The notes under the pieces: model-generated
Databases searched by the model: none
The model's input: the letters and a program-made list of their open reading frames with translations, nothing else
What the model was told of the DNA's origin: nothing
Position numbers and translations under genes: made by a program
Shown here: in pieces, positions 1-64,000 of the stretch
Layout: every line of letters begins with the position of its first letter
Numbering within the stretch: the first letter of the stretch is position 1
Origin: Ancylobacter amanitiformis
Lineage (GTDB): Bacteria; Pseudomonadota; Alphaproteobacteria; Rhizobiales; Xanthobacteraceae
Reading direction: 5' to 3'
Length of the DNA stretch: 64,000 nt
Assembly: GCF_030814815.1 (NCBI RefSeq)
Contig: NZ_JAUSVR010000007.1
Location: 62,001-126,000, forward strand

Positions 1-1
1 C

Positions 2-1063
2 AGCGCCGCCGCCAATGCCGACCAGGCGACCGCGGTGGGCACCGAGGCCAGCGCCAACGCCGTGGCGGCGACCGCTGTCGGTCAGGCGTCCAGCGCCAAC
101 GGGCTGAACGCGACGGCGATCGGCCAGGGCGCCACCGCCAATCTCGACTACACCACGGCGGTCGGCTCGGGTGCCGCCGCGCAGGGCACCAACGCCTCCG
201 CCTTCGGCTATGGCGCGCAGGCCAATGCCAGCGCGGCCACCGCTCTCGGCCAGGGCGCCAGCGCCGGCGCCGAGCAATCCACCGCGGTCGGGCAGGGCGC
301 GACCGCCAATGGCACGGGTTCCACCGCGCTCGGCCAGCAGGCCATCGCCAATGGGATGAGCTCCACGGCGCTCGGCCAGAACGCGACGGCCAACGCGCAG
401 GGCTCCACCGCCGTCGGCAGCATCGCCGCCGCCAATGCCGAGAACTCCACCGCGCTCGGCTGGAACTCGGCCGCCAACGGCGTCAACTCCACCGCGCTCG
501 GCCGGGGCTCCATCGCCGCGTCGCAAGGCTCGACCGCGGTCGGCCAGAGCGCCAATGCCTCGGCGGCCTATGGCACGGCGGTGGGCAACGGCGCCAATGC
601 CTCGTTCGAGAGTTCGACCGCCATCGGCAGCGGCGCCACCACCACGCGCGCCAACCAGGTGGCGCTCGGCACGGCCTCCAGCACCTATACGATGCCGGGC
701 CTCACCTCGTCGGCCAGCCGGGCGGCGCAGTCCGGCGCGGTGCAGGTGGTGACGACCGATGCCGCGGGCAACCTCGCCTCGGCCTCGCTCGGCGACCTCT
801 ACAATCTCGATGGCGTCTATCAGCAGCTCGATCGCGTGCAGGAAGGCGTCGCCATGGCGATGGCCATGGACACGCCCAACCTGCCGGCCGGCAAGGATCT
901 GGCGCTGAGCGCGCAATGGGGCACGTTCGGCGGGCAGAATGCCATGGCGCTGTCCGGCATCGCCCGGCTGATGGACGACACGCTGTTCTTTACCGGCGGC
1001 ATCGGGTTTGGCCTGAAGGAGGGCACGATCGGCGGCAAGGCGGGGCTGGTCATGGCATGGTGA
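2..1063 (+). CDS. YadA-like trimeric autotransporter, 5' part outside window
   Basis: The frame is open from the window edge, so the N-terminus and signal peptide are missing; 353 codons are present. Residues 10 to about 225 are some fifteen tandem 14-residue repeats with the pattern T-A-[VIL]-G-x-x-[AS]-x-A-N-x-x-x-S, the left-handed beta-roll head (Hep_Hag) repeat of trimeric autotransporter adhesins. A short linker follows, then about 65 C-terminal residues rich in Gly and aromatics that end in Trp, matching the YadA anchor barrel. Known for the family: the anchor trimerises in the outer membrane and displays the head as an adhesin. The stalk is very short. The stop overlaps the start of the next gene by 7 bases, so the two are probably co-transcribed. 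No ligand can be inferred. Confidence 0.88.
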   Translation, partial: SAAANADQATAVGTEASANAVAATAVGQASSANGLNATAIGQGATANLDYTTAVGSGAAAQGTNASAFGYGAQANASAATALGQGASAGAEQSTAVGQGATANGTGSTALGQQAIANGMSSTALGQNATANAQGSTAVGSIAAANAENSTALGWNSAANGVNSTALGRGSIAASQGSTAVGQSANASAAYGTAVGNGANASFESSTAIGSGATTTRANQVALGTASSTYTMPGLTSSASRAAQSGAVQVVTTDAAGNLASASLGDLYNLDGVYQQLDRVQEGVAMAMAMDTPNLPAGKDLALSAQWGTFGGQNAMALSGIARLMDDTLFFTGGIGFGLKEGTIGGKAGLVMAW

Positions 1064-2166
1064 GTGTTCGCCCCTCGACGATCGCCCTCGCCGTGGCCTT
1101 CGGGCTCATGCTGGTGCCGCCGGCGTTGACGGCGCTGCCGGCCGGCTTTGCCACCTCGGCCGCTCCCGCGCCCGCCAATCCCGTGGCCGCGAGCACCGCG
1201 CCCGTCCTCGCGCCGGTCTCGGCATCGGGTGGGGCGCTGCAGGTTCCGCCGGCGCCGGTTCTGCTCGCCCTGTTGCGCGGCACGCTCGCCGCGGTGAACC
1301 AGGCCAATGTCACCGGCAATTATTCCGTGCTGCGTGACCTCGGCGCGCCGGCCTTCCGCGAGAATTACAACGCGGCGGAACTGGCCGACCGCTTCCGGGC
1401 GTGGCGCGACAATTCACTGGATTTCGCCGCCGTGCTGCTGCTTGACGCCAAGCTCGCCCGCGCGCCCGCCGTCGACGCGGACGGCGTGTTGCGGCTGGTC
1501 GGTTTCTTCGCCACCACGCCCCTGCGCATCGGCTTCGACCTCGGCTTCGAGGCGGTTGGCGGCAACTGGCGGCTGGCGACCATCTCGGTGGATGCACGCC
1601 GGGTCGATACGCCCGCGGCGGAGGGCCCGCCCGCCCAAACCCAGCCGGTCAATGCCCCGCAGGCCCTGGCGCCGCCGGCGGGCGGCGCGCAGCAGGGTTC
1701 CGCGTCGCCGGGGCAGAAGGACATGTCCCGGCTGTCGCCCAAACCCGCCATGGTCGCGATCGCCACCGATTCCCCGGCCGCACCGACCGTCGCCGCGCCG
1801 ACGGTCAAGGTGATGACCGTGCGCGCCGCGACGGATCCGCTGCTCAAGGCCGGCTCGCTCGACGCGCCGGCTCCCGCGCCGCTGCCGGTCCGGAACCCGC
1901 CCGGCACGGCGACCAAGACAGCGACCAAGACAGCGACCAAGACAGCGACCAAGACAGCGACCAAGACAGCGACCAAGACGGGGGCCACGGACGTTTCTGC
2001 GAAGGAGACGCTACCCAAGCCGGCCACCAGAACCGTGCCCGCCCGCGATGCCGCCGCGAAAGGTGCGCCGCCCGCCGCGACGCACGAGCCCTTCGCGATG
2101 AGTGAACCGGCCCGCGCGCCCGTGCCGTTCGACATGGGCTCGGCGTCGGGTGGCGGGCTCTACTGA
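1057..2166 (+). CDS. Exported protein of unknown function with Lys-Thr-Ala repeat tail
   Basis: The start ATG lies within the end of the autotransporter gene (ATGGTGA overlap), giving 369 residues. Residues 1-30 form a signal peptide or membrane anchor with a hydrophobic core. Residues about 70-185 look like a compact alpha/beta domain (LLRGTLAAVNQANVTGNYSV onward) resembling small NTF2/DUF4864-like domains found beside autotransporters; that assignment is tentative. From about 190 the chain is Pro/Ala-rich and apparently disordered, with a (T-A-T-K)n run at about residues 285-308. Translational coupling suggests an accessory role, such as periplasmic assembly or wall contact for the adhesin. 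This is inference. Confidence 0.6.
   Translation: MVSVRPSTIALAVAFGLMLVPPALTALPAGFATSAAPAPANPVAASTAPVLAPVSASGGALQVPPAPVLLALLRGTLAAVNQANVTGNYSVLRDLGAPAFRENYNAAELADRFRAWRDNSLDFAAVLLLDAKLARAPAVDADGVLRLVGFFATTPLRIGFDLGFEAVGGNWRLATISVDARRVDTPAAEGPPAQTQPVNAPQALAPPAGGAQQGSASPGQKDMSRLSPKPAMVAIATDSPAAPTVAAPTVKVMTVRAATDPLLKAGSLDAPAPAPLPVRNPPGTATKTATKTATKTATKTATKTATKTGATDVSAKETLPKPATRTVPARDAAAKGAPPAATHEPFAMSEPARAPVPFDMGSASGGGLY
1909..1980 (+). repeat. 12-bp tandem repeat, six copies, in-frame
   Basis: Six head-to-tail copies of GCGACCAAGACA, the last with one A-to-G change. They encode Ala-Thr-Lys-Thr units in the disordered tail of the exported protein. The unit is a multiple of three, so copy-number change would alter linker length without shifting the frame. 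Confidence 0.95.
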
Positions 2167-2181
2167 CGGCGCGGACGCTCC

Positions 2182-3186
2182 TCAGACCGGGTCGTCGGAC
2201 GGGGCCTGCGTGTAACGGCGCACCACCCAGGAGCGGAACAGCGCGACGGCGGGATCGACCATGTCGTCGGGATGCACGGTGAGGTAATAGCCGAAGCCGC
2301 TCGCGCAGGTCGTGTCCGGGAAGGGCGTCACCAGCCGGCCGCTGGCGATATCGGCCGCGAACATGTCGGGATCGACCAGCGTCACGCCGCCGCCCGCCAC
2401 CGCGCATTGCACCGCCAGCACCTCGGATTCGAAGGCGAGGCCGCGCTGCACGCCGATATCGAGCCCGTTATGGCGGGCATAGACGGACCAGAACGTGCTG
2501 TAGGGCTCGCCCTCCAGCTTGACGTGCAGCAATTCGGTGCTGCGCAGGAATTCCGCGAGATCGAGCCCCTCCGCCCGCGCCGCGATCTCCGGCGTGCAGG
2601 CCGGCGTCTGGCTGACCATCCATAAGGGATCGCGGATGGCGTCGCCCAGATGCGGCCTGTCGAACACGACCGCGAGATCGACGCTGCGTCCCGCCGGCAG
2701 GCCGATGCCGTTGCTGCTCGACACGTCGATCGGCAGGCCCGGAAAGGCACGGCGGAATTCGGCCAGCAGCGACAGGCCCGCCACATGCAGGAAGGTCGGC
2801 GGCATGTGGATCTTGAGCACGCGCCCGGCATGGCCGGGATCGCGCCGCAGCATCTTCATGGTCTCTTCGATACGGTCGAAGGATTCGGCCACGACAGGCA
2901 GCAGCGCCGCGCCGGCGGCGGTCAGCGCCATGCCCTGCGCCCGCCGGTCCAGCAGCCGGCAGCCGAGATATTCCTCCAGCCGCCCGACATGCCGGCTCAA
3001 GGCGCTCTGCGAGATATGCAGCGCCGCGGCCGCGCCGGTGAAGCTGAGCCGCCCGCCGACCGCCTCGAAGGCCCGGAGCGCATTGAGCGGCAGCCAGACG
3101 CGCCCGCCATCCGGCTCGGCGGCCTCGGGGAGCCGCGCGACGTCCGCCGCGTCGGGACGAGGAAACGCCGAACCTTTGCCGCCCAA
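2182..3186 (-). CDS. LysR-family regulator divergent from the Rieske operon
   Basis: Predicted DNA-binding transcription regulator of 334 residues. After a 27-residue leader, residues about 28-90 are the LysR winged helix-turn-helix (LNALRAFEAV, then SFTGAAAALHISQSALSRHV). The rest is the two-lobed effector-binding domain, GcvA-like in its LPLNALRAFEA opening. The frame stays open to 3324, but that would run into the divergent gene; the TTG at 3186 has GGAGG seven bases upstream and is preferred. It is divergent from the oxygenase operon starting at 3290, so it probably controls that operon and itself through the palindrome at 3217-3228. The effector is unknown. Confidence 0.85.
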   Translation of the reverse strand: MGGKGSAFPRPDAADVARLPEAAEPDGGRVWLPLNALRAFEAVGGRLSFTGAAAALHISQSALSRHVGRLEEYLGCRLLDRRAQGMALTAAGAALLPVVAESFDRIEETMKMLRRDPGHAGRVLKIHMPPTFLHVAGLSLLAEFRRAFPGLPIDVSSSNGIGLPAGRSVDLAVVFDRPHLGDAIRDPLWMVSQTPACTPEIAARAEGLDLAEFLRSTELLHVKLEGEPYSTFWSVYARHNGLDIGVQRGLAFESEVLAVQCAVAGGGVTLVDPDMFAADIASGRLVTPFPDTTCASGFGYYLTVHPDDMVDPAVALFRSWVVRRYTQAPSDDPV

Positions 3187-3216
3187 GCCTGTGCCTCCGG
3201 ACCTTTGCCTACATGC

Positions 3217-3228
3217 GATAGGTCTATC
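3217..3228. promoter_or_regulatory. Inverted repeat GATAG-N2-CTATC, candidate operator
   Basis: GATAGGTCTATC is a palindrome with 5-bp arms in the 103-base gap between the LysR gene and the Rieske gene. It is AT-rich against a GC-rich background. It contains the same TCTAT core seen at 19239, 24869 and 28714. Confidence 0.5.
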
Positions 3229-3289
3229 TAAAAACGTAATTTGAACCGTTCCAGGCCCGATGCCAAGATCGCGCAAAAGGGGAACAGCC

Positions 3290-4642
3290 ATGCTTGATCT
3301 GGAACGGATCCGGGCGCTCATCAACGAGCGCAGGCCGGGTTATTCGCTGCCGCAGGAACTCTACAACAGTCCGGATGTCTACGAGTTCGATCTTGCCGCC
3401 ATTTTCGGCCAGTCGTGGATTCTTGCCGGCTTCACCTGCGAGATTCCGCAGCCGCGCGGCTACATGGCGCTCACGGTCGGCCGCTCGCCGGTGGTGATCA
3501 CGCGCGATCGCGAGGGCGTCTATCGCGCCTTCCACAATTCCTGCCGCCATCGCGGGGCGCAGATCTGCGCCGAGGGCACCGGCGCGCGCGGGCGGCTGAC
3601 CTGCCCCTATCACCAGTGGGTCTATGATCTCGATGGCGCGCTGGTCCATGCCCGGCACATGCCCGAGACGTTCGACCCGGCGGAGCATGGCCTCCGGCCG
3701 GTGCATGTCGAGAATGTCGCCGGCGCGCTGTTCGTGTGCCTCGCCGAGACGCCGCCGGCCTTCGCCCGCTTCCGCCGCGAACTGGAGCCGCTGCTCGCGC
3801 CTCATCGGCTGGAGGAGGCCAAGCTCGCCTTCCAGAACACGCTGGTCGAGAAGGGCAACTGGAAGCTGGTGATGGAGAATGCCCGCGAGTGCTACCATTG
3901 CGGCGTCGGCCATCCCGAACTGTGCCTGACCTTCCCGATCGAGGATGCCTCCGGCGGGCATTTCGAGGTGGAGGGCGACCCGCGCCACGCCGCCTTTGCT
4001 GCCCGGCTGGAGGCGGCCGGGCTCGGCAAGGGGCCCTTCATCGGCCCGTGGTGGCAGATCGAGCGCTTCCCGCTCAACGAGGGGCACCTGTCGCTCACCA
4101 TTGATGGCGCGCTCGCCTGCACCCGGCTGATGATTGCCGGCGACGAGCCGAATGTCGGCTCGCTGCGCTGGGCCGTGGAGCCGCACAGTTTCTGCCATTC
4201 CACCGCCGACACCACGGTCTATTTCAGCGCCATGCCGACCGCGACCGGCGAGACGCTGGTGACGTGCAAGTGGCTGGTGCACAAGGATGCGGTGGAAGGC
4301 GTCGACTATGACGTCGAGAAGCTTACCCAGCTGTGGAACGTGACCAATATCCAGGACCGCGACCTGGTCGAGAACAACCAGCGCGGCGTCAATTCGGTCG
4401 GCTATGTGCCGGGACCCTACAGCCCGACCGATGAATCCTACGTGCTGCTGTTCACCGACTGGTACTGCGACAAGGCGATGGACTATATCGCCGCCCGCAC
4501 CGGCATCGACGGCCGGCCGATCGAATTGCGCGGCATCATTTCCGGGGCGGCGGAGGCCGTGCGCGAGCCGGCCTTCGCGGCGGGGCTGGCGGCTGATGCG
4601 GCGGGTCACGAGGCGGGCGGGCATGAGGCGGGCCGGGCTTGA
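3290..4642 (+). CDS. Rieske [2Fe-2S] oxygenase, glycine betaine/stachydrine N-demethylase type
   Basis: Large (catalytic) subunit of a Rieske non-haem iron oxygenase, 450 residues. The Rieske motif is C85-x-H87-x17-C105-x2-H108. The mononuclear iron site is ARECYHCGVGHPEL with H203 and H208. Length and motif spacing fit the GbcA/stachydrine demethylase group, which oxidatively removes N-methyl groups from betaines, rather than aromatic dioxygenases; substrate class is inferred. The ATG at 3290 has AGGGG eight bases upstream and is preferred over the ATG at 3260. First gene of a tightly coupled five-gene operon (next start overlaps). No separate reductase or ferredoxin subunit is nearby; the flavoprotein at 5910 carries a [2Fe-2S]-type cysteine cluster but belongs to a different family. 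Confidence 0.88.
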   Translation: MLDLERIRALINERRPGYSLPQELYNSPDVYEFDLAAIFGQSWILAGFTCEIPQPRGYMALTVGRSPVVITRDREGVYRAFHNSCRHRGAQICAEGTGARGRLTCPYHQWVYDLDGALVHARHMPETFDPAEHGLRPVHVENVAGALFVCLAETPPAFARFRRELEPLLAPHRLEEAKLAFQNTLVEKGNWKLVMENARECYHCGVGHPELCLTFPIEDASGGHFEVEGDPRHAAFAARLEAAGLGKGPFIGPWWQIERFPLNEGHLSLTIDGALACTRLMIAGDEPNVGSLRWAVEPHSFCHSTADTTVYFSAMPTATGETLVTCKWLVHKDAVEGVDYDVEKLTQLWNVTNIQDRDLVENNQRGVNSVGYVPGPYSPTDESYVLLFTDWYCDKAMDYIAARTGIDGRPIELRGIISGAAEAVREPAFAAGLAADAAGHEAGGHEAGRA

Positions 4643-5913
4643 GCAGGGGTGGCAGTGACGACGTGCGGGGTGCCCGCCACCCCGACACGCTGGCCGTGGG
4701 CTACGGCTATGATCCGCAGGATGCGTTCGGCGCGGTGAAGCCGCCGATCGTCTTGACCTCGACCTTCGCCTACCCGTCCGCGGCGGCAGCGAAACAGGCG
4801 CATCGCGACTATTTCGACGGCACGGCGCCGGGGCGCGAGGCGGGCTTCATCTATGCGCGGCTCGACCATCCGGGCCTCGCCCTGCTGGAAAAGCGCTTCG
4901 CCGCGCTGGACGGCGCGGAGGAGGCGGCGGCATTCGCCTCCGGCATGGCGGCGATTTCCGCCGTGCTGCTCGGTCATCTCAAGCCCGGCGACAGCGTGCT
5001 GCACACGCGCCCGCTCTATGGCGGCACGCATGGCCTGCTGCACGGTCCGCTCGCCGGGCTCGGCATCACCGCGATCGCCATCGGCGACGGCGTGGATGAG
5101 GCGAGCGTGGCTCAGGCCGTCGAGACGGCGTCGGGCCACGGCCCGGTGGGCCTCATTTTCGTGGAGACGCCGGCCAACCCGACCAACGGCATTGCCGACA
5201 TCGCGCTCATCGCCCGCGCCGCCGACGCGCTGGCCGCCCGGCAGGGCGGGCGGCGGCCGGTCGTCGTGGTGGACAACACTTTCCTCGGTTCGCTGCTGCA
5301 GGCCCCGCTCGACCACGGCGCCGACCTGTCCATGACCTCGCTGACCAAATATGCCGGCGGCCATAGCGACCTGATCGGCGGCGCCGTGTCGGGCTCGGCC
5401 GCGCTCATCGGCCCGCTGCGCCGGTTGCGCACGCTGCTCGGCACCCATCTCGACCCGTTCACCAGCTGGCTCGCCCTGCGCTCGCTGGAGACCTTCCCGC
5501 TGCGCAATGCCCGCGCCAATGCCAATGCCGCGGTGGTCGCCGCCTTCCTGCGCGACCACGCCAGGGTGGCGAGCGTGAGCTATCTCGGCTTCCTCGCGGC
5601 CGGCACGCCCGCCCGCGCGGTGTTCGACCGGCAATGCACCGGCGCGGGCTCCACCTTCTCCTTCCGCATTCGCGGCGGGGAAAGCGAGGCTTTCGCCATG
5701 CTGGACCGCCTGCAGGTGTTCCGCATGGCGGTCAGCCTCGGGGGAACCGAGAGCCTGATCTGCCATTCCGCCACGACCACGCATTATTCCGTGCCGCCGG
5801 ACATCCGCGCGCAGGTGGGCGTCGATGACGCGACGCTGCGGATATCGGTCGGGATCGAACATCCCGATGACCTCGTCGCCGACCTCGCTTCAGCATTGGA
5901 CGCGATTCCATGA
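4639..5913 (+). CDS. PLP-dependent Cys/Met-metabolism enzyme (gamma-lyase-like)
   Basis: Aspartate-aminotransferase-fold type I PLP enzyme of the cystathionine gamma-synthase/methionine gamma-lyase family, 424 residues (family about 390-430). Visible features are the ETPANPTNGIADI segment, the cofactor aspartate in VVVVDNTF, the Schiff-base lysine in MTSLTKYAGGHSD, and C-terminal SLGGTESLICHSATTTH. Such enzymes eliminate or replace beta/gamma sulfur substituents; the actual reaction is not determinable. The TTG at 4639 overlaps the Rieske stop (TTGA); a GTG at 4663 is an alternative start. The next gene overlaps by 4 bases, so it belongs to the same operon and perhaps processes the demethylated product. 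Confidence 0.85.
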   Translation: MSRGGSDDVRGARHPDTLAVGYGYDPQDAFGAVKPPIVLTSTFAYPSAAAAKQAHRDYFDGTAPGREAGFIYARLDHPGLALLEKRFAALDGAEEAAAFASGMAAISAVLLGHLKPGDSVLHTRPLYGGTHGLLHGPLAGLGITAIAIGDGVDEASVAQAVETASGHGPVGLIFVETPANPTNGIADIALIARAADALAARQGGRRPVVVVDNTFLGSLLQAPLDHGADLSMTSLTKYAGGHSDLIGGAVSGSAALIGPLRRLRTLLGTHLDPFTSWLALRSLETFPLRNARANANAAVVAAFLRDHARVASVSYLGFLAAGTPARAVFDRQCTGAGSTFSFRIRGGESEAFAMLDRLQVFRMAVSLGGTESLICHSATTTHYSVPPDIRAQVGVDDATLRISVGIEHPDDLVADLASALDAIP

Positions 5914-7511
5914 CCCGCCCCGAAACCCGCCTGATCCTGCCCGCTCCCGACCGCCATTCCATCGCCGGCAAGACCGGGGCGCCGGATGAACACGCCGAAC
6001 TCGTCATCATCGGTGCCGGCCCGGCCGGCTGCGCCGCCGCCACCGAGGCCGCGCGCGCCGGCGTGCAGGTGGTGCTGATCGACGAGAACCCGGTCTCGCC
6101 CGGCTTGATCGGCATGGATGTGCCGTTCCATTTCGGCGGCCGCGCCACGGGTGCGGTGCAGACGCCGGAGCGCCTTGTCGAGCACGTGCTGGAATCCAAC
6201 CCGGCGCTGGCGGAAGCCTTTGAACTCGGCGTCGATGTGCGCCTGTCCACTTCGGCCTGGGGCGCCTGGGTGAACGGGCCGGGGATGCGCTCGCTCGCCA
6301 CTGGCGTGATCGGCCTTGCTGACGAGACGCGCAGCTGGACGCTGGGCTTCGACCGGCTGATCCTCGCCACCGGAGCGCGCGATCTCAACCTTTCCTTTGC
6401 CGGCTCCGATCAGCCGGGCGTAATGGGCGCGCAGGCCCTGCATGCGCTGCTGGTGCGCTATGACGCCTTTGCCGGGCGGCGCCTCGTCATCCTCGGCAGC
6501 GGCGACCTGGCCATCGCCACGGCCGAGCTTGCGCGCTCGCGCGGGCTGGATGTGGTGGCGCTGGTGGAGGCGCGGGACACGCCGGCGGGTGATGACGCGC
6601 GGCTGGCTGCGCTGGCCGGGCAGGGCGTCGAGATCATCACCGGGCATGTGCCGCTGGCGGCCGAGGGCGGCACGGACGGCGTTACCGGCCTCGTGCTGGT
6701 GGAGACGCAGGCGCCCGGGCGCCGCCGCGCGCTGGCCTGCGACACGGTGTGCCTCGCCATCGGCGCGGTGCCGGTGATCGAGCTATTCGACGTGCTCGGC
6801 GCCGCGCGTGCGATGATACCCGAGCGCGGTGGCCATGTGCCGGTGGTCGACGCGCACGGGGCGACCTCGCTGGGGCACGTCTTCGCCGCCGGCGACTGCA
6901 CCGGCCTCGGCGGCGATGCCGCGGCGGCGGGATTGAGCGCGGCGCGCGCGGCGCTGGCCTCGCTCGGCCGCCCGGCGGAGGCGCCGGAGGCCATTTCCCG
7001 GCCGGCGGGGCCCGATGCGCTGGCCTATCCGCTCGACTGGACGCGGGCCCTGCTCGCCACCGGCGGGCCGGACGTCATGGTGTGCCTGTGCGAGGAGGTC
7101 ACGCGCGGCGAACTGCTGGCCGTGCAGCCGCCGCGCTATCTCGGCTGGAGTTCCAACGCCATCGCCCGGCGCAACCTTGCCACGCTGGCGCAGGATGGGC
7201 CGCTCGACCAGGACCAGATCAAGCGCCTCACCCGCGCCTGCATGGGCGCCTGCCAGGCGCGGCGCTGCCGCGAGCAGGTGGCGCTGACCATGGCGCTGGG
7301 CGCCGAGGTTCCGGCCACCTCCATCCCGCTCGCCGGCTATCGCGCCCCGGTGCGCCCGCTGCCGCTCGCCGTGCTCGCCGATGCTGACGAGACGGCGGAC
7401 ATGACGGAGAACTGGAACGTGTGGTTCGGCATCGTGACGCAGTGGATTTCCTACGACGACATCGGCACCGCGCGCGAGGATGAGCAGATCCGCGCCGGAA
7501 TGCCCTATTGA
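5910..7511 (+). CDS. FAD/NAD(P)-binding oxidoreductase with BFD-like Fe-S domain (OoxA/HcnB-like)
   Basis: 533 residues. A Rossmann GAGPAG motif at residues 35-40 binds FAD; a second dinucleotide site is ILGSGDLAIA near 200; a GDCTGLGG motif lies near 330. The C-terminal third has C392-x-C394 and CMGACQARRC (C444, C448, C453), the BFD-like [2Fe-2S] cluster typical of the A subunit of opine oxidase, HcnB and the alpha subunit of sarcosine oxidase. With the next gene it probably forms a two-subunit membrane-associated oxidase or dehydrogenase that oxidises a secondary amine. The start ATG overlaps the previous stop (ATGA). Substrate unknown. Confidence 0.87.
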   Translation: MTRPETRLILPAPDRHSIAGKTGAPDEHAELVIIGAGPAGCAAATEAARAGVQVVLIDENPVSPGLIGMDVPFHFGGRATGAVQTPERLVEHVLESNPALAEAFELGVDVRLSTSAWGAWVNGPGMRSLATGVIGLADETRSWTLGFDRLILATGARDLNLSFAGSDQPGVMGAQALHALLVRYDAFAGRRLVILGSGDLAIATAELARSRGLDVVALVEARDTPAGDDARLAALAGQGVEIITGHVPLAAEGGTDGVTGLVLVETQAPGRRRALACDTVCLAIGAVPVIELFDVLGAARAMIPERGGHVPVVDAHGATSLGHVFAAGDCTGLGGDAAAAGLSAARAALASLGRPAEAPEAISRPAGPDALAYPLDWTRALLATGGPDVMVCLCEEVTRGELLAVQPPRYLGWSSNAIARRNLATLAQDGPLDQDQIKRLTRACMGACQARRCREQVALTMALGAEVPATSIPLAGYRAPVRPLPLAVLADADETADMTENWNVWFGIVTQWISYDDIGTAREDEQIRAGMPY

Positions 7512-7522
7512 GGATGCCGGTC

Positions 7523-8695
7523 ATGACGAACAAGGGTACATCGGTCGTGGTGGTCGGCGGCGGCGTCACCGGCCTCTCCACCGCCTGGTGGCTGGCGCGC
7601 TCGGGCGTCGACGTCACGGTGCTGGAAAAGGGCATTGTCGGCTTCGAGGCCTCCGGCCGCAATGGCGGCGGCTGCACGCATTACCAGAGCCCGCTCTTCC
7701 ACGAGGAACAGCGGCTGTGGCCGCAGATGGACGAACTGCTCGGCTATCCCACGGAGTATCGCCGCGAGCGCATCGTCTTCCAGGTGGACGAGCGCAAGGC
7801 CAATTTCGCCGACGGCCTCTCCATGCGCATTCCCGCCGGCTATGAATGGGAAGTGCTGGACGGCCGGCAGGTGCGCGAGCGCGTGCCGCTGGCCGGCGAC
7901 AACGCCGTTTGCGGCGTGCACCTGCATTTCGGTGGCCATGCCAATCCCCAGCGCACCTCGCAGGCCTATGCCTGGGCGGCGCGCGACCTCGGCGTGGCGA
8001 TCCACCAGCATGTCGCGGTCTCGGGCTTCGAGACCGCCGGCGGGCGCGTGGTGGGCGTGGAAACCTCGGCCGGCCGGTTCGGCTGCGATGCGCTGGTGAT
8101 CGCCGCCGGCCCGCAGACCGGCAAGCTCTCCGCCATGCTCGGCAATCCCGTTCCGATGGCGGCGGCGCGGGCGGAAATGATCGTGACCGAGCCGCTGCCG
8201 CTGATGCCGACCGGGGGGGTCGACGGCAATGGCCTCTACGGCCGCCAGACGCTGCGCGGCAACCTCGCCTATGGCGGGGGACCGCATGAATGGTATGACG
8301 ATACGCCGCTCGACCGCCCGCCGCCGCGCCCCTCGGGCAGCGTGCTGCGCGGCCTGTCCCGGCGCCTGGCGGACCTGCTGCCGCGCGCCGCCCATGCGCG
8401 GGTGATCCGCAGCTGGGCCGGGGTGATCGAGAACACGCCGGACGGCCGCCCGGTGATCGAGCGCCTCACCGCGCCGGACAATGTGACGGTGGCCACCATG
8501 TCGAGCGTCGGCTTCGGCCTGTCGCCGGCGAGCGGCCACGCGATCCGCGACCTCGTGCTCGACGGCGTCTGTTCCTTTGCCGACCTGTCCAAGCTGAGCA
8601 GCGCCCGTTTCAAGGAACTCTCCGGCGACTGGCGCCGCGATCTCAACTGGCTGCCGCCGCAGCCGGTCATGCCCGATGCAGGAGCCAGCCTTTGA
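7523..8695 (+). CDS. FAD-dependent amine oxidase subunit (OoxB/SoxB-like)
   Basis: 390 residues, DadA-type FAD oxidoreductase fold with GGGVTGLSTAWWLARSG near the N-terminus and VLEKG closing the ADP-binding unit. The family includes opine oxidase B, HcnC and sarcosine oxidase beta, which carry the amine-oxidising flavin. I chose the ATG at 7523 because GAGG lies nine bases upstream; in-frame TTG 7508 and ATG 7514 are possible. It directly follows the OoxA-like gene, supporting an AB complex. Together they would oxidise a C-N bond and pass electrons to the Fe-S subunit. Confidence 0.85.
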   Translation: MTNKGTSVVVVGGGVTGLSTAWWLARSGVDVTVLEKGIVGFEASGRNGGGCTHYQSPLFHEEQRLWPQMDELLGYPTEYRRERIVFQVDERKANFADGLSMRIPAGYEWEVLDGRQVRERVPLAGDNAVCGVHLHFGGHANPQRTSQAYAWAARDLGVAIHQHVAVSGFETAGGRVVGVETSAGRFGCDALVIAAGPQTGKLSAMLGNPVPMAAARAEMIVTEPLPLMPTGGVDGNGLYGRQTLRGNLAYGGGPHEWYDDTPLDRPPPRPSGSVLRGLSRRLADLLPRAAHARVIRSWAGVIENTPDGRPVIERLTAPDNVTVATMSSVGFGLSPASGHAIRDLVLDGVCSFADLSKLSSARFKELSGDWRRDLNWLPPQPVMPDAGASL

Positions 8696-9843
8696 TGTCC
8701 GGACCTCGTGGAACCGTCATCGTCGTCGGCGCCGGCATTGCCGGCCTGTCCACCGCCTGGGCGCTGCAGCGGCGGAGCTTCCAGGTCTCGGTATTCGAGC
8801 AGGGCCCCATCCCCAACCCGCGCGCCACCTCCTATGACGACCACCGGATCACCCGGCACGCCTATGGCACGCATGAGGGCTACGCCTATCTCATGCCGGA
8901 GGCCTTCGCCGTCTATGACCGGATGTTCAAGGATACCGGCACCGATCATTTCGACCGCTCGAAGGTGATCTATTTCCTGCGCGAGGAGGTCGGCTGGTAC
9001 GAGCCGACCGTGCGCGCGCTCACCCGCATGGGCTCCGGCTTCCGCGACATCCCGCTCACCGAGGTGGGCGAGCGCTTTCCCATGGTGCAGACCGAGGGTC
9101 TGACCCGCGCGGTGGAGACCGACGAGGGCGGCATGCTCTTTCCCATCCGCATCCTCACCGATCTCGTCGTCATGCTCGGCAATCGCGGCGTGCGCTTTCA
9201 CGCCGACAGCCGCGTGGAGGAGGTGGATCCGGAGGCGGGGCGCGTGGTGGCCAATGGCCGCGAATACCGTGCCGACCATGTGGTGATCGCCGCCGGCGCG
9301 TGGGTGAACGCGCTCACGCCGCTCCTCGCGGATACCGTGGTCGCCTCGCGGCAGGCGGTGATGTATCTCGCCCCGCCGCCGGAACTGGCACAGGCCTGGG
9401 CCGCGGCGCCGGTGTTGATCGACATGGGCGTGGACAGCGGTACCTATACGCTGCCGCCGCGCCGGGGCACCCGGCTCAAGATCGGCGACCATGTCTTCAC
9501 CCGCGCCGGCGACGCCGATGGCGACCGCCTCGCCACCGATGACGACGTGGCCCGGCTGGAGAGCGCGGCGCGCCTCGGCTATCGCGATTTCGGCCGCTAC
9601 CAGGTGCTGGAGCGCAAGATCTGCTTCTACACCGTCACGCGCGATGCCTCCGAGCGTTTCGCGGTGCGCCCCTGGGGCCGGCGCGCCTGGGTGGTCAGCG
9701 CCTGCTCGGGCCACGGCTTCAAGCTCGGGCCGCTGGTCGGCGACAGCGTGGCCGCGGCCATTGCCGGTGAACGCGGGGCGGAGGAAACGATCGCCAAGCT
9801 GGCCGGCCGGCTCGATCTCGCCGAGCCGGCGCCGGCCGCCTGA
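8695..9843 (+). CDS. Monomeric sarcosine-oxidase-like flavoenzyme
   Basis: 382 residues of the MSOX/MTOX family. GAGIAGLSTAWAL is the N-terminal FAD site. A cysteine in KICFYTVT lies where monomeric sarcosine oxidase carries its covalent flavin, and SACSGHGFKLGP matches the conserved SGHGFK segment. Known family reaction: oxidative demethylation of N-methyl amino acids to amine, formaldehyde and H2O2. The start overlaps the preceding stop by one base (TGATG). Last gene of the operon; with two other amine-oxidising units upstream the operon can attack N-substituents repeatedly. Confidence 0.85.
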   Translation: MSGPRGTVIVVGAGIAGLSTAWALQRRSFQVSVFEQGPIPNPRATSYDDHRITRHAYGTHEGYAYLMPEAFAVYDRMFKDTGTDHFDRSKVIYFLREEVGWYEPTVRALTRMGSGFRDIPLTEVGERFPMVQTEGLTRAVETDEGGMLFPIRILTDLVVMLGNRGVRFHADSRVEEVDPEAGRVVANGREYRADHVVIAAGAWVNALTPLLADTVVASRQAVMYLAPPPELAQAWAAAPVLIDMGVDSGTYTLPPRRGTRLKIGDHVFTRAGDADGDRLATDDDVARLESAARLGYRDFGRYQVLERKICFYTVTRDASERFAVRPWGRRAWVVSACSGHGFKLGPLVGDSVAAAIAGERGAEETIAKLAGRLDLAEPAPAA

Positions 9844-9855
9844 GACCGGGCAGAC

Positions 9856-9925
9856 CGACCCTTTCCCCCTGCGGGAGAACGGCCCGCGAAGCGGGTCGGC
9901 GAGGGGCGGGGGGCAGGGAGAGGGC
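9856..9925. repeat. GC-rich intergenic palindromic repeat
   Basis: Between two convergent genes lies a CCCTTTCCCCCTGCGGGAG ... CCCGC-GAA-GCGGG ... GGGCAGGGAGAGGG element, nested inverted repeats of the kind scattered between rhizobial genes. The inner CCCGC/GCGGG hairpin may terminate transcription from both sides. A half-element of the same type is at 27036-27080. Confidence 0.6.
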
Positions 9926-9949
9926 GCGGCCGGTCTCGCGCCGGCAGCC

Positions 9950-10798
9950 TCACCCCACCTCCCGCGCCAGTGCGGCGAGGGCGCCGGGCACCTCGGCCGG
10001 CTGCACCACGGCGGCGCGGATGAGATCATCGAAGCGCTGGTTCAGCAGCCGCACCTGCGGGCTCGCCGTGAACACGAAGAACAGCCCGCCAATGTAGAGA
10101 ATCGCGCGCTGTGGGCCGAACACGGTGAGCGGTGCCGAATAGGTGCGCCGGACATCGAACAGGTGGATGCGCAGGCCGGGATAGAGCGCCTCGCAGGTCT
10201 CGCTCATGACGCGCAGCTGCTCGCGCCGCAGCGCCGCCGGCAGTTGCTCCCACTGCCCCTCGCCACGGGCGAAGGCCTGCAATCCCTGCAGCGGCAGGCA
10301 CGCTTCCTGCGACAGATCGGAGCGCCGCATGCCGTCGAGCCGTTCCTGCGCCCAGCGCGACGTGGCCGCGGCGTCGATTTCCGGCCAGCCGGCATATTCA
10401 TAGGCGATCACCTCCGGCAGCTTCAGGAAATCAGGGAAGCTGCGGGGCACGGTGCGGATGGGATAGCCGGCATTCTCGGCCTCCGCGTACCAGCGCAGGA
10501 AGCGGCCATCGGCCGGCGACCCCGCCTGACCCTCGATGCGCACCTGCTCGACCACGTCGGCGCCCGGCCGCTCCTGGCTGGTGAGGCCGAGCAGCCAGTC
10601 CACCGAGATGCCGTAGCGGGCGGAGAGGATTGCCAGCGTCTCGGCGCGCAGCAGCCGGTCGTTCGTCGGTGACAGAACCTGCGACAGGGTGGAACGGTCG
10701 ATCCCCAGCGAGCGGGCAAAGGCCGAGGGCGGGAGTTTCGAGCGCTGGATCACCAGCGCCAGACGCTCGCGAAAAATCTGCACGACCTGCCGTCGCAT
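9950..10798 (-). CDS. XRE-family regulator with C-terminal ligand-type domain
   Basis: 282 residues. Residues about 10-70 form a Cro/CI helix-turn-helix (FARSLGIDRSTLSQVLSP) followed by SVDWLLGL, typical of XRE proteins. Residues 85-282 form a separate domain of unrecognised family that probably senses a metabolite. GGAG lies eight bases before the ATG. Divergent from the desaturase-EamA-PhnD operon with 127 bases between, so it most likely regulates that operon. Confidence 0.8.
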   Translation of the reverse strand: MRRQVVQIFRERLALVIQRSKLPPSAFARSLGIDRSTLSQVLSPTNDRLLRAETLAILSARYGISVDWLLGLTSQERPGADVVEQVRIEGQAGSPADGRFLRWYAEAENAGYPIRTVPRSFPDFLKLPEVIAYEYAGWPEIDAAATSRWAQERLDGMRRSDLSQEACLPLQGLQAFARGEGQWEQLPAALRREQLRVMSETCEALYPGLRIHLFDVRRTYSAPLTVFGPQRAILYIGGLFFVFTASPQVRLLNQRFDDLIRAAVVQPAEVPGALAALAREVG

Positions 10799-10925
10799 GG
10801 TCTTCGCTCCTGAAACGCACCAACGTTGCTAATTATCACCAGACGGGCACTTTATGCGACAATTCCCACGTGGCGATTTAGTATCCCGCGTTGCGCCGGT
10901 ACCGCCGCAGCGGGAAGATTGTACC
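10799..10925. promoter_or_regulatory. Divergent promoter region between XRE and desaturase genes
   Basis: 127 bases, less GC-rich than the genes. It contains the perfect palindrome CAACGTTG (10821-10828) followed by the AT-rich stretch GCTAATTATCACC, a plausible site for the XRE protein. No convincing sigma-70 hexamers were identified. Confidence 0.35.
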
Positions 10926-11873
10926 ATGGAAATCACCGCTTCCCCGCCCGCAAAGCCCGCAAGTTCAACCCGTCGAGCCAGCGTCGAATGGCCCACGCTC
11001 ACGCTCGCCGCCGTGATCTACGGCGGCTGGGGCCTGGTGACATTCTTCCACGCCGATCTGCCGCTCTATGTGCTGGTGCCTGTGGGGGCCTGGCTGCTGG
11101 CGTGGCAGGGGTCGCTGCAGCATGAGATCATCCACGGCCACCCCACGCGCTGGCGCCGGTTCAACCGGTTTCTCGGCGCGATCCCGCTCTCGCTCTGGCT
11201 GCCCTATGAGCGCTACCGGGTGCTGCACCTGTGCCACCACCGCGACGAGGTGCTGACCGACCCGCTCGACGACCCGGAATCCTATTACTGGACCGAGGAG
11301 CACTGGCAGGAGCTTGGGCTGGTGGGGCGCTGGCTGGTGAAGGCACAGACCCGGCTTGTCGGCCGGCTGGTGATCGGGCCGTTCTGGTCGGTCAGCCGCT
11401 ATCTCCTGTCGGAGGCGAAGACGATGCTGGCCGGCGACCGGCATCTCGCCCGCATCTGGGCGCGGCATCTGGCGGGCTGCGCGGTGATTCTGGCCTGGTT
11501 GGTTTTCGTCTGCGATTTCAATCCGCTCGCCTATGCCGCGCTGATACTCTATCCTGGCACGTCGCTGCTGATGGTCCGCTCCTTCGCCGAGCACAAGGCG
11601 GAGCACGCCGTTTTCAAGCGCACCGCCATCGTGGAGGACTCGCCGGTAATGGGACTGTTGTTCCTCTATAACAATCTCCACGCCGTGCACCACGCCCACC
11701 CGACGCTGCCATGGTACAAGCTGCCGGCGGTCTACCGCGCCAACCGCGCCGCCTTCCTGGAGCGCAATGGCGGCCTGCTCTACAAGGGCTATGGCGAGGT
11801 GTTCCGCCGCTTCCTGCTGCGCGCGCATGACCGGCCGGAACACCCTCTCGGGCGCGTGCCGCTGGATTCATGA
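10926..11873 (+). CDS. Fatty-acid-desaturase/hydroxylase-family membrane protein
   Basis: 315 residues, integral-membrane di-iron family. Three histidine boxes are visible: HEIIHGH (near residue 65), HLCHHRDE (near 100) and HAVHHAHP (near 258), with hydrophobic segments near residues 28-60 and 175-225. These ligate a non-haem di-iron centre that desaturates or hydroxylates alkyl chains. Start ATG 10926 follows a GGAAG; the frame is open upstream but without a better signal. Its stop overlaps the next start by 4 bases. Being co-transcribed with a permease and a PhnD-like protein rather than with lipid genes, it may act on a small molecule; this is inference. Confidence 0.82.
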   Translation: MEITASPPAKPASSTRRASVEWPTLTLAAVIYGGWGLVTFFHADLPLYVLVPVGAWLLAWQGSLQHEIIHGHPTRWRRFNRFLGAIPLSLWLPYERYRVLHLCHHRDEVLTDPLDDPESYYWTEEHWQELGLVGRWLVKAQTRLVGRLVIGPFWSVSRYLLSEAKTMLAGDRHLARIWARHLAGCAVILAWLVFVCDFNPLAYAALILYPGTSLLMVRSFAEHKAEHAVFKRTAIVEDSPVMGLLFLYNNLHAVHHAHPTLPWYKLPAVYRANRAAFLERNGGLLYKGYGEVFRRFLLRAHDRPEHPLGRVPLDS

Positions 11874-12829
11874 GGCTCCCCGCGATCTCCCGCAGCACGC
11901 TCATCGGGGCCGGCTTCATGCTGGCCTCGGGCCTTGTCGTCTCCTTCATGGAGGCGGCGGTGCGCGGGGTGAGCCAGACGCTGCATCCGTTCATCCTGGT
12001 CTTCTGGCGCGAATTGTTCAGCGTGGCGCTGCTGCTGCCGCTGTGGTCCTTTGCCGGCTGTCCGCGCGTGGCGCGCGCGCGGCTGCCGCTGCACGCCCTG
12101 CGCGCCGTGCTGAATGGCGGGGCCATCCTCACCTGGTATCTCGCCCTGCGCAGCCTGCCGCTGGCGGAGGCGACGGCGCTCGGCTTCACCGCCATCCTGT
12201 TCGCGGCGATGGGCAGCCGCGCCGTGCTGGGCGAGCGGGTCTTCCCGCTGCAATGGATCGCCATCGCCGTCGGCCTGGGCGGTGCGCTGCTCGTCGTCGG
12301 GCCGCATATCGGGCGGGATGTCGCGCTCGGGCTGGTGGGGGGGCACACCTTCGCCCTGGGCGATGCGCGCAGCTTCGGCGCGGCGGCGGCGCTGGGCTCG
12401 GCGGTGCTGTTCGCCGCCTCCATGCTGGTGGCCAAGCTGCAGTCGCGCGGCGACGGCAGCGCGGTGAGCGCGCTGCTGCTGGCTATCGGCATGGGTGCGC
12501 TGGCCGGCCTGCTCGCGGTGCCGCTGTGGACCTGGCCGAGCGCGAGCGACTTTGCCTGGCTGGGCTTCTTCGCCGTCTGCAACGTGTTCGGGCAGGTATT
12601 CTTCCTGGAGGCGATGCGCCGGGCCAGCGCCTCGGTGGTTATCCCGCTCGATGTCTTCCGGCTGGTCTGGGCGCTGGTGTTCGGCGTCGCCATCTATGCC
12701 GAATGGCCCACGCCGCCGGCGCTGATCGGCGCCGTGCTTATCGCGGGATCCGCCATCCTCGTGGTGTTCGGCGCGCGACGCGGCGTCGTGGCGGCGACAG
12801 GAGCCGCCGGACAGGTCGAGGCAGGATGA
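11870..12829 (+). CDS. EamA-family (DMT) permease
   Basis: 319 residues with about ten hydrophobic segments in two repeated EamA halves, residues about 15-145 and 165-295; the segment LRAVLNGGAILTWYLALRSL ends the third helix of the first half. Drug/metabolite transporters of this family usually export amino acids or small metabolites at the inner membrane. It overlaps the desaturase gene (ATGA) and the next gene (ATGATGA), so it is translationally coupled. Substrate unknown; presumably linked to the desaturase product. Confidence 0.85.
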   Translation: MRLPAISRSTLIGAGFMLASGLVVSFMEAAVRGVSQTLHPFILVFWRELFSVALLLPLWSFAGCPRVARARLPLHALRAVLNGGAILTWYLALRSLPLAEATALGFTAILFAAMGSRAVLGERVFPLQWIAIAVGLGGALLVVGPHIGRDVALGLVGGHTFALGDARSFGAAAALGSAVLFAASMLVAKLQSRGDGSAVSALLLAIGMGALAGLLAVPLWTWPSASDFAWLGFFAVCNVFGQVFFLEAMRRASASVVIPLDVFRLVWALVFGVAIYAEWPTPPALIGAVLIAGSAILVVFGARRGVVAATGAAGQVEAG

Positions 12830-13650
12830 TGAATGACGCTTCTCCCGGCCTCGCCAATCTCGGCGTGTATGATCCGCCCTGGCTCCATGCCGCCAATGAC
12901 GCGCTCTGGGCGGCGATCCGCGCGCGTCTTGCCGGCCGTGGCCAGCGCGACGTGCCCGCAATGCTGGAGCGCACGCGTGCGCTGCGCGCCATCTGGCACG
13001 ACCCGGCGCTGCTGGTCGGACAGACCTGCGGCTATCCCTTGATGACCGAACTGGGCGAGGCGGTGAGGGTGGTCGGCGCGCCGGTCTATGCGCTGCCCGG
13101 TTGCGAGGGCGCGCGCCATTGCAGCCTCATCGTGGTGCGCGCGGACGCGCCATTCGAGCGTCTTGAGGATCTGCGCGGCTGCCGGGTGGCCATGAACGGG
13201 CCGGACAGCAATACCGGAATGAACCTGCTGCGCCACGCCATAGCCCCGCTGGCCCGCGAGGGCCGCTTCTTCGGAGCGGTGCTGACCAGCGGCGGGCATC
13301 TGCTGAGCATGGAAAGCGTGCAGGGCGGCGCCGCGGACGTCGCCGCTATCGACTGCGTGACGTTCGGCCTTGCCGACCTGCATAGGCCGGACCTCGTCGC
13401 GGGCCTGCGCGTGCTCGCCCGCACGGCCGCGGGGCCGACGCTGCCCTTCATCACCCGCGGCGGCGCCCGGCCGGAAGCGGCGGAGGAATTGCGCCAGGCC
13501 ATCAACGAGGCGCTGGCAGAGGCGCAGGACGATCCGCTCATCGCCGGGCTGGCACTCAAGCGCTTGGAGCCGGCCGACCCGGCCGATTATGAAGTGCTGC
13601 TGCGCTATGAGGCCGACGCGGTGGCCATGGGCTATCCCGCCCTCGCCTGA
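12826..13650 (+). CDS. PhnD-like phosphate/phosphonate-type binding-protein family member, no signal peptide
   Basis: 274 residues of the PhnD/SsuA/transferrin-like superfamily: YDPPWLHAANDALWAAIRAR, GQTCGYPL, LPGCEGARHCSLIV, NGPDSNTGMNLLR, and AADVAAIDCVTF are the family's conserved stretches. No N-terminal signal is present and no phosphonate ABC permease is nearby, so it may be a cytoplasmic ligand-binding or enzymatic variant. Two adjacent ATGs (12826, 12829) overlap the EamA stop; GGCAGG precedes them. Function unresolved. Confidence 0.72.
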   Translation: MMNDASPGLANLGVYDPPWLHAANDALWAAIRARLAGRGQRDVPAMLERTRALRAIWHDPALLVGQTCGYPLMTELGEAVRVVGAPVYALPGCEGARHCSLIVVRADAPFERLEDLRGCRVAMNGPDSNTGMNLLRHAIAPLAREGRFFGAVLTSGGHLLSMESVQGGAADVAAIDCVTFGLADLHRPDLVAGLRVLARTAAGPTLPFITRGGARPEAAEELRQAINEALAEAQDDPLIAGLALKRLEPADPADYEVLLRYEADAVAMGYPALA

Positions 13651-13672
13651 CGGCTCATGGAGGGCGTCAGGC
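13645..13672. terminator. Hairpin spanning the stops of two convergent genes
   Basis: GCCTGACG (13645-13652) and CGTCAGGC (13665-13672) form an 8-bp stem with a 12-base loop. Each arm contains the stop codon of one of the two convergent genes. No U-tract, so it is only a possible bidirectional terminator. Confidence 0.4.
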
Positions 13673-15700
13673 CATCGACGGCGCCGGGCTGCGGCCGAGT
13701 TCCCCGCGCGGCAGATGGCAGCGAATGGCGTGGCCATGCGCGTCCGCCGTGAAGGGGGGCTCCTCGGTGTCGCAGATCGGGCCGATGCGCCGGGGGCAAC
13801 GCGTGTGGAACAGGCAGCCGGCCGGCGGGCTGACCCCGCTCGGGATGGCGCCGGTGAGCCGGATGCGTCCGGTCCGCTCGCCGCTGACCGAGGGCGCGGC
13901 CGAGAGCAGCGCCTCGGTATAGGGATGATGGGGGCCATCCAGCACCCGGGCCGCCGGGCCGACTTCCAGCAGGCGCCCGAGATAGAGCACGGCGATCCAG
14001 TCGGAGAGATAGCGCACCACGCCGAGATCGTGCGAGATCAGCAGATAGGCGACCTGCCGCTCCGCCTGCAACTCGGCCAGCAGGTTGAGGATCGCCGCCT
14101 GCACCGACACATCCAGCGCCGAGGTCGGCTCGTCGCACACCACGAGGCGCGGATTGCCGGCAAAGGCGCGGGCGACCGCCACGCGCTGTTTCATGCCGCC
14201 CGAGAGCTGGCGGGGGCGGGCGGAAAGCTGGCGCGCGGTGAGGCGCACCGATTCCAGCAGCCGCGTCACCTGCGCCTCGCGCTTCGCGCCGGAGAGCCCG
14301 CCGAGCCGGGTGATCGCCCGGCCGATCAGCCGCCGCACGCTGTGCGAGCGGTTGAGCGCCGAATCCGGGTTCTGGAACACGATCTGCAGTGTCTTGATCT
14401 GCTCGGCGGTGCGGCGGCGCACCTCCGGGGCGAGCGCCGCGCCGTCCAGCGCCATGCCACCGCCCGCGTCCGGCGCGATGAGGCCGAGCAGCGCATGGGC
14501 GAGCGTGCTCTTGCCGCTGCCGGATTCACCGACCAGACCCAGCGTCTCGCCCGGCATCAGCCGCAGCGAAACGTCGCGCAGCGCCTGCACCGCATAGGGC
14601 GCGGAGCCATAGGTTTTGGACAGCGCGGTGAGTTCGAGCACCGGCGTGCCGGCTCCGGTGCCGGCGGGCGCGAGGGTGCCGGCGGCGGCGCGGGGCTCGG
14701 CATGGGGCAGATCGGCGACGCGGTCGTGATGATGGCAGCGGCTCACCCGCCCCGCGCCCGTGGCCACCAGCGGTGGATCGATCGTGCGGCAGGTCTCGTC
14801 CGCCAGCGCGCAGCGCGGGGCGAAGACGCAGCCGGCCGTGATCGAGCCGGGAGCCGGCGGGAAGCCGGGAATGGTGTCGAGGGGCGCGAGGTCCTTGCGC
14901 AGGCCCGGCCGCGGCAGGCAGCGCAGCAGCCCTGCCGTGTAGGGATGGCGCGGCTCGGCGAACAGGTCGCGCACCGGCCCTTCTTCCACCAGCCGGCCAG
15001 CGTAAAGCACGCCGACCCGGTCGCACAGCCCGGCAATGGCGCCGAGATTGTGGCTGATGAACAGGATGGACGCACCGAATTCGCGCCGCAGCGTGTCGAC
15101 GAGATCGAGGATTTCCGCCTCGATCGTGGCATCGAGCCCCGTGGTCGGTTCGTCGAGGATGAGCAGCGAGGGATCCTTGGCGAGCGCCATGGCGATGACC
15201 ACGCGCTGCTGCATGCCGCCCGAGAGCTGATGCGGATAGCGCTCCATGACACGGGCGGGCGAGGAAATGCGCACCCGCGTCAGCATCTCCTCCGCGCGCC
15301 GGCGCGCCTCGTGGCCCGAGGCGCCGAGAATCTCGAACGCCTCGGCGACCTGGCGGCCGATGGTGATCGAGGGATTGAGCGCGCGGCCGGGGTCCTGGAA
15401 CACCATGGCGACCTCGCGGGCGCGCATCTGCAGCAGTGCCGCGCGGTCGAGCGCGCCGACGTCGCGCCCGTTGATGAGCGCGCGCCCGCCCGAAAGGCGC
15501 CCGTTCGCCGGCAGCACGCGCTGCACGGCGAGCGCCACGGTGGACTTGCCCGAGCCTGATTCGCCCACGAGGCCATAGACCTCGCCCTTGGCGATGGACA
15601 GGTTCACCTGGCTCAGCACCGGCACGGCGCGGCCGCGGATCCGGTAGGAGACGCTCATGTCGTCGAGCCGGAGGACGGGCGGAACGGCGAGGTCGGTCAT
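13667..15700 (-). CDS. Fused dipeptide/oligopeptide ABC transporter ATPase (DppD-DppF type)
   Basis: 677 residues with two complete ABC domains in tandem. The first has Walker A GESGSGKST near residue 45, signature LSGGMQQR and Walker B LLILDEPTTGLD. The second has GESGSGKST near 395, LSGGMKQR and LVVCDEPTSALD. Each ends in the Cys-containing peptide-transporter tail (C-x-F-x-x-R-C and CLFHTRC), typical of Dpp/Opp ATPases. It powers import through the two permeases upstream. Start ATG 15700 overlaps the DppC stop (ATGA); the longer open frame is discarded. Last gene of a four-gene operon. Confidence 0.93.
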   Translation of the reverse strand: MTDLAVPPVLRLDDMSVSYRIRGRAVPVLSQVNLSIAKGEVYGLVGESGSGKSTVALAVQRVLPANGRLSGGRALINGRDVGALDRAALLQMRAREVAMVFQDPGRALNPSITIGRQVAEAFEILGASGHEARRRAEEMLTRVRISSPARVMERYPHQLSGGMQQRVVIAMALAKDPSLLILDEPTTGLDATIEAEILDLVDTLRREFGASILFISHNLGAIAGLCDRVGVLYAGRLVEEGPVRDLFAEPRHPYTAGLLRCLPRPGLRKDLAPLDTIPGFPPAPGSITAGCVFAPRCALADETCRTIDPPLVATGAGRVSRCHHHDRVADLPHAEPRAAAGTLAPAGTGAGTPVLELTALSKTYGSAPYAVQALRDVSLRLMPGETLGLVGESGSGKSTLAHALLGLIAPDAGGGMALDGAALAPEVRRRTAEQIKTLQIVFQNPDSALNRSHSVRRLIGRAITRLGGLSGAKREAQVTRLLESVRLTARQLSARPRQLSGGMKQRVAVARAFAGNPRLVVCDEPTSALDVSVQAAILNLLAELQAERQVAYLLISHDLGVVRYLSDWIAVLYLGRLLEVGPAARVLDGPHHPYTEALLSAAPSVSGERTGRIRLTGAIPSGVSPPAGCLFHTRCPRRIGPICDTEEPPFTADAHGHAIRCHLPRGELGRSPAPSMA

Positions 15701-16575
15701 TCGGCCAGAGCCCTCTGCAGGGATTCGGCGGCGAGGTTCACGCCCACGATCAGCGAGGCCGTCGCCGCGGTGTCGAACACCACGGTCCACCAGAAGCCGC
15801 CGATCAGCACGCCGTAATTCTCGGCGATGGCGAGGCCCCAGTCGGGCGTCGGCGGTTGCACGCCGAAGCCCAGGAAGCTCAGCGAGGCGATGGTGAAGAT
15901 GGCGTAGCCCAGCCGCACCGTGCCTTCGACGATGATGGGCGGCATGATGTTGGGCAGGATCTCGACGCTCATGATGTAGGGCGCGCTTTCCCCGCGCACG
16001 GCCGCCGCCGCCACATAGTCGAGATGGCGCTCGGTGAGCACCGCCGCGCGCACGGTGCGCGCCACCAGCGGGGCGAAGACGAGGCCGACCACCACCACCA
16101 CGGTGGGCGTGGAGGGTCCCAGCGCCACCAGCACCAGCAGCGCGACGATGATGAGCGGCAGCGAGAGCATCACCTCCAGCAGCCGCCCGACAATGGCGTC
16201 CACCCAGCCGCCGAAATAGCCGGTGATGAGGCCGATGGCGGTGCCGGCCACGGTGCCGACCAGCGTCGCCAGCGGCGCGATGGTGAGGATGGCCCGCGCG
16301 CCCACCAGCACGCGCGAGAACACGTCGCGGCCGATCTGGTCGGTGCCGAACCAGTGCTCGGCAGAGGGCGGCTGCAGCGTGTTCAGGAGGTCGTCGGCAT
16401 AGGGGTCATAAGGCACGAAAGACGGCGCGAACACGGCGCAGACCGCCCAGAACAGCAGGATCGTGATGCCGATCAGGAAGCTCGGCGTGCGCAGCAGCCG
16501 GCCGACCACCCCGCGCGTGCGGCCTTCCCGGGCCACGCTGGGCGCGGGTTCGGTGAGGGGCAGCGCCTCGCTCAT
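15697..16575 (-). CDS. Dipeptide-type ABC transporter permease (DppC-like)
   Basis: 292 residues. An N-terminal transmembrane helix (residues about 33-50) and the TDQIGRDVFSRVLVGAR motif typify DppC/OppC. A five-helix binding-protein-dependent permease domain follows, with the EAA-type loop near residue 190. Forms the membrane channel with the next-upstream gene. Overlaps its neighbours on both sides by 4 bases. Confidence 0.93.
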   Translation of the reverse strand: MSEALPLTEPAPSVAREGRTRGVVGRLLRTPSFLIGITILLFWAVCAVFAPSFVPYDPYADDLLNTLQPPSAEHWFGTDQIGRDVFSRVLVGARAILTIAPLATLVGTVAGTAIGLITGYFGGWVDAIVGRLLEVMLSLPLIIVALLVLVALGPSTPTVVVVVGLVFAPLVARTVRAAVLTERHLDYVAAAAVRGESAPYIMSVEILPNIMPPIIVEGTVRLGYAIFTIASLSFLGFGVQPPTPDWGLAIAENYGVLIGGFWWTVVFDTAATASLIVGVNLAAESLQRALAE

Positions 16576-17537
16576 CGGCGTCCTCCCGTCCGAAGTCGCG
16601 GGTCGAGCAGCGTCGTCACGATGTCAGCCAGCAATGTCGTCACCACGAAGAACGCACCGACGGTGAGGATGCCCGCCTGCAGCATGGCGAAATCCTTGGC
16701 GCGGGCGGCACCGAGCACGAGGCTGCCAATGCCCTGGTAGCGGAACAGCGATTCCACCACCACCAGCCCGCCCAGCGCATAGCCCATCTGCGCCGCGATG
16801 ACGGTGATGGTCGGCAGCAGCGCGTTGCGCAGCACATGGCGCGACAGAACCGTGCGCCACGGCAGGCCCTTGAGGATGGCGGTGCGCGTGTAGTCGGCCG
16901 AGAGCGCCTCCACCATGCCGGCCCGCGTCATCCGGGCGATGTAGCCGAACAGCACGATGACCAGCGGCAGCGCCGGCAGGATGAGATGCTGCAGCTGCAC
17001 CAGCGGCCCGCTGCCGGCCGGCCAGGTCGCCGAGAGCGGCAGCCAGCGCAGCAGCACCGCGAAGACGAGGATCAGCGCGATGGACGAGACGAATTCCGGG
17101 ATCACCGTCAGCGAAAGGCCGGCGACGCTGATCAGCCGGTCGATCGGACGCCCGGCGCGCAGGGCGGCCAGCACGCCGGCGCCGATGCCCAGCGGCACCA
17201 CGATGGCGAAGACCGTGGCGGCGAGCTTGAGCGAATTCACCAGCGCGCTGCCGATGAACGGCGCGACCGGCGAGCGATAGGCATAGGACTGCCCCATGTC
17301 GCCGGTGATGAGGCCGCCCATCCAGGACAGGTAGATCTCCACCGGCGGCCGGTCGGACCCGAGTTTCTCGTTCAGCGCGGCGACCGCGCGCGGATCGGCC
17401 AGCGGGCCGAGGATCGCCCGGGCGGGGTCGCCCGGGAGAACCTGGCAGCCGAAGAAGACAACGACGCTGAGCAGCCACAGGGTGAGCAGACTCAGCGCCA
17501 GCCTCTTGAGGAGGAAAGGCCCCAACGCGCCTGACAT
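16572..17537 (-). CDS. Dipeptide-type ABC transporter permease (DppB-like)
   Basis: 321 residues. FLLKRLALSLLTLWLLSVVVFF at the N-terminus, the LPGDPARAILG motif and GDMGQSYAYRSPVAPFI match DppB/OppB, followed by the permease domain. The start at 17537 leaves seven bases after the binding-protein gene; the open frame extends further upstream but into that gene. Pairs with the DppC-like protein. Confidence 0.92.
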   Translation of the reverse strand: MSGALGPFLLKRLALSLLTLWLLSVVVFFGCQVLPGDPARAILGPLADPRAVAALNEKLGSDRPPVEIYLSWMGGLITGDMGQSYAYRSPVAPFIGSALVNSLKLAATVFAIVVPLGIGAGVLAALRAGRPIDRLISVAGLSLTVIPEFVSSIALILVFAVLLRWLPLSATWPAGSGPLVQLQHLILPALPLVIVLFGYIARMTRAGMVEALSADYTRTAILKGLPWRTVLSRHVLRNALLPTITVIAAQMGYALGGLVVVESLFRYQGIGSLVLGAARAKDFAMLQAGILTVGAFFVVTTLLADIVTTLLDPRLRTGGRR

Positions 17538-17544
17538 GGGCGGA

Positions 17545-19203
17545 TCAGACGAACCCGGCCTTGTGCAGGAACATCTGCCCCATCGCCGTGCCCTCGACAC
17601 CGGTGAGCTTGGCCGAGGTGGCGGTGAGGTAATCGTAGAAATAGGGGAAGATGACCGGCGTCTCGTCGAGCAGCAGGCGCTGGATGGCGCCGGCCTGGGC
17701 CTTCTGCGCCGCCGGATCGAGCGCGGCGATGTAGCTGGCGACCAGCTTGTCATATTCCGGGTTCTTGAACTCGGCGGAGTTCCAGGTGCCGGTGCTCAGC
17801 AGCGGGGCGGCGAGGAACACGTTGGGCGTGCCGCGATGGCCGTAATCGGTGATGCCGAACTCGCTGTCCAGCCAGTCGGACTTGCCGGGCACGGCGTCGC
17901 CGTAATAGGCGCCGACATCCTCGATCTTCAGGTTGACCTTGATGCCGATCTCGCCCGCCGAGTTGCGGATCAGGCTGGCAATGGTCGGCAGTTCCTGCAT
18001 CTGCATCGTGGTCAGCGTAACCTCGAAACCCTTCGAGGCGCCGGCGGCGGCCATCAGTTCCTTGGCCTTGGCGATGTCCTTCACCCGCTGCGGCACGCTG
18101 GTGTCGGTGGAGGGGAAGACCGGGGCGAAGGGGCTGTCATTGCCCGGATCGGCCATGCCCTTGAACAGGCCCTTGATGATGGCCGGCCGGTCCAGCGTCA
18201 GCGCCACGGCCTGGCGCACGCGCTTGTCGGCGAAGGCGCCCTTGTTCTTCATGTGGATCTGGCGATGGGCGTTCGACTTGAGGCGCAGGATCTTGACCGC
18301 CGGATTGTCGAACAGGCTCTGCGAGCCCTGCGCCACGATCTGCTGCACGAGGTCGATCTGGCCGCCCAGCACGGCCAGCACCTGCGGCTGCTGCTCGGCG
18401 TAGAAGCTGATCTCCACCTTGTCGGCGAGCGCCGGTCCGGCCCAGTAATCGGGGTTGCGCACGAAGGTGGCGCCGACCTTGGGGGTGTAGGTCTCGATCT
18501 TGAACGGCCCGGTGCCGTTGAAGTTCTTCTCGAAATCGCCCTTGTAGTCAGCCGGCAAAATGATGGCGTTGTAATTGTCGGACGATACGTAATAGGGGAA
18601 ATTGCCGTTCGGCGCGTCCAGCGTGAACTTCACCGTCAGGTCATCGACCTTGGTGGTGCCGCCCTTCGACAGCACGCCCTTGAAGGCGGACAGCGCGTTG
18701 GAGCCGTTGGCGGGGTCGGCGAGCCGGTCGATCGAGGCCACCACGTCGTCGGCGGTCATGGTGCGGCCGTCATGGAACTTGACGCCGGGGCGCAGCGTGA
18801 AGGTCCAGACGCTGCCGTCCTCGTTCGGCTTCCAGGAGGTGGCGAGCATCGGCCGCAGCACGAGGTCCGGCCCGTCGAACGCGAGGAAGTCGCCGGCCAG
18901 CGCCAGCGGCAGAAGCCCGCCCTGATCGGCGACCGACACCGGCTCGATGGCGCCCGAAGGGGTGATCTGCGCGACGCGGATGGTGCCGCCCGACTTGCCC
19001 TGCGCGAAGGCGCGGCCGATGGGCGCGAAACCGGCGCCCTGCAGCACGCCGGCCATGACCGCCGCAGACAGGCCGATGCGGCTGCCATGGCGGAAAAAGG
19101 CGCGGCGATCAAGCTGCCCCAGCAGGAACTGGTCGACAACCCCGTTCTCGAGCTCGCTCGCGCCCTGCCGCCATTTGTTCACGAATCCGATGAGCTTAGA
19201 CAT
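17545..19203 (-). CDS. Dipeptide/opine-type ABC substrate-binding protein, Tat signal
   Basis: 552 residues, SBP_bac_5 family. The N-terminus contains LDRRAFFRHGSRIGLSAAV, a twin-arginine (Tat) export motif, ending near residue 68 (AFAQ). Conserved stretches include WTFTLRPGVKFHDGR and FNGTGPFKIE. It delivers ligand to the DppBC-like channel. GGAG lies eight bases before the ATG. First gene of the operon, divergent from a sarcosine/N-methyltryptophan oxidase-like gene, so the imported ligand may be an N-alkylated amino acid or opine-like compound (inference). Confidence 0.92.
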   Translation of the reverse strand: MSKLIGFVNKWRQGASELENGVVDQFLLGQLDRRAFFRHGSRIGLSAAVMAGVLQGAGFAPIGRAFAQGKSGGTIRVAQITPSGAIEPVSVADQGGLLPLALAGDFLAFDGPDLVLRPMLATSWKPNEDGSVWTFTLRPGVKFHDGRTMTADDVVASIDRLADPANGSNALSAFKGVLSKGGTTKVDDLTVKFTLDAPNGNFPYYVSSDNYNAIILPADYKGDFEKNFNGTGPFKIETYTPKVGATFVRNPDYWAGPALADKVEISFYAEQQPQVLAVLGGQIDLVQQIVAQGSQSLFDNPAVKILRLKSNAHRQIHMKNKGAFADKRVRQAVALTLDRPAIIKGLFKGMADPGNDSPFAPVFPSTDTSVPQRVKDIAKAKELMAAAGASKGFEVTLTTMQMQELPTIASLIRNSAGEIGIKVNLKIEDVGAYYGDAVPGKSDWLDSEFGITDYGHRGTPNVFLAAPLLSTGTWNSAEFKNPEYDKLVASYIAALDPAAQKAQAGAIQRLLLDETPVIFPYFYDYLTATSAKLTGVEGTAMGQMFLHKAGFV

Positions 19204-19238
19204 GGCACGGCTCCTGTTCGGTACTCTGGAAGATTATG

Positions 19239-19251
19239 ATTATATCTATAC
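19239..19251 (+). promoter_or_regulatory. AT-rich motif ATTATATCTATAC in a divergent promoter region
   Basis: Lies in the 154-base region between the dpp-like binding-protein gene and the flavin oxidase gene. It matches motifs at 24869-24881 and 28714-28726, all ending in TCTATAC. It could be a shared operator or a -10 element. Confidence 0.45.
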
Positions 19252-19357
19252 AAAACCCATGCCATGGGGTGGCATGTTGACCTATCTTCGGCGGCGGCGA
19301 AGCCGCCCGCAAGCCCGAAAAGCCGCTGCGCTGCAGCACAAATGCGAGGAGCCCCGG

Positions 19358-20518
19358 ATGACCGCTCTCGACTATGATGTTGCCGTGATCGGCCTGGGTG
19401 CCATGGGCAGCGCGGCGCTGGCGCATCTTTCGGCACGCGGGCAGCGGGTGCTCGGGCTTGAGGCATATTCGCCGGCTCATGGTCTAAGCTCCTCGCACGG
19501 CGACAGCCGTATCATCCGGCTCGGCTATTTCGAGGATCCGAGCTACGTGCCGCTGCTGCGCCGCGCCTATGCGAACTGGCGGGCGCTGGAGCGGGACACC
19601 GGGCAGGACGTGCTCACCATTACCGGCGTGCTGCAGATCGGCCGGCCGGACAGCCCCATCGTCTCCGGCACGCTGGCCTCCTGCCGCGCCTATGATCTTG
19701 ACCACGAGGTACTGGATCCCGCGGACATGGCCCGGCGCTATCCGGCTTTCGCGCTCGATGCCGACGAGATCGCCGTATTCGAGACGCAGGGCGGATTCGT
19801 GCGGCCGGAAGCGGCGGTCGCGGCCTGTCTCGACCTTGCCCGGCGCCACGGCGCGCATATCCGCATGCCGGCCCGCGTCACCGCCATCGCCCCCGACGAT
19901 GGCGGTGTGACCCTTCATGTCGGCGAGGAGCGCGTAAGGGTGGGCCGCGTGGTGGCGGCGACGGGGCCGTGGATCGGTCAGCTTGTGCCGGCGCTGGCGG
20001 CGCTGGCGAGCCCGATCCGCCAGGTGGTGGCGTGGTACGCGCCGAAGGATGAGGCGGCCACCGCGCTCGGCGCCCTGCCGGTGTTTCTGCGCGATGCCGG
20101 CCCGGTCGGCTCCTTCTTCGGTTTTCCGCAGCTCGACGGCGCGGGGGTGAAGGTGGGCAAGCACGCGCATTTCCGCGAGCCGATCAAAGATCCCGACGCG
20201 CCGAACCCGCCGGTAAACGAGGCCGATACGGCGCTGCTGGACGATTTCATTGCCCGCCGCCTGCCGCTGGCGGCGGGGCGGCGCCTCGCGGCCGCCACCT
20301 GTCGCTACACGATGCTGCCCGGCGAGGATTTCCTGCTGGATACGCTGCCCGGCGTGCCCAATGTCGTGGTCGCCTCGCCCTGTTCGGGCCATGGCTACAA
20401 GTTTGCCAGCGTGGTGGGGGAAATCCTCGCCGATCTCGCACAGCATGGGGAGACGGCGCTGCCGATCGCGGCATTCAGCTTCGCGGCGCTGGAGGCCAAG
20501 GTGGCCGCGACGGCCTGA
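19358..20518 (+). CDS. N-methyl-amino-acid oxidase (MTOX/sarcosine oxidase-like)
   Basis: 386 residues, FAD-dependent. N-terminal GLGAMGSAALAHLSARG binds FAD; SSHGDSRIIRLGYFEDP is the characteristic SolA/MSOX segment; a cysteine in AATCRYTM is at the covalent-flavin position and CSGHGYKF follows. The family demethylates N-methyltryptophan, sarcosine and similar compounds. ATG 19358 has GAGGA seven bases upstream. Divergent from the dpp-like importer, suggesting transport and oxidation of the same substrate. It is the second enzyme of this family in the island (other at 8695). Confidence 0.88.
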   Translation: MTALDYDVAVIGLGAMGSAALAHLSARGQRVLGLEAYSPAHGLSSSHGDSRIIRLGYFEDPSYVPLLRRAYANWRALERDTGQDVLTITGVLQIGRPDSPIVSGTLASCRAYDLDHEVLDPADMARRYPAFALDADEIAVFETQGGFVRPEAAVAACLDLARRHGAHIRMPARVTAIAPDDGGVTLHVGEERVRVGRVVAATGPWIGQLVPALAALASPIRQVVAWYAPKDEAATALGALPVFLRDAGPVGSFFGFPQLDGAGVKVGKHAHFREPIKDPDAPNPPVNEADTALLDDFIARRLPLAAGRRLAAATCRYTMLPGEDFLLDTLPGVPNVVVASPCSGHGYKFASVVGEILADLAQHGETALPIAAFSFAALEAKVAATA

Positions 20519-20560
20519 TGGCGGCACGTTCCCGCGCCGGCCGCCTCTCTTCGGGGCACC

Positions 20561-21814
20561 TCACTTCAGGGCGTCGAGATGGGCGCGGATATGGGCGGCT
20601 TCCGCGGCGGTGGTGGCGAGGCGGATCGCCGCCATGAAACCTTCGCGCGCCTCGGCGGTTCGGCCGAGCTGCATCAGCAGCGCGCCGCGCAGGCCGTGAT
20701 AGTGGAAATAGCCCGACAGCTTGTCGCCGAGCGGCTCCACCAGCGCCAGCGCCGCCTCCGGGCCGCGCAACTTGGAGACCGCCACCGCCCGGTTGAGCGT
20801 GACGACCGGGGAGGGCTGCATGATTTCGAGCGTGCCATAAAGCAGGTCGATCTCGCCCCAGTCGGTCGCTTCGGGCGTCGGCGCGCGGGCATGCAGCGCG
20901 GCGATGGCGGCCTGCACCTGATAGGGGCCGGGTCGCCGGTGGCGCAGTGCCTTGTCGAGCAGGGCCAGCCCTTCCGCGATCATCGCCCGGTTCCAGAGCC
21001 GGCGGTCCTGCCGGTCGAGCAGGATCACCGCGCCGGCGGCATCGAAGCGGGCGCGGGCGCGGGCGTGCTGCAGCAGCATCAGGGCGGCGAGGCCCATGAT
21101 TTCGGGCTCGGCGGCAAACAGGCGCAACAGCAGCCGCGCGAGGCGGATCGCCTCCTCGCAGAGCGGCTCGCGGGCGGCGGATGTGTCGCCGGCGGCGGAA
21201 TATCCCTCGTTGAAGACGAGATAGAGCATCGCCGCCACCCCGCCCAGACGCTGCGCCCGCTCCACCGCGCCCGGCGCCTCGAAGGGCACGTCCGCGCGCG
21301 CCACGCGGGCCTTGGCCCGGGTGATGCGCTGCTCCATCGCCGCCTCGCTGACGAGAAAGGCGCGGGCGATCTGCCGCACGGAGAGCCCGGAGACGATGCG
21401 CAGCGCCAGCGCGATCTGCTGCGCCGCCGGCAGGTCCGGGTGGCAGCAGATGAACAGGAGGCGCAGCACGTCGTCGCGATACTGCGCGCCATCCAGCCGC
21501 TCGACGATCTCCGCCTCGGCGTCGCCGGTATCGGAGAGCGCGTCGGACAGCACGTCCTCGGGCGGCAACTCGGCCTGCCGCGCCCGGCGCCGCACCGTAT
21601 CGAGCGCGATGTTGCGGCCGACAAAGATCAGCCAGGCGGCGGCATCGCGCGGCGGGCCGTTTTCCGGCCAGGTCCTGAGCGCGCGGAGACTGGCCTCCTG
21701 AAAGGCCTCCTCCGCCAGGTCGAGATCGCGGAAATGGCGCAGCAGCGCGGCGATCGCCTGCGGGCGCGCCGCCGTGAGGGTCGCTCCGATCCGGCGCGCC
21801 TCCTCCTGCTTCAT
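20561..21814 (-). CDS. ECF sigma factor with C-terminal TPR-like extension (ECF42 type)
   Basis: 417 residues. Sigma region 2 is at about residues 10-80 (LAEEAFQEASLRALRTWP, AAAWLIFVGRNIALDTVRRR) and region 4 at about 125-180 (GLSVRQIARAFLVSEAAMEQRITRAKARV). Residues 190-417 are the helical, TPR-like extension (YLVFNEGYSA, LLYGTLEIMQPSPVVTLNRAVA) that defines ECF42. These sigma factors have no anti-sigma gene and are encoded with DGPF/YCII proteins, as here (ATGA overlap). The signal and regulon are unknown. Confidence 0.92.
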   Translation of the reverse strand: MKQEEARRIGATLTAARPQAIAALLRHFRDLDLAEEAFQEASLRALRTWPENGPPRDAAAWLIFVGRNIALDTVRRRARQAELPPEDVLSDALSDTGDAEAEIVERLDGAQYRDDVLRLLFICCHPDLPAAQQIALALRIVSGLSVRQIARAFLVSEAAMEQRITRAKARVARADVPFEAPGAVERAQRLGGVAAMLYLVFNEGYSAAGDTSAAREPLCEEAIRLARLLLRLFAAEPEIMGLAALMLLQHARARARFDAAGAVILLDRQDRRLWNRAMIAEGLALLDKALRHRRPGPYQVQAAIAALHARAPTPEATDWGEIDLLYGTLEIMQPSPVVTLNRAVAVSKLRGPEAALALVEPLGDKLSGYFHYHGLRGALLMQLGRTAEAREGFMAAIRLATTAAEAAHIRAHLDALK

Positions 21815-22182
21815 CCCCGCGCGCCACCGTCGAGGAAAAGGCTGGTGGGGCGCACCTCATAGGCGCCGCCGGGATTGGCCACGCCAAGCTCGCGGGCAAT
21901 GGCCAGCGCTTCCTGCAGATCCACGCAATCCAGCAGATAGAAGCCGAGCAACTGCTCCTTGGTCTCGGCGAAGGGGCCGTCGAGCACCAGCGGCGGATCC
22001 TGGTCCTTGCGCAGCGTGGTGGCGGCGGTGGTGGGCAGCAGACGCGCCGCCGGGCCGAGCTTGCCCGCCCGGGCCAGCCGCTCGTGCACCACGGCGAGCC
22101 TCTCCATCACCGCGTCGTCCTCCTCCCGCGTCCAGGCGCAGACGACATCCTCCTGATGGTAACAGAGCAGGGCATAGAACAT
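21811..22182 (-). CDS. DGPF/YCII-domain protein
   Basis: 123 residues, single YCII-related domain with the signature DGPFAETKEQLLGFYLLD near residues 68-85. Such proteins form small ferredoxin-like dimers; when paired with ECF42 sigma factors they are proposed to take part in signalling, but no reaction is established. Start is preceded by GGGAG; the stop overlaps the sigma-factor start. Confidence 0.88.
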   Translation of the reverse strand: MFYALLCYHQEDVVCAWTREEDDAVMERLAVVHERLARAGKLGPAARLLPTTAATTLRKDQDPPLVLDGPFAETKEQLLGFYLLDCVDLQEALAIARELGVANPGGAYEVRPTSLFLDGGARG

Positions 22183-22230
22183 GCGGGTCTCCCACGATGC
22201 GAGGGCCGGATGATGCCGGCGAGAGGCGCG

Positions 22231-22539
22231 TCAGCCGCCGCTGATCGCGGTGATGATGAAGACGTCGGCACCGGGTGCCAGCGCCGTGGAGAGGCGAGCG
22301 CGCCGGCCGTCGACGAACACGTTGACATGGCGACGGATGGCCGGTGTCTCGTCGCAGATGCGCGCGCGCATGCCGGGCCAGCGCCGGTCCAGCGCCGCCA
22401 CCATCTCCGCCACGCTGCCGGCCTGAAGCGCGACGCGCGGCTCGGCATCGGGAAACAGCACGACGAGATGGGGCGGCAGGCGCACCAGCACGGGCGCCCG
22501 CGCCTCGCCCGGCGTCTGCGACGGTGCGTCCTCGCCCAT
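22231..22539 (-). CDS. MoaD/ThiS-family ubiquitin-like protein ending in Gly-Gly
   Basis: 102 residues. The beta-grasp pattern (VLVRLPPHLVVLFP, then a helix AEMVAALDRRWPGM, IRRHVNVFVDG) and the C-terminal Ser-Gly-Gly fit the MoaD/ThiS sulfur-carrier family, whose Gly-Gly tail is adenylated and thiocarboxylated. No E1-like adenylase, MoaE or ThiG gene is nearby. ATG 22539 has GGAGG eight bases upstream; a GTG at 22569 would overlap the previous gene. Genes for BNR propellers are often found next to such MoaD-like genes, but the function is uncharacterised. Confidence 0.8.
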   Translation of the reverse strand: MGEDAPSQTPGEARAPVLVRLPPHLVVLFPDAEPRVALQAGSVAEMVAALDRRWPGMRARICDETPAIRRHVNVFVDGRRARLSTALAPGADVFIITAISGG

Positions 22540-22565
22540 GCCGTGCGCCTCCGTTGCCGGTATCC

Positions 22566-23651
22566 TCACCGCTCCATCACCAGCGTCTCGACCGAGGTGA
22601 TGGTCGGCAGATAGGGGGCGAGGCAGGTCCATGTGTCGCCTTCGTCGATGCTGCCATAGAGGGCGCCGGCATTGGTGCCGAAATACACTCCGGCCGGCTC
22701 CAGCGTGTCCGTCGCCATCGCCTGACGCAGCACGTTGAAGTAAGCGTCGCCCTGCGGCAAGCCAGCGCGCCCCGCCTGCCAGTTCGCCCCGCCGTCGCGG
22801 GTGCGCCACACCGCCGTGTTGCCCCCGGGCATGAAGCGGCCCTTGATGTCGCCGTTCAGCGGGATGAGGAAGAGGCTGTCGGGATCGCGCGGATGGACAG
22901 CGGCGGGAAAGCCGAAGGACGAGGGCAGCCCCTGTTCGATGCTCTCCCAGCGCCTGCCGCCATCGTCGGAGCGGTACATGCCGCAATGGTTCTGCTGGTA
23001 GAGCCGCGCGCCGCCGCCCGGCGCCCGCACGAGGCAATGCACGCATTGGCCGAATTCGGGATAATTCTGCCCCTCGGGCAGGAAGTCGGCGCGCGTGCCA
23101 CGGTTGCGCGGCTCCCAGCTGGCGCCGCCATCCTCGGTGGCGAACACCCCGGCGGCCGAGATGCCGACCCAGATCTTGTTCGTGTCGGCGGGGTCGAGCA
23201 CCAGCGAGTGGAGGATCAGCCCGGCGCCGCCGGGATTCCATTCCGGCCGCGTCGGGTGGTTCTGCAAGCCCTCGACATGGCTCCAGCTCTCGCCGCCATC
23301 CGCGCTCACGAACAGCCCGGCCGGCTCGACGCCGGCGTAAAGCCGGCCATCCGCGCCGACGGCGAGGCTCCAGACCGCCTTGACCGGCGTTTGCCCGGCC
23401 TCGAACGCGAGGCCCTCGCTCGAATGGGTCCACGAGGCGCCGAAATCGGTCGATTTCCACACCGCCGGGCCGAACCATTCATTGCCGCCGCCGGCATAGA
23501 GCGTGCCGCTGGCCGGATCGGCGACCACGTGATGGGTCGGCCAGGTCTCGCAGAACGGACCGCGCAGCGTCCAGTCGCGGCGTGCGCCGTCGCTTTCGAG
23601 GATGAAGGCCCCCTTGCGGGTGCCGACGAGGATGAAGACCTGCTGCGCCAT
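22566..23651 (-). CDS. BNR/sialidase-like beta-propeller protein
   Basis: 361 residues, no signal peptide. Repeated Asp-box (S-x-D-x-G-x-x-W) motifs are visible: STDFGASW, SADGGESW, TEDGGASW, SDDGGRRW, TRDGGANW and SIDEGDTW, spaced about 45-60 residues, indicating a six- or seven-bladed propeller. Similar proteins are annotated as exo-alpha-sialidase or YCF48-like, but the catalytic sialidase residues are not evident, so enzymatic activity is doubtful. GGAGG precedes the ATG. Only 12 bases follow the VOC gene and 26 precede the MoaD-like gene, so they share a transcript. Confidence 0.85.
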   Translation of the reverse strand: MAQQVFILVGTRKGAFILESDGARRDWTLRGPFCETWPTHHVVADPASGTLYAGGGNEWFGPAVWKSTDFGASWTHSSEGLAFEAGQTPVKAVWSLAVGADGRLYAGVEPAGLFVSADGGESWSHVEGLQNHPTRPEWNPGGAGLILHSLVLDPADTNKIWVGISAAGVFATEDGGASWEPRNRGTRADFLPEGQNYPEFGQCVHCLVRAPGGGARLYQQNHCGMYRSDDGGRRWESIEQGLPSSFGFPAAVHPRDPDSLFLIPLNGDIKGRFMPGGNTAVWRTRDGGANWQAGRAGLPQGDAYFNVLRQAMATDTLEPAGVYFGTNAGALYGSIDEGDTWTCLAPYLPTITSVETLVMER

Positions 23652-23663
23652 TCCAGCCTCCCC

Positions 23664-24080
23664 TTATATCGCCGACGCGACGATGAGCCAGGATACGCCA
23701 AAACGGTCGGTCAGCGTGCCGAAGCGGGGCGCGAAGAAGGTCGGCGCCAGGGGCATCGTCACCTCGCCGCCTTCTTTGAGCGCGGCGAATGCCGCCTCGG
23801 CCTCCTCGGGTGACGCGACGGTGAGCGCGAGCGAGATACCGGCGAAGGCGGCGCCGTCGGACTGGCAGCCATCGGAGGCCAGAAGCTCGGCGTCGCCCAC
23901 CGTGAAGCTGGAATGCATGACCTTGTCGCCCCAGTCCTGCGGCATCATGCCGGGCGGGGGCGGATCCGGCGCGTCCTTGAAGCGCATCAGCGTGGTCAGC
24001 CTGGCGCCGATCGCCACCGTGTAGAAGGCGATGGCCTCCTCGGTGCGGCCGTTGAACATCAGATAAGGCTGGACGTTCAT
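23664..24080 (-). CDS. PhnB-like VOC-family protein
   Basis: 138 residues, single glyoxalase/bleomycin-resistance fold of the PhnB/3-demethylubiquinone-like group: MNVQPYLMFNGRTEEAIAFY at the start, then HSSFTVGDAELLASDG and WLIVASAI at the end. The family binds small molecules, often without a metal; function unknown. GGAGGG lies seven bases before the ATG. First gene of the five-gene sigma-factor operon; VOC proteins of this kind commonly accompany ECF42/DGPF loci. Confidence 0.85.
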   Translation of the reverse strand: MNVQPYLMFNGRTEEAIAFYTVAIGARLTTLMRFKDAPDPPPPGMMPQDWGDKVMHSSFTVGDAELLASDGCQSDGAAFAGISLALTVASPEEAEAAFAALKEGGEVTMPLAPTFFAPRFGTLTDRFGVSWLIVASAI

Positions 24081-24244
24081 TGCTTTTCCCTCCCCCTCGG
24101 GCTCCATGGCGCGGCGCGGCCAAGGCAGGCCGGCGCCCGCGACACGAGGACGAACGGGGGAAGGCTAATCCGACATCGCGGCGAGAATTTTTCCCAAACG
24201 GCAGCCGGGCGGTCGGCAGGGCCGGGGGAGGCTCTTGGCGCGGT

Positions 24245-24466
24245 CTACGGCCGGAGCGAGGCGAAGGCGCGCCGGTCGAGCCGCTCCAGTCCGCCGTGCC
24301 GGGCGGCGTTATAGGGCGAGGCCGTGCGCTCGATGACGCCGGCCACTTGACGCGGCAGGTCGGTGGCGAGCTGGACGGCGCGCCAGCTGCCGGCCAGACC
24401 GGCGACGCCGAGTGTCATGCCGAACAGGGCCGCGGAAACGGTCGACAGGGGAGATCCGGGAGACAT
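24245..24466 (-). pseudogene. Possible remnant of a TDT (TehA-like) transporter N-terminus
   Basis: 73 codons from ATG 24466. Residues about 10-45 (ALFGMTLGVAGLAGSWRAV ... LPRQVAGVIE) resemble the first helix and loop of tellurite-resistance/dicarboxylate transporters. The frame then ends, and no continuation with the other nine helices is visible. It may instead be a small single-pass membrane protein. Weak evidence. Confidence 0.3.
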
Positions 24467-24914
24467 CGCGCTACCTCGACAGTTTGATTCGACAGGCGAC
24501 CGCCATGCGGCCCCAATGGACTGGCCGATCGCGCAGCCGGATCCGCCAGCAGGCCCCGCCGGCGCATTCCGGTGCGGAATGGATGGGGTCGTTTTAGATG
24601 CGGCGAAACGAGGGATCTGCCCAATTGGAACGCTGCGCCGCGAGGCGTGTGCTTGCGCAACAGTAACCGGCAAAAACCGTGATGTTCCGAAATGGGCGAG
24701 CCCGTTTCATTGCCCGGGGGTGCGCGTCATCTCGCGCAAGGCGGCGTCGGGCGTGGGCGGATGACGGGGCGGGCGTGGGCACGGGTGCCGCAGAGGCGCC
24801 AGGACTGCGGCGGCCGGTTCGCGCCTCGGTCACGCCCCTGTTGGCGGGCAGTGCCGACGATCTCGACAAATAAGTCTATACATATAAAATGGTGCTGCGC
24901 AGGAGATGGCAGCC
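24467..24914. other. 448-base spacer without a recognised gene
   Basis: Only short unsupported frames. A 7-bp hairpin CATTCCG-GTG-CGGAATG lies at 24565-24581 and could be a terminator, though no clear T-run follows. The last 50 bases become AT-rich and hold the motif at 24869 and a ribosome-binding site for the monooxygenase gene. Confidence 0.5.
24869..24881 (+). promoter_or_regulatory. AT-rich motif AATAAGTCTATAC upstream of monooxygenase gene
   Basis: Ends 33 bases before the chosen start of the monooxygenase. It shares TCTATAC and most flanking bases with the motifs at 19239 and 28714. No matching -35 is evident, which favours an operator. Confidence 0.45.
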
Positions 24915-26285
24915 ATGGGACGTTCGGACAAGTTGAAGCTCGGTACCTTCGTGTACACGTTCGGCTACAACCCGGCCGGCTGGCTGCATCCGGGCAGCGA
25001 CGTGAACGGCGCCAATGATTTCGCTCACCTGCTCAAGGTGGCGCAGATGTCGGAAGCCGCCAAGTTCGATTTTCTGTTCCTCGCGGATTCGCCGGCCGCC
25101 GCCATCGGCGATCCCGAGGCGCTGTGCCGCCTGCCGACCAAGATGAACCGCTTCGAGCCGATGACGCTGCTCTCCGCGCTGGCGGTGGCGACGTCGCGTC
25201 TCGGACTGGTGGCCACCGCCTCCACCTCCTATTACGAGCCGTTCAACCTCGCCCGCATCTTCGCCTCGATCGATCATCTCAGCGGCGGGCGTGCATGCTG
25301 GAATGTCGTCACGTCAGACCATGACGAGACCGGCTACAATTTCAACCGCGAGGGGCTGGACCCGCACGCGCTGCGTTATGAGCGCGGCAAGGAATTCGTC
25401 GATGTGGTGTTCGGGCTGTGGGATTCGTTCGAGCAGGATGCGCTGAAGCTCGATCGTGACAGCGGCGTCTATTACGACAAGGACAAGCTCCATACGCTCA
25501 ACCACAAGGGCAAGCACTTCCAGGTGCGCGGGCCGCTCAACATCGCCGCCACGCCGCAGGGGCGGCCGGTGATCGCCCAGGCCGGCGGATCGGCGGCGGG
25601 CATCGAACTGGCGGCGGAAACCGCCGAGATCGTGTTCTCGCTCGCCTCCAATCTGGAGCGCAGCCAGGCCTTCTACGCCACGCTGAAGGAGCGCATGGCG
25701 AGCTTCGGCCGTGGGCCGGACGAGCTGAAGGTGATGCCCGGCGTGGTCATCAATGTCGGGCGCACCGAATCCGAGGCGCGCGAGAAGGTCGCCTATCTCG
25801 CCGGCAAGTTGCACCCCGATGTCGGCCGGGCGATGCTCGCCGAGTTCCTGGAAGCGGACCTCTCCGGCGTGCCGCTCGACGCCCCGTTCCCGAAGGACCG
25901 TCTGCCGTCGGCGCCCAAGGGCTCCAAGGCGCTGTTCGACGAACTGACCGATTTCGTCATGAAGGGCCACACGGTGGGTGAACTGATCCACCTGTTCAGC
26001 GAGAAGCACACCGGCAACGGCATCACCGGCACGCCGGCCATGGTCGCCGACTTCATGGAGGAATGGTTCCAGACCCGCGCGGCGGACGGCTTCATCGTGA
26101 TGTGCCCGACCCTGCCGGCGGCGCTGGAGGATTTCACCGAGCTGGTCGTGCCCGAACTGCGCCGGCGCGGCCTGTTCCGCGAGGAATACGAGGGCACCAC
26201 GCTGCGGGCCAGCCTCGGCCTGCCGATGCCGGAAAACCGCTACGCCCGCGCGCGGCGGCAGGCCGGCCTTGCCGGCGGCGCCTGA
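24915..26285 (+). CDS. FMNH2-dependent monooxygenase, NtaA/SnaA/DszA family
   Basis: 456 residues, bacterial-luciferase-like TIM barrel. Family segments seen are KLGTFVYTFG, FDFLFLADS, RLGLVATASTSYYEPFNLAR, DHLSGGRACWNVVTS, RYERGKEFVDVV and GRPVIAQAGGS. These enzymes use reduced FMN from a separate reductase to oxygenate nitrilotriacetate, alkyl sulfur compounds or S-substituted cysteines. GGAG lies nine bases before ATG 24915; the ATG at 24906 abuts that site and is less likely. The following genes encode a polar amino-acid ABC importer, so its substrate is probably an amino-acid-like compound. No flavin reductase gene is visible nearby. Confidence 0.9.
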   Translation: MGRSDKLKLGTFVYTFGYNPAGWLHPGSDVNGANDFAHLLKVAQMSEAAKFDFLFLADSPAAAIGDPEALCRLPTKMNRFEPMTLLSALAVATSRLGLVATASTSYYEPFNLARIFASIDHLSGGRACWNVVTSDHDETGYNFNREGLDPHALRYERGKEFVDVVFGLWDSFEQDALKLDRDSGVYYDKDKLHTLNHKGKHFQVRGPLNIAATPQGRPVIAQAGGSAAGIELAAETAEIVFSLASNLERSQAFYATLKERMASFGRGPDELKVMPGVVINVGRTESEAREKVAYLAGKLHPDVGRAMLAEFLEADLSGVPLDAPFPKDRLPSAPKGSKALFDELTDFVMKGHTVGELIHLFSEKHTGNGITGTPAMVADFMEEWFQTRAADGFIVMCPTLPAALEDFTELVVPELRRRGLFREEYEGTTLRASLGLPMPENRYARARRQAGLAGGA

Positions 26286-26351
26286 ATCGACGGACATGGC
26301 GGGAAAATTGCTACGCTGCGTCACCCATCGGACGCCGCGTCGGGAGCCTTG

Positions 26352-27011
26352 ATGTTCAATACCGAGATCATCGTCAAATCCCTGCCGATGCTGCTGCAGG
26401 CCTCGGTCTGGACCGTGGTCTATTCGCTCACCTCGGTGGCGATCGGCTTCTGCATCGGCACGCTGATGTGCGCGGCGGGCCTGTCCTCCTCGCGCCTCGG
26501 GCGGGGCGTCGCTGCCTTTTATGTGAGCTTCTTCCGCGGCGTTCCGCTGCTGGTGCAGCTGCTCATCTCCTATTACTGCCTGCCGCTGATCGGCCTCAAC
26601 GTGCCGTCCTCGGTGGCGGCGGTGGGCACGCTCGCCTTGTGCACCGGCGCCTATATCGCGGAGATCCTGCGCGGCGGCTTTCTCGGCATTCCGCCCGGGC
26701 TGATCGAGGCCGCGCGCATGGTGGGCCTGTCCCGCGCGCAGATCCTCACCCGCATCGAGGTGCCGATGGCGGTGCGCTTCACGCTGCCCGCGCTGGTCAA
26801 CGAGACGACCATGATGGTGAAGGCCTCCTCGCTCATCTCGGTGGTCGGCGTGCTGGAACTGACCCGGCTCGCCCAGAACATCGCGACGTCGACCTTCCAG
26901 CCGCTCGAAATCTACCTCGCGGCGGGGGCGATCTATTTCGTCATCAACGCCGTCATCTCCTCGGCCGGCACGCTGGTCGAGGGACGGTTCAAGGCGGAGA
27001 CGGCGCGATGA
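26352..27011 (+). CDS. Polar amino-acid ABC transporter permease (HisM/GlnP type)
   Basis: 219 residues with about five transmembrane helices and the His/Glu/Gln permease signature FRGVPLLVQLL ... GAYIAEILRGGFLGIPPGLIEAARMVGLSRAQ. Forms half of the channel with the permease at 27148. ATG 26352 follows GGGAG; a TTG directly precedes it. 66 bases separate it from the monooxygenase, so the genes are likely co-transcribed. Confidence 0.93.
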   Translation: MFNTEIIVKSLPMLLQASVWTVVYSLTSVAIGFCIGTLMCAAGLSSSRLGRGVAAFYVSFFRGVPLLVQLLISYYCLPLIGLNVPSSVAAVGTLALCTGAYIAEILRGGFLGIPPGLIEAARMVGLSRAQILTRIEVPMAVRFTLPALVNETTMMVKASSLISVVGVLELTRLAQNIATSTFQPLEIYLAAGAIYFVINAVISSAGTLVEGRFKAETAR

Positions 27012-27035
27012 GCCTTGCTGGAGCGACCATCTTGA

Positions 27036-27080
27036 CCCCCTCTCCCGGTCGGGGAGAGGGTTGGGGTGAGGGACAGAGAC
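27036..27080. repeat. Intergenic palindromic repeat (CCCTCTCCC/GGGAGAGGG type)
   Basis: CCCCCTCTCCCGGTCGGGGA-GAGGG followed by TTGGGGTGAGGG, placed between two permease genes of one operon. It is the first half of the rhizobial-type repeat also seen at 9856-9925. It may stabilise or attenuate the mRNA. Confidence 0.65.
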
Positions 27081-27147
27081 CAATCGCTGCCCATGTCGGT
27101 CCCCGGCAGCCTCGAACCGCGACTCGTATCGAAGGGAGCGCCACCTC

Positions 27148-27819
27148 GTGACCTTCAATCTCGCCATCCTCACCGACAACTGGCGCGACCTGCTCGACGG
27201 CATGGTGCTGACCGTCCTCATCTGGGCCGGCGGCACGGTAATGGGGCTCGCCATCGGGCTCATGGTCGCGGTGGTGCAATTGCTCACCAACCGCTGGATC
27301 GCGGCGCCGCTGAATGTCTATGTCGCCGTCATGCGCGGCACGCCGTTCCTCATCCAGCTTTTCATCATCTATTATGGCGGGCCGTTCTTCGGGCTCGACC
27401 TCACCCCGATGGTGGCGGGCGTGGCCGGGCTGGCGCTCTATGGCGGGGCGTATTTCTCCGAGATCTTCCGCGCCGGCTTCGTCTCCGTGCCGCCCGGCCA
27501 GATCGAGGCGGCGCGCATGATGGGCATTTCGCGCCTCGCCATCGTGCGCCATGTGCAGCTGCCGCAGATGCTGGTCATCATCCTGCCGGCGCTGGCCAAC
27601 ATGACGGTGCTGCTGTCCAAGGAGACGGCGGTGCTCTCGGTCATCACCGTCAACGAACTGACCTCGGTGGTGCAGTCGATCGGCTCCACCACCTTCGCCT
27701 TCGCCGAGACGCTGCTGTTCCTCGCGCTCGTCTACTGGGCGTTCCTCGAAATCGTCACCGCCGCGGCGCGCCGGCTGGAGAAGCGGGTCGGCCGCTTCAT
27801 GCTGCGCACCCAGAACTGA
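27148..27819 (+). CDS. Polar amino-acid ABC transporter permease
   Basis: 223 residues, GTG start with GGGAG upstream. Same family as the 26352 gene: VMRGTPFLIQLFIIYY and GAYFSEIFRAGFVSVPPGQIEAARMMGIS. Partner permease; the 136-base gap before it is filled by the palindromic repeat. Confidence 0.93.
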   Translation: MTFNLAILTDNWRDLLDGMVLTVLIWAGGTVMGLAIGLMVAVVQLLTNRWIAAPLNVYVAVMRGTPFLIQLFIIYYGGPFFGLDLTPMVAGVAGLALYGGAYFSEIFRAGFVSVPPGQIEAARMMGISRLAIVRHVQLPQMLVIILPALANMTVLLSKETAVLSVITVNELTSVVQSIGSTTFAFAETLLFLALVYWAFLEIVTAAARRLEKRVGRFMLRTQN

Positions 27820-27835
27820 ACCGGAGAGGGCGGAC

Positions 27836-28666
27836 ATGGCTGAAGAGAAGACCCCCAATTCCCGCCCGATCATTGACGTGCGCGGCGTGTGGAAGCGCTT
27901 CGGTTCGGCCGAGGTGCTCAAGGGCATCGACCTGCAGATCAAGAAATCCGAAGTCACCTGCATCATCGGGCCATCCGGCTCGGGCAAGTCGACCCTGCTG
28001 CGCTGCATCGCCTTCCTCGAGGAATACAGCGAGGGCGAGATCTATATCGAGGGCGAGTTGCTCGGCTTCTCGCTGGAGAATGGCGGGCGCCGGCGGGTCT
28101 CCGATGCCGAGGTCGACCGCGTGCGGCGCAATGTCGGCTTCGTGTTCCAGCAGTTCAACCTGTGGCCGCACATGAGCGCGCTGGAGAATGTCGCCATGCC
28201 GCTGAAGCTCTCGCGCGGCATGCCGCGCGAGGAGGCGGCGCGGCGCGCGCGGGCCATGCTGGAAAAGGTGGGCCTCGGCCATCGCACGCAGGCCTATCCC
28301 AGCCAGCTCTCCGGCGGCCAGCAGCAGCGCGTCGGCATCGCCCGCGCGCTGGCCATGGAACCGCACATCATGCTGTTCGACGAGCCGACCTCGGCACTCG
28401 ACCCCGAACTGGTCGGCGAGGTGCTGCAGGTGATGCGCGACCTCGCCAGCGAGGGCATGACCATGGCCGTGGTCACGCATGAAATGGGCTTCGCGGCCCA
28501 GGTCGCCGACACCGTGATGTTCATCGACCACGGCATCATCGCCGCCTCCGGCTCACCCAACGAGGTGTTCCGCGAGAACCAGAACTCCCGGCTGCGCCAG
28601 TTCCTCCAGAACTACTTCGAGCGTAACGTGTTCTGGCAGGGCTCCGAGGGTGCCGCGGCGCCTTAG
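27836..28666 (+). CDS. Polar amino-acid ABC transporter ATPase
   Basis: 276 residues. Walker A GPSGSGKST near residue 49, Q-loop FVFQQFNLWPHM, signature LSGGQQQR, Walker [17 protein letters not shown] and the switch histidine in VVTHEMGF. This GlnQ/HisP-type ATPase drives the importer. An insertion of about 15 residues (LLGFSLENGGRRRVSDAEVD) lies before the Q-loop, as in YxeO/TcyC-like members. GGAGAGGG precedes the ATG. Confidence 0.94.
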   Translation: MAEEKTPNSRPIIDVRGVWKRFGSAEVLKGIDLQIKKSEVTCIIGPSGSGKSTLLRCIAFLEEYSEGEIYIEGELLGFSLENGGRRRVSDAEVDRVRRNVGFVFQQFNLWPHMSALENVAMPLKLSRGMPREEAARRARAMLEKVGLGHRTQAYPSQLSGGQQQRVGIARALAMEPHIMLFDEPTSALDPELVGEVLQVMRDLASEGMTMAVVTHEMGFAAQVADTVMFIDHGIIAASGSPNEVFRENQNSRLRQFLQNYFERNVFWQGSEGAAAP

Positions 28667-28689
28667 GCGGCAAGGATCGGTGGCGGCGT

Positions 28690-28727
28690 GTGCCGCGTTG
28701 CGGCACGCAATTCATTATGTCTATACT
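28690..28727 (+). promoter_or_regulatory. Hairpin and candidate promoter before the binding-protein gene
   Basis: A 7-bp hairpin GTGCCGC-GTT-GCGGCAC (28690-28706) overlaps TTGCGG (28698-28703), which is 18 bases from TATACT (28722-28727), a plausible sigma-70 promoter. The shared motif ATTATGTCTATAC is at 28714-28726. An own promoter would let the binding protein be expressed above the membrane components. Confidence 0.45.
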
Positions 28728-28794
28728 TAAATCCACAAGGTCGGGCCGGTGGCATGAGGCTGCCCGGACCCTGGCAGGGGAACAGGAGAATTAC

Positions 28795-29646
28795 ATGAAA
28801 CAGCTTAACCGGCGCTCGGCCGTGACCCGCACCCTGCGCATTGCCGCGCTCGGCGTCGCGGCTTCGATGGCGCTGACCGGTCTCGCCCGGGCCGAGGACC
28901 TGCTCGCCAAGGCCAAGGCCAAGGGCGAACTCACCGTCGGCACCGAGCTGCAATTCGCGCCGTTCGACTTCGTCGAGGACGGCAAGCAGGCGGGCATGAA
29001 CAAGGAGATCTTCGCCGAGATCGGCAAGGAACTCGGCGTGAAGATCGCCTTCCTCGACCTGCCCTGGCCGAGCGTGCTGCCGGGCCTCGAGGCCGGCAAG
29101 TTCGACATGGTGGCCGGACCCGCCACCATCACCAAGGCCCGCATGGAGCGCTACCGCTTCACCTCGCCGATCGCCAATGCCACCGTCGCCATCCTGAAGA
29201 AGAAGGGCGACACCTCGATCCTGAAGCCCGAGGATATCGCCGGCAAGAAGGTGGGCAGCGCCAAGGCGACCGCCCAGCTCGCGCAGCTGCAGGAATTCGC
29301 CAAGACCCTGCCGACCCCGCCGACCATCCAGGAATATGTCGACTTCAGCCAGTCCTACGCGGATCTCGGCGCCGGTCGCGTCGTCGCGGTGGCCAATTCG
29401 CTGCCCAACATCGCCTTCCTCGCCAAGTCCAAGCCCGACGTGTTCGAAGTCGTCGAGCCGCCGTTCGGCAAGCCGGTCTATTTCGGCTATATCGGAACCA
29501 AGGCCGCGGACGCCAAGTCGCTGATGGACGCGGTCGACGCGGTCATCATCAAGATGAAGCATGACGGGCGCCTCGCCGCCCTGCAGAAGAAGTGGTTCGG
29601 CACCGAGATGGCGACCCCCGACCAGGTGACGGACGCGAGCTTCTGA
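28795..29646 (+). CDS. Polar amino-acid ABC substrate-binding protein
   Basis: 283 residues, SBP_bac_3 family. Residues 1-32 are a Sec-type signal peptide ending LARAED. Conserved GELTVGTELQFAPFDFVEDGK and LEAGKFDMVAGPATITKARMERYRFTSPIAN bind the alpha-amino/carboxylate group in this family. AGGAG lies six bases before the ATG. Last gene of the monooxygenase-importer cluster, followed by a strong terminator. Confidence 0.93.
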   Translation: MKQLNRRSAVTRTLRIAALGVAASMALTGLARAEDLLAKAKAKGELTVGTELQFAPFDFVEDGKQAGMNKEIFAEIGKELGVKIAFLDLPWPSVLPGLEAGKFDMVAGPATITKARMERYRFTSPIANATVAILKKKGDTSILKPEDIAGKKVGSAKATAQLAQLQEFAKTLPTPPTIQEYVDFSQSYADLGAGRVVAVANSLPNIAFLAKSKPDVFEVVEPPFGKPVYFGYIGTKAADAKSLMDAVDAVIIKMKHDGRLAALQKKWFGTEMATPDQVTDASF

Positions 29647-29674
29647 TCCTCTCGGACCTGCGGGTTTCCCCATG

Positions 29675-29706
29675 ATCCCGGATCGGCGCGGCCGGTCCGG
29701 GATTTT
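29675..29706 (+). terminator. Rho-independent terminator
   Basis: ATCCCGGA (29675-29682) pairs with TCCGGGAT (29696-29703), followed by a run of T. It closes the importer operon. Confidence 0.8.
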
Positions 29707-29857
29707 CGTTGTCTACGCCCTGCGTGAGGACAAGGCGGATCGACGCGATCGCGCGCGGAGAGGGGGGACAGCTCGGCGTCAATGCTGCTATGCCGGCCCC
29801 CGGGCCCGCACGGGCCGAATTGGCCGAACCTCTTGTTAGCAATGGAATACCGCCGAT

Positions 29858-31837
29858 ATGATCCCCCTGCCGCAAAAGCCTGAGATCAGCCTGTCGATCG
29901 GCCTTGTGGGGCACCACCTGGCCGATCTGCCGGAGAGCGCACGGGCGTCGATGGTCCGCTCCGTCGGCTCCACGCTGGCGGCGATCGATGGGGCGACCCG
30001 TCGGCATCGCGACGCGCATCAGGGGATCTTCGCGCCGGCCGACCCCCGGCTTCGCCTGCTCGCCGGTCTTGCCGAGGGCGCCGATCCGGCGGTTCTGGAA
30101 GCCCTGCCGGCAGGCTGGCAGGGCTTTGTCCTGCTGCCCTTCGCGCGCGAGCGCTGCCGCGAGGCCCTGACGCCCGGTACCAACGGTGATCGGGACCTGC
30201 GGCCGGCCTTCGATGCCGCGCTGGTCCGCGCCACTGCCGTGATCGAACTGCCCGAGGACGGGCGAGGCGCCGAGAGCGAAGCCGCCGGCTCTGCGCGGCT
30301 CGACGAGTTCCTCGTGCACCAGTCGGATCTTCTCGTCGCGGTGTGGGACGGGCGGCCAGCCATGGCGTCCGGCGGTACCGCGCAGGTGGTGGCCCGTGCC
30401 CTCGGCGAGGGCATCCCGGTCATCTGGATCGCGCCCGACACGGACGCTCCACCACGGGTGATCACCGCTCTGGCGGACATCGATCGCGCGGCCGAGCTCG
30501 CCGATGCCACAAACGGACCGATCGCTGCCGCCATCGCGGGGCTGTTCGCCCTGCCGCCCACGCGCAAGGCTGACGAGTCGCATTCGCCCGAAAGCGGGCA
30601 TCGTGGCGTCACGCATCGCCGCGGCACGCATCTCGACGCCCGGCCTGCCGACGTGGTCGAGCGCCTGCGGGAATTCTATGTCGAGCGCCCGCCCGCCACC
30701 ACGCCCTGGCCGGCCTATGCCTGGCTGGAACGGGGCTGGCGTTTCTGGACCTGGCCGCGCCGCATCGTGCACCGCGATCTCGATGCCACCTACAAGAGCT
30801 GGCAGGGTTTCTTCGAGCGGGCGCCGGATGCGGGTCCCTTCACGCGCGACATGCGCGCCGTGCTGGTGCCGCGCTGCACCACGGCGGAGGCGCTGGCCGC
30901 GCATTACGCGATGACCTATCGCAGCGCCTGCGTGATGGGCTATCTGCTGGCGGTCGTCGCGGTGCTGCTGGCGCTGATCGGCCTGGCGGCGGGCGGCGAG
31001 GAGGGCGCGACGGGCGTCGCGGCGCATGTTCATGCGCTGATGGGATCGGCCGGGCTGGCGGTCGGCCAGATCGCGGCGATCGGACTGATCGCTTTTGTCG
31101 TCTCGCGCGGGCGGCGGGGCCGCTGGCGCGCCAAGGCGCGGGACTACCGCGCGCTGGCACAGGCGCTGCACACTCTGCGCTTCCTCGGGTTGCTCGGCGC
31201 CCATGACGCCCTGCGTCGGCCGGTTGACGTCCCCCACCGGGAAGACGCCTGGGTGGTCTGGTACATCCGGGCGACGCTGCGCGAACTCGGGCCCCCCGGC
31301 GCGGTGCTCGACACCGCCTATCAGCAGGCCGTGCTCGCGGCGACGCACACGGCGGACCTGATCGGGCAGATCAACCATCATCAGGCGAGGGCCCACCGGC
31401 TGTCCGGCCTGGAGCGGGGCCTGCGCCGCACGGTCGACCGGCTGTTCGCCGGGACGGCGCTGCTGCTGCTCGGCTTCCTCGCCGCCCTGCTCGTGGTGCG
31501 CCTCATCGGGCCGCAACCCGCGCCGTGGCAGGTGCCGATCGTCGAGGGGCTCCATGCGCTCAGGGGCTGGATCGGCTTCTTCGCCGTCCTGCTGCCCGTG
31601 CTCGGCCTGACGCTGGCGGGCATCCGCTTCGCCGACGATCTCGCCGGGCTGGCGGCGCGGTCGCGCGCCACGGCGGATGCGCTGAAGCATCTCCAGCCGG
31701 CCTATGCGCGAGCCCTTGCCGCGCCGGACATCACCGTCGCCTCCGCCGCGCTGGCCGCCACGGCGCGGGCGGAAGTGTCGGATGGCCCGGTAGGGCGCAC
31801 GTTTGACAGTGCGCGCCTGCCCTCCGTACCGGCCTGA
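29858..31837 (+). CDS. SLOG-like nucleotide-sensor domain fused to a multi-TM SLATT-like region
   Basis: 659 residues. Residues about 10-195 look like a SLOG (Rossmann-type nucleotide or ligand-binding) domain: IGLVGHHLADLP, LLAGLAEGADPAVLEAL, LDEFLVHQSDLLVAVWDG and the GGTAQVVARALGEGIPVIWI segment near 171-190. Four hydrophobic helices follow, at about 361-380, 398-418, 528-549 and 570-591. Between the pairs is DYRALAQALHTLRFLGLL, the Arg-rich amphipathic segment typical of SLATT effector domains. Known: SLOG-SLATT pairs were predicted by comparative genomics to be nucleotide-activated membrane effectors in conflict systems. The gene stands alone between a terminator and a DUF1989 gene. Domain calls are from motif recognition only. 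Confidence 0.62.
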   Translation: MIPLPQKPEISLSIGLVGHHLADLPESARASMVRSVGSTLAAIDGATRRHRDAHQGIFAPADPRLRLLAGLAEGADPAVLEALPAGWQGFVLLPFARERCREALTPGTNGDRDLRPAFDAALVRATAVIELPEDGRGAESEAAGSARLDEFLVHQSDLLVAVWDGRPAMASGGTAQVVARALGEGIPVIWIAPDTDAPPRVITALADIDRAAELADATNGPIAAAIAGLFALPPTRKADESHSPESGHRGVTHRRGTHLDARPADVVERLREFYVERPPATTPWPAYAWLERGWRFWTWPRRIVHRDLDATYKSWQGFFERAPDAGPFTRDMRAVLVPRCTTAEALAAHYAMTYRSACVMGYLLAVVAVLLALIGLAAGGEEGATGVAAHVHALMGSAGLAVGQIAAIGLIAFVVSRGRRGRWRAKARDYRALAQALHTLRFLGLLGAHDALRRPVDVPHREDAWVVWYIRATLRELGPPGAVLDTAYQQAVLAATHTADLIGQINHHQARAHRLSGLERGLRRTVDRLFAGTALLLLGFLAALLVVRLIGPQPAPWQVPIVEGLHALRGWIGFFAVLLPVLGLTLAGIRFADDLAGLAARSRATADALKHLQPAYARALAAPDITVASAALAATARAEVSDGPVGRTFDSARLPSVPA

Positions 31838-31919
31838 CCGATCGCGGTGTCGCGGCGCGCACGGCAAGAGCGGCCTGCCTCCATCCACCCTCCGCCACCT
31901 CCGCCCGAAGGAGACCACC

Positions 31920-32510
31920 ATGACGATGCAGACCATTCCCGCCCGCCACGGCAAGGCCGTGCGCCTCGCCAGCGGCCAGGCGATCGAGGTGATCAACAGT
32001 TCGGGCACCCAGGTGGTGGACACCTGGGCGTTCTGCCCCGAGGATCTCGACCACCACATGTCGATGATGCACACGCGCGTCGAGAACGGGCGGCTGATGC
32101 CGGCGGTGGGCCAGACGCTCTACACCAACCGGCGCGAGCCGATCCTGGTGCTGGAGGCGGATACGTCCTCGGGCATCCACGACACCATCATGGCCGCCTG
32201 CGACCGCTGGCGCTATGAGCGCCTCGGCTGCACCGAATACCACCGCAACTGCGCGGACAACATGATCGAGGCGCTGGCCGATCTGGGCCTCGACTTCCAC
32301 CACATCCCCCAGCCGCTCAACCTGTTCATGAACATCCCGATCGAGCAGGATTTCGCGCTGGTGCAGGGCACGCCGCCCTCCAAGCCCGGCGACAAGGTGG
32401 TGCTGCGCGCGGCGCGCGAGTGCATCGTGGTGTTCTCGGCCTGCCCGCAGGACATCACGCCGATCAATGGCGGTCTGCCGACCGACGCGCACTACGCGAT
32501 CATCGGCTAG
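31920..32510 (+). CDS. DUF1989 (urea-carboxylase-associated family) protein
   Basis: 196 residues. Family motifs NSSGTQVVDTWAF, HHMSMMHTR, SSGIHDTIMAACDRWRYE, YHRNCADNMIEAL and AARECIVVFSACPQDITPINGG are present, with conserved Cys/His that in relatives bind zinc. Some DUF1989 pairs form carboxyguanidine deiminase in guanidine breakdown, but here the gene is single and no urea or guanidine carboxylase is near, so the reaction is unknown. AAGGAG lies six bases before the ATG at 31920. Confidence 0.87.
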   Translation: MTMQTIPARHGKAVRLASGQAIEVINSSGTQVVDTWAFCPEDLDHHMSMMHTRVENGRLMPAVGQTLYTNRREPILVLEADTSSGIHDTIMAACDRWRYERLGCTEYHRNCADNMIEALADLGLDFHHIPQPLNLFMNIPIEQDFALVQGTPPSKPGDKVVLRAARECIVVFSACPQDITPINGGLPTDAHYAIIG

Positions 32511-32588
32511 ACGCCGGTTGCCCCTGCCGCCGTTCGCGCCCGGCCGGGGGAGGGCGGCACGATCAAGGAGGAGCGGGCCGACGGGCGC

Positions 32589-33386
32589 TCAGACCCGCCG
32601 CCGCCACACCACGACGAAGCCGCCCCCGCACAGGGCCGCGAGCGCGAACCAGGTGAGGGCGTAGATGAGGTGGTTGTTGGAGAAGCCCACCACCGTCAGG
32701 CCGCCGACGGGAAAGCCGCCCGCCACCGGGGCGGCATCGGCGTCGACGAAATAGGGCGCGACCGCCACCAGCTTGTCGAGGCCGCGTGCCTCGGCAATGG
32801 CCGCGACATCGCGCGAGTACCAGCGCTCCGTGGCGGGGTCGTTCTCGCGCAGGAAGCCGCCGCCCGGCTCGGTGAGGCGCATCAGGCCGATGAGGCGGGC
32901 CGGCCCCTCGATCTGCCCGTCCGCCCGGCTGTCCGGCGCGCGACGCTCGGGCGGCACGAAGCCGCGATTGACCAGCACGACGAAGCCGCGATTGGTGATG
33001 AAGGGCGTCATCACCCAGAAGCCGCCGCCCTGCTCGGTAACGGCCTGGACCAGTGTCTCACGGTCGTTGAGGAACCGGCCGTCCAGCTGCACGCGCCGGT
33101 ATTCGCTCTCGCCCGTGGGTGGGGCGGTGAAGGATTGCGGCCCCGGCGCGGGGATGGGCTCGGCATGAATGCGCGCGTCGACGCGGGCGATGAGGTCCAG
33201 CTTCCAGAACAGGCGCTCCACCTGCCAGATGCCGAGACCGCCGAACACCACGGCAAAGGCCGCGCACAGGAACAGGAGCGGCGCGCGCGCCGTTCGTCGC
33301 CGGTCGTCGAGGCCGCCGGCGCTCCGGCGCGGCTGCGCGGTTTTGCCGGGCCCGATTCGCGGCGCCCCGGCGGGCGGTTTGCTCAC
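32589..33386 (-). CDS. SURF1-family oxidase assembly protein
   Basis: 265 residues with an N-terminal (LLFLCAAFAVVFGGLGIWQVERL) and a C-terminal (NHLIYALTWFALAALCGGGFVVVW) transmembrane helix flanking a periplasmic domain; FVVLVNRGFVPPERR is the SURF1 hallmark. SURF1 proteins help insert haem into haem-copper oxidases. The GTG start overlaps the cyoD stop (GTGA). It occupies the place where enterobacteria have cyoE (haem o synthase); no cyoE is in the window. Confidence 0.92.
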   Translation of the reverse strand: MSKPPAGAPRIGPGKTAQPRRSAGGLDDRRRTARAPLLFLCAAFAVVFGGLGIWQVERLFWKLDLIARVDARIHAEPIPAPGPQSFTAPPTGESEYRRVQLDGRFLNDRETLVQAVTEQGGGFWVMTPFITNRGFVVLVNRGFVPPERRAPDSRADGQIEGPARLIGLMRLTEPGGGFLRENDPATERWYSRDVAAIAEARGLDKLVAVAPYFVDADAAPVAGGFPVGGLTVVGFSNNHLIYALTWFALAALCGGGFVVVWRRRV

Positions 33387-33775
33387 AGCATCTGTCTCAT
33401 GTCGTGGGCGCCCGGCATCATGTTGGTGTTGAGGTGGTACATCACCCACATCGAGCCGGCGAGCATGATCACCACGAGGATCAGGGTGAAGACCAGCGCC
33501 AGCATGGACCATCCGCCTTCGGTGCGGAAGTTCATGTGCAGGAAGTACACCATGTGCACCACGATCTGCACCACGGCGAGGCCCATGATGGCGAAGGCCG
33601 TCGCGGTGGTGCTGCCGAGCGCGCCGGTCATCACCAGCCAGAACGGAATGGCGGTGAGGATGACCGACAGGATGAAGCCGATCATGTACCCGCGCAGCGA
33701 GCCGTGCGGCTCGGCGCCGTGGGCGTCATGCGCGTCTGCGGGGGCGTGCGCGGCGGAGGTGTCGTGCGCGCTCAT
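33383..33775 (-). CDS. cyoD: Cytochrome bo3 ubiquinol oxidase subunit IV
   Basis: 130 residues. A His/Ala-rich N-terminal tail is followed by three transmembrane helices (about residues 32-52, 58-80 and 92-115) with the family motif VVHMVYFLHMN. Subunit IV stabilises CuB assembly. Starts inside the cyoC stop (ATGA) and ends in the SURF1 start. Confidence 0.92.
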   Translation of the reverse strand: MSAHDTSAAHAPADAHDAHGAEPHGSLRGYMIGFILSVILTAIPFWLVMTGALGSTTATAFAIMGLAVVQIVVHMVYFLHMNFRTEGGWSMLALVFTLILVVIMLAGSMWVMYHLNTNMMPGAHDMRQML

Positions 33776-34398
33776 CGCAGCACTCCCATCAGATAGACGA
33801 AGGTGAACACGCCGATCCAGACCACGTCCAGGAAGTGCCAGAACATGGACAGGCACATCAGCCGGCGCTTGTTGCCGGGGACCAGCCCGCGCTGCTTCAC
33901 CTGGACCATCAGCGTGAACAGCCAGATCGTGCCGAAGGTGACATGCAGCCCGTGCGTGCCGACCAGCACGAAGAAGGCGGACAGGAAGGCGCTGCGCTGG
34001 GGCGTGGCGCCCTCGGCGATCAGGTGGTGGAACTCGTACAGCTCGATCGACAGGAAGGCGATGCCGAACAGCGCGGTGATGGCGAGCCACGCCTGGGTGG
34101 CGGCCACGCGGTCCTTTTCCATCGTCAGCATGGCGAAGCCATAGGTGATGGAGGACAGCAGCAGCATCGAGGTGTTGAGCGCCACCAGCGGTAGCTCGAA
34201 CAATTCGCGCGGGCCAGGGCCGGCGGCGAAGCTGCCGCTCAGCACCGCGAAGGTGGCGAACAGCACCGCGAAGATGAGGCAATCGCTCATCAGATAGATC
34301 CAGAAGCCCAGCGAGGTGCTGTGGCCTTCCGGGTGCGGATGCTCGTTCAGATCGAAGAAGACGGGCGCATCGCTGGCGGGGGTCGCGGCGCTGCTCAT
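33772..34398 (-). CDS. cyoC: Cytochrome bo3 ubiquinol oxidase subunit III
   Basis: 208 residues with five predicted helices. [21 protein letters not shown] and [13 protein letters not shown] match the subunit III family; [19 protein letters not shown] is the terminal helix. Subunit III is peripheral to the redox core. Overlaps cyoB and cyoD by 4 bases each. Confidence 0.95.
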
Positions 34399-36407
34399 GC
34401 GTTCACCTGTGCGGCGAGCAGCTTGGTGCGCGCCTCCTCCGTGCGGGCGATGACGTCGGCGGGAATGTCGAAATCGCGGTTGTAGTTGAAGGTATGGGCG
34501 ATGGCGGTGCCGAGCAGCGCGACGAAGGCGAGCGCCGCCAGCCACCAGATGTACCAGATCAGCGCGAAGCCGAGCACGAAGCTGATCGCCGCGAGGATCG
34601 GGCCGGTGCCGGAATTGCGCGGCATGTGGATCGGCCTGAACCCGGTGAGCGGACGCGCGGCGCCGCGGTGCTTCATGTCCCACCACGCGTCGAGGTCATG
34701 CACCACCGGGGTGAAGGCGAAATTGTAGTCCGGCGGCGGCGACGAGGTCGCCCATTCCAGCGTGCGCGCGTCCCACGGGTCGCCCGTGGTGTCGCGCAGC
34801 TTGTCGCGGTTCTTGATGCTGACGGCGATCTGGATCAGGAACGAGGCGATGCCGAGCGCGATGAGGAAGGCGCCGAAGGCGGCGATGATGAACCAGATGT
34901 GCAGCGAGGGGTCGTCGAACACGCGCAGGCGGCGGGTCACGCCCATCAGGCCGAGCACGTAGAGCGGCATGAAGGCGACGTAGAAGCCCACCACCCAGAA
35001 CCAGAACGACATTTTGCCCCAGAACGGATCCAGCCGGAAGCCGAACGCCTTGGGCCACCAGAAGGCGATGCCGGCGAACAGGCCGAACACCACGCCGCCA
35101 ATGATCACGTTGTGGAAATGCGCGATCAGGAACAGCGAGTTGTGCAGCACGAAATCGGCCGGCGGCACCGCCAGCAGCACGCCGGTCATGCCGCCGATCA
35201 CGAAGGTCAGCATGAAGGCGATCGTGTACATCATCGGCAGTTCGAAGCGGATGCGGCCGCGATACATGGTGAACAGCCAGTTGAACATCTTCGCGCCCGT
35301 CGGGATCGAGATGATCATGGTGGTGATCCCGAAGAACGAGTTCACGCTGGCGCCGGAGCCCATGGTGAAGAAGTGGTGCAGCCACACGAGGTAGGACAGG
35401 ATGGTGATGACCACTGTCGCGTAGACCATCGAGGTGTAGCCGAACAGCCGCTTGCCGGAGAAGGCCGAGGTCACTTCCGAGAAGATGCCGAAGGCCGGCA
35501 GGATGAGGATGTAGACCTCCGGGTGGCCCCAGATCCAGATCAGGTTCACGTACATCATCGGGTTGCCGCCGAGATCGTTCGTGAAGAAGTTGGTGCCGAG
35601 ATAGCGGTCGGCGGTCAGCAGGGCCAGCGTCGCGGTCAGGATCGGGAAGGTGGCGACGATCAGCACGTTGGTGCAGAGCGAGGTCCAGGTGAAGACCGGC
35701 ATCTTCATCATGGTCATGCCGGGGCAACGCATCTTCACGATGGTGCAGATGAGGTTGATGCCCGACAGCGTCGTGCCCACGCCGGCGATCTGCAACGCCC
35801 AGATGTAGTAGTCCACACCCACATTGGGACTGTAGGCGATCCCCGACAGCGGGGGATAGGCGAGCCAGCCGGTCTGCGCGAACTCGCCGATGAACAGCGA
35901 GGTCATCACCAGGATGGCGCCCGACACCGTCATCCAGAACGAGAAATTGTTGAGGAACGGGAAGGAGACGTCGCGCGCGCCGATCTGCAGCGGCACCACG
36001 TAGTTCATCAGGCCGGTGACCAGCGGCATCGCCACGAAGAAGATCATGATCACGCCATGGGCGGTGAACACCTGATCATAGTGGTGGGCCGGCAGGTAGC
36101 CCTCGGAGCCGCCGAAGGCCAGCGCCTGCTGCAGGCGCATCATGATGGCGTCGGCGAAGCCGCGCAGCAGCATGATGATGCCGAGCACCATGTACATGAT
36201 GCCGATGCGCTTGTGGTCGACGCTGGTGAACCACTCCTTCCAGAGATAGCCCCACAGGCGGAAATAGCTGATCGCCCCCAGCACCGCGATGCCGCCGATG
36301 GCGACGGCGATGAACGTCGCGACCAGGATGGGCTCGTGATAGGGGATCGCCTCAAGGGTGAACCGGCCGAAGAGAAAGCTCGGCGCGATCGTCGGTTGCT
36401 CGGTCAT
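34395..36407 (-). CDS. cyoB: Cytochrome bo3 ubiquinol oxidase subunit I
   Basis: 670 residues, fifteen-helix haem-copper oxidase core. Metal and haem ligands are visible: a haem histidine in [11 protein letters not shown], the CuB/tyrosine pair in [12 protein letters not shown], two CuB histidines in [10 protein letters not shown], and the haem pair in [12 protein letters not shown]. Oxidises ubiquinol, reduces O2 to water and pumps protons across the inner membrane. Eight bases follow the cyoA stop. Confidence 0.97.
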
Positions 36408-36415
36408 GGGGGCCG

Positions 36416-37612
36416 TCAGGAGTTGGAGGGCCGGCGCGGGCCGGGAAGGGCCGCGCTCGACGGCAGACGGATCGGGGTGAAGGACGGCGCGTTCAGCGCC
36501 GGCAGCGGCAGGCCGGCGCCCTGCACGGGCGCGAGATCGCCGCCGCGCGCGGGTTTGGCCGCGGACAGCGTCAACGCCGTGGACAGGTCCTCGGGCGTGC
36601 AGATGCCGACCACATAATTCGCCTGGCCGCCCAGCACGGTGCCGCGCCGGCTGTGCTTGTCATAGGTCAGCGGCAGCGTGTTGGTGACGCTCGCCATGTC
36701 CTGCCCGCCCTTGGCGTCGATCGCCATCATGTCGCTCATGCACATCTTGCCGGGCTCGACGCACAGGTTGAGGATGGCGTCGAACAGGGTGGGGTCGATG
36801 GCGGCGAAGCGCTGCACCGGCACGTTCTGGCTCGGCCTCTCCAGTTCGAGATAGTTCGCGCGGGTCAGCTGGCTCTCGCTCGTGCGGGCCTCGTCCACCC
36901 AGGCGGCGAAGGCGGCATCGTCCAGCGCCCGGAAGCGGAACGACATGCCCGAGAATCCGGCGCCGGAATAATTGGACGAGAAGCCGCGCGAATCGACGGG
37001 CGAATTGGCAACGGCGTTGAGCTCCGTGCGCATCGCCGGCATGGCGTAGATCATGCCGGCCAGCGTGGGAACGTAGAACGCGTTCATCACCGAGGAGGCG
37101 GTGATGTGGAAGCGAATCGGCCGGTCCACCGGGGCGGCGAGGTCGTTGACCGTGGCGATGCCCTGTTCGGGGTAGATGAACAGCCATTTCCAGTCGAGCG
37201 CGACGACCTGCACGTCGAGCGGCTTCACGTCGGCCGGCACCGGCTGGTCGGCGGAGATGCGGTCGAGCGGGCGCCAGGGGTCGAGCAGGTGGGTGCCCAT
37301 CCAGGTCAGCGCGCCGAGGCAGATGATGATGAGCAGCGGCGCCGACCAGATCACCAGCTCCATCTGCGTGGAGTGGCTCCATTCCGGCTCGTAGCGCGCG
37401 GTCGTGTTGGACGCGCGATATTTCCAGGCGAAGAACGCGGTCAGCGCCATCACCGGGATGATGATGAGCAGCATGAGCAGGGTCGAGATGACCAGGAGGT
37501 CACGCTGCTGTGCAGCGACATCCCCCGTCGGGGCGAGCACGACGAAGTTGCAGCCGCTGAGTGCTGCGGCCAGCGGCAGCAGCGCGATGAGATGAAGGCG
37601 ACGCAACGACAT
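36416..37612 (-). CDS. cyoA: Cytochrome bo3 ubiquinol oxidase subunit II, lipoprotein
   Basis: 398 residues. The signal peptide ends in a lipobox LSGC (Cys about residue 21). Two transmembrane helices lie at about 38-60 and 85-105, then the cupredoxin domain with [21 protein letters not shown]. As in quinol oxidases, the CuA cysteine pair is absent. ATG 37612 is chosen over GTG 37618 two codons upstream. The C-terminal Pro-rich tail of about 60 residues is longer than in E. coli. First gene of cyoABCD-surf1. Confidence 0.95.
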
Positions 37613-37803
37613 GTACACCCACGATGTTCCACATTTGGCGCCAATAGCTGCATCGCAGCAATTCCAATATCAAGTCAAAGCTGCCATGTCGAAGTGTCGC
37701 ATCCCGACCATGGGGGATCGATGCTAACCGTGCCGTGCGATATCGAAAGGCCGGAACGGGCGTCAGTCTAGAGTTTACATCTTTTCGAGATTTGGTAAGA
37801 ACG

Positions 37804-39123
37804 ATGGCCTCAACAACGACTACGCTTGAGCAGGACGCTCGGGAAATTCATGCTCATGGCGGAGATGTGCATCCCGGCGAGATAGCGGTGGGCGTTGTCA
37901 TCGGCCGCGCTTCCGAGTTCTTCGATTTCTTCGTCTATGCCATCGCTTCCGTGGTGGTGTTTCCGAAACTTGTCTTCCCCTTCGTCGACCCGCTCACCGG
38001 CACGATCTACTCGTTCGCGATCTTTGCCCTTGCTTTCATCGCCCGCCCGTTCGGCACCACGCTGTTCATGGCGATCGACCGGCATCACGGCCGCGGCGCC
38101 AAGCTGACGGCGGCGCTTTTCCTGCTCGGCACCTCCACCGTCGCCATCGCCTTCCTGCCCTCGCACAATACGCTGGGCAGCGCCGTGGTGTGGATGCTGG
38201 CGATCCTGCGAATCGGCCAGGGCCTCGCCTGGGGCGGTACCTGGGACGGGCTCGCCCCGCTTCTGGCCATGCGGGCACCGGAAGGCCGGCGCGGCTGGTA
38301 TGCCATGCTGCCGCAGCTCGGCGCGCTCATCGGCCTGATCATCGCCAGCGCGCTGTTCGCGTTCTTCCTCGGCAATCTCTCGGCGGCCGATTTCTTCGAC
38401 TGGGGCTGGCGCTATCCCTTCTTCGTCGCCTTCGCCATCAACGTGGTGGCGCTGTTCTCCCGCCTGCGCATGGCGGTGACGCCGCAATATGCCGCGCTGT
38501 TCGAGAGCGGCGACCTTGAGCCGCAGCCGGTGATCGACACGTTGCGCTCGGAGGGCAAGGACATCCTGATCGGCGCCTTCGCGCCGCTGGCGACCTTCGC
38601 GCTTTTCCACATGGTGACGGTGTTCCCGCTCTCCTGGGTGTTCCTGTTCACCTCGGAACGGCCGACCCGCTTCCTCATCATCGAGGTGGGGGCGGCGTTC
38701 TGCGGCCTCATCGCGGTATTCGCCTCGGGCGTCATCGCCGACCGGATTGGCCGGCGCCGGCTGCTCGCGGGTTCGGCGGTGGCGATCGCCGTGTTCAGCG
38801 GCTTCGCCCCGCAATTCCTCGCCGGCGGCTTCCTCGGCGAAACCGTGTTCATGGTCGTCGCCTTCATCCTGCTCGGCATTTCCTTCGGCCAGTCCTCGGG
38901 CATCGTGGCCTCCAAGTTCACGCCGAAATACCGCTACACCGCCTCGGCGCTGACCAATGATTTCGCCTGGCTGTTCGGCGCCGGCTTCGCCCCGCTCGCC
39001 GCCCTGCTGCTGTCGAGCCATTTCGGTCTGCCGGCCTCCGGCGGCTATCTTCTCTCCGGCGCGATCTGCACCATGGTGGCGCTCACGCTCAACCGGCGCC
39101 TCGAACTCGCCGCCTCCGGCTGA
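37804..39123 (+). CDS. MFS transporter, metabolite:H+ symporter type
   Basis: 439 residues, twelve helices, MHS-like (ShiA/ProP group): VGVVIGRASEFFDFFVYAIASVVVFP replaces the usual N-terminal motif, and GVIADRIGRRRLL is the mid-protein motif A. Imports or exports an organic acid or osmolyte. Divergent from cyoA with 191 bases between; such MFS genes commonly adjoin cyo in this group. Start at ATG 37804; the longer frame to 37735 has no better signal. Followed by a strong terminator. Confidence 0.85.
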   Translation: MASTTTTLEQDAREIHAHGGDVHPGEIAVGVVIGRASEFFDFFVYAIASVVVFPKLVFPFVDPLTGTIYSFAIFALAFIARPFGTTLFMAIDRHHGRGAKLTAALFLLGTSTVAIAFLPSHNTLGSAVVWMLAILRIGQGLAWGGTWDGLAPLLAMRAPEGRRGWYAMLPQLGALIGLIIASALFAFFLGNLSAADFFDWGWRYPFFVAFAINVVALFSRLRMAVTPQYAALFESGDLEPQPVIDTLRSEGKDILIGAFAPLATFALFHMVTVFPLSWVFLFTSERPTRFLIIEVGAAFCGLIAVFASGVIADRIGRRRLLAGSAVAIAVFSGFAPQFLAGGFLGETVFMVVAFILLGISFGQSSGIVASKFTPKYRYTASALTNDFAWLFGAGFAPLAALLLSSHFGLPASGGYLLSGAICTMVALTLNRRLELAASG

Positions 39124-39213
39124 TCGCCCGGCGCGGGCGCGCATTTCGGCTGTTGCCCAACCGGGAAACCCGCAGGCGGGGGGAGGACATCGCGCCTGTA
39201 CGTGGATAAGCTC

Positions 39214-39249
39214 GCAGGCCTCTCGCCCGAGAGGCCTGCCCGGTTTTTC
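39214..39249 (+). terminator. Rho-independent terminator with perfect 12-bp stem
   Basis: GCAGGCCTCTCG (39214-39225) pairs exactly with CGAGAGGCCTGC (39228-39239) across a 2-base loop, followed by CCGGTTTTTC. It separates the MFS gene from the multidrug permease gene 22 bases downstream. Confidence 0.9.
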
Positions 39250-39271
39250 CCTGCATTCCGATAGTGACGGC

Positions 39272-40789
39272 ATGTCATCCCTTCCAGACCTCCCGCCCGT
39301 GTCCGCGCCCCGCTCGCGACTGGACCGGCTGCTCGTGGAGCCGGCGCCGCTCAGATGGTTGGAGGGCAAGGACTGGCATCCCTGGCTCGTGGTCGGGCTG
39401 GTGTCCGTGGGCGCCTTTGTCGGCCAGCTCGACGCCACCATCGTGCAGCTTGCGCTGCCGGCGCTGGGCCGGGTGTTCGACGCGCCGATCGCGCATGTCA
39501 GCTGGATCGCGCTGGCCTATCTCGCGGCCTTCGTCTCCTTCCTGCCGATCTTCGGCCGACTGTGCGAGATGTTCGGCCGCAAGACGCTGTACATCGCCGG
39601 CTACGCCATTTTCATCGTGGCGAGCGCGCTGTGCGGCTTTGCCGGCAGTTTCGAGCAACTGGTGCTGTTCCGCTTCCTCCAGGGGGTCGGCGGCTCGCTG
39701 CTGGGCGCCAACAGCATTTCCATCCTGGTGAAGACCGTCTCGCCGGAGCAGCGTGGGCGGGCGCTGGGCTTTTTCGCGGCGGCGCAGGCGGTGGGCATGA
39801 GCGCCGGGCCGGCGCTGGGTGGGCTGGTGCTCGCCACGCTCGGCTGGCGCTGGATCTTCTGGCTCACCGTGCCGTTCGGCGCGCTCGCCGTCGTCATCGG
39901 CTGGCTCGCGCTGCCGCGCAGCACCGGCATCGATCGCGGCGCGGCATTCGACTGGGGCGGTGCGCTGCTCATCGGCCCGGCCTTGGTGCTGGTCGTGGCG
40001 GTGCTGAACCATGTTTCGTCCTGGGGGCTGGCCTCGCCCTACACGCTGGGCGGTCTCGCCCTCGCCCTCGTGCTGCTGGCGCTGCTCGTCCGCCGCGAGC
40101 GCCGCTTTCCCGCGCCGCTGATCGATCCGCGCCTGTTCGCGCGTGCCGCCTTCAGCAGTGGGGCACTCGCGGTGGCTCTCGGCTATGCGCTGCTGTTCGG
40201 CATGTTCTTCCTCATGTCCTTCGCGCAGGAGCACGGCTTCGGCGAGCCGCCGCGCGAGGCGGGATTCCACCTCGCCATCATCCCGGTGGCGATCGGCCTG
40301 TCGGCGCCGTTCAGCAATTGGGCGCGCCAGCGTCTCGGCAGCCGCCGCATCGGCTGGGTGGCGATGGCGTCGAGCCTGGCCGGCGTCGGCCTGCTGATCG
40401 TCACGCTTGGGCGGGTGGAGGAGCACCGGCTGTTCGATGCCATCGCCTATGCGCTGTTCGGTATCGGGCTCGGCCTGTTCATAGCGCCGAACAACACGGT
40501 CACCATCGCCGCGGTGCCGCCGGCCCTGTCGGGCGCCGCCGGCTCGCTGCTCAACCTGATGCGGGCGCTGGGCACCAGCCTGGGCGTCGCCGGCGGCGCC
40601 ACCCTGTTGACCTGGCATCTCGCGGCGATCGAGGGCGGCGGGAGTGCCTGGCAGACGGCGAGCGCCGCGGGCCTGCTCGCGGCGGTACGCGAGAGCCTGC
40701 CCCTGCTCGCCGTCATCGCCCTGCTCGCCGCCATCGCCGCCGTGTTCGCCGCCAGCCGGGCGGCAAGCGGTCCGGGCCGATCTTCCTGA
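39272..40789 (+). CDS. DHA2-family multidrug MFS permease (EmrB-like)
   Basis: 505 residues, about 14 transmembrane helices. VGAFVGQLDATIVQLALPALG is the first helix with motif D1; GRLCEMFGRKTLYIAGY is motif A; RFLQGVGGSLLGANSISIL and GPALGGLVLATLGWRWIFW are motifs B and C of drug-proton antiporters. No EmrA partner follows. Its start lies 22 bases after the terminator, so its promoter must be very short or transcription reads through. Confidence 0.9.
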   Translation: MSSLPDLPPVSAPRSRLDRLLVEPAPLRWLEGKDWHPWLVVGLVSVGAFVGQLDATIVQLALPALGRVFDAPIAHVSWIALAYLAAFVSFLPIFGRLCEMFGRKTLYIAGYAIFIVASALCGFAGSFEQLVLFRFLQGVGGSLLGANSISILVKTVSPEQRGRALGFFAAAQAVGMSAGPALGGLVLATLGWRWIFWLTVPFGALAVVIGWLALPRSTGIDRGAAFDWGGALLIGPALVLVVAVLNHVSSWGLASPYTLGGLALALVLLALLVRRERRFPAPLIDPRLFARAAFSSGALAVALGYALLFGMFFLMSFAQEHGFGEPPREAGFHLAIIPVAIGLSAPFSNWARQRLGSRRIGWVAMASSLAGVGLLIVTLGRVEEHRLFDAIAYALFGIGLGLFIAPNNTVTIAAVPPALSGAAGSLLNLMRALGTSLGVAGGATLLTWHLAAIEGGGSAWQTASAAGLLAAVRESLPLLAVIALLAAIAAVFAASRAASGPGRSS

Positions 40790-41003
40790 GGCAGGGCAGG
40801 GTCTTTGCCGCGCTCCCTCGCCGCCCTCCCTCGCCACCACGCCCGGACCGGGGAGGCTCCGTGCAGCCCGCAGTCACGGCCGGCGCGGGGGAATGCCCGC
40901 CCGCAGGTTGGCCGTTTTCATCCGGGGGCGGCGGGTCTAGATTGACGCGATGCGCGGGGCGAGCGTCCGATGGGACGGCGTGTCTGCCGCGCGGGAGGCC
41001 AGC

Positions 41004-41327
41004 ATGCCCCGGCTTGTCCGATTTCTCATCCGCCATGCATTGATCGGCTTCGGCCTCGCCGTGCTTTTCGTCGGCGCGCTCCTGCTGCTGGATGTCGCGC
41101 GGCTCGGCACGCTGATAGGGCAGTCCCCGTTCGGCGGGCTCGCCGCGCTGGTGCTGGTCGTCTGCGTCGGCATCACCTTCGCCAGCGCGCAGATGGGTTT
41201 CGCGGTGATGCTGCTCCCCCGCGACCACGACGCGCCGCAGGATCGTGGCGGCACGCGCGCGCCTTCGGGTTCCGCCCTGCGGCTGGCCCCCGCGCGGGCC
41301 GCGACCGGCCGGAACCGCGCGCGCTGA
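41004..41327 (+). CDS. Small two-helix membrane protein of unknown function
   Basis: 107 residues. Hydrophobic helices at about residues 10-30 and 42-70 separated by a short loop, then a basic, apparently disordered tail. GGGAGG lies five bases before ATG 41004; the frame is open to 40950 but without a ribosome site. I do not recognise the family. The gene stands alone between the EmrB-like gene and the carboxypeptidase gene. Confidence 0.6.
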   Translation: MPRLVRFLIRHALIGFGLAVLFVGALLLLDVARLGTLIGQSPFGGLAALVLVVCVGITFASAQMGFAVMLLPRDHDAPQDRGGTRAPSGSALRLAPARAATGRNRAR

Positions 41328-41415
41328 CACCGTGCCCGCTGGCGAGGGTGGCTGCCGGCATGCTACTGCCGGAAAGCGTGACGGGCCGTCCACGTGTCGA
41401 CTGACCCGACACGAC

Positions 41416-41439
41416 GCGCCACGTTTCGCGCCACGTTTC
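41416..41439 (+). repeat. Two tandem copies of GCGCCACGTTTC
   Basis: Two exact 12-bp copies followed by a partial third (GCGCC), 20 to 48 bases upstream of the carboxypeptidase start. May be a regulatory direct repeat or slippage product. Confidence 0.6.
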
Positions 41440-41463
41440 GCGCCGCTTCGGGAGAGGTAATTC

Positions 41464-42957
41464 ATGTCCGCCTATGCCGCGCTCACCGGCCATTTCAGCC
41501 GCATCGCCGCGATGTCGAACGCCATCGGCATCCTGCAATGGGACAGCGACACCATGATGCCCAGGGGCGCCGCCGGCAGCCGGGCGGACAGCCTCGCCCT
41601 GCTGCGCGTGCTGGCGCACGACATGGCGGTCGACCCGCGCATCGGCGACTGGCTCGGCGCGGCGGAGCAGGAGGACGGGCTGGGCGGCTGGGAGCGGGCC
41701 AATCTGCGCGAGATCCGGCGGGTGTGGACGGTGGAGACCGCCCTGCCGACCGATCTCGTCGAGGCGTCGAGCAAGGCGATTTCCGCCAGCGAAATGGCAT
41801 GGCGGCAGGCGCGGGCCGATGCCGATTTCCCCGCGCTGCTGCCTTATCTCGCCGAAGTGCTGAAGCTGCAGCGCGAGGCGGGCGCCGCCAAGGGCGCGAC
41901 GCTCGGCCTTTCCGTCTATGACGCGCTGCTCAACGATTATGAGCCGGGCGGGAGCGCGGCACGCATTGACGGGCTGTTCGACGACCTCGCCGCCTTTCTC
42001 CCCGGTTTTGCCGAGGAGGCGATCGCCGCCCAGCAGCGCCGGCCCGCCCCCGCCGCGATCGAGGGGCCGTTCCCGATCGAGGCGCAGCGCCGGCTCGGCA
42101 TGCGCGTCATGACGGCGCTGGGCTATGATTTCGAGCGCGGCCGGCTCGACATTTCCACCCACCCCTTCTGCGGCGGCGCCGATAACGACGTGCGCATCAC
42201 CACCCGCTATGACGAGGCCGATTTCGGCAAGGCGCTGATGGGCGTGATCCACGAGACCGGCCACGCGCTCTACGAGCAGGGCCGGCCGGCCGCCTATATG
42301 GGCCAGCCGGTCGGGCAGGCGCGCGGCATGAGCCTGCATGAGAGCCAGTCGCTCATCATGGAGATGCAGGCCTGCCGCTCGCCGGAGTTTCTCACCTTCG
42401 CCGCCCCGCTGATGCGCGAGACCTTTGGCGGCAGCGGCCCCGGCTGGGACGCGGAGGCGCTGTGGCGGCGCTACACGCGCGTCGAGCGCGGCTTCATCCG
42501 CGTCGATGCCGACGAGGTGACGTACCCCGCCCATGTCATCCTGCGCTACCGGCTGGAAAAGGCGCTGATCGCCGACGAGATGCCGCTGGCCGACCTGCCG
42601 GCGGCGTGGAATGCCGGGATGAAGGACCTGCTCGGCATCACCCCGCCCGATGACCGGCTCGGCTGCCTGCAGGATATTCACTGGCCCTCGGGCGGCTGGG
42701 GCTATTTCCCCACCTATACGCTGGGCGCCATGACCGCGGCGCAGCTGTTCGATGCGGCCTGCCGCGCCGAGCCGGACGCGCTGCCGGGCATCGCGCGCGG
42801 CGATTTCGCCCCGCTGGTCGGCTGGCTGCGCGCCCATGTCCACGGAGAGGGATCGCGCTACGCGACGGACGAACTGCTGACCCGCGCCACCGGCCGGCCG
42901 CTCGATGCGGGCGTGTTCAAGGCGCACCTCGCCCGCCGCTATCTCGGCGCGGCGTGA
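41464..42957 (+). CDS. M32-family metallocarboxypeptidase (Taq-type)
   Basis: 497 residues. The zinc motif is H263-E-T-G-H267; the third-ligand segment HESQS follows about 30 residues later, and STHPFCGG, DVRITTRY and YFPTYTLGAM are M32 hallmarks. Removes C-terminal residues from peptides in the cytoplasm. GGAGAGG precedes the ATG. Followed after 24 bases by a D-aminopeptidase gene, suggesting joint peptide processing. Confidence 0.95.
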   Translation: MSAYAALTGHFSRIAAMSNAIGILQWDSDTMMPRGAAGSRADSLALLRVLAHDMAVDPRIGDWLGAAEQEDGLGGWERANLREIRRVWTVETALPTDLVEASSKAISASEMAWRQARADADFPALLPYLAEVLKLQREAGAAKGATLGLSVYDALLNDYEPGGSAARIDGLFDDLAAFLPGFAEEAIAAQQRRPAPAAIEGPFPIEAQRRLGMRVMTALGYDFERGRLDISTHPFCGGADNDVRITTRYDEADFGKALMGVIHETGHALYEQGRPAAYMGQPVGQARGMSLHESQSLIMEMQACRSPEFLTFAAPLMRETFGGSGPGWDAEALWRRYTRVERGFIRVDADEVTYPAHVILRYRLEKALIADEMPLADLPAAWNAGMKDLLGITPPDDRLGCLQDIHWPSGGWGYFPTYTLGAMTAAQLFDAACRAEPDALPGIARGDFAPLVGWLRAHVHGEGSRYATDELLTRATGRPLDAGVFKAHLARRYLGAA

Positions 42958-42981
42958 TCGGCGATCCTCGAAGGAACCGTC

Positions 42982-44565
42982 ATGACATCGCTCAACGCCA
43001 ACGCGCTCGATCGCGTCATCGCGGATCTGCCGCGCCGCTACCCCGGCCCGGGCGGGGCGGTGGCGGTGGTGAAGGATGGCGTGCCGATCGTGCGCCATGG
43101 CTGGGGCTTCGCCAATCTGGAGACGCGCCAGCCCTATACTCCGGCGACCATCGCGCCGCTGTGCTCCATTACCAAGCAGTTCACCTGCGCGACGCTGCTC
43201 GACGTGGCGCCCGACCCCGCCGTGCTCGATCCGCTGATCGCCGCCCAGCTGCCGCGGCTCGAAGGCGAGAAGCCGACGACGCTCGACCTCGCCAACAACC
43301 AGTCGGGCCTGCGGGACTATTGGGCGCTGAGCGTGCTGTGCGGGGCGATGCCCGAGGGCGCGTTCCGCCCGGCCGATGCGGTGCATCTGATCGGGCTCAC
43401 GCGCAGCCTGCATTTCCGCGCGGGCACGGCCTATTCCTATTCCAACGGCAATTTCCGCATGCTGGCTCTCGCCGTGGAGCAGGCCAGCGGCCGCGCGTTC
43501 GGCGATCTGCTGGCCGAGCGGCTGGTCGGGCCGGCGGGAATGGAAACGGCGGTGTTCGGCCCGGAGACCGGCGCGCTGCCGGGCGGGGCGACCGGCTATG
43601 AGGGCACGGTTTCCACGGGCTGGCGGCCGGGAATCAACCGCCTGCACTGGGCCGGCGATGCGGGCCTGTGCGCCTCGCTCGACGACATGATCGCCTGGGA
43701 GCGCTTTATCGACCGCACGCGCGAGGATCCCGACAGCCCCTACCAGCGCCTGTGCCGCCCGCCCGCCACGTTCCGGGACGGGTCGCCGGCCGGCTACCAC
43801 CTCGGCCTCATCCGCCGCGCCCGCTGGGGGCGGGCGATGAGCGGGCATGGCGGGGCGATCCGCGGCTGGCGGCTGGCGCGCCATTGGGTGCCTTCCGAGC
43901 GGCTCTCCGTCGCCATCGCCTTCAATCATGAGAGCGACAGCTTCGGTGCCGCCATGCAGGTGATCGCCGCCGCTTTGGGCGAGAGCGACCGGCCCGCGCC
44001 CTCCGTGGCATCGGCCGCCTGGGGTTTCGCCGGAAGCTTTCTCGACGAGCGAACCGGCCTTCTGCTGGAGGTCGCCGTCAATGCCGACGGCACGCTCGCG
44101 GCCACCTATGATGGCGGGGCGGAGCCGCTCAGCGTCGGCGAGGACGGCGTCGCGCGCGGGCTCGACATGACCCTGACGCGGCAGGTGGAGGGCATTCTCA
44201 TCGAGCGGCCGGGCGACGCCGTACGCATGCTGGCCCGCCCGCTCGCCCGGCCGCACGAGCCCGGCGTGGGCGCCGCCATGGCCGGGCTCTACCGCTCGGC
44301 GGAGCTGGAATCGGAGATGGAGATCGTGGATGCCGGCGGCAGCTGGTTCGCCGGCTTTCGTGGTTTCCTCGGCGCCGGCCCGATGATGGCGCTGACGCCG
44401 GTGGGCGAGGACGTGTGGCGGCTGGCCTGCCACCGTTCGCTCGATGCGCCCGCTCCCGGCGACTGGACGCTGCGGCTGAGCCGCTCGGCGAGCGGAGCCG
44501 TGACGGGTGCACGCGTCGGCTGCTGGCTCGCTCGCGACGTCGCCTTCGACCGCACGGGCGGCTAG
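42982..44565 (+). CDS. dap: D-aminopeptidase, serine beta-lactamase fold
   Basis: 527 residues (Ochrobactrum anthropi enzyme about 520). Catalytic S62-I-T-K65 and Y153 in SYSN fall at the numbers described for that enzyme; HGG near residue 290 is the third motif. The beta-lactamase-like domain (1-330) is followed by two beta-barrel domains, as in D-aminopeptidase (EC 3.4.11.19), which releases N-terminal D-amino acids such as D-Ala from peptides. No signal peptide, so cytoplasmic. Probably co-transcribed with the M32 carboxypeptidase. Confidence 0.9.
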   Translation: MTSLNANALDRVIADLPRRYPGPGGAVAVVKDGVPIVRHGWGFANLETRQPYTPATIAPLCSITKQFTCATLLDVAPDPAVLDPLIAAQLPRLEGEKPTTLDLANNQSGLRDYWALSVLCGAMPEGAFRPADAVHLIGLTRSLHFRAGTAYSYSNGNFRMLALAVEQASGRAFGDLLAERLVGPAGMETAVFGPETGALPGGATGYEGTVSTGWRPGINRLHWAGDAGLCASLDDMIAWERFIDRTREDPDSPYQRLCRPPATFRDGSPAGYHLGLIRRARWGRAMSGHGGAIRGWRLARHWVPSERLSVAIAFNHESDSFGAAMQVIAAALGESDRPAPSVASAAWGFAGSFLDERTGLLLEVAVNADGTLAATYDGGAEPLSVGEDGVARGLDMTLTRQVEGILIERPGDAVRMLARPLARPHEPGVGAAMAGLYRSAELESEMEIVDAGGSWFAGFRGFLGAGPMMALTPVGEDVWRLACHRSLDAPAPGDWTLRLSRSASGAVTGARVGCWLARDVAFDRTGG

Positions 44566-44686
44566 TTCCGCCGACCGAGCGAGCCGACCGAATGCGCCGT
44601 CACCGCGAGCCGGTGCATTGAGGCTTGCCGGCAAAGCCGCGATGATGCGCCCCCAAGCCCGCGCGGGGCCGGAGATTCGTTTCCTC

Positions 44687-45667
44687 ATGCTCAACCGCCT
44701 GCTGCGCCACCCGGTCATGCTCATTGTCGGCGTCGTGGTGGGGCTGTTCGCTCTTTACGAGATCAGCGTTCGCTATGTCGCCTATACGGCGGACGCCTAC
44801 GTGATGAGCAATGTCATCGTCCTGTCCTCCGAGATCGAAGGGCCGATTTCCACGCTGGCGGTGCAGAACAACCAGCCGGTGGAGGCCGGGCAGCTGCTGT
44901 TCGAGATCGAGAAGACGCCCTACCGTCTCAAGGTGCAGCAGACGCAGGCGGCGCTGGCGCAGGCCGAGGCGGACCTTGATCTGGCGCGGGACGAGGTGAA
45001 GGCCTCGCAGGCCGGCGTCGGTTCCGCGCAGGCGGTGCTGACCAATGCGCAGGCCCAGCTCGGGCGCATCAAGTCGCTCAACAATGAGGGCTTCTCCACC
45101 GAGGCCAGTCTCGACGTCGCCACCCGTGATGTCGCCACCGCCACCGCCAACGTGCTCACCGCGCAGGCCGCGCTGGACGTCGCCAACCGCCGCGTCGCGG
45201 TGGCCGGCGCCGTCATCGCCTCGGCGCAGGCCGATCTTGCGCGGGCGCAGTACGAGTTCTCCAAGACCACGGTGACGGCGCCCAGCGCGGGGCGCGTCGC
45301 GCCCTTCGTCACCCGCAAGGGGGATTATCTCCAGCCCGGCACGGAGGTTCTGGCCGTGGTGACCGGGGATCGGCGTCGCGTGGTCGCCAATGTGTTCGAG
45401 CGCCATCTCGCGCGCATCCGCCTCGGCCAGCATGTGTGGCTGACGCTGGGCTCGGACCCCTGGGTGATCCACCACGGCCGGGTCAGCGGCATCGCCGCGG
45501 GAATCTCGCGCTCGCCGAACAATCCGCAGGTCGTGCCCTATATCGAGCCGACCACCGACTGGGTGCGGCTGCCGCGCCGTTTCCCCATCGAGATCACGCT
45601 TGACGAATGGCCGGCGGATCTCGGCCTGTTCAACGGCGCGGATGCCCGCGTCCTGATCCGGTTCTGA
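44687..45667 (+). CDS. HlyD-family membrane fusion protein (AaeA-like)
   Basis: 326 residues. A single N-terminal transmembrane helix (residues 10-30), a lipoyl half-motif (ISTLAVQNNQPVEAGQLLFEIE), a long coiled coil (about 70-170, Ala/Gln-rich) and the second lipoyl half (TVTAPSAGRVAPFVTRKGDYLQPG). This is the periplasmic adaptor of an efflux pump. ATG 44687 is chosen; in-frame ATGs at 44642 and 44645 are alternatives. Two bases separate it from the FUSC gene, matching AaeA-AaeB-type efflux of aromatic carboxylic acids. Confidence 0.85.
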   Translation: MLNRLLRHPVMLIVGVVVGLFALYEISVRYVAYTADAYVMSNVIVLSSEIEGPISTLAVQNNQPVEAGQLLFEIEKTPYRLKVQQTQAALAQAEADLDLARDEVKASQAGVGSAQAVLTNAQAQLGRIKSLNNEGFSTEASLDVATRDVATATANVLTAQAALDVANRRVAVAGAVIASAQADLARAQYEFSKTTVTAPSAGRVAPFVTRKGDYLQPGTEVLAVVTGDRRRVVANVFERHLARIRLGQHVWLTLGSDPWVIHHGRVSGIAAGISRSPNNPQVVPYIEPTTDWVRLPRRFPIEITLDEWPADLGLFNGADARVLIRF

Positions 45668-45669
45668 CG

Positions 45670-46671
45670 ATGGATGACGTCACCCGGCAGGCATTCGCCA
45701 CGGCCACGGGTGTTCTGGCCGCCGTCTATCTCGCGCTGTGGATGCACCTGCAGGATCCCTACTGGGCGGCGCTGAGCGTGCTGATCATCGCCAATGTCGA
45801 TCGCGACGCGCTGTTCACCAAGGGCGTGCTGCGCATGGCCGGCACCACGGCCGGCATCGCTCTCGGCTATTCCATCGGCCAATGGATGGAGGGTCAGCAA
45901 TGGCTGCAGCTGGCGCTCGTGGCGGTGGCGGCGGCGATCGGCACCTATGGCCGCCAGCGCAGCGCCTATGGCTACGCCTGGTTCTATGGCGCGCTGACCT
46001 TCGCGCTGCTCATCCTCTACACCCTGGTGCAGCCGCAGGACCTGTATCAGTTCGCGCATTACCGCTTCTACGAGATCCTCATCGGCGTGGTCTGCGGCAC
46101 GCTGTCGAGCTGGGCGCTGGGACCGCGCGCGGGCGGACTGCCCGCCCATATCGTGGCGCAGGCGGCAGGCTCCTCCGCCGAGAATGCCCGGCGCCAGTCC
46201 TTCGTCGCCGCGCTGGGGGCTGCGACCATCGTCATCACCTGGGCGCTGTTCGATCTGCCCCAGCTGCCGCAGGTGCTGATTTCCAGCCTCGTCGTGCTGG
46301 ATGCCGACCCGCTGGCCACCCGCCATCGCGGCGCGCAGCGCATTTTCGGCTGCATCATCGGCGGCACCGCCGGCATCGCCGTGGTGATGCTGGACGCGTC
46401 GGGCCAGGCGTGGTGGACGGCGGCGCTGTTCCTGGGCGTCTTCACCTTCGCCCGGCTGCATCTGGCGAAATCGCCGCAGGCCTATATCGGCACGCAGTCG
46501 GCCATCGCCTATCTCGTGACGCTGGTGGGCTCGGGCCCGCCGACCACGCTGGCGCCGCCGATCGACCGGCTGGTCGGGATCGTCATCGGCGTCAGCATCA
46601 TGACTGTGCTGGTCTGGGCGCTGAACCCGCCAAAGCCGGCGCCAAAGCCGGCGCCCGAGGCCGGCGCCTGA
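45670..46671 (+). CDS. FUSC-family inner-membrane efflux protein
   Basis: 333 residues with about nine hydrophobic helices, no large soluble domain. WAALSVLIIANVDRDALFTKGVLRMAGTTAGIALGY is the FUSC signature near the N-terminus and a second related segment (RGAQRIFGCIIGGTAGIAVVML) lies near 220-245. About half the size of E. coli AaeB. Partner of the HlyD-like protein. Confidence 0.85.
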   Translation: MDDVTRQAFATATGVLAAVYLALWMHLQDPYWAALSVLIIANVDRDALFTKGVLRMAGTTAGIALGYSIGQWMEGQQWLQLALVAVAAAIGTYGRQRSAYGYAWFYGALTFALLILYTLVQPQDLYQFAHYRFYEILIGVVCGTLSSWALGPRAGGLPAHIVAQAAGSSAENARRQSFVAALGAATIVITWALFDLPQLPQVLISSLVVLDADPLATRHRGAQRIFGCIIGGTAGIAVVMLDASGQAWWTAALFLGVFTFARLHLAKSPQAYIGTQSAIAYLVTLVGSGPPTTLAPPIDRLVGIVIGVSIMTVLVWALNPPKPAPKPAPEAGA

Positions 46672-46693
46672 GGCCGGCGACCGCTGGAGGAGC

Positions 46694-46716
46694 GGCCGGC
46701 CCGCGGTGGGCCGGCC
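46694..46716. terminator. Hairpin between convergent FUSC and RND genes
   Basis: GGCCGGCCC and GGGCCGGCC form a perfect 9-bp stem around GCGGT. No T-run, so it may be a Rho-assisted or bidirectional terminator. Confidence 0.5.
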
Positions 46717-46792
46717 GGAAAGAGCGATTGTCCCGGCGCCGAGGGGGGCGTATCGGCGCCGGGTCCTGACTTTCCGGCCGGCCGCTCGGGGC

Positions 46793-49700
46793 TCACTCCG
46801 CCGGATGGGCGGCGGGGGCGAGCACCTCGCCGTGCTGGCGCAGCTTGCGGTTGCCCGCGAGACGACGCAGCAGCACATAGAAGACGGGCGTGAGGAACAG
46901 CCCGAAGAAGGTCACGCCGATCATGCCGGCAAAGACCGCGACGCCCATGGCGTGCCGCATCTCGGCGCCCGCGCCGGTGGAGAGCACCAGCGGCAGCACG
47001 CCCATGATGAAGGCGAAGGACGTCATCAGGATCGGCCGCAGCCGCAGGCGGCTCGCCTCGATCGCCGCTTCCACGGGGCTGCGCCCCTGGAATTCCAGCT
47101 CGCGGGCGAATTCGACGATCAGGATCGCGTTCTTCGCCGAGAGGCCCACCAGCACCACCAGCCCGATCTGGGTGAAGATGTTGTTGTCCCCATGGCCGAG
47201 CCACACGCCGAACAGCGCGGCGAGAAGGCCCATCGGCACGATCATGATGATGGCGATCGGCAGGGTGAGGCTCTCATACTGCGCCGCCAGCACGAGGAAG
47301 ACGAGCAGCAGGGCGAGAGGGAACACCAGCACCGCCGAATTGCCGGCGAGGATCTCCTGATAGGTCAGGTCGGTCCATTCATAATCGAAGCCGGGCGGCA
47401 GCACCTCCGCCGCGATCCGCTTGGCCGCGTCCTGCGCCTGGCCCGAGGAAAAACCGGGCGCGGGCGAGGCGTTGAAGTCGGCGGTCAGGAAGCCGTTATA
47501 GCGCTGGGCGCGTTCCGGCCCCGCCGTCATCTCCACCTTGAGCAGGGCAGAGAGCGGGATCATCTCGCCGCTCAGCGAGCGCACCTTCAGCTGGCCGATG
47601 TCCTCCGGCTTGGAGCGGAAGGGCGCGTCGGCCTGGGCGCGCACCGAGTAGGTGCGGCCGAACTTGTTGAAGTCGTTCACATAGAGCGAGCCGAGATAGA
47701 CCTGCAGCGTCTCGAATACCGACTGGATCGGCACGCCGAGCTGGCGGGCCTTGGTGCGGTCCACATTGGCGAAGAGCTGCGGCACGTTGATCTGGAAGGT
47801 GCTGAACTGCCCCACCAGTTCGGGCGCCTGCATGGCCTTGGCCATGAACGCGTTGGTGACATCCGCCAGCGCCTCGTAGCCGCGGCCGGCCCGATCCTCG
47901 ATCTGCAGCTTGAAGCCGCCGACCACGCCGAGGCCCTGCACCGGCGGGGGCGGGAACATGGCGATGAACGCATCCTGGATCGCGCCGTATTTCTTGTTCA
48001 GCGACATGGCGATGGCGCCGGCCGAGAGCGAGGGATCCGTGCGCTCCTCGAACGGCTTCAGCGTCGAGAACACGATGCCGGCATTGGACGAGTTGGAGAA
48101 GCCGGCGATGGACAGGCCGGGGAAGGCGACCGCATTGGCGACGCCCGGCTCGGCCAGCGTGATCTCCGTCATCTTGCGGATGACCTCCTCCGTGCGGTCC
48201 AGCGTGGCACCGTCCGGCAGCTGGGCGAAACCGACCAGATACTGCTTGTCCTGCGCCGGCACGAAGCCCGAGGGTACCGCCTGGAACAGCCACCAGGTGG
48301 CGCCGAGCATCACGATGTAGAAGATCATGACGAGGCTTTTCACCTTCAGCGCCCCGCGCACGCCGCTGCCATAGCCGCTGGATCCGCGCGCGAACACATA
48401 GTTGAAGCCGCGGAAGAACCAGCCGAACAGGAAGTTGATCACCCGCTGCAGCGCATCCGGCTCGGCATGGTGGCCCTTGAGCAGCAGCGCCGCGAGGGCC
48501 GGCGACAGGGTCAGCGAGTTGATCGCCGAGATCACCGTCGAGATGGCGACGGTCAGTGCGAACTGCCGGTAGAACTGGCCCGACAGGCCGGAGATGAAGG
48601 CCAGCGGCACGAACACCGCGATCAGCACCAGCGCGATGGCGATGATGGGACCCGACACCTCGCTCATCGCCCGGTAGGCGGCGTCGCGCGGGGAAAGCCC
48701 GTTCTCAATGTTGCGCTCGACATTCTCCACCACGACAATCGCGTCATCGACGACGATGCCGATGGCCAGCACCAGCCCGAACAGGCTCAGCGCGTTGATC
48801 GAGAAGCCGAATATGTACATCACCGCGAAGGTGCCGACGATCGAGACCGGCACGGCCAGAAGCGGGATGATCGAGGCGCGCCAGGTCTGCAGGAACACCA
48901 CGACGACGATGACGACGAGGAACACCGCCTCGAACAGCGTGTGCACCACGGCCTCGATGGAGGCGTCGACGAAGCGGGTCGTGTCGTAGACGATGGCGTA
49001 GTCGACGCCTTCCGGCATCGTCTTCTTCACCTCTTCCATCGTCTTGCGCACGTTTTCGGCGATTTCCAGCGCATTGGAGCCCGGCGCCTGGAACACGCCG
49101 ATGCCGACCGCCTGCTTGTTGTCGAGCAGCGAGCGCAGCGCGTAATCCGCCGCGCCAAGCTCGATGCGGGCGACGTCGCGCAGCCGCACCACCTGTCCGT
49201 CGGTGCCGGTCTTCACGACGATGTCGCCGAATTCCTCTTCATTCTCCAGCCGGCCCTGCGCGTTGACCGAGAGCTGCAGCTCCACGCCTTCCGCCGCCGG
49301 GGAGGCGCCGACGATGCCGGCCGCCGCCTGCACGTTCTGCGCGCGGATCTCGTTGACCACGTCGCCGGCGGAAAGGCCGTGCTCGGCGATCTTCTGCGGG
49401 TCGAGCCAGACCCGCATCGAGTAGTCGCCAGCGCCGAAAATGTCGATCTGGCCGACGCCCGCGATGCGCGCCAGCCGGTCCTTCACGTTCAGCACGGCGT
49501 AATTGCGCAGATAGGTGATGTCGTAACGGTCATTGGGCGAGACCAGATGCACCACCATGATGAAGTTCGGCGAGCTTTTCGCCGTGGTGAGCCCAAGGCT
49601 GCGCACCTCTTCCGGCAGGCGGGGCTCGGCCTGGGCGACGCGATTCTGCACCAGCTGCGTCGCCTTGTCCGGGTCGGTGCCGAGCTTGAAGGTGACGGTC

Positions 49701-49975
49701 AGCGTCATCACGCCGTCCGTGGTGGCTTGCGAAGACATGTAGAGCATGTCCTCGACGCCGTTGATCTGCTCCTCGATGGGCGTGGCCACCGTCGCCGCGA
49801 TCACCTTGGGGCTGGCACCGGGATATTGCGCGCGCACGATGACCTGTGGCGGCACCACATCGGGATATTCCGAGATGGGCATGACGCGCAGGGCGAGAAG
49901 CCCCGCCACGAAGATGAGCACCGAGAGCACGCCCGCGAAGATCGGCCGGTCGATGAAGAATTTGGACAGATTCAT
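46793..49975 (-). CDS. RND multidrug efflux transporter, HAE1 family (MexF/BpeF-like)
   Basis: 1060 residues, the normal length. FIDRPIFAGVLSVLIFVAGLLAL is TM1; the proton-relay aspartates are in GIVVDDAIVVVENVERNIENGLSPRDAA (TM4); the family motif near VPSGFVPAQDKQYLVGFAQLPDGA and the C-terminal half TMs follow. Exports hydrophobic compounds by proton antiport, together with the adaptor at 50127 and an outer-membrane channel that is not encoded here. A 151-base gap separates it from the adaptor gene. Confidence 0.96.
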   Translation of the reverse strand: MNLSKFFIDRPIFAGVLSVLIFVAGLLALRVMPISEYPDVVPPQVIVRAQYPGASPKVIAATVATPIEEQINGVEDMLYMSSQATTDGVMTLTVTFKLGTDPDKATQLVQNRVAQAEPRLPEEVRSLGLTTAKSSPNFIMVVHLVSPNDRYDITYLRNYAVLNVKDRLARIAGVGQIDIFGAGDYSMRVWLDPQKIAEHGLSAGDVVNEIRAQNVQAAAGIVGASPAAEGVELQLSVNAQGRLENEEEFGDIVVKTGTDGQVVRLRDVARIELGAADYALRSLLDNKQAVGIGVFQAPGSNALEIAENVRKTMEEVKKTMPEGVDYAIVYDTTRFVDASIEAVVHTLFEAVFLVVIVVVVFLQTWRASIIPLLAVPVSIVGTFAVMYIFGFSINALSLFGLVLAIGIVVDDAIVVVENVERNIENGLSPRDAAYRAMSEVSGPIIAIALVLIAVFVPLAFISGLSGQFYRQFALTVAISTVISAINSLTLSPALAALLLKGHHAEPDALQRVINFLFGWFFRGFNYVFARGSSGYGSGVRGALKVKSLVMIFYIVMLGATWWLFQAVPSGFVPAQDKQYLVGFAQLPDGATLDRTEEVIRKMTEITLAEPGVANAVAFPGLSIAGFSNSSNAGIVFSTLKPFEERTDPSLSAGAIAMSLNKKYGAIQDAFIAMFPPPPVQGLGVVGGFKLQIEDRAGRGYEALADVTNAFMAKAMQAPELVGQFSTFQINVPQLFANVDRTKARQLGVPIQSVFETLQVYLGSLYVNDFNKFGRTYSVRAQADAPFRSKPEDIGQLKVRSLSGEMIPLSALLKVEMTAGPERAQRYNGFLTADFNASPAPGFSSGQAQDAAKRIAAEVLPPGFDYEWTDLTYQEILAGNSAVLVFPLALLLVFLVLAAQYESLTLPIAIIMIVPMGLLAALFGVWLGHGDNNIFTQIGLVVLVGLSAKNAILIVEFARELEFQGRSPVEAAIEASRLRLRPILMTSFAFIMGVLPLVLSTGAGAEMRHAMGVAVFAGMIGVTFFGLFLTPVFYVLLRRLAGNRKLRQHGEVLAPAAHPAE

Positions 49976-50126
49976 AGCGTCCTCCCCCCAAGGAGGCGTT
50001 GCCAGCCAGCGCTGGATTCAGAGCCTTCCCGGCGAACGCCTGTTCAGCGGGACGACTCCAAGTGTTGCTACAACGCGTTTTCGTCACGCGAACCGGAATT
50101 CACGCCGCGCGAAAACGCTTCAGAGG

Positions 50127-51437
50127 TCAGCGCGCGGCGACCGAGGTGGCGTCGTCCGCCGGCTTGGCGGTGGAAGCGGTTTCCATGGGCACGGTCTCCG
50201 GCGCGAGCAGCGCGCCGGGACGCACACGCTGCAGGCCGTTCACGACGATGCGCTCGCCTTCCTTGAGCCCGCTGGCGACCACGCGCATGCCCTCGGCCGG
50301 CGCGCCGAGCTTGATCTCGCGATAGGCCGCCTTGTCGTCCGCTCCGACCACGAAGACGAACTTCTTGTCCTGGTCGGTGCCGATGGCGCGCTCGTTGATG
50401 ACGAGGGCGGGCTCGGTATGGGCACGGCCCATGCGGACCCGGGCGAACTGGCCGGGAACGAGCCGGCCGTCCTTGTTGTCGAACACCGCACGCAGGCGGA
50501 AGGTGCCGGTGGCGGTTTCGACCTGGTTGTCGACCAGCTGCAGATGGCCGGTCGCCGGCTTGCCGCCGGTGGTCGCGGTGACGATCTCGACCGGGATGCG
50601 GGCAATCTCGCCCAGCACGTCGCCGGCGCCGAGCGTGGCGAGCGCTTCGCCGACCGCGCTTTCATCGGCCGCGAAGCCGACATAGATCGGATCGACCGAA
50701 ACCAGCGTGGTCAGCACCGGCGAGGTCGGGCCGGCGGCGACGAGGTTGCCGACCGTGACGTCGATGCGGCCGACGCGGCCGTCCACCGGCGCACGCACCT
50801 CGGTATAGCTGAGGTCGAGCTTGGCGGTCTGCACCGCGGCCTCGGCGGCGCGCAGATTGGCCTCGCCCTCGCGATAGGCATTGGTGCGCTGGTCGAGGTC
50901 GCGCACCGAGACGACGCGGTTGTCGACCAGCTGCTTGCCGCGATCCACCTCGTTTTTCGTGAAGTCGACCTGCGCCTCGGCGGCCTGACGCATCGCCTCG
51001 GCGCGGTTGAGCGCGGCCTGGTAGGGATCGGGATCGATGGTGACGAGCAGGTCGCCCTGCTTCACCAGCGCGCCCTCGCGGAAATGGATGGCCTTGACCG
51101 CGCCGGCGACACGCGGGCGCACATCCACCCGCTCGACCGCCTGGAGGCGGCCGGAGAACTCGTCCCACTTCATGGTGTCGCGGTTCTTCAAGACCGCGAC
51201 CGAGACCGGCACGCCCTGCGGCGCCTGGGCCTGCGCGGGGGCGGGGTCGGTGGCGAGCGCCGCGCTGATCGGCCAGGCAAACCACACGGCGGCGGCGGTG
51301 GCTGCGGTGGCGAGGCTGATGGCAAGGCCGGCATCGTGCCGGCGGCGGCGGGAGCTTTGTCCGGCACGGTCGCGGGCGATTTCGGCGCGTACGATCTCCG
51401 GCACGGCGACATGGTTGCGGGTGCGATCATCGGTCAT
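50127..51437 (-). CDS. RND periplasmic adaptor (MexE/AcrA-like)
   Basis: 436 residues. An unusually long cytoplasmic leader (about 38 residues) precedes one hydrophobic helix (about 39-62). Then come lipoyl halves (RPRVAGAVKAIHFREGALVKQGDLLVTID and RAPVDGRVGRIDVTVGNLVAAG), a coiled coil and beta-barrel. Adaptor linking the RND pump to an outer-membrane protein. Sixteen bases follow the hydrolase gene, so it belongs to the same operon. Confidence 0.93.
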   Translation of the reverse strand: MTDDRTRNHVAVPEIVRAEIARDRAGQSSRRRRHDAGLAISLATAATAAAVWFAWPISAALATDPAPAQAQAPQGVPVSVAVLKNRDTMKWDEFSGRLQAVERVDVRPRVAGAVKAIHFREGALVKQGDLLVTIDPDPYQAALNRAEAMRQAAEAQVDFTKNEVDRGKQLVDNRVVSVRDLDQRTNAYREGEANLRAAEAAVQTAKLDLSYTEVRAPVDGRVGRIDVTVGNLVAAGPTSPVLTTLVSVDPIYVGFAADESAVGEALATLGAGDVLGEIARIPVEIVTATTGGKPATGHLQLVDNQVETATGTFRLRAVFDNKDGRLVPGQFARVRMGRAHTEPALVINERAIGTDQDKKFVFVVGADDKAAYREIKLGAPAEGMRVVASGLKEGERIVVNGLQRVRPGALLAPETVPMETASTAKPADDATSVAAR

Positions 51438-51453
51438 GGCAAATCTCCCGGCC

Positions 51454-52281
51454 TCAGGCCTGAACAGTGCGGACGGCGGCGGCAGGTGCGGGCGCCGTCA
51501 GGAATGTGGTGAACAGCGGCAGCAGCGTCTGCGCCCAGAGGGGCAGGCTGGCCGCATCCGGCGGGCCGTCGGGCGGCCAGTCGGGGGGATCAGAAACGAC
51601 ATGGCTCTGCACCGGCACGCCACACCTGCCGAGGCGCTGGCCATATTCGACGCTCTCATCATGCGTCGGACAATCGTCCGAGGTGAGGATGAGCGCGGGG
51701 GCGATGCCGCCCAGGCGCCGCGAACCCAGCGGCACGGCATAGGGGTGGGCCGCCTTGTCGGCGCTGCCGAGATAGAAATGCCAGCCATCCGCCCATTTGC
51801 AGCCCGCCTCGCCCACGGCCGCGGCACGGATCGAGTGCGAGCCGAGGCACGGATCCAGCATGGGCGAAATGAGGATCTGCCCGGCAATGGGCGGGCGGTG
51901 CTGATCGCGCGCCATCAGCGTGAGGGCAGTGGCGATGTTGGCCCCCGCCTCCTCGCCGGCCACGAACAGCCGGGCGCCGCGGCCCGCCCAGCGCGCCCGC
52001 TGGCGATAGAGCAGGTCGAGCGCGGCGAAGCTCACATTGAGCGCGGCGGGAAAGGGATGCTCGGGGGCCAGCGGATAATCGACGGAGACGACCACCGCGC
52101 CGGCCTCGGCCATGGTACGGCAGATCATGGCGCTGCAGTCGAGATCGCCGCAGGTGAACGTGCCGCCATGCAGGTGCAGCACGAGCGGGGTCGGGCGCAG
52201 CGCCGCGCCGGCCCGGTAGACACGGACCGGCAATACCGTCCCGTCCAGATCCAGCTTGTCCTCGGTCCACAGCGCCGACAT
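51454..52281 (-). CDS. Alpha/beta-hydrolase (HSL-like) with nucleophile Ser replaced by Glu
   Basis: 275 residues. The oxyanion motif HLHGGTF is intact, but the nucleophile elbow reads FVAGEEAGANIA where active members have GDSAG, so serine is replaced by glutamate. SDDCPTHDESVEYGQRL holds a possible acid residue. Esterase activity is therefore unlikely; it may be a binding or regulatory pseudoenzyme, or use a different mechanism. First gene of the RND efflux operon, divergent from a LysR regulator. ATG 52281 is preceded by AGGGTGAG. Confidence 0.75.
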   Translation of the reverse strand: MSALWTEDKLDLDGTVLPVRVYRAGAALRPTPLVLHLHGGTFTCGDLDCSAMICRTMAEAGAVVVSVDYPLAPEHPFPAALNVSFAALDLLYRQRARWAGRGARLFVAGEEAGANIATALTLMARDQHRPPIAGQILISPMLDPCLGSHSIRAAAVGEAGCKWADGWHFYLGSADKAAHPYAVPLGSRRLGGIAPALILTSDDCPTHDESVEYGQRLGRCGVPVQSHVVSDPPDWPPDGPPDAASLPLWAQTLLPLFTTFLTAPAPAAAVRTVQA

Positions 52282-52392
52282 GTCGCTCACCCTGGAAATC
52301 GGGGCGCGCGGAGGCTCCCGGATCTCACCTGTTGCAGTGCGGCGAAACTTAGTCTCGTGCTCAGGGTGAAAAAATAGCTGAATCTGGATTAC

Positions 52393-52414
52393 ATTGTTCA
52401 CCTATGGAAACAAT
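52393..52414. promoter_or_regulatory. Palindrome ATTGTT-N10-AACAAT, candidate LysR operator
   Basis: A 22-base interrupted palindrome with T-N11-A geometry in the 145-base gap between the hydrolase/RND operon and its divergent LysR gene; it ends 12 bases before the LysR start. Expected for auto- and cross-regulation. Confidence 0.6.
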
Positions 52415-52426
52415 GGCGAGGTTGTC

Positions 52427-53380
52427 ATGGATCAGATTGCGGCGATGCGCGCCTTCGTCCGCGTGGTGGAGGCGGGCACCTTCACCCGCGCCGCCGACCT
52501 GCTGGACAGCCCCAAGCCGACCGTCACCAAGCTGATCCAGCAATTGGAAGCGCATCTGCGCACCAAGCTGCTCAACCGCACCACCCGGCGCGTCGGGGTG
52601 ACGCCGGACGGCGCCGCCTATTACGAGCGGGCGCTCGCGCTGCTGTCCGATCTCGACGAACTGGACGGCTCCATGATGCGTTCGCAGGCCACCCCCTCGG
52701 GGCGGTTGCGGGTCGATGTGCCGTCCTCGCTGGCGCTCTATGCGCTCATTCCCGCCTTGCCCGATTTCATCGCGCGCTACCCCGACATCCAGCTCGACAT
52801 GGGCGTGTCCGACCGGCCGGTGGATCTGGTGGCGGAGAATGTCGACTGCGCCATTCGCGGCGGCAGCCTCACGGACCCGACGCTGATCGCCCGGCGCATC
52901 GGCCAGGTGCAACTCGTGCCCTGCGCCGCGCCGGACTATATCCGTCAGTACGGCCTGCCGCTGCATCCGCGCGAGCTGGAGAGCGGGCACCGCGTGGTCG
53001 GCTATTTCAGCGCCCGCACCGGGCGGCCGGTCAGTTTCGCCATGATGCGCGGCGACGAGCATTACGATCTCGGCCTACCCCATGCGGTGGCGGTCAACGA
53101 TTCCACCGCCTATCTCGCCGCCGGCCTCGCGGGACTTGGCATCATCCAGGGGAGCGAGCCGATGGTGAAGCCCTATATGGAGGCCGGGCGGCTGGTGCGC
53201 GTGCTGCCGGACTGGGAGTGCGAGGCGATCACGCTGCACGTGGTCTATGCCCCCAACCGGCATCTTTCGAGCCGGCTGCGGGTCTTCGTCGACTGGGTCG
53301 CCGAACTGTTCGCCAGCGGCGGCGCCTATCGGCGGCGCGCCGCCTCCCTGCTCATGGCCACGGATCCGGGCGGCGGCTGA
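52427..53380 (+). CDS. LysR-family regulator of the RND efflux operon
   Basis: 317 residues. HTH at about 4-60 ([33 protein letters not shown]); the effector domain begins [43 protein letters not shown], typical of the CrgA/DsdC-like group. GAGG precedes ATG 52427; an in-frame GTG or TTG upstream was rejected. Divergent from the efflux operon, so it is the probable activator or repressor. Confidence 0.9.
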
Positions 53381-53419
53381 CGCCCGGATCCCGCCCTATC
53401 GAACCTTGCCATGGTGGCG

Positions 53420-54148
53420 TCAGTGGATGACGCCGAGGAACTGCTTGAGCTCGGGCGTCGCCGGGTTGGCGAACACTTTTTCCGGCGGCCCGATCTCATG
53501 CACCCGGCCCTGGTGCATGAACACGACGCGCGAACACACGTCGCGGGCGAAGCGCATTTCATGCGTCACCATGAGCAGCGTCATGCCCTCGCTGGCGAGT
53601 TCCTTCACCACGCTCAGCACCTCGTTGACCAGTTCGGGATCGAGCGCCGAGGTGATCTCGTCGCAGAGCAGCGCGATGGGCTGCATGGCGAGCGCGCGGG
53701 CGATGGCGACGCGCTGCTGCTGGCCGCCGGAGAGCTGGTCCGGGTAGGCATCGAACTTGTGGGCGAGGCCCACCCGCTCCAGCATCTTCTTCGCCATCCC
53801 CTCGGCCTCGGCCTTTGGTGTCTTCTTCACCACCATCTGCGAGAGCATGACATTGCGGCCGGCGGTGAGATGGGGGAACAGGTTGAACCCCTGGAAGATC
53901 ATGCCGACCTTCAGCCGCAGCGCCTTGAGGTGCAGCTCGTCCGGCAGGAGCTGGGCGCCCGCCACCGAGATGGAACCCTCGTCGATGGTCTCCAGCCCGT
54001 TGATGCAGCGCAGCAACGTGGATTTGCCGGAGCCCGACTTGCCGATAATGGCGATGACCTCGCCCGGTGCGACATCGATATTGATGCCCTTGAGCACTTC
54101 ATTGTCGCCGAAGCGCTTCTTCACTTCAGTGATTTCGATGAGCGACAT
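53420..54148 (-). CDS. Polar amino-acid ABC transporter ATPase (GlnQ-like)
   Basis: 242 residues. Walker [10 protein letters not shown] near residue 36, [24 protein letters not shown], Walker [13 protein letters not shown] with Ile in place of the common Pro, and switch THEMRFA. Energises the two permeases upstream. Starts 23 bases inside the preceding permease gene, so translation is coupled. Confidence 0.93.
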
Positions 54149-54785
54149 TGAGCTTCCTCTCGAGGATCTGGGAGGACTTGGAAAGCGGCCAGCACAGGCA
54201 GAAATAGATCAGGGCGACGAAGCCATAGACGGTGAAGGGTTCGAACGTGGCATTCGTTACCATCGTCCCGGCCTTGGAAAGTTCCACGAAGCCGATGATC
54301 GAGGTGAGCGCCGTGCCTTTCACCACCTGCACGGAGAAGCCGACCGTGGGCGGCACGGCGACGCGCAGCGCCTGCGGCAGGATCACCCAGCGCATCTGCT
54401 GCAGATAGCCCATGCCCAGGCTGCTTGAGGCCTCCCACTGGCCCTTGGCGACGGATTCGACGCAGCCGCGCCAGATCTCGGTGAGGAAGGCGGCCGACCA
54501 CAGGATCAGCGCCAGCCCCGCCGCCAGCCAGGCCGGCACATCGATGCCGAACAGGCCAAGGCCGAAGAAGGTGAGGAACAGCTGCATCAGCAGCGGCGTG
54601 CCCTGGAAGATCTCGACATAGGCTTTGACGAAGGCCCGCCCACCGCCGCTCTTGCCGATGCGCGCGAAGAGCAGCGCCACGCCGACCAGACTGCCGCCGA
54701 TGAAGGAAACGAGGGAGAGCAGCACGGTCCAGCGCGCCGCCAGCAGCAGGTTGCGCAGGATGTCCCAGGTGGTGAAATCGGTCAT
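54126..54785 (-). CDS. Polar amino-acid ABC transporter permease
   Basis: 219 residues, five helices. FQGTPLLMQLFLTFFGLGLFG and AFLTEIWRGCVESVAKGQWEASSSLGMG are the family segments. Second permease of the GntR-led operon; it overlaps the ATPase gene at its 3' end and begins 10 bases after the other permease. Confidence 0.92.
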   Translation of the reverse strand: MTDFTTWDILRNLLLAARWTVLLSLVSFIGGSLVGVALLFARIGKSGGGRAFVKAYVEIFQGTPLLMQLFLTFFGLGLFGIDVPAWLAAGLALILWSAAFLTEIWRGCVESVAKGQWEASSSLGMGYLQQMRWVILPQALRVAVPPTVGFSVQVVKGTALTSIIGFVELSKAGTMVTNATFEPFTVYGFVALIYFCLCWPLSKSSQILERKLNVAHRNH

Positions 54786-54795
54786 GCGCGCCTCC

Positions 54796-55467
54796 TCACC
54801 GGGCCGCTCGGCGGGGGAAGATGGTCCAGCCGAGGCCGCGCAGCAGCTGGCGCAGCCCGATGGCGAGGGCGAGGTAGATCAGGGTGGCGACGAAATAGGA
54901 TTCGAACGCCCGGAAGCTGCGCGACTGGATGAAATTGGCCGCGAAGGTGAGGTCCTCCGCCGCGATCTGCGACACCGCCGCCGATCCCAGCATGACGATG
55001 ACGATCTGCGAGGACAGCGCCGGCCATATCCGTTGCAGCGCCGGCACCAGAACCACGTACCAGAAGGTCTGGATACGGCTCATGCCCAGGCTCGCGCCCG
55101 CCTCGAACTGGCCGCGCGGCGTCGCCTGGATGCCGGCGCGGATGATCTCGCAACCATAGGCGCCGAGATTGATCACCATGGCGAGATTGGCCGCTTCCAG
55201 CTCGCCCATGCGCACCCCGAGGGCCGGCAGGCCGAAAAAGATGAAGAACAGCTGGATCAGGAACGGCGTGTTGCGGATCAGCTCCACATAGGTGGCGACG
55301 ATCGCCCCGAGCCAGCGCGGCCCGAGCGCCCGCGCCCAGGCGCAGGCGATGCCGAGCGACACGCCGAGAATGCCGCCCACCAGCGTCAGCTCGACCGTGA
55401 TGAGAATGCCTTTCACCAGGACTGGCCAATAGTCGAACAGCCAGCCGAAATCGAACGCGTAGTTCAT
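54796..55467 (-). CDS. Polar amino-acid ABC transporter permease
   Basis: 223 residues. IRNTPFLIQLFFIFFGLPALG and GAYGCEIIRAGIQATPRGQFEAGASLGMS identify the His/Gln permease family. Pairs with the permease at 54126. 95 bases separate it from the binding-protein gene. Confidence 0.92.
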   Translation of the reverse strand: MNYAFDFGWLFDYWPVLVKGILITVELTLVGGILGVSLGIACAWARALGPRWLGAIVATYVELIRNTPFLIQLFFIFFGLPALGVRMGELEAANLAMVINLGAYGCEIIRAGIQATPRGQFEAGASLGMSRIQTFWYVVLVPALQRIWPALSSQIVIVMLGSAAVSQIAAEDLTFAANFIQSRSFRAFESYFVATLIYLALAIGLRQLLRGLGWTIFPRRAAR

Positions 55468-55562
55468 GCCTGAACTCCCGCTGATGCGGCGGTGAGGGGG
55501 AGGCGGGCCACGCGGCCCGCCGAGGGATCAGCCGTCACGGTTCCGTGGCTGCGGAGCCGTCC

Positions 55563-56378
55563 TCACAGGTCGGCGGGCAGCTTGGCGCCGAGCCACTTCT
55601 CGGAAATGGCGTCGAGCGAGCCGTCCTTCTTGGCGGCGGCGATGATGGCGTCGACCTTGGCCAGCAGCGCCGGCTCGTTCTTGTTGAGGCCGATATAGCA
55701 GGGCGAGTTCTTGATCAGGAACTTCAGCTCCGGCTTCTTCGGCGGGTTGCGCGCGAGGATGGCGGCGGCCACCACGTTGCCCGTCACCACCACGTCGACC
55801 TGGCCCGAGAGGAAGGCGGAGATGGTGCCGTTATTATCCTCGTAGCGCTTGATGGTGGCGTCGGCGGGGGCGAACTTGGTGAGTTCCAGATCCTCGGTGG
55901 CGCCGCGGGTGACGGCGATGGTCTTGCCGGCCAGGTCCTTGGCCTCGCTCACCTTCACGTCGGCGGGCGCGAACGCGCCGGAGAAGAACGGCGCATAGGC
56001 GGTGGAGAAGTCGATCACCTTCTCGCGCTCGGGATTCTTGCCCAGCGAGGAAATGACGAGGTCGACCTTGTTGGTCTGCAGGTAGGGAATGCGGTTGGCG
56101 CTCGTCACCGGCACCAGATCGACCTTCACGCCAAGCTTCTCGGCGATCAGCCGGGCGACGTCGACATCATAGCCCTTGGGCGCCATGTCGGCGCCGACGC
56201 TGCCGAAGGGCGGGAAGTCCTGCGGCACCGCGATGCGGATGAGCTTGGCTGTCTCGATGGTGGCGAGCGCGTCCGCCCGGGCGGGCGACAGCTGCGCGAG
56301 CGGCGCCTGCGCGGCGGCCAGCAGCGCGCCGGCCGCAAGGGCGCCAAGCGAACGGGCGATGAGGGTGCGACGGTTCAT
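55563..56378 (-). CDS. Polar amino-acid ABC substrate-binding protein
   Basis: 271 residues. Signal peptide with NRRTLIARSLGALAAGALL, possibly Tat, cleaved near residue 36. SBP_bac_3 stretches: IRIAVPQDFPPFGSVGADMAPKGYDVDVARLIAEKLGVKV, LVISSLGKNPEREKVIDFSTAYAPF. Delivers its ligand to the permeases downstream. Four bases follow the GntR gene; AGAGGA precedes the ATG. Confidence 0.92.
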   Translation of the reverse strand: MNRRTLIARSLGALAAGALLAAAQAPLAQLSPARADALATIETAKLIRIAVPQDFPPFGSVGADMAPKGYDVDVARLIAEKLGVKVDLVPVTSANRIPYLQTNKVDLVISSLGKNPEREKVIDFSTAYAPFFSGAFAPADVKVSEAKDLAGKTIAVTRGATEDLELTKFAPADATIKRYEDNNGTISAFLSGQVDVVVTGNVVAAAILARNPPKKPELKFLIKNSPCYIGLNKNEPALLAKVDAIIAAAKKDGSLDAISEKWLGAKLPADL

Positions 56379-56382
56379 GCGG

Positions 56383-57120
56383 TCAATCCTCTTTCTCGAA
56401 CGAGGGGGCAGGGGTGTGATGATGAGGGACGGAAGGCGCGTTGCCGGCAAAGGTCGACGGCGACAGAAGCTCGCGAAGCCCCGCGAGCGGATCGGGCTTG
56501 GCGGTGAGGTCGAGACCGGCCTCGACCTTGCCGATATGCTCGTCCATCAGCCGGGCGGCACGGGCGAGATCGCCCGCTTCCATGGCCGCGACGATGTCCT
56601 CGTGATCATGGCTGGACTCTTCCGCCTTCTCCGTCGGCTGGTAGAGCATCGAGATCAGCGTGGTGCGCGCCGTCAGGTCGCGGATGATCTCGGTCAGCAG
56701 GCGGTTGCCGAGCGCATCGGCGAGGTGGATGTGGAAGTCGCCCAGCAGGCAGGCACGGGAGGAGACGTCGCCGGTCTCGATCGCCGCGCGCTCGATGGCG
56801 ACATGTTCCCGGAGGCTCTTCAGTACCGCCGGGGACACCTCCCGCACGGTCTGCAGCAGGCCGGTCTCGATGACGCGGCGGGTCTGGAACGCCTCGCGCG
56901 CCTCCTCGGCCGAGGGCTCGACCACGAACCAGCCGCGACGGGCGCTCACCTGCACCACGCCGCGCGTCTCCAGCCGCATCATCGCCTCGCGCACGCGGGT
57001 GCGGGACACGCCGAACAGGTCGGCGAGCTTCTGCTCGCCCAGCCGCGTGCCGGGATTGATGCGGCCGGCGAGGATGGCGGAGAGGATCGCCTCCTCGATA
57101 TTGGCACTGGCGGGGTTCAT
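56383..57120 (-). CDS. GntR-family (FadR/FCD) regulator heading the importer operon
   Basis: 245 residues. Residues about 5-75 are the winged HTH (RINPGTRLGEQKLADLFGVSRTRVREAMMRLETRGVV); residues 85-215 are the FCD domain with metal-ligand type histidines in DFHIHLADALGN and SHDHEDIVAAMEAGD. Such proteins repress catabolic or transport genes until an organic acid or amino acid binds. First gene of the ABC operon and adjacent to its own operator at 57136-57147, so autorepression is likely. Confidence 0.92.
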   Translation of the reverse strand: MNPASANIEEAILSAILAGRINPGTRLGEQKLADLFGVSRTRVREAMMRLETRGVVQVSARRGWFVVEPSAEEAREAFQTRRVIETGLLQTVREVSPAVLKSLREHVAIERAAIETGDVSSRACLLGDFHIHLADALGNRLLTEIIRDLTARTTLISMLYQPTEKAEESSHDHEDIVAAMEAGDLARAARLMDEHIGKVEAGLDLTAKPDPLAGLRELLSPSTFAGNAPSVPHHHTPAPSFEKED

Positions 57121-57135
57121 GGCGTGGCCTGCAAA

Positions 57136-57147
57136 CTTGTATACAAG
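57136..57147. promoter_or_regulatory. Perfect palindrome CTTGTATACAAG, GntR operator
   Basis: Twelve-base perfect palindrome 15 bases upstream of the GntR start. The TTGTATACAA core is the typical operator form of FadR-subfamily GntR proteins. A second partial half-site (CTTGC/CTGTAAG) follows directly. Confidence 0.75.
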
Positions 57148-57481
57148 CCTGTAAGCAAGCGGTGTGCCAAGGTTCCGGCGCCGTCATGGCAACGGACCCG
57201 CCGCGCGCGCGCTGCGGCCGGCTGGCCGATCGGCCTCCAAATATTACCTGATTGTTCAATAGGTTGATGGGAGTCTGCTGCCCGTGGGCGGCCTGACCTC
57301 GCCGCATGGGCGTCCGCAGGCCCGCGGCTGCCGCTTTCGCGCGCGCCACCGGCCATGCTGCCGCATCTTTGGTCAGTCCTGCTTATCGCAACGTCGCGCG
57401 GCGAGGAGGAAGGGCGCAGCGCGCACGGTTCCTCCGGTCCTTCCCGCACACGCGGGGGAGGCCATGCGCCGGCGGGGGGCG
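57148..57481. other. 334-base spacer between GntR and mutase genes
   Basis: No supported gene. It includes the AT-rich stretch CAAATATTACCTGATTGTTC with a small palindrome ATTGTTCAAT (57251-57260), likely promoter sequence for the GntR operon. The rest is GC-rich 3' flank of the mutase gene. Confidence 0.5.
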
Positions 57482-59638
<2,157 letters not shown>

Positions 59639-59672
59639 CGATCACCCTCCCTGCGGGTGAGAGCCGCCATTG

Positions 59673-60050
59673 TCAGGCCCGGCGTGCCACCCACGATCCC
59701 GTGCAATTGCGATCCGGCGATATCCACTCGCCGGAGGCCGTGTCGCCCCGTACCAGCCCCTTGGCCGACACGGTTTCGGCGCCGCGCACGACGCGGATCT
59801 CGATCACGCCGAGCGGGTCGACCGAGCCGCTCGCTTCCACCGGCAGCATGCCGGCATAGCTGATCTGGCCGGCATCCACCGACAGCTTGAATTCCATCCG
59901 CTTGGAACATGGACCGGTCGCCGGTTCCGTGGCGACCTGCCAGACTCCATCGTGCAGCGTCTCGGCAGGGCCCTGCTGCGCGGCGAGCGGGAGGGCGAGC
60001 AGTGCCCCGCAAACCGCCGCCACGCCCGTGGCATAGGCCAGCGTCTTCAT
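59673..60050 (-). CDS. Small exported protein of unknown function
   Basis: 125 residues with an N-terminal signal peptide (cleavage near LAAQQ, residue about 25). The mature part is a predicted beta-rich domain (HDGVWQVAT, CSKRMEFKLSVDAGQISYAG, GSVDPLGVIEIRV, SGEWISPDRNCTGSWVARRA) with two cysteines that may form a disulphide. It looks like the small family of secreted proteins with WxxxxxC/CxGxW pattern. Its presence between the two mutase subunit genes is unexpected; no link to the mutase is evident. Confidence 0.75.
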   Translation of the reverse strand: MKTLAYATGVAAVCGALLALPLAAQQGPAETLHDGVWQVATEPATGPCSKRMEFKLSVDAGQISYAGMLPVEASGSVDPLGVIEIRVVRGAETVSAKGLVRGDTASGEWISPDRNCTGSWVARRA

Positions 60051-60107
60051 GGCTTTTCCCTTCCAGGTCGCGACAAGTGTCGACCTGAAGAGAATGAGCG
60101 GAACGGC

Positions 60108-61976
60108 TCATGGTTCCCTCCCGCCGATGCCGAGCCGCGCATGAAGGTCGCGCAATACCTGAAATACGTCCGCGCCGGCGAAGATGAAGCCCTCGATACC
60201 GGCGGCGCGCCATTCGCCCTCCGGCTCGCCCGGCTTGCCGGCGAGGAAGACGATGTCGGCGCCGGCCGCCTTGAGCGCAGCGGCGGCGGCGACGGCCTCG
60301 GTCGCATAGAGCGCATCCGACGAGCACAGGCAGGCGATACGGGCACAGGAGGCGCGGAAAGCGCCCGCCAGCACCGTCCAGTCGGTAAAGCCGTCATTGG
60401 AAAGTGCGGCAATGCCGCCGGCCTCGAAGACATTGCGGGCGAAGCCGGCGCGGGTGGTGAAGTCCGCCGGCGCGCCGAGATTGGCGAGGAACACGCGCGG
60501 CGCCGCGCTCATGGCCTCGGCGGCGTCGCGCAGGCGCTCGAACGGCTCGGCAAGGCGGTGCGGCAGCAGCGGCTCGCACAGGAGCGCGCCCTCGGAGGGC
60601 GGCGTCGAGGCGGCACGGCGGGTGGGCGCCAGCACGCTCGGCACGTTTTCGCCCAGAGCCGGAAATTCCGAGGTACCGGTGATCGGCAGGCGGCGGGTGG
60701 CGATGTCGTGGGCGCGGGCGGTGCGGGCGGCGGCGAGGCGCCGCTGCCAGGTGCCCGAGGCCAGGCTTTCCACCATGCCGCCCTCCTGCTCGATGGCCCG
60801 GAACAGCGCCCAGGCGCTCGCGGCGAGCGTTTCGGTGCGCGCCTCGATGGCGCCCGCCCCGGCGCCGGGATCGGCGACGCGATGAATGTTGGCTTCCTCG
60901 ATCAGGATGAGCTGCGTGTTGCGGGCGAGGCGGCGTGCGGCGTCATCGGGCAGGCCGAGCGCCTGCGTGAAGGGCAGCACGGTGAGGCTGTCCGCCCCGC
61001 CGACCCCGGCGGCGAAGGCGGCGATGGTGCCCCGCAGCAGGTTCACATAGGGGTCGCGCCGGGTGAGGGAACGCCAGGCCGTTTCCATGTGGATCGCCAC
61101 TGGTCCGGCTTCGACGCCGCAGGCCGCGAGCATCGCCGTCCACAGCAGGCGGAAGGCGCGCGGCTTGGCCTGCGTGCCGAACTGGTCGACATCGGCGGTC
61201 AGCGTCACCTCGATGGCGCCGGCGGCGTCCTCCAGGGAAAGGCCGGCGGCCTCCAGCGCCCGCAGATAGGCCGCGGCGGTCGCCAGCACGGCCGCGAGTT
61301 CCTGCGCGTCGGTGGCGCCCGCCGCGTGGTGCAGCCGCCCGTCCGCCCGCACCATCGGCGCGCGAAACCCACGCGCGCGCAGCGTGCCGACCGTCTGGCC
61401 GAGGCGGGCGGACAGCGCGTCCCATTCGATGGGGGCGGCCCCGAGCGCGGCGAAATCACCGATCGGATCGAGCCCGAAGCGGATGTCGAGCCCGGCGGGG
61501 GCTTGCTTTTCAAACAGGCGGGCGAGCGCGAGGGCGATGTCGCGCGCCTGATAGTGCCCGGCCTCGACGCGCAGCGTGACGAGATCGGGCAGCACGCCGG
61601 CGAGCGCCCGTAGCAGTTCCTCGTGCCGGGCCGGCAGGCCGAAGCCGGCGGCCGAGGGCGCCGAGGCGAAGACCAGGCTCGCCCCGTCCGCCCCTCCGTC
61701 GAGATCTTCCAGCAATTGCGCATTGGCCGCCGCCGGATCGGCATGGTCGATGCGCGCGATCACCCGCCACGGGGCGCCGGCCGGCCGGCCGGCAAGCGGC
61801 GCGGCCTGCGGCCGGCGCGCGGGCAGGGCGTCGAGCATGATGCCGTCGGCCGTGCGCGTCACCATGCGCCGCTCATAGGGGGCGCCCTTGAGCACGCCGT
61901 CGACCAGCTTCAGCCAGTCCTCGCGGCGCGCGGCCGGGAAGGCGGCGAGATCAGGCGCAGGCGTCTCACGGTCCAC
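60108..61976 (-). CDS. Methylmalonyl-CoA mutase, small (beta) subunit
   Basis: 622 residues, TIM barrel related to the large subunit, with a degenerate C-terminal B12-like domain lacking the DxHxxG histidine motif, as in other small subunits. Key segments: GLDIRFGLDPIGDFAALG, EANIHRVADPGAGAGAIEA and AWALFRAIEQEGGMVESLASGTW. It structurally supports the catalytic subunit in an alpha-beta dimer. 22 bases follow the carboxylase gene; the downstream gene is the exported protein. Confidence 0.94.
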   Translation of the reverse strand: MDRETPAPDLAAFPAARREDWLKLVDGVLKGAPYERRMVTRTADGIMLDALPARRPQAAPLAGRPAGAPWRVIARIDHADPAAANAQLLEDLDGGADGASLVFASAPSAAGFGLPARHEELLRALAGVLPDLVTLRVEAGHYQARDIALALARLFEKQAPAGLDIRFGLDPIGDFAALGAAPIEWDALSARLGQTVGTLRARGFRAPMVRADGRLHHAAGATDAQELAAVLATAAAYLRALEAAGLSLEDAAGAIEVTLTADVDQFGTQAKPRAFRLLWTAMLAACGVEAGPVAIHMETAWRSLTRRDPYVNLLRGTIAAFAAGVGGADSLTVLPFTQALGLPDDAARRLARNTQLILIEEANIHRVADPGAGAGAIEARTETLAASAWALFRAIEQEGGMVESLASGTWQRRLAAARTARAHDIATRRLPITGTSEFPALGENVPSVLAPTRRAASTPPSEGALLCEPLLPHRLAEPFERLRDAAEAMSAAPRVFLANLGAPADFTTRAGFARNVFEAGGIAALSNDGFTDWTVLAGAFRASCARIACLCSSDALYATEAVAAAAALKAAGADIVFLAGKPGEPEGEWRAAGIEGFIFAGADVFQVLRDLHARLGIGGREP

Positions 61977-61998
61977 GGCGGGGCTCCCTTGGCTGGCC

Positions 61999-64000
<2,002 letters not shown>

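Follow-up and report, generated by a model that had tools for sequence, protein, structure and literature searches.

The window analysed here is a stretch of 64,000 nucleotides from Ancylobacter amanitiformis (contig NZ_JAUSVR010000007.1). It contains five genes on the minus strand, in the transcription order VOC, BNR, Ubl, DGPF and ECF42 sigma factor. The first gene encodes a VOC family protein with a PhnB/YjdN-like glyoxalase fold (23664..24080), which matched the Pfam families 3-dmu-9_3-mt (PF06983, 51.4 bits) and Glyoxalase (PF00903, 38 bits) over cut-off. It is followed by genes for a 361-aa BNR beta-propeller (22566..23651; Pfam, AF2 model and structure comparison), a 102-aa ThiS/MoaD/CysO-like beta-grasp protein with the C-terminus TAISGG (22231..22539; hereafter Ubl, its start codon at 22539 picked by eye), a 123-aa DGPF/YCII-domain protein (21811..22182; YCII, 68.7 bits) and a 417-aa ECF42-type sigma factor with a DUF6596 C-terminal extension (20561..21814). 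The sigma factor matched PF20239 (DUF6596, 116.7 bits) together with PF08281 (37.6 bits) and PF04542 (34.4 bits), covering sigma regions 2 and 4, and it is the sole PF20239 match in the A. amanitiformis genome. No TPR family matched the protein in Pfam at E 0.01. A TPR_2 match was seen in the P. aeruginosa relative, but below the family cut-off. The intergenic gaps are 12 (VOC-BNR), 26 (BNR-Ubl), 48 (Ubl-DGPF) and -4 bases (DGPF-ECF), the start of the sigma gene overlapping the DGPF stop by 4 bases. Coordinates, strand and families confirm the earlier note, which had described one apparent operon with gaps of -4 to 48, and this layout suggests that the five genes are co-transcribed.

The operon has one predicted ECF42-type promoter, TGTCGG-N17-CGTC, on the minus strand before VOC (24149..24175), its first base lying 95 nt upstream of the VOC start codon. 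Bases and spacer are those of the promoter of S. meliloti SMb20475, an ECF42 target, as given in PMC6180224 (Table 1). A sequence scan for a separate ECF42-type promoter that would split the proposed single unit found no internal TGTCGG-N17-CGTC site within the five genes. A consensus scan of 20300-24500 returned no sigma-70-like promoter, and two terminator-like sites in this interval, compared with a shuffle mean of 1.3, gave no evidence of an internal stop. Genome-wide there are 15 strict TGTCGG-N17-CGTC sites in A. amanitiformis versus 8 for a reversed control pattern, and a looser site, TGTCGA-N17-CGAC, lies inside its BNR gene (L224); single sites therefore prove little.

The propeller was held by 24 of the 30 genomes of the Ancylobacter sample (A. 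amanitiformis and 23 of 29 others), and in all 24 the VOC, BNR, Ubl, DGPF and ECF genes stand together (L082-L104, L106). Because the set is kept whole in every propeller-bearing genome of this sample, the five-gene cluster is not due to chance. Both the propeller and PF20239 were absent from five of the 30 genomes, and one (G017) had PF20239 without a propeller. ECF42-propeller linkage also recurred in changed gene orders (L060, L044, L278, L221, L262), and two of these loci, L278 and L060, have TGTCGG-N17-CGTC in the interval separating VOC from the sigma gene. A recurrent link of ECF42 with the propeller-Ubl pair was thus upheld, whereas conservation of the MoaD/BNR genes beside ECF42 held within the genus but was rare outside it: only 3 of 17 phylum-sample genomes having both the propeller and PF20239 carry them within 20 kb, and two of the three are Ancylobacter. 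Beyond the genus, ECF42-propeller linkage is the exception, and propeller plus Ubl is widespread, mostly unlinked to ECF42. This rarity of linkage would suit an accidental neighbourhood in one genus, with propeller-Ubl and ECF42 functionally unrelated. Such an accident is most improbable, given the reordered loci and the co-occurrence across the phylum sample of 398 genomes (PF20239 in 17 of 28 genomes with the propeller versus 74 of 370 without; p 8e-6).

Promoters were counted as TGTCGG-N17-CGTC within 250 bp upstream at 80 named loci. Of the 19 loci with an adjacent window-type ECF42, 18 had the promoter; among loci without such a neighbour, it was found in 4 of 5 that begin with VOC and 17 of 56 that begin with BNR, the other 39 being without it. 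Of 1296 control windows taken upstream of other ORFs, 4 contained the site. At the BNR-first loci, forward-strand searches gave zero matches at spacers 12-16 or 18-22 and a single match at each of the spacers 11 and 23; on the reverse strand there was one match overall, at spacer 21. An opposite-strand site upstream of VOC was observed in 8 of the 19 ECF42-adjacent loci, exactly the eight with a divergent AHSA1-type gene (Pfam AHSA1, 100.9 bits in the one member tested). A spacer-specific promoter before unlinked operons and opposite-strand sites restricted to these eight loci both argue against a chance neighbourhood.

The same applies to a match between promoter and sigma factor subtype. Sixty ECF42 loci were compared, of which 34 were near the window sigma factor (score at least 545), 24 were distant and 2 fell in between. 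TGTCGG-N17-CGTC stood before the DGPF-sigma genes in 28 of 34 near-subtype loci versus none of the 24 distant ones, and TGTCGA variants occupied this position in 13 of those 24. When the two in-between genes were grouped with the near ones, a near-subtype ECF42 was present in 20 of 21 promoter-bearing genomes versus 14 of 37 others (Fisher 1.5e-5, kinship ignored). The association of the propeller with this predicted promoter accompanies a single ECF42 subtype, and the DGPF-ECF42 genes of that subtype usually have this putative promoter before them too. A divergent MarR gene was found in 18 of the 80 named propeller loci, none of which has the promoter; counted by genome, MarR occurred in 0 of 21 promoter-bearing versus 17 of 37 promoter-less genomes (p 1.5e-4, kinship ignored). 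The BNR tree holds just two independent pairs on well-supported branches, too few for a kinship-aware test. MarR identity was taken from a cluster of upstream ORFs, with Pfam run on one member. Other conserved neighbours proposed by ORF clustering were discarded, being mostly frame-shadow ORFs in GC-rich DNA. Neither promoter nor MarR was found at 22 loci, 21 of which have upstream ORFs and one of which (L075) yielded none; at another, L044, an ECF42 gene was seen upstream by eye.

Because some unlinked operons carry the promoter, the subtype matches and MarR stands at other loci instead, VOC and the propeller-Ubl pair look like ECF42 output, and these sequence patterns make it probable that the pair is an output and not a sensor. 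The earlier note had instead raised the possibility that sensing or modification takes place upstream of the sigma factor. In such a scheme the pair would sense the signal, either through modification of DGPF or of the sigma factor by Ubl, or through binding of the propeller to the sigma C-terminal extension. The shared operon in each of the 24 genus-sample genomes that have a propeller, and ECF42 linkage in other gene orders, would be compatible with this, but 74 of 91 sampled PF20239 genomes lack such a propeller, the unlinked pair often carries an ECF42-type promoter as a target would, and MarR stands in the regulator's place elsewhere. A role as sensor is accordingly improbable and the suggestion is not supported, although Ubl or the propeller may still feed back on ECF42. 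Counting against assignment as output, 39 of the 56 BNR-first loci lack the promoter, and 14 of the 37 promoter-less genomes still hold a near-subtype ECF42.

The propeller matched BNR/Asp-box (34.3 bits) and Sortilin-Vps10 (42.7 bits) over the Pfam cut-offs, and its AF2 model had a pLDDT of 89.5 and a pTM of 0.90. Over 350 residues its fold is that of the nearest solved structure, 3B7F (Reut_B4987, a putative glycosyl hydrolase with BNR repeats), at 41% identity, rmsd 2.1 and Z 47.8; 3B7F belongs to a more distant subfamily. Of the annotated-record collections, the survey covered plasmids. Relatives are annotated in public records as sialidase family or exo-alpha-sialidase, GH74 enzymes have the same propeller fold (Z about 28) and NCBIfam glycosyl_F510_1955 gave a match below its cut-off (64.9 bits versus 175), all of which would favour an exo-alpha-sialidase or glycosyl hydrolase to which Ubl is incidental. 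Against this, Pfam matches over cut-off are limited to the two families above, 3B7F is named only putatively in its own title, and a Ubl comes after the propeller at 78 of the 80 close loci; we consider such an enzyme very unlikely. No sialidase catalytic family was listed for the propeller in Pfam at E 0.01. In the phylum sample no Ubl was found beside 11 of 28 propellers, so that a neighbouring Ubl is not indispensable to this family. Across its distant members few residues are invariant, and a 35-row mixed alignment revealed none of use that were specific to Ubl-linked propellers. A read-through BNR-Ubl model (pTM 0.76, Ubl tail pLDDT <50) gave no support for contact. A link to ergothioneine was rejected as a single case, the propeller adjoining egtB/egtD in Rhodobacter sp. 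CZR27 but not in Fuscovulum or Marivivens.

Ubl matched Pfam ThiS at 25.6 bits (cut-off 22.5). Its nearest solved relatives are 4n6e_B (a ThiS/MoaD protein), 3dwg_C and SAMP1, the first two outscoring the third, and the C-terminal Gly-Gly was present in 75 of 78 Ubls. The A. amanitiformis genome contains one ThiF-type E1 match (PF00899, 248.3 bits) and three ThiS-family proteins, Ubl being the third; no Prok-JAB protease exceeded the cut-off in this genome (best 22.1 bits versus 25). On these grounds we tentatively favour Ubl as a dedicated, still unproven, sulfur carrier that may serve the propeller. It appears unlikely that Ubl is a modifier of the SAMP or ubiquitin kind, attached to proteins under stress and having the propeller as its adaptor or chief target. 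Ubl does share profile similarity and the Gly-Gly end with the small archaeal modifier SAMP1, but the NCBIfam SAMP1 model (NF041918) gave only a weak match (32.6 bits; cut-off 60), the carriers rank above SAMP1, the best JAB score falls short, and none of the five operon proteins matched a Pfam E1, E2 or protease family.

Taken together, the layout, the promoter match and its recurrence at unlinked operons, the frequent propeller-Ubl pairing, the Gly-Gly end and the one E1 match, all read from sequence, are consistent with an ECF42-controlled operon in which propeller-Ubl is the output and works through sulfur-carrier chemistry, a reading that we hold to be reasonably probable as a whole. The promoter before VOC would drive VOC, propeller, Ubl, DGPF and sigma genes, and with its gene under a promoter of its own type the sigma factor would amplify its own operon. 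DGPF and the sigma C-terminal extension would form the likely sensing part, and VOC with the propeller-Ubl pair the effector output. The one ThiF/MoeB-type E1 of the genome may adenylate the Gly-Gly end of Ubl, which would then be converted to a thiocarboxylate. This could be put to use on the propeller, or by it, in the synthesis or repair of a small molecule, presumably under a chemical stress that VOC, too, helps to counter. According to PMC6180224, overexpression of the ECF42 sigma factor RpoE10 in S. meliloti raises two operons including glyoxalase-domain genes, and DGPF-rpoE10 itself does not respond; autoregulation is therefore not assured. More speculatively, ECF42 might control an undescribed sulfur-carrier system in which a dedicated Gly-Gly protein, charged by the housekeeping MoeB-type E1, passes sulfur to a propeller enzyme in response to chemical stress, as a module portable between ECF42 and MarR control; we regard this as doubtful.

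ECF42 sigma factors are described as widely distributed, and excerpts of the ECF42 review literature leave the partner and signal of the C-terminal extension open. A partial search of the ECF42 literature found no report of the propeller-Ubl pair as an ECF42 output, and a prior mention is possible. A recurrent output, consisting of VOC and the propeller-sulfur-carrier pair, joined in some relatives by an AHSA1-type gene, offers a testable reading of the ECF42 response. Defining it separates sensor parts from effector parts, and it places in a sulfur-carrier setting a conserved family of propellers that bears a sialidase annotation. The carriers CysO, ThiS and MoaD share with Ubl the beta-grasp family and the C-terminal Gly-Gly, as its top solved matches reflect, but their partners are CysM, ThiG and MoaE, whereas here the presumed partner is a beta-propeller. 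With the ECF42 and DGPF/YCII systems of S. meliloti (RpoE10), P. putida (ECF-10) and S. venezuelae (Sven_0747), the window's operon has in common sigma regions 2 and 4, DUF6596 and a DGPF gene immediately preceding that for the sigma factor. RpoE10 target promoters (PMC6180224) match the window promoter, and VOC-type target genes are common to both. The operon differs from these known systems in that VOC, propeller and Ubl lie inside the ECF42 operon itself.

The five minus-strand genes described in the earlier note were present in the layout it gave when the window sequence and the protein families were checked. Read in the direction of transcription, the order is VOC (24080-23664), the BNR propeller (23651-22566), a ubiquitin-like protein (Ubl; 22539-22231), DGPF (22182-21811) and the ECF42 sigma factor (21814-20561). 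Within the genus sample the propeller was found in 24 of 30 genomes, and in all 24 the whole five-gene set lay together. The DUF6596 extension PF20239, used as a marker for ECF42, was detected in these 24 genomes and in one lacking the propeller, and both were absent from the other 5. On the plus strand, an ORF at 24906-26285 looks by eye like a flavin-dependent luciferase-like monooxygenase and is followed by amino-acid-type ABC permeases.

The operon region contains a single site of the ECF42 promoter form TGTCGG-N17-CGTC, located before VOC on the minus strand (24175-24149). Promoters mapped for RpoE10 targets in S. meliloti have the same hexamers and spacing (PMC6180224, rows of Table 1 and section 12). 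The site recurs before VOC in the related loci L002-L018, and in L019 one of the ten bases deviates. Because a looser pattern (TGTCG..CGTC) gave 4 matches in the window, not above shuffled sequences, and because TGTCGA-N17-CGAC occurs within the window's own BNR gene (locus L224), the promoter assignment rests on position and conservation rather than rarity.

An internal check came from the opposite strand. Among the 19 loci with an adjacent window-type ECF42 (close to the window's sigma factor), 8 carried a second TGTCGG-N17-CGTC upstream of VOC in opposite orientation. The divergent protein of one of them, L014, belongs to the AHSA1 family (Pfam, 100.9 bits), and when it was used as a query against the 80 named loci, an AHSA1-type (SRPBCC) gene facing the operon was found at this position in exactly those 8 loci (L006, L008, L010, L012, L014, L015, L017 and L018), with one further, weak match at a different position in another locus. 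The site is thus present where there is a gene to drive, as predicted for a working promoter, and the divergent gene is likely a further ECF42 target. It is absent at this position from the window's own lineage.

A propeller scan of 84,980 species genomes recovered 286 relatives; the analysis went on with the best 80, so that the following counts hold for close relatives only. A Ubl gene followed the propeller in 78 of the 80, the exceptions being a contig end (L022) and a locus without Ubl (L070). Of these Ubls, 75/78 ended in Gly-Gly; one was cut by a contig end (L023), one continued in frame past the domain (L042) and one ended in Gly-Asp (L073). Window-type ECF42 adjoined the propeller–Ubl pair in only 19/80, with a more distant type in L044. 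Nevertheless, TGTCGG-N17-CGTC preceded 17/56 operons headed by the propeller and lacking an adjacent window-type ECF42, compared with 4/1296 in a control set of upstream windows for ORFs elsewhere in these loci. Upstream of the propeller-headed operons, the forward strand gave no match at other spacers from 12 to 22 and one each at 11 and 23, and the reverse strand a single match (spacer 21).

To relate these promoters to the sigma factor, PF20239 was sought in 62 genomes behind L019-L081 (L053 left out), and 60 loci were read among the matches listed, which therefore cover paralogues in part only. Among them, TGTCGG-N17-CGTC lay upstream of 28/34 genes of the near subtype (score of 545 or more against the window's sigma factor) and 0/24 distant genes, 13/24 of the latter having TGTCGA variants; two genes were intermediate. 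Excluding L020, L044, L053 and L060, the near subtype was present in 20/21 genomes with the promoter before the propeller vs 14/37 others, the sole exception being a MAG (L033). The promoter thus goes with the near subtype in a comparison from which kinship was not removed. On the tree the label required 5 to 9 changes, depending on the rows counted, and a test allowing for kinship could draw on two pairs from well-supported branches.

In 18 of the 80 named loci, including L042, L071 and L046, a divergent MarR-family gene (29.2 bits to Pfam MarR in the one member tested) faced the VOC/propeller–Ubl operon, at most about 570 bases upstream of its first gene, and none of these had the promoter. 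About 20 of the 80 had neither. The simplest reading is that the VOC/propeller–Ubl unit is an output captured by different regulators. The earlier note had suggested that the pair adds a possible sensing or modification step upstream of the sigma factor; that direction is probably reversed.

Linkage to ECF42 was also found in other gene orders: DGPF–ECF–VOC–BNR–Ubl in Chthonobacter (L060); two DGPF genes, a distant ECF42 and BNR–Ubl in Mesorhizobium (L044); DGPF–DGPF–ECF–VOC–Ubl–BNR, with a distant propeller type, in another genus of the window's family (L278); and DGPF–ECF–Ubl–BNR with VOC in facing orientation (L262). Between their sigma gene and VOC, L060 and L278 each carry a TGTCGG-N17-CGTC. 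A P. aeruginosa plasmid locus (L221) has sigma, MFS, VOC and YciI genes and a divergent Ubl–BNR, its positions 1-6054 encoding an ECF42-type sigma factor, VOC, YciI, MoaD/ThiS, propeller and YbaK; TGTCGA-N17-CGAC precedes YciI, and TGTCGG-N17-CGTC is absent from the Ubl–BNR side. We take PmpM to be PA1361 in PAO1, in which case this stretch would be about PA1351-PA1361.

Across 398 genomes of the phylum, the propeller (E 1e-20) was found in 28, PF20239 in 91 and both in 17, as raw counts uncorrected for genome size or kinship; the two lay within 20 kb in 3/17, two of these in the window's genus. A Gly-Gly Ubl adjoined the propeller in 17/28 loci, and ten of the other 11 belong to family group f36. 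Upstream of more distant propellers, TGTCGG-N17-CGTC occurs in L241 and TGTCGA-N17-CGTC in L242 and L218; most of the 28 loci have no such site. The named Rhodobacterales plasmid loci have no annotated MoaD next to the propeller. In Rhodobacter sp. CZR27 (L216), egtB and egtD adjoin a propeller without annotated Ubl; two further Rhodobacterales loci did not show this arrangement.

Structure prediction gave a good model of the propeller (pLDDT 89.5), whose single close solved relative is 3B7F. Polar residues such as H41, H148, C203, H205, Q219, Q220, N221, H222 and C223 are invariant in 54 near relatives, the pattern expected of a predicted active or binding site; few positions stay invariant once distant members join the alignment. 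The best solved matches of the Ubl are the ThiS/MoaD protein 4n6e_B, 3dwg_C and SAMP1 entries, 4n6e and 3dwg presumably being CysO-type carriers. The window's genome (4.84 Mb, 44 contigs) has one ThiF match, no Prok-JAB match above cut-off and two further ThiS-family proteins, which their translations suggest are MoaD and a ThiS followed by ThiG. Separately, L191-L215, nearly all of family group f42, hold a paralogous Gly-Gly carrier, which in L191 and L205 is flanked, by eye, by threonine-synthase-like and cysteine-synthase-like genes, suggesting a CysO-type cysteine route.

The core of the operon is an ordinary ECF42–DGPF operon; judged by the papers searched, the output module attached to it is new.
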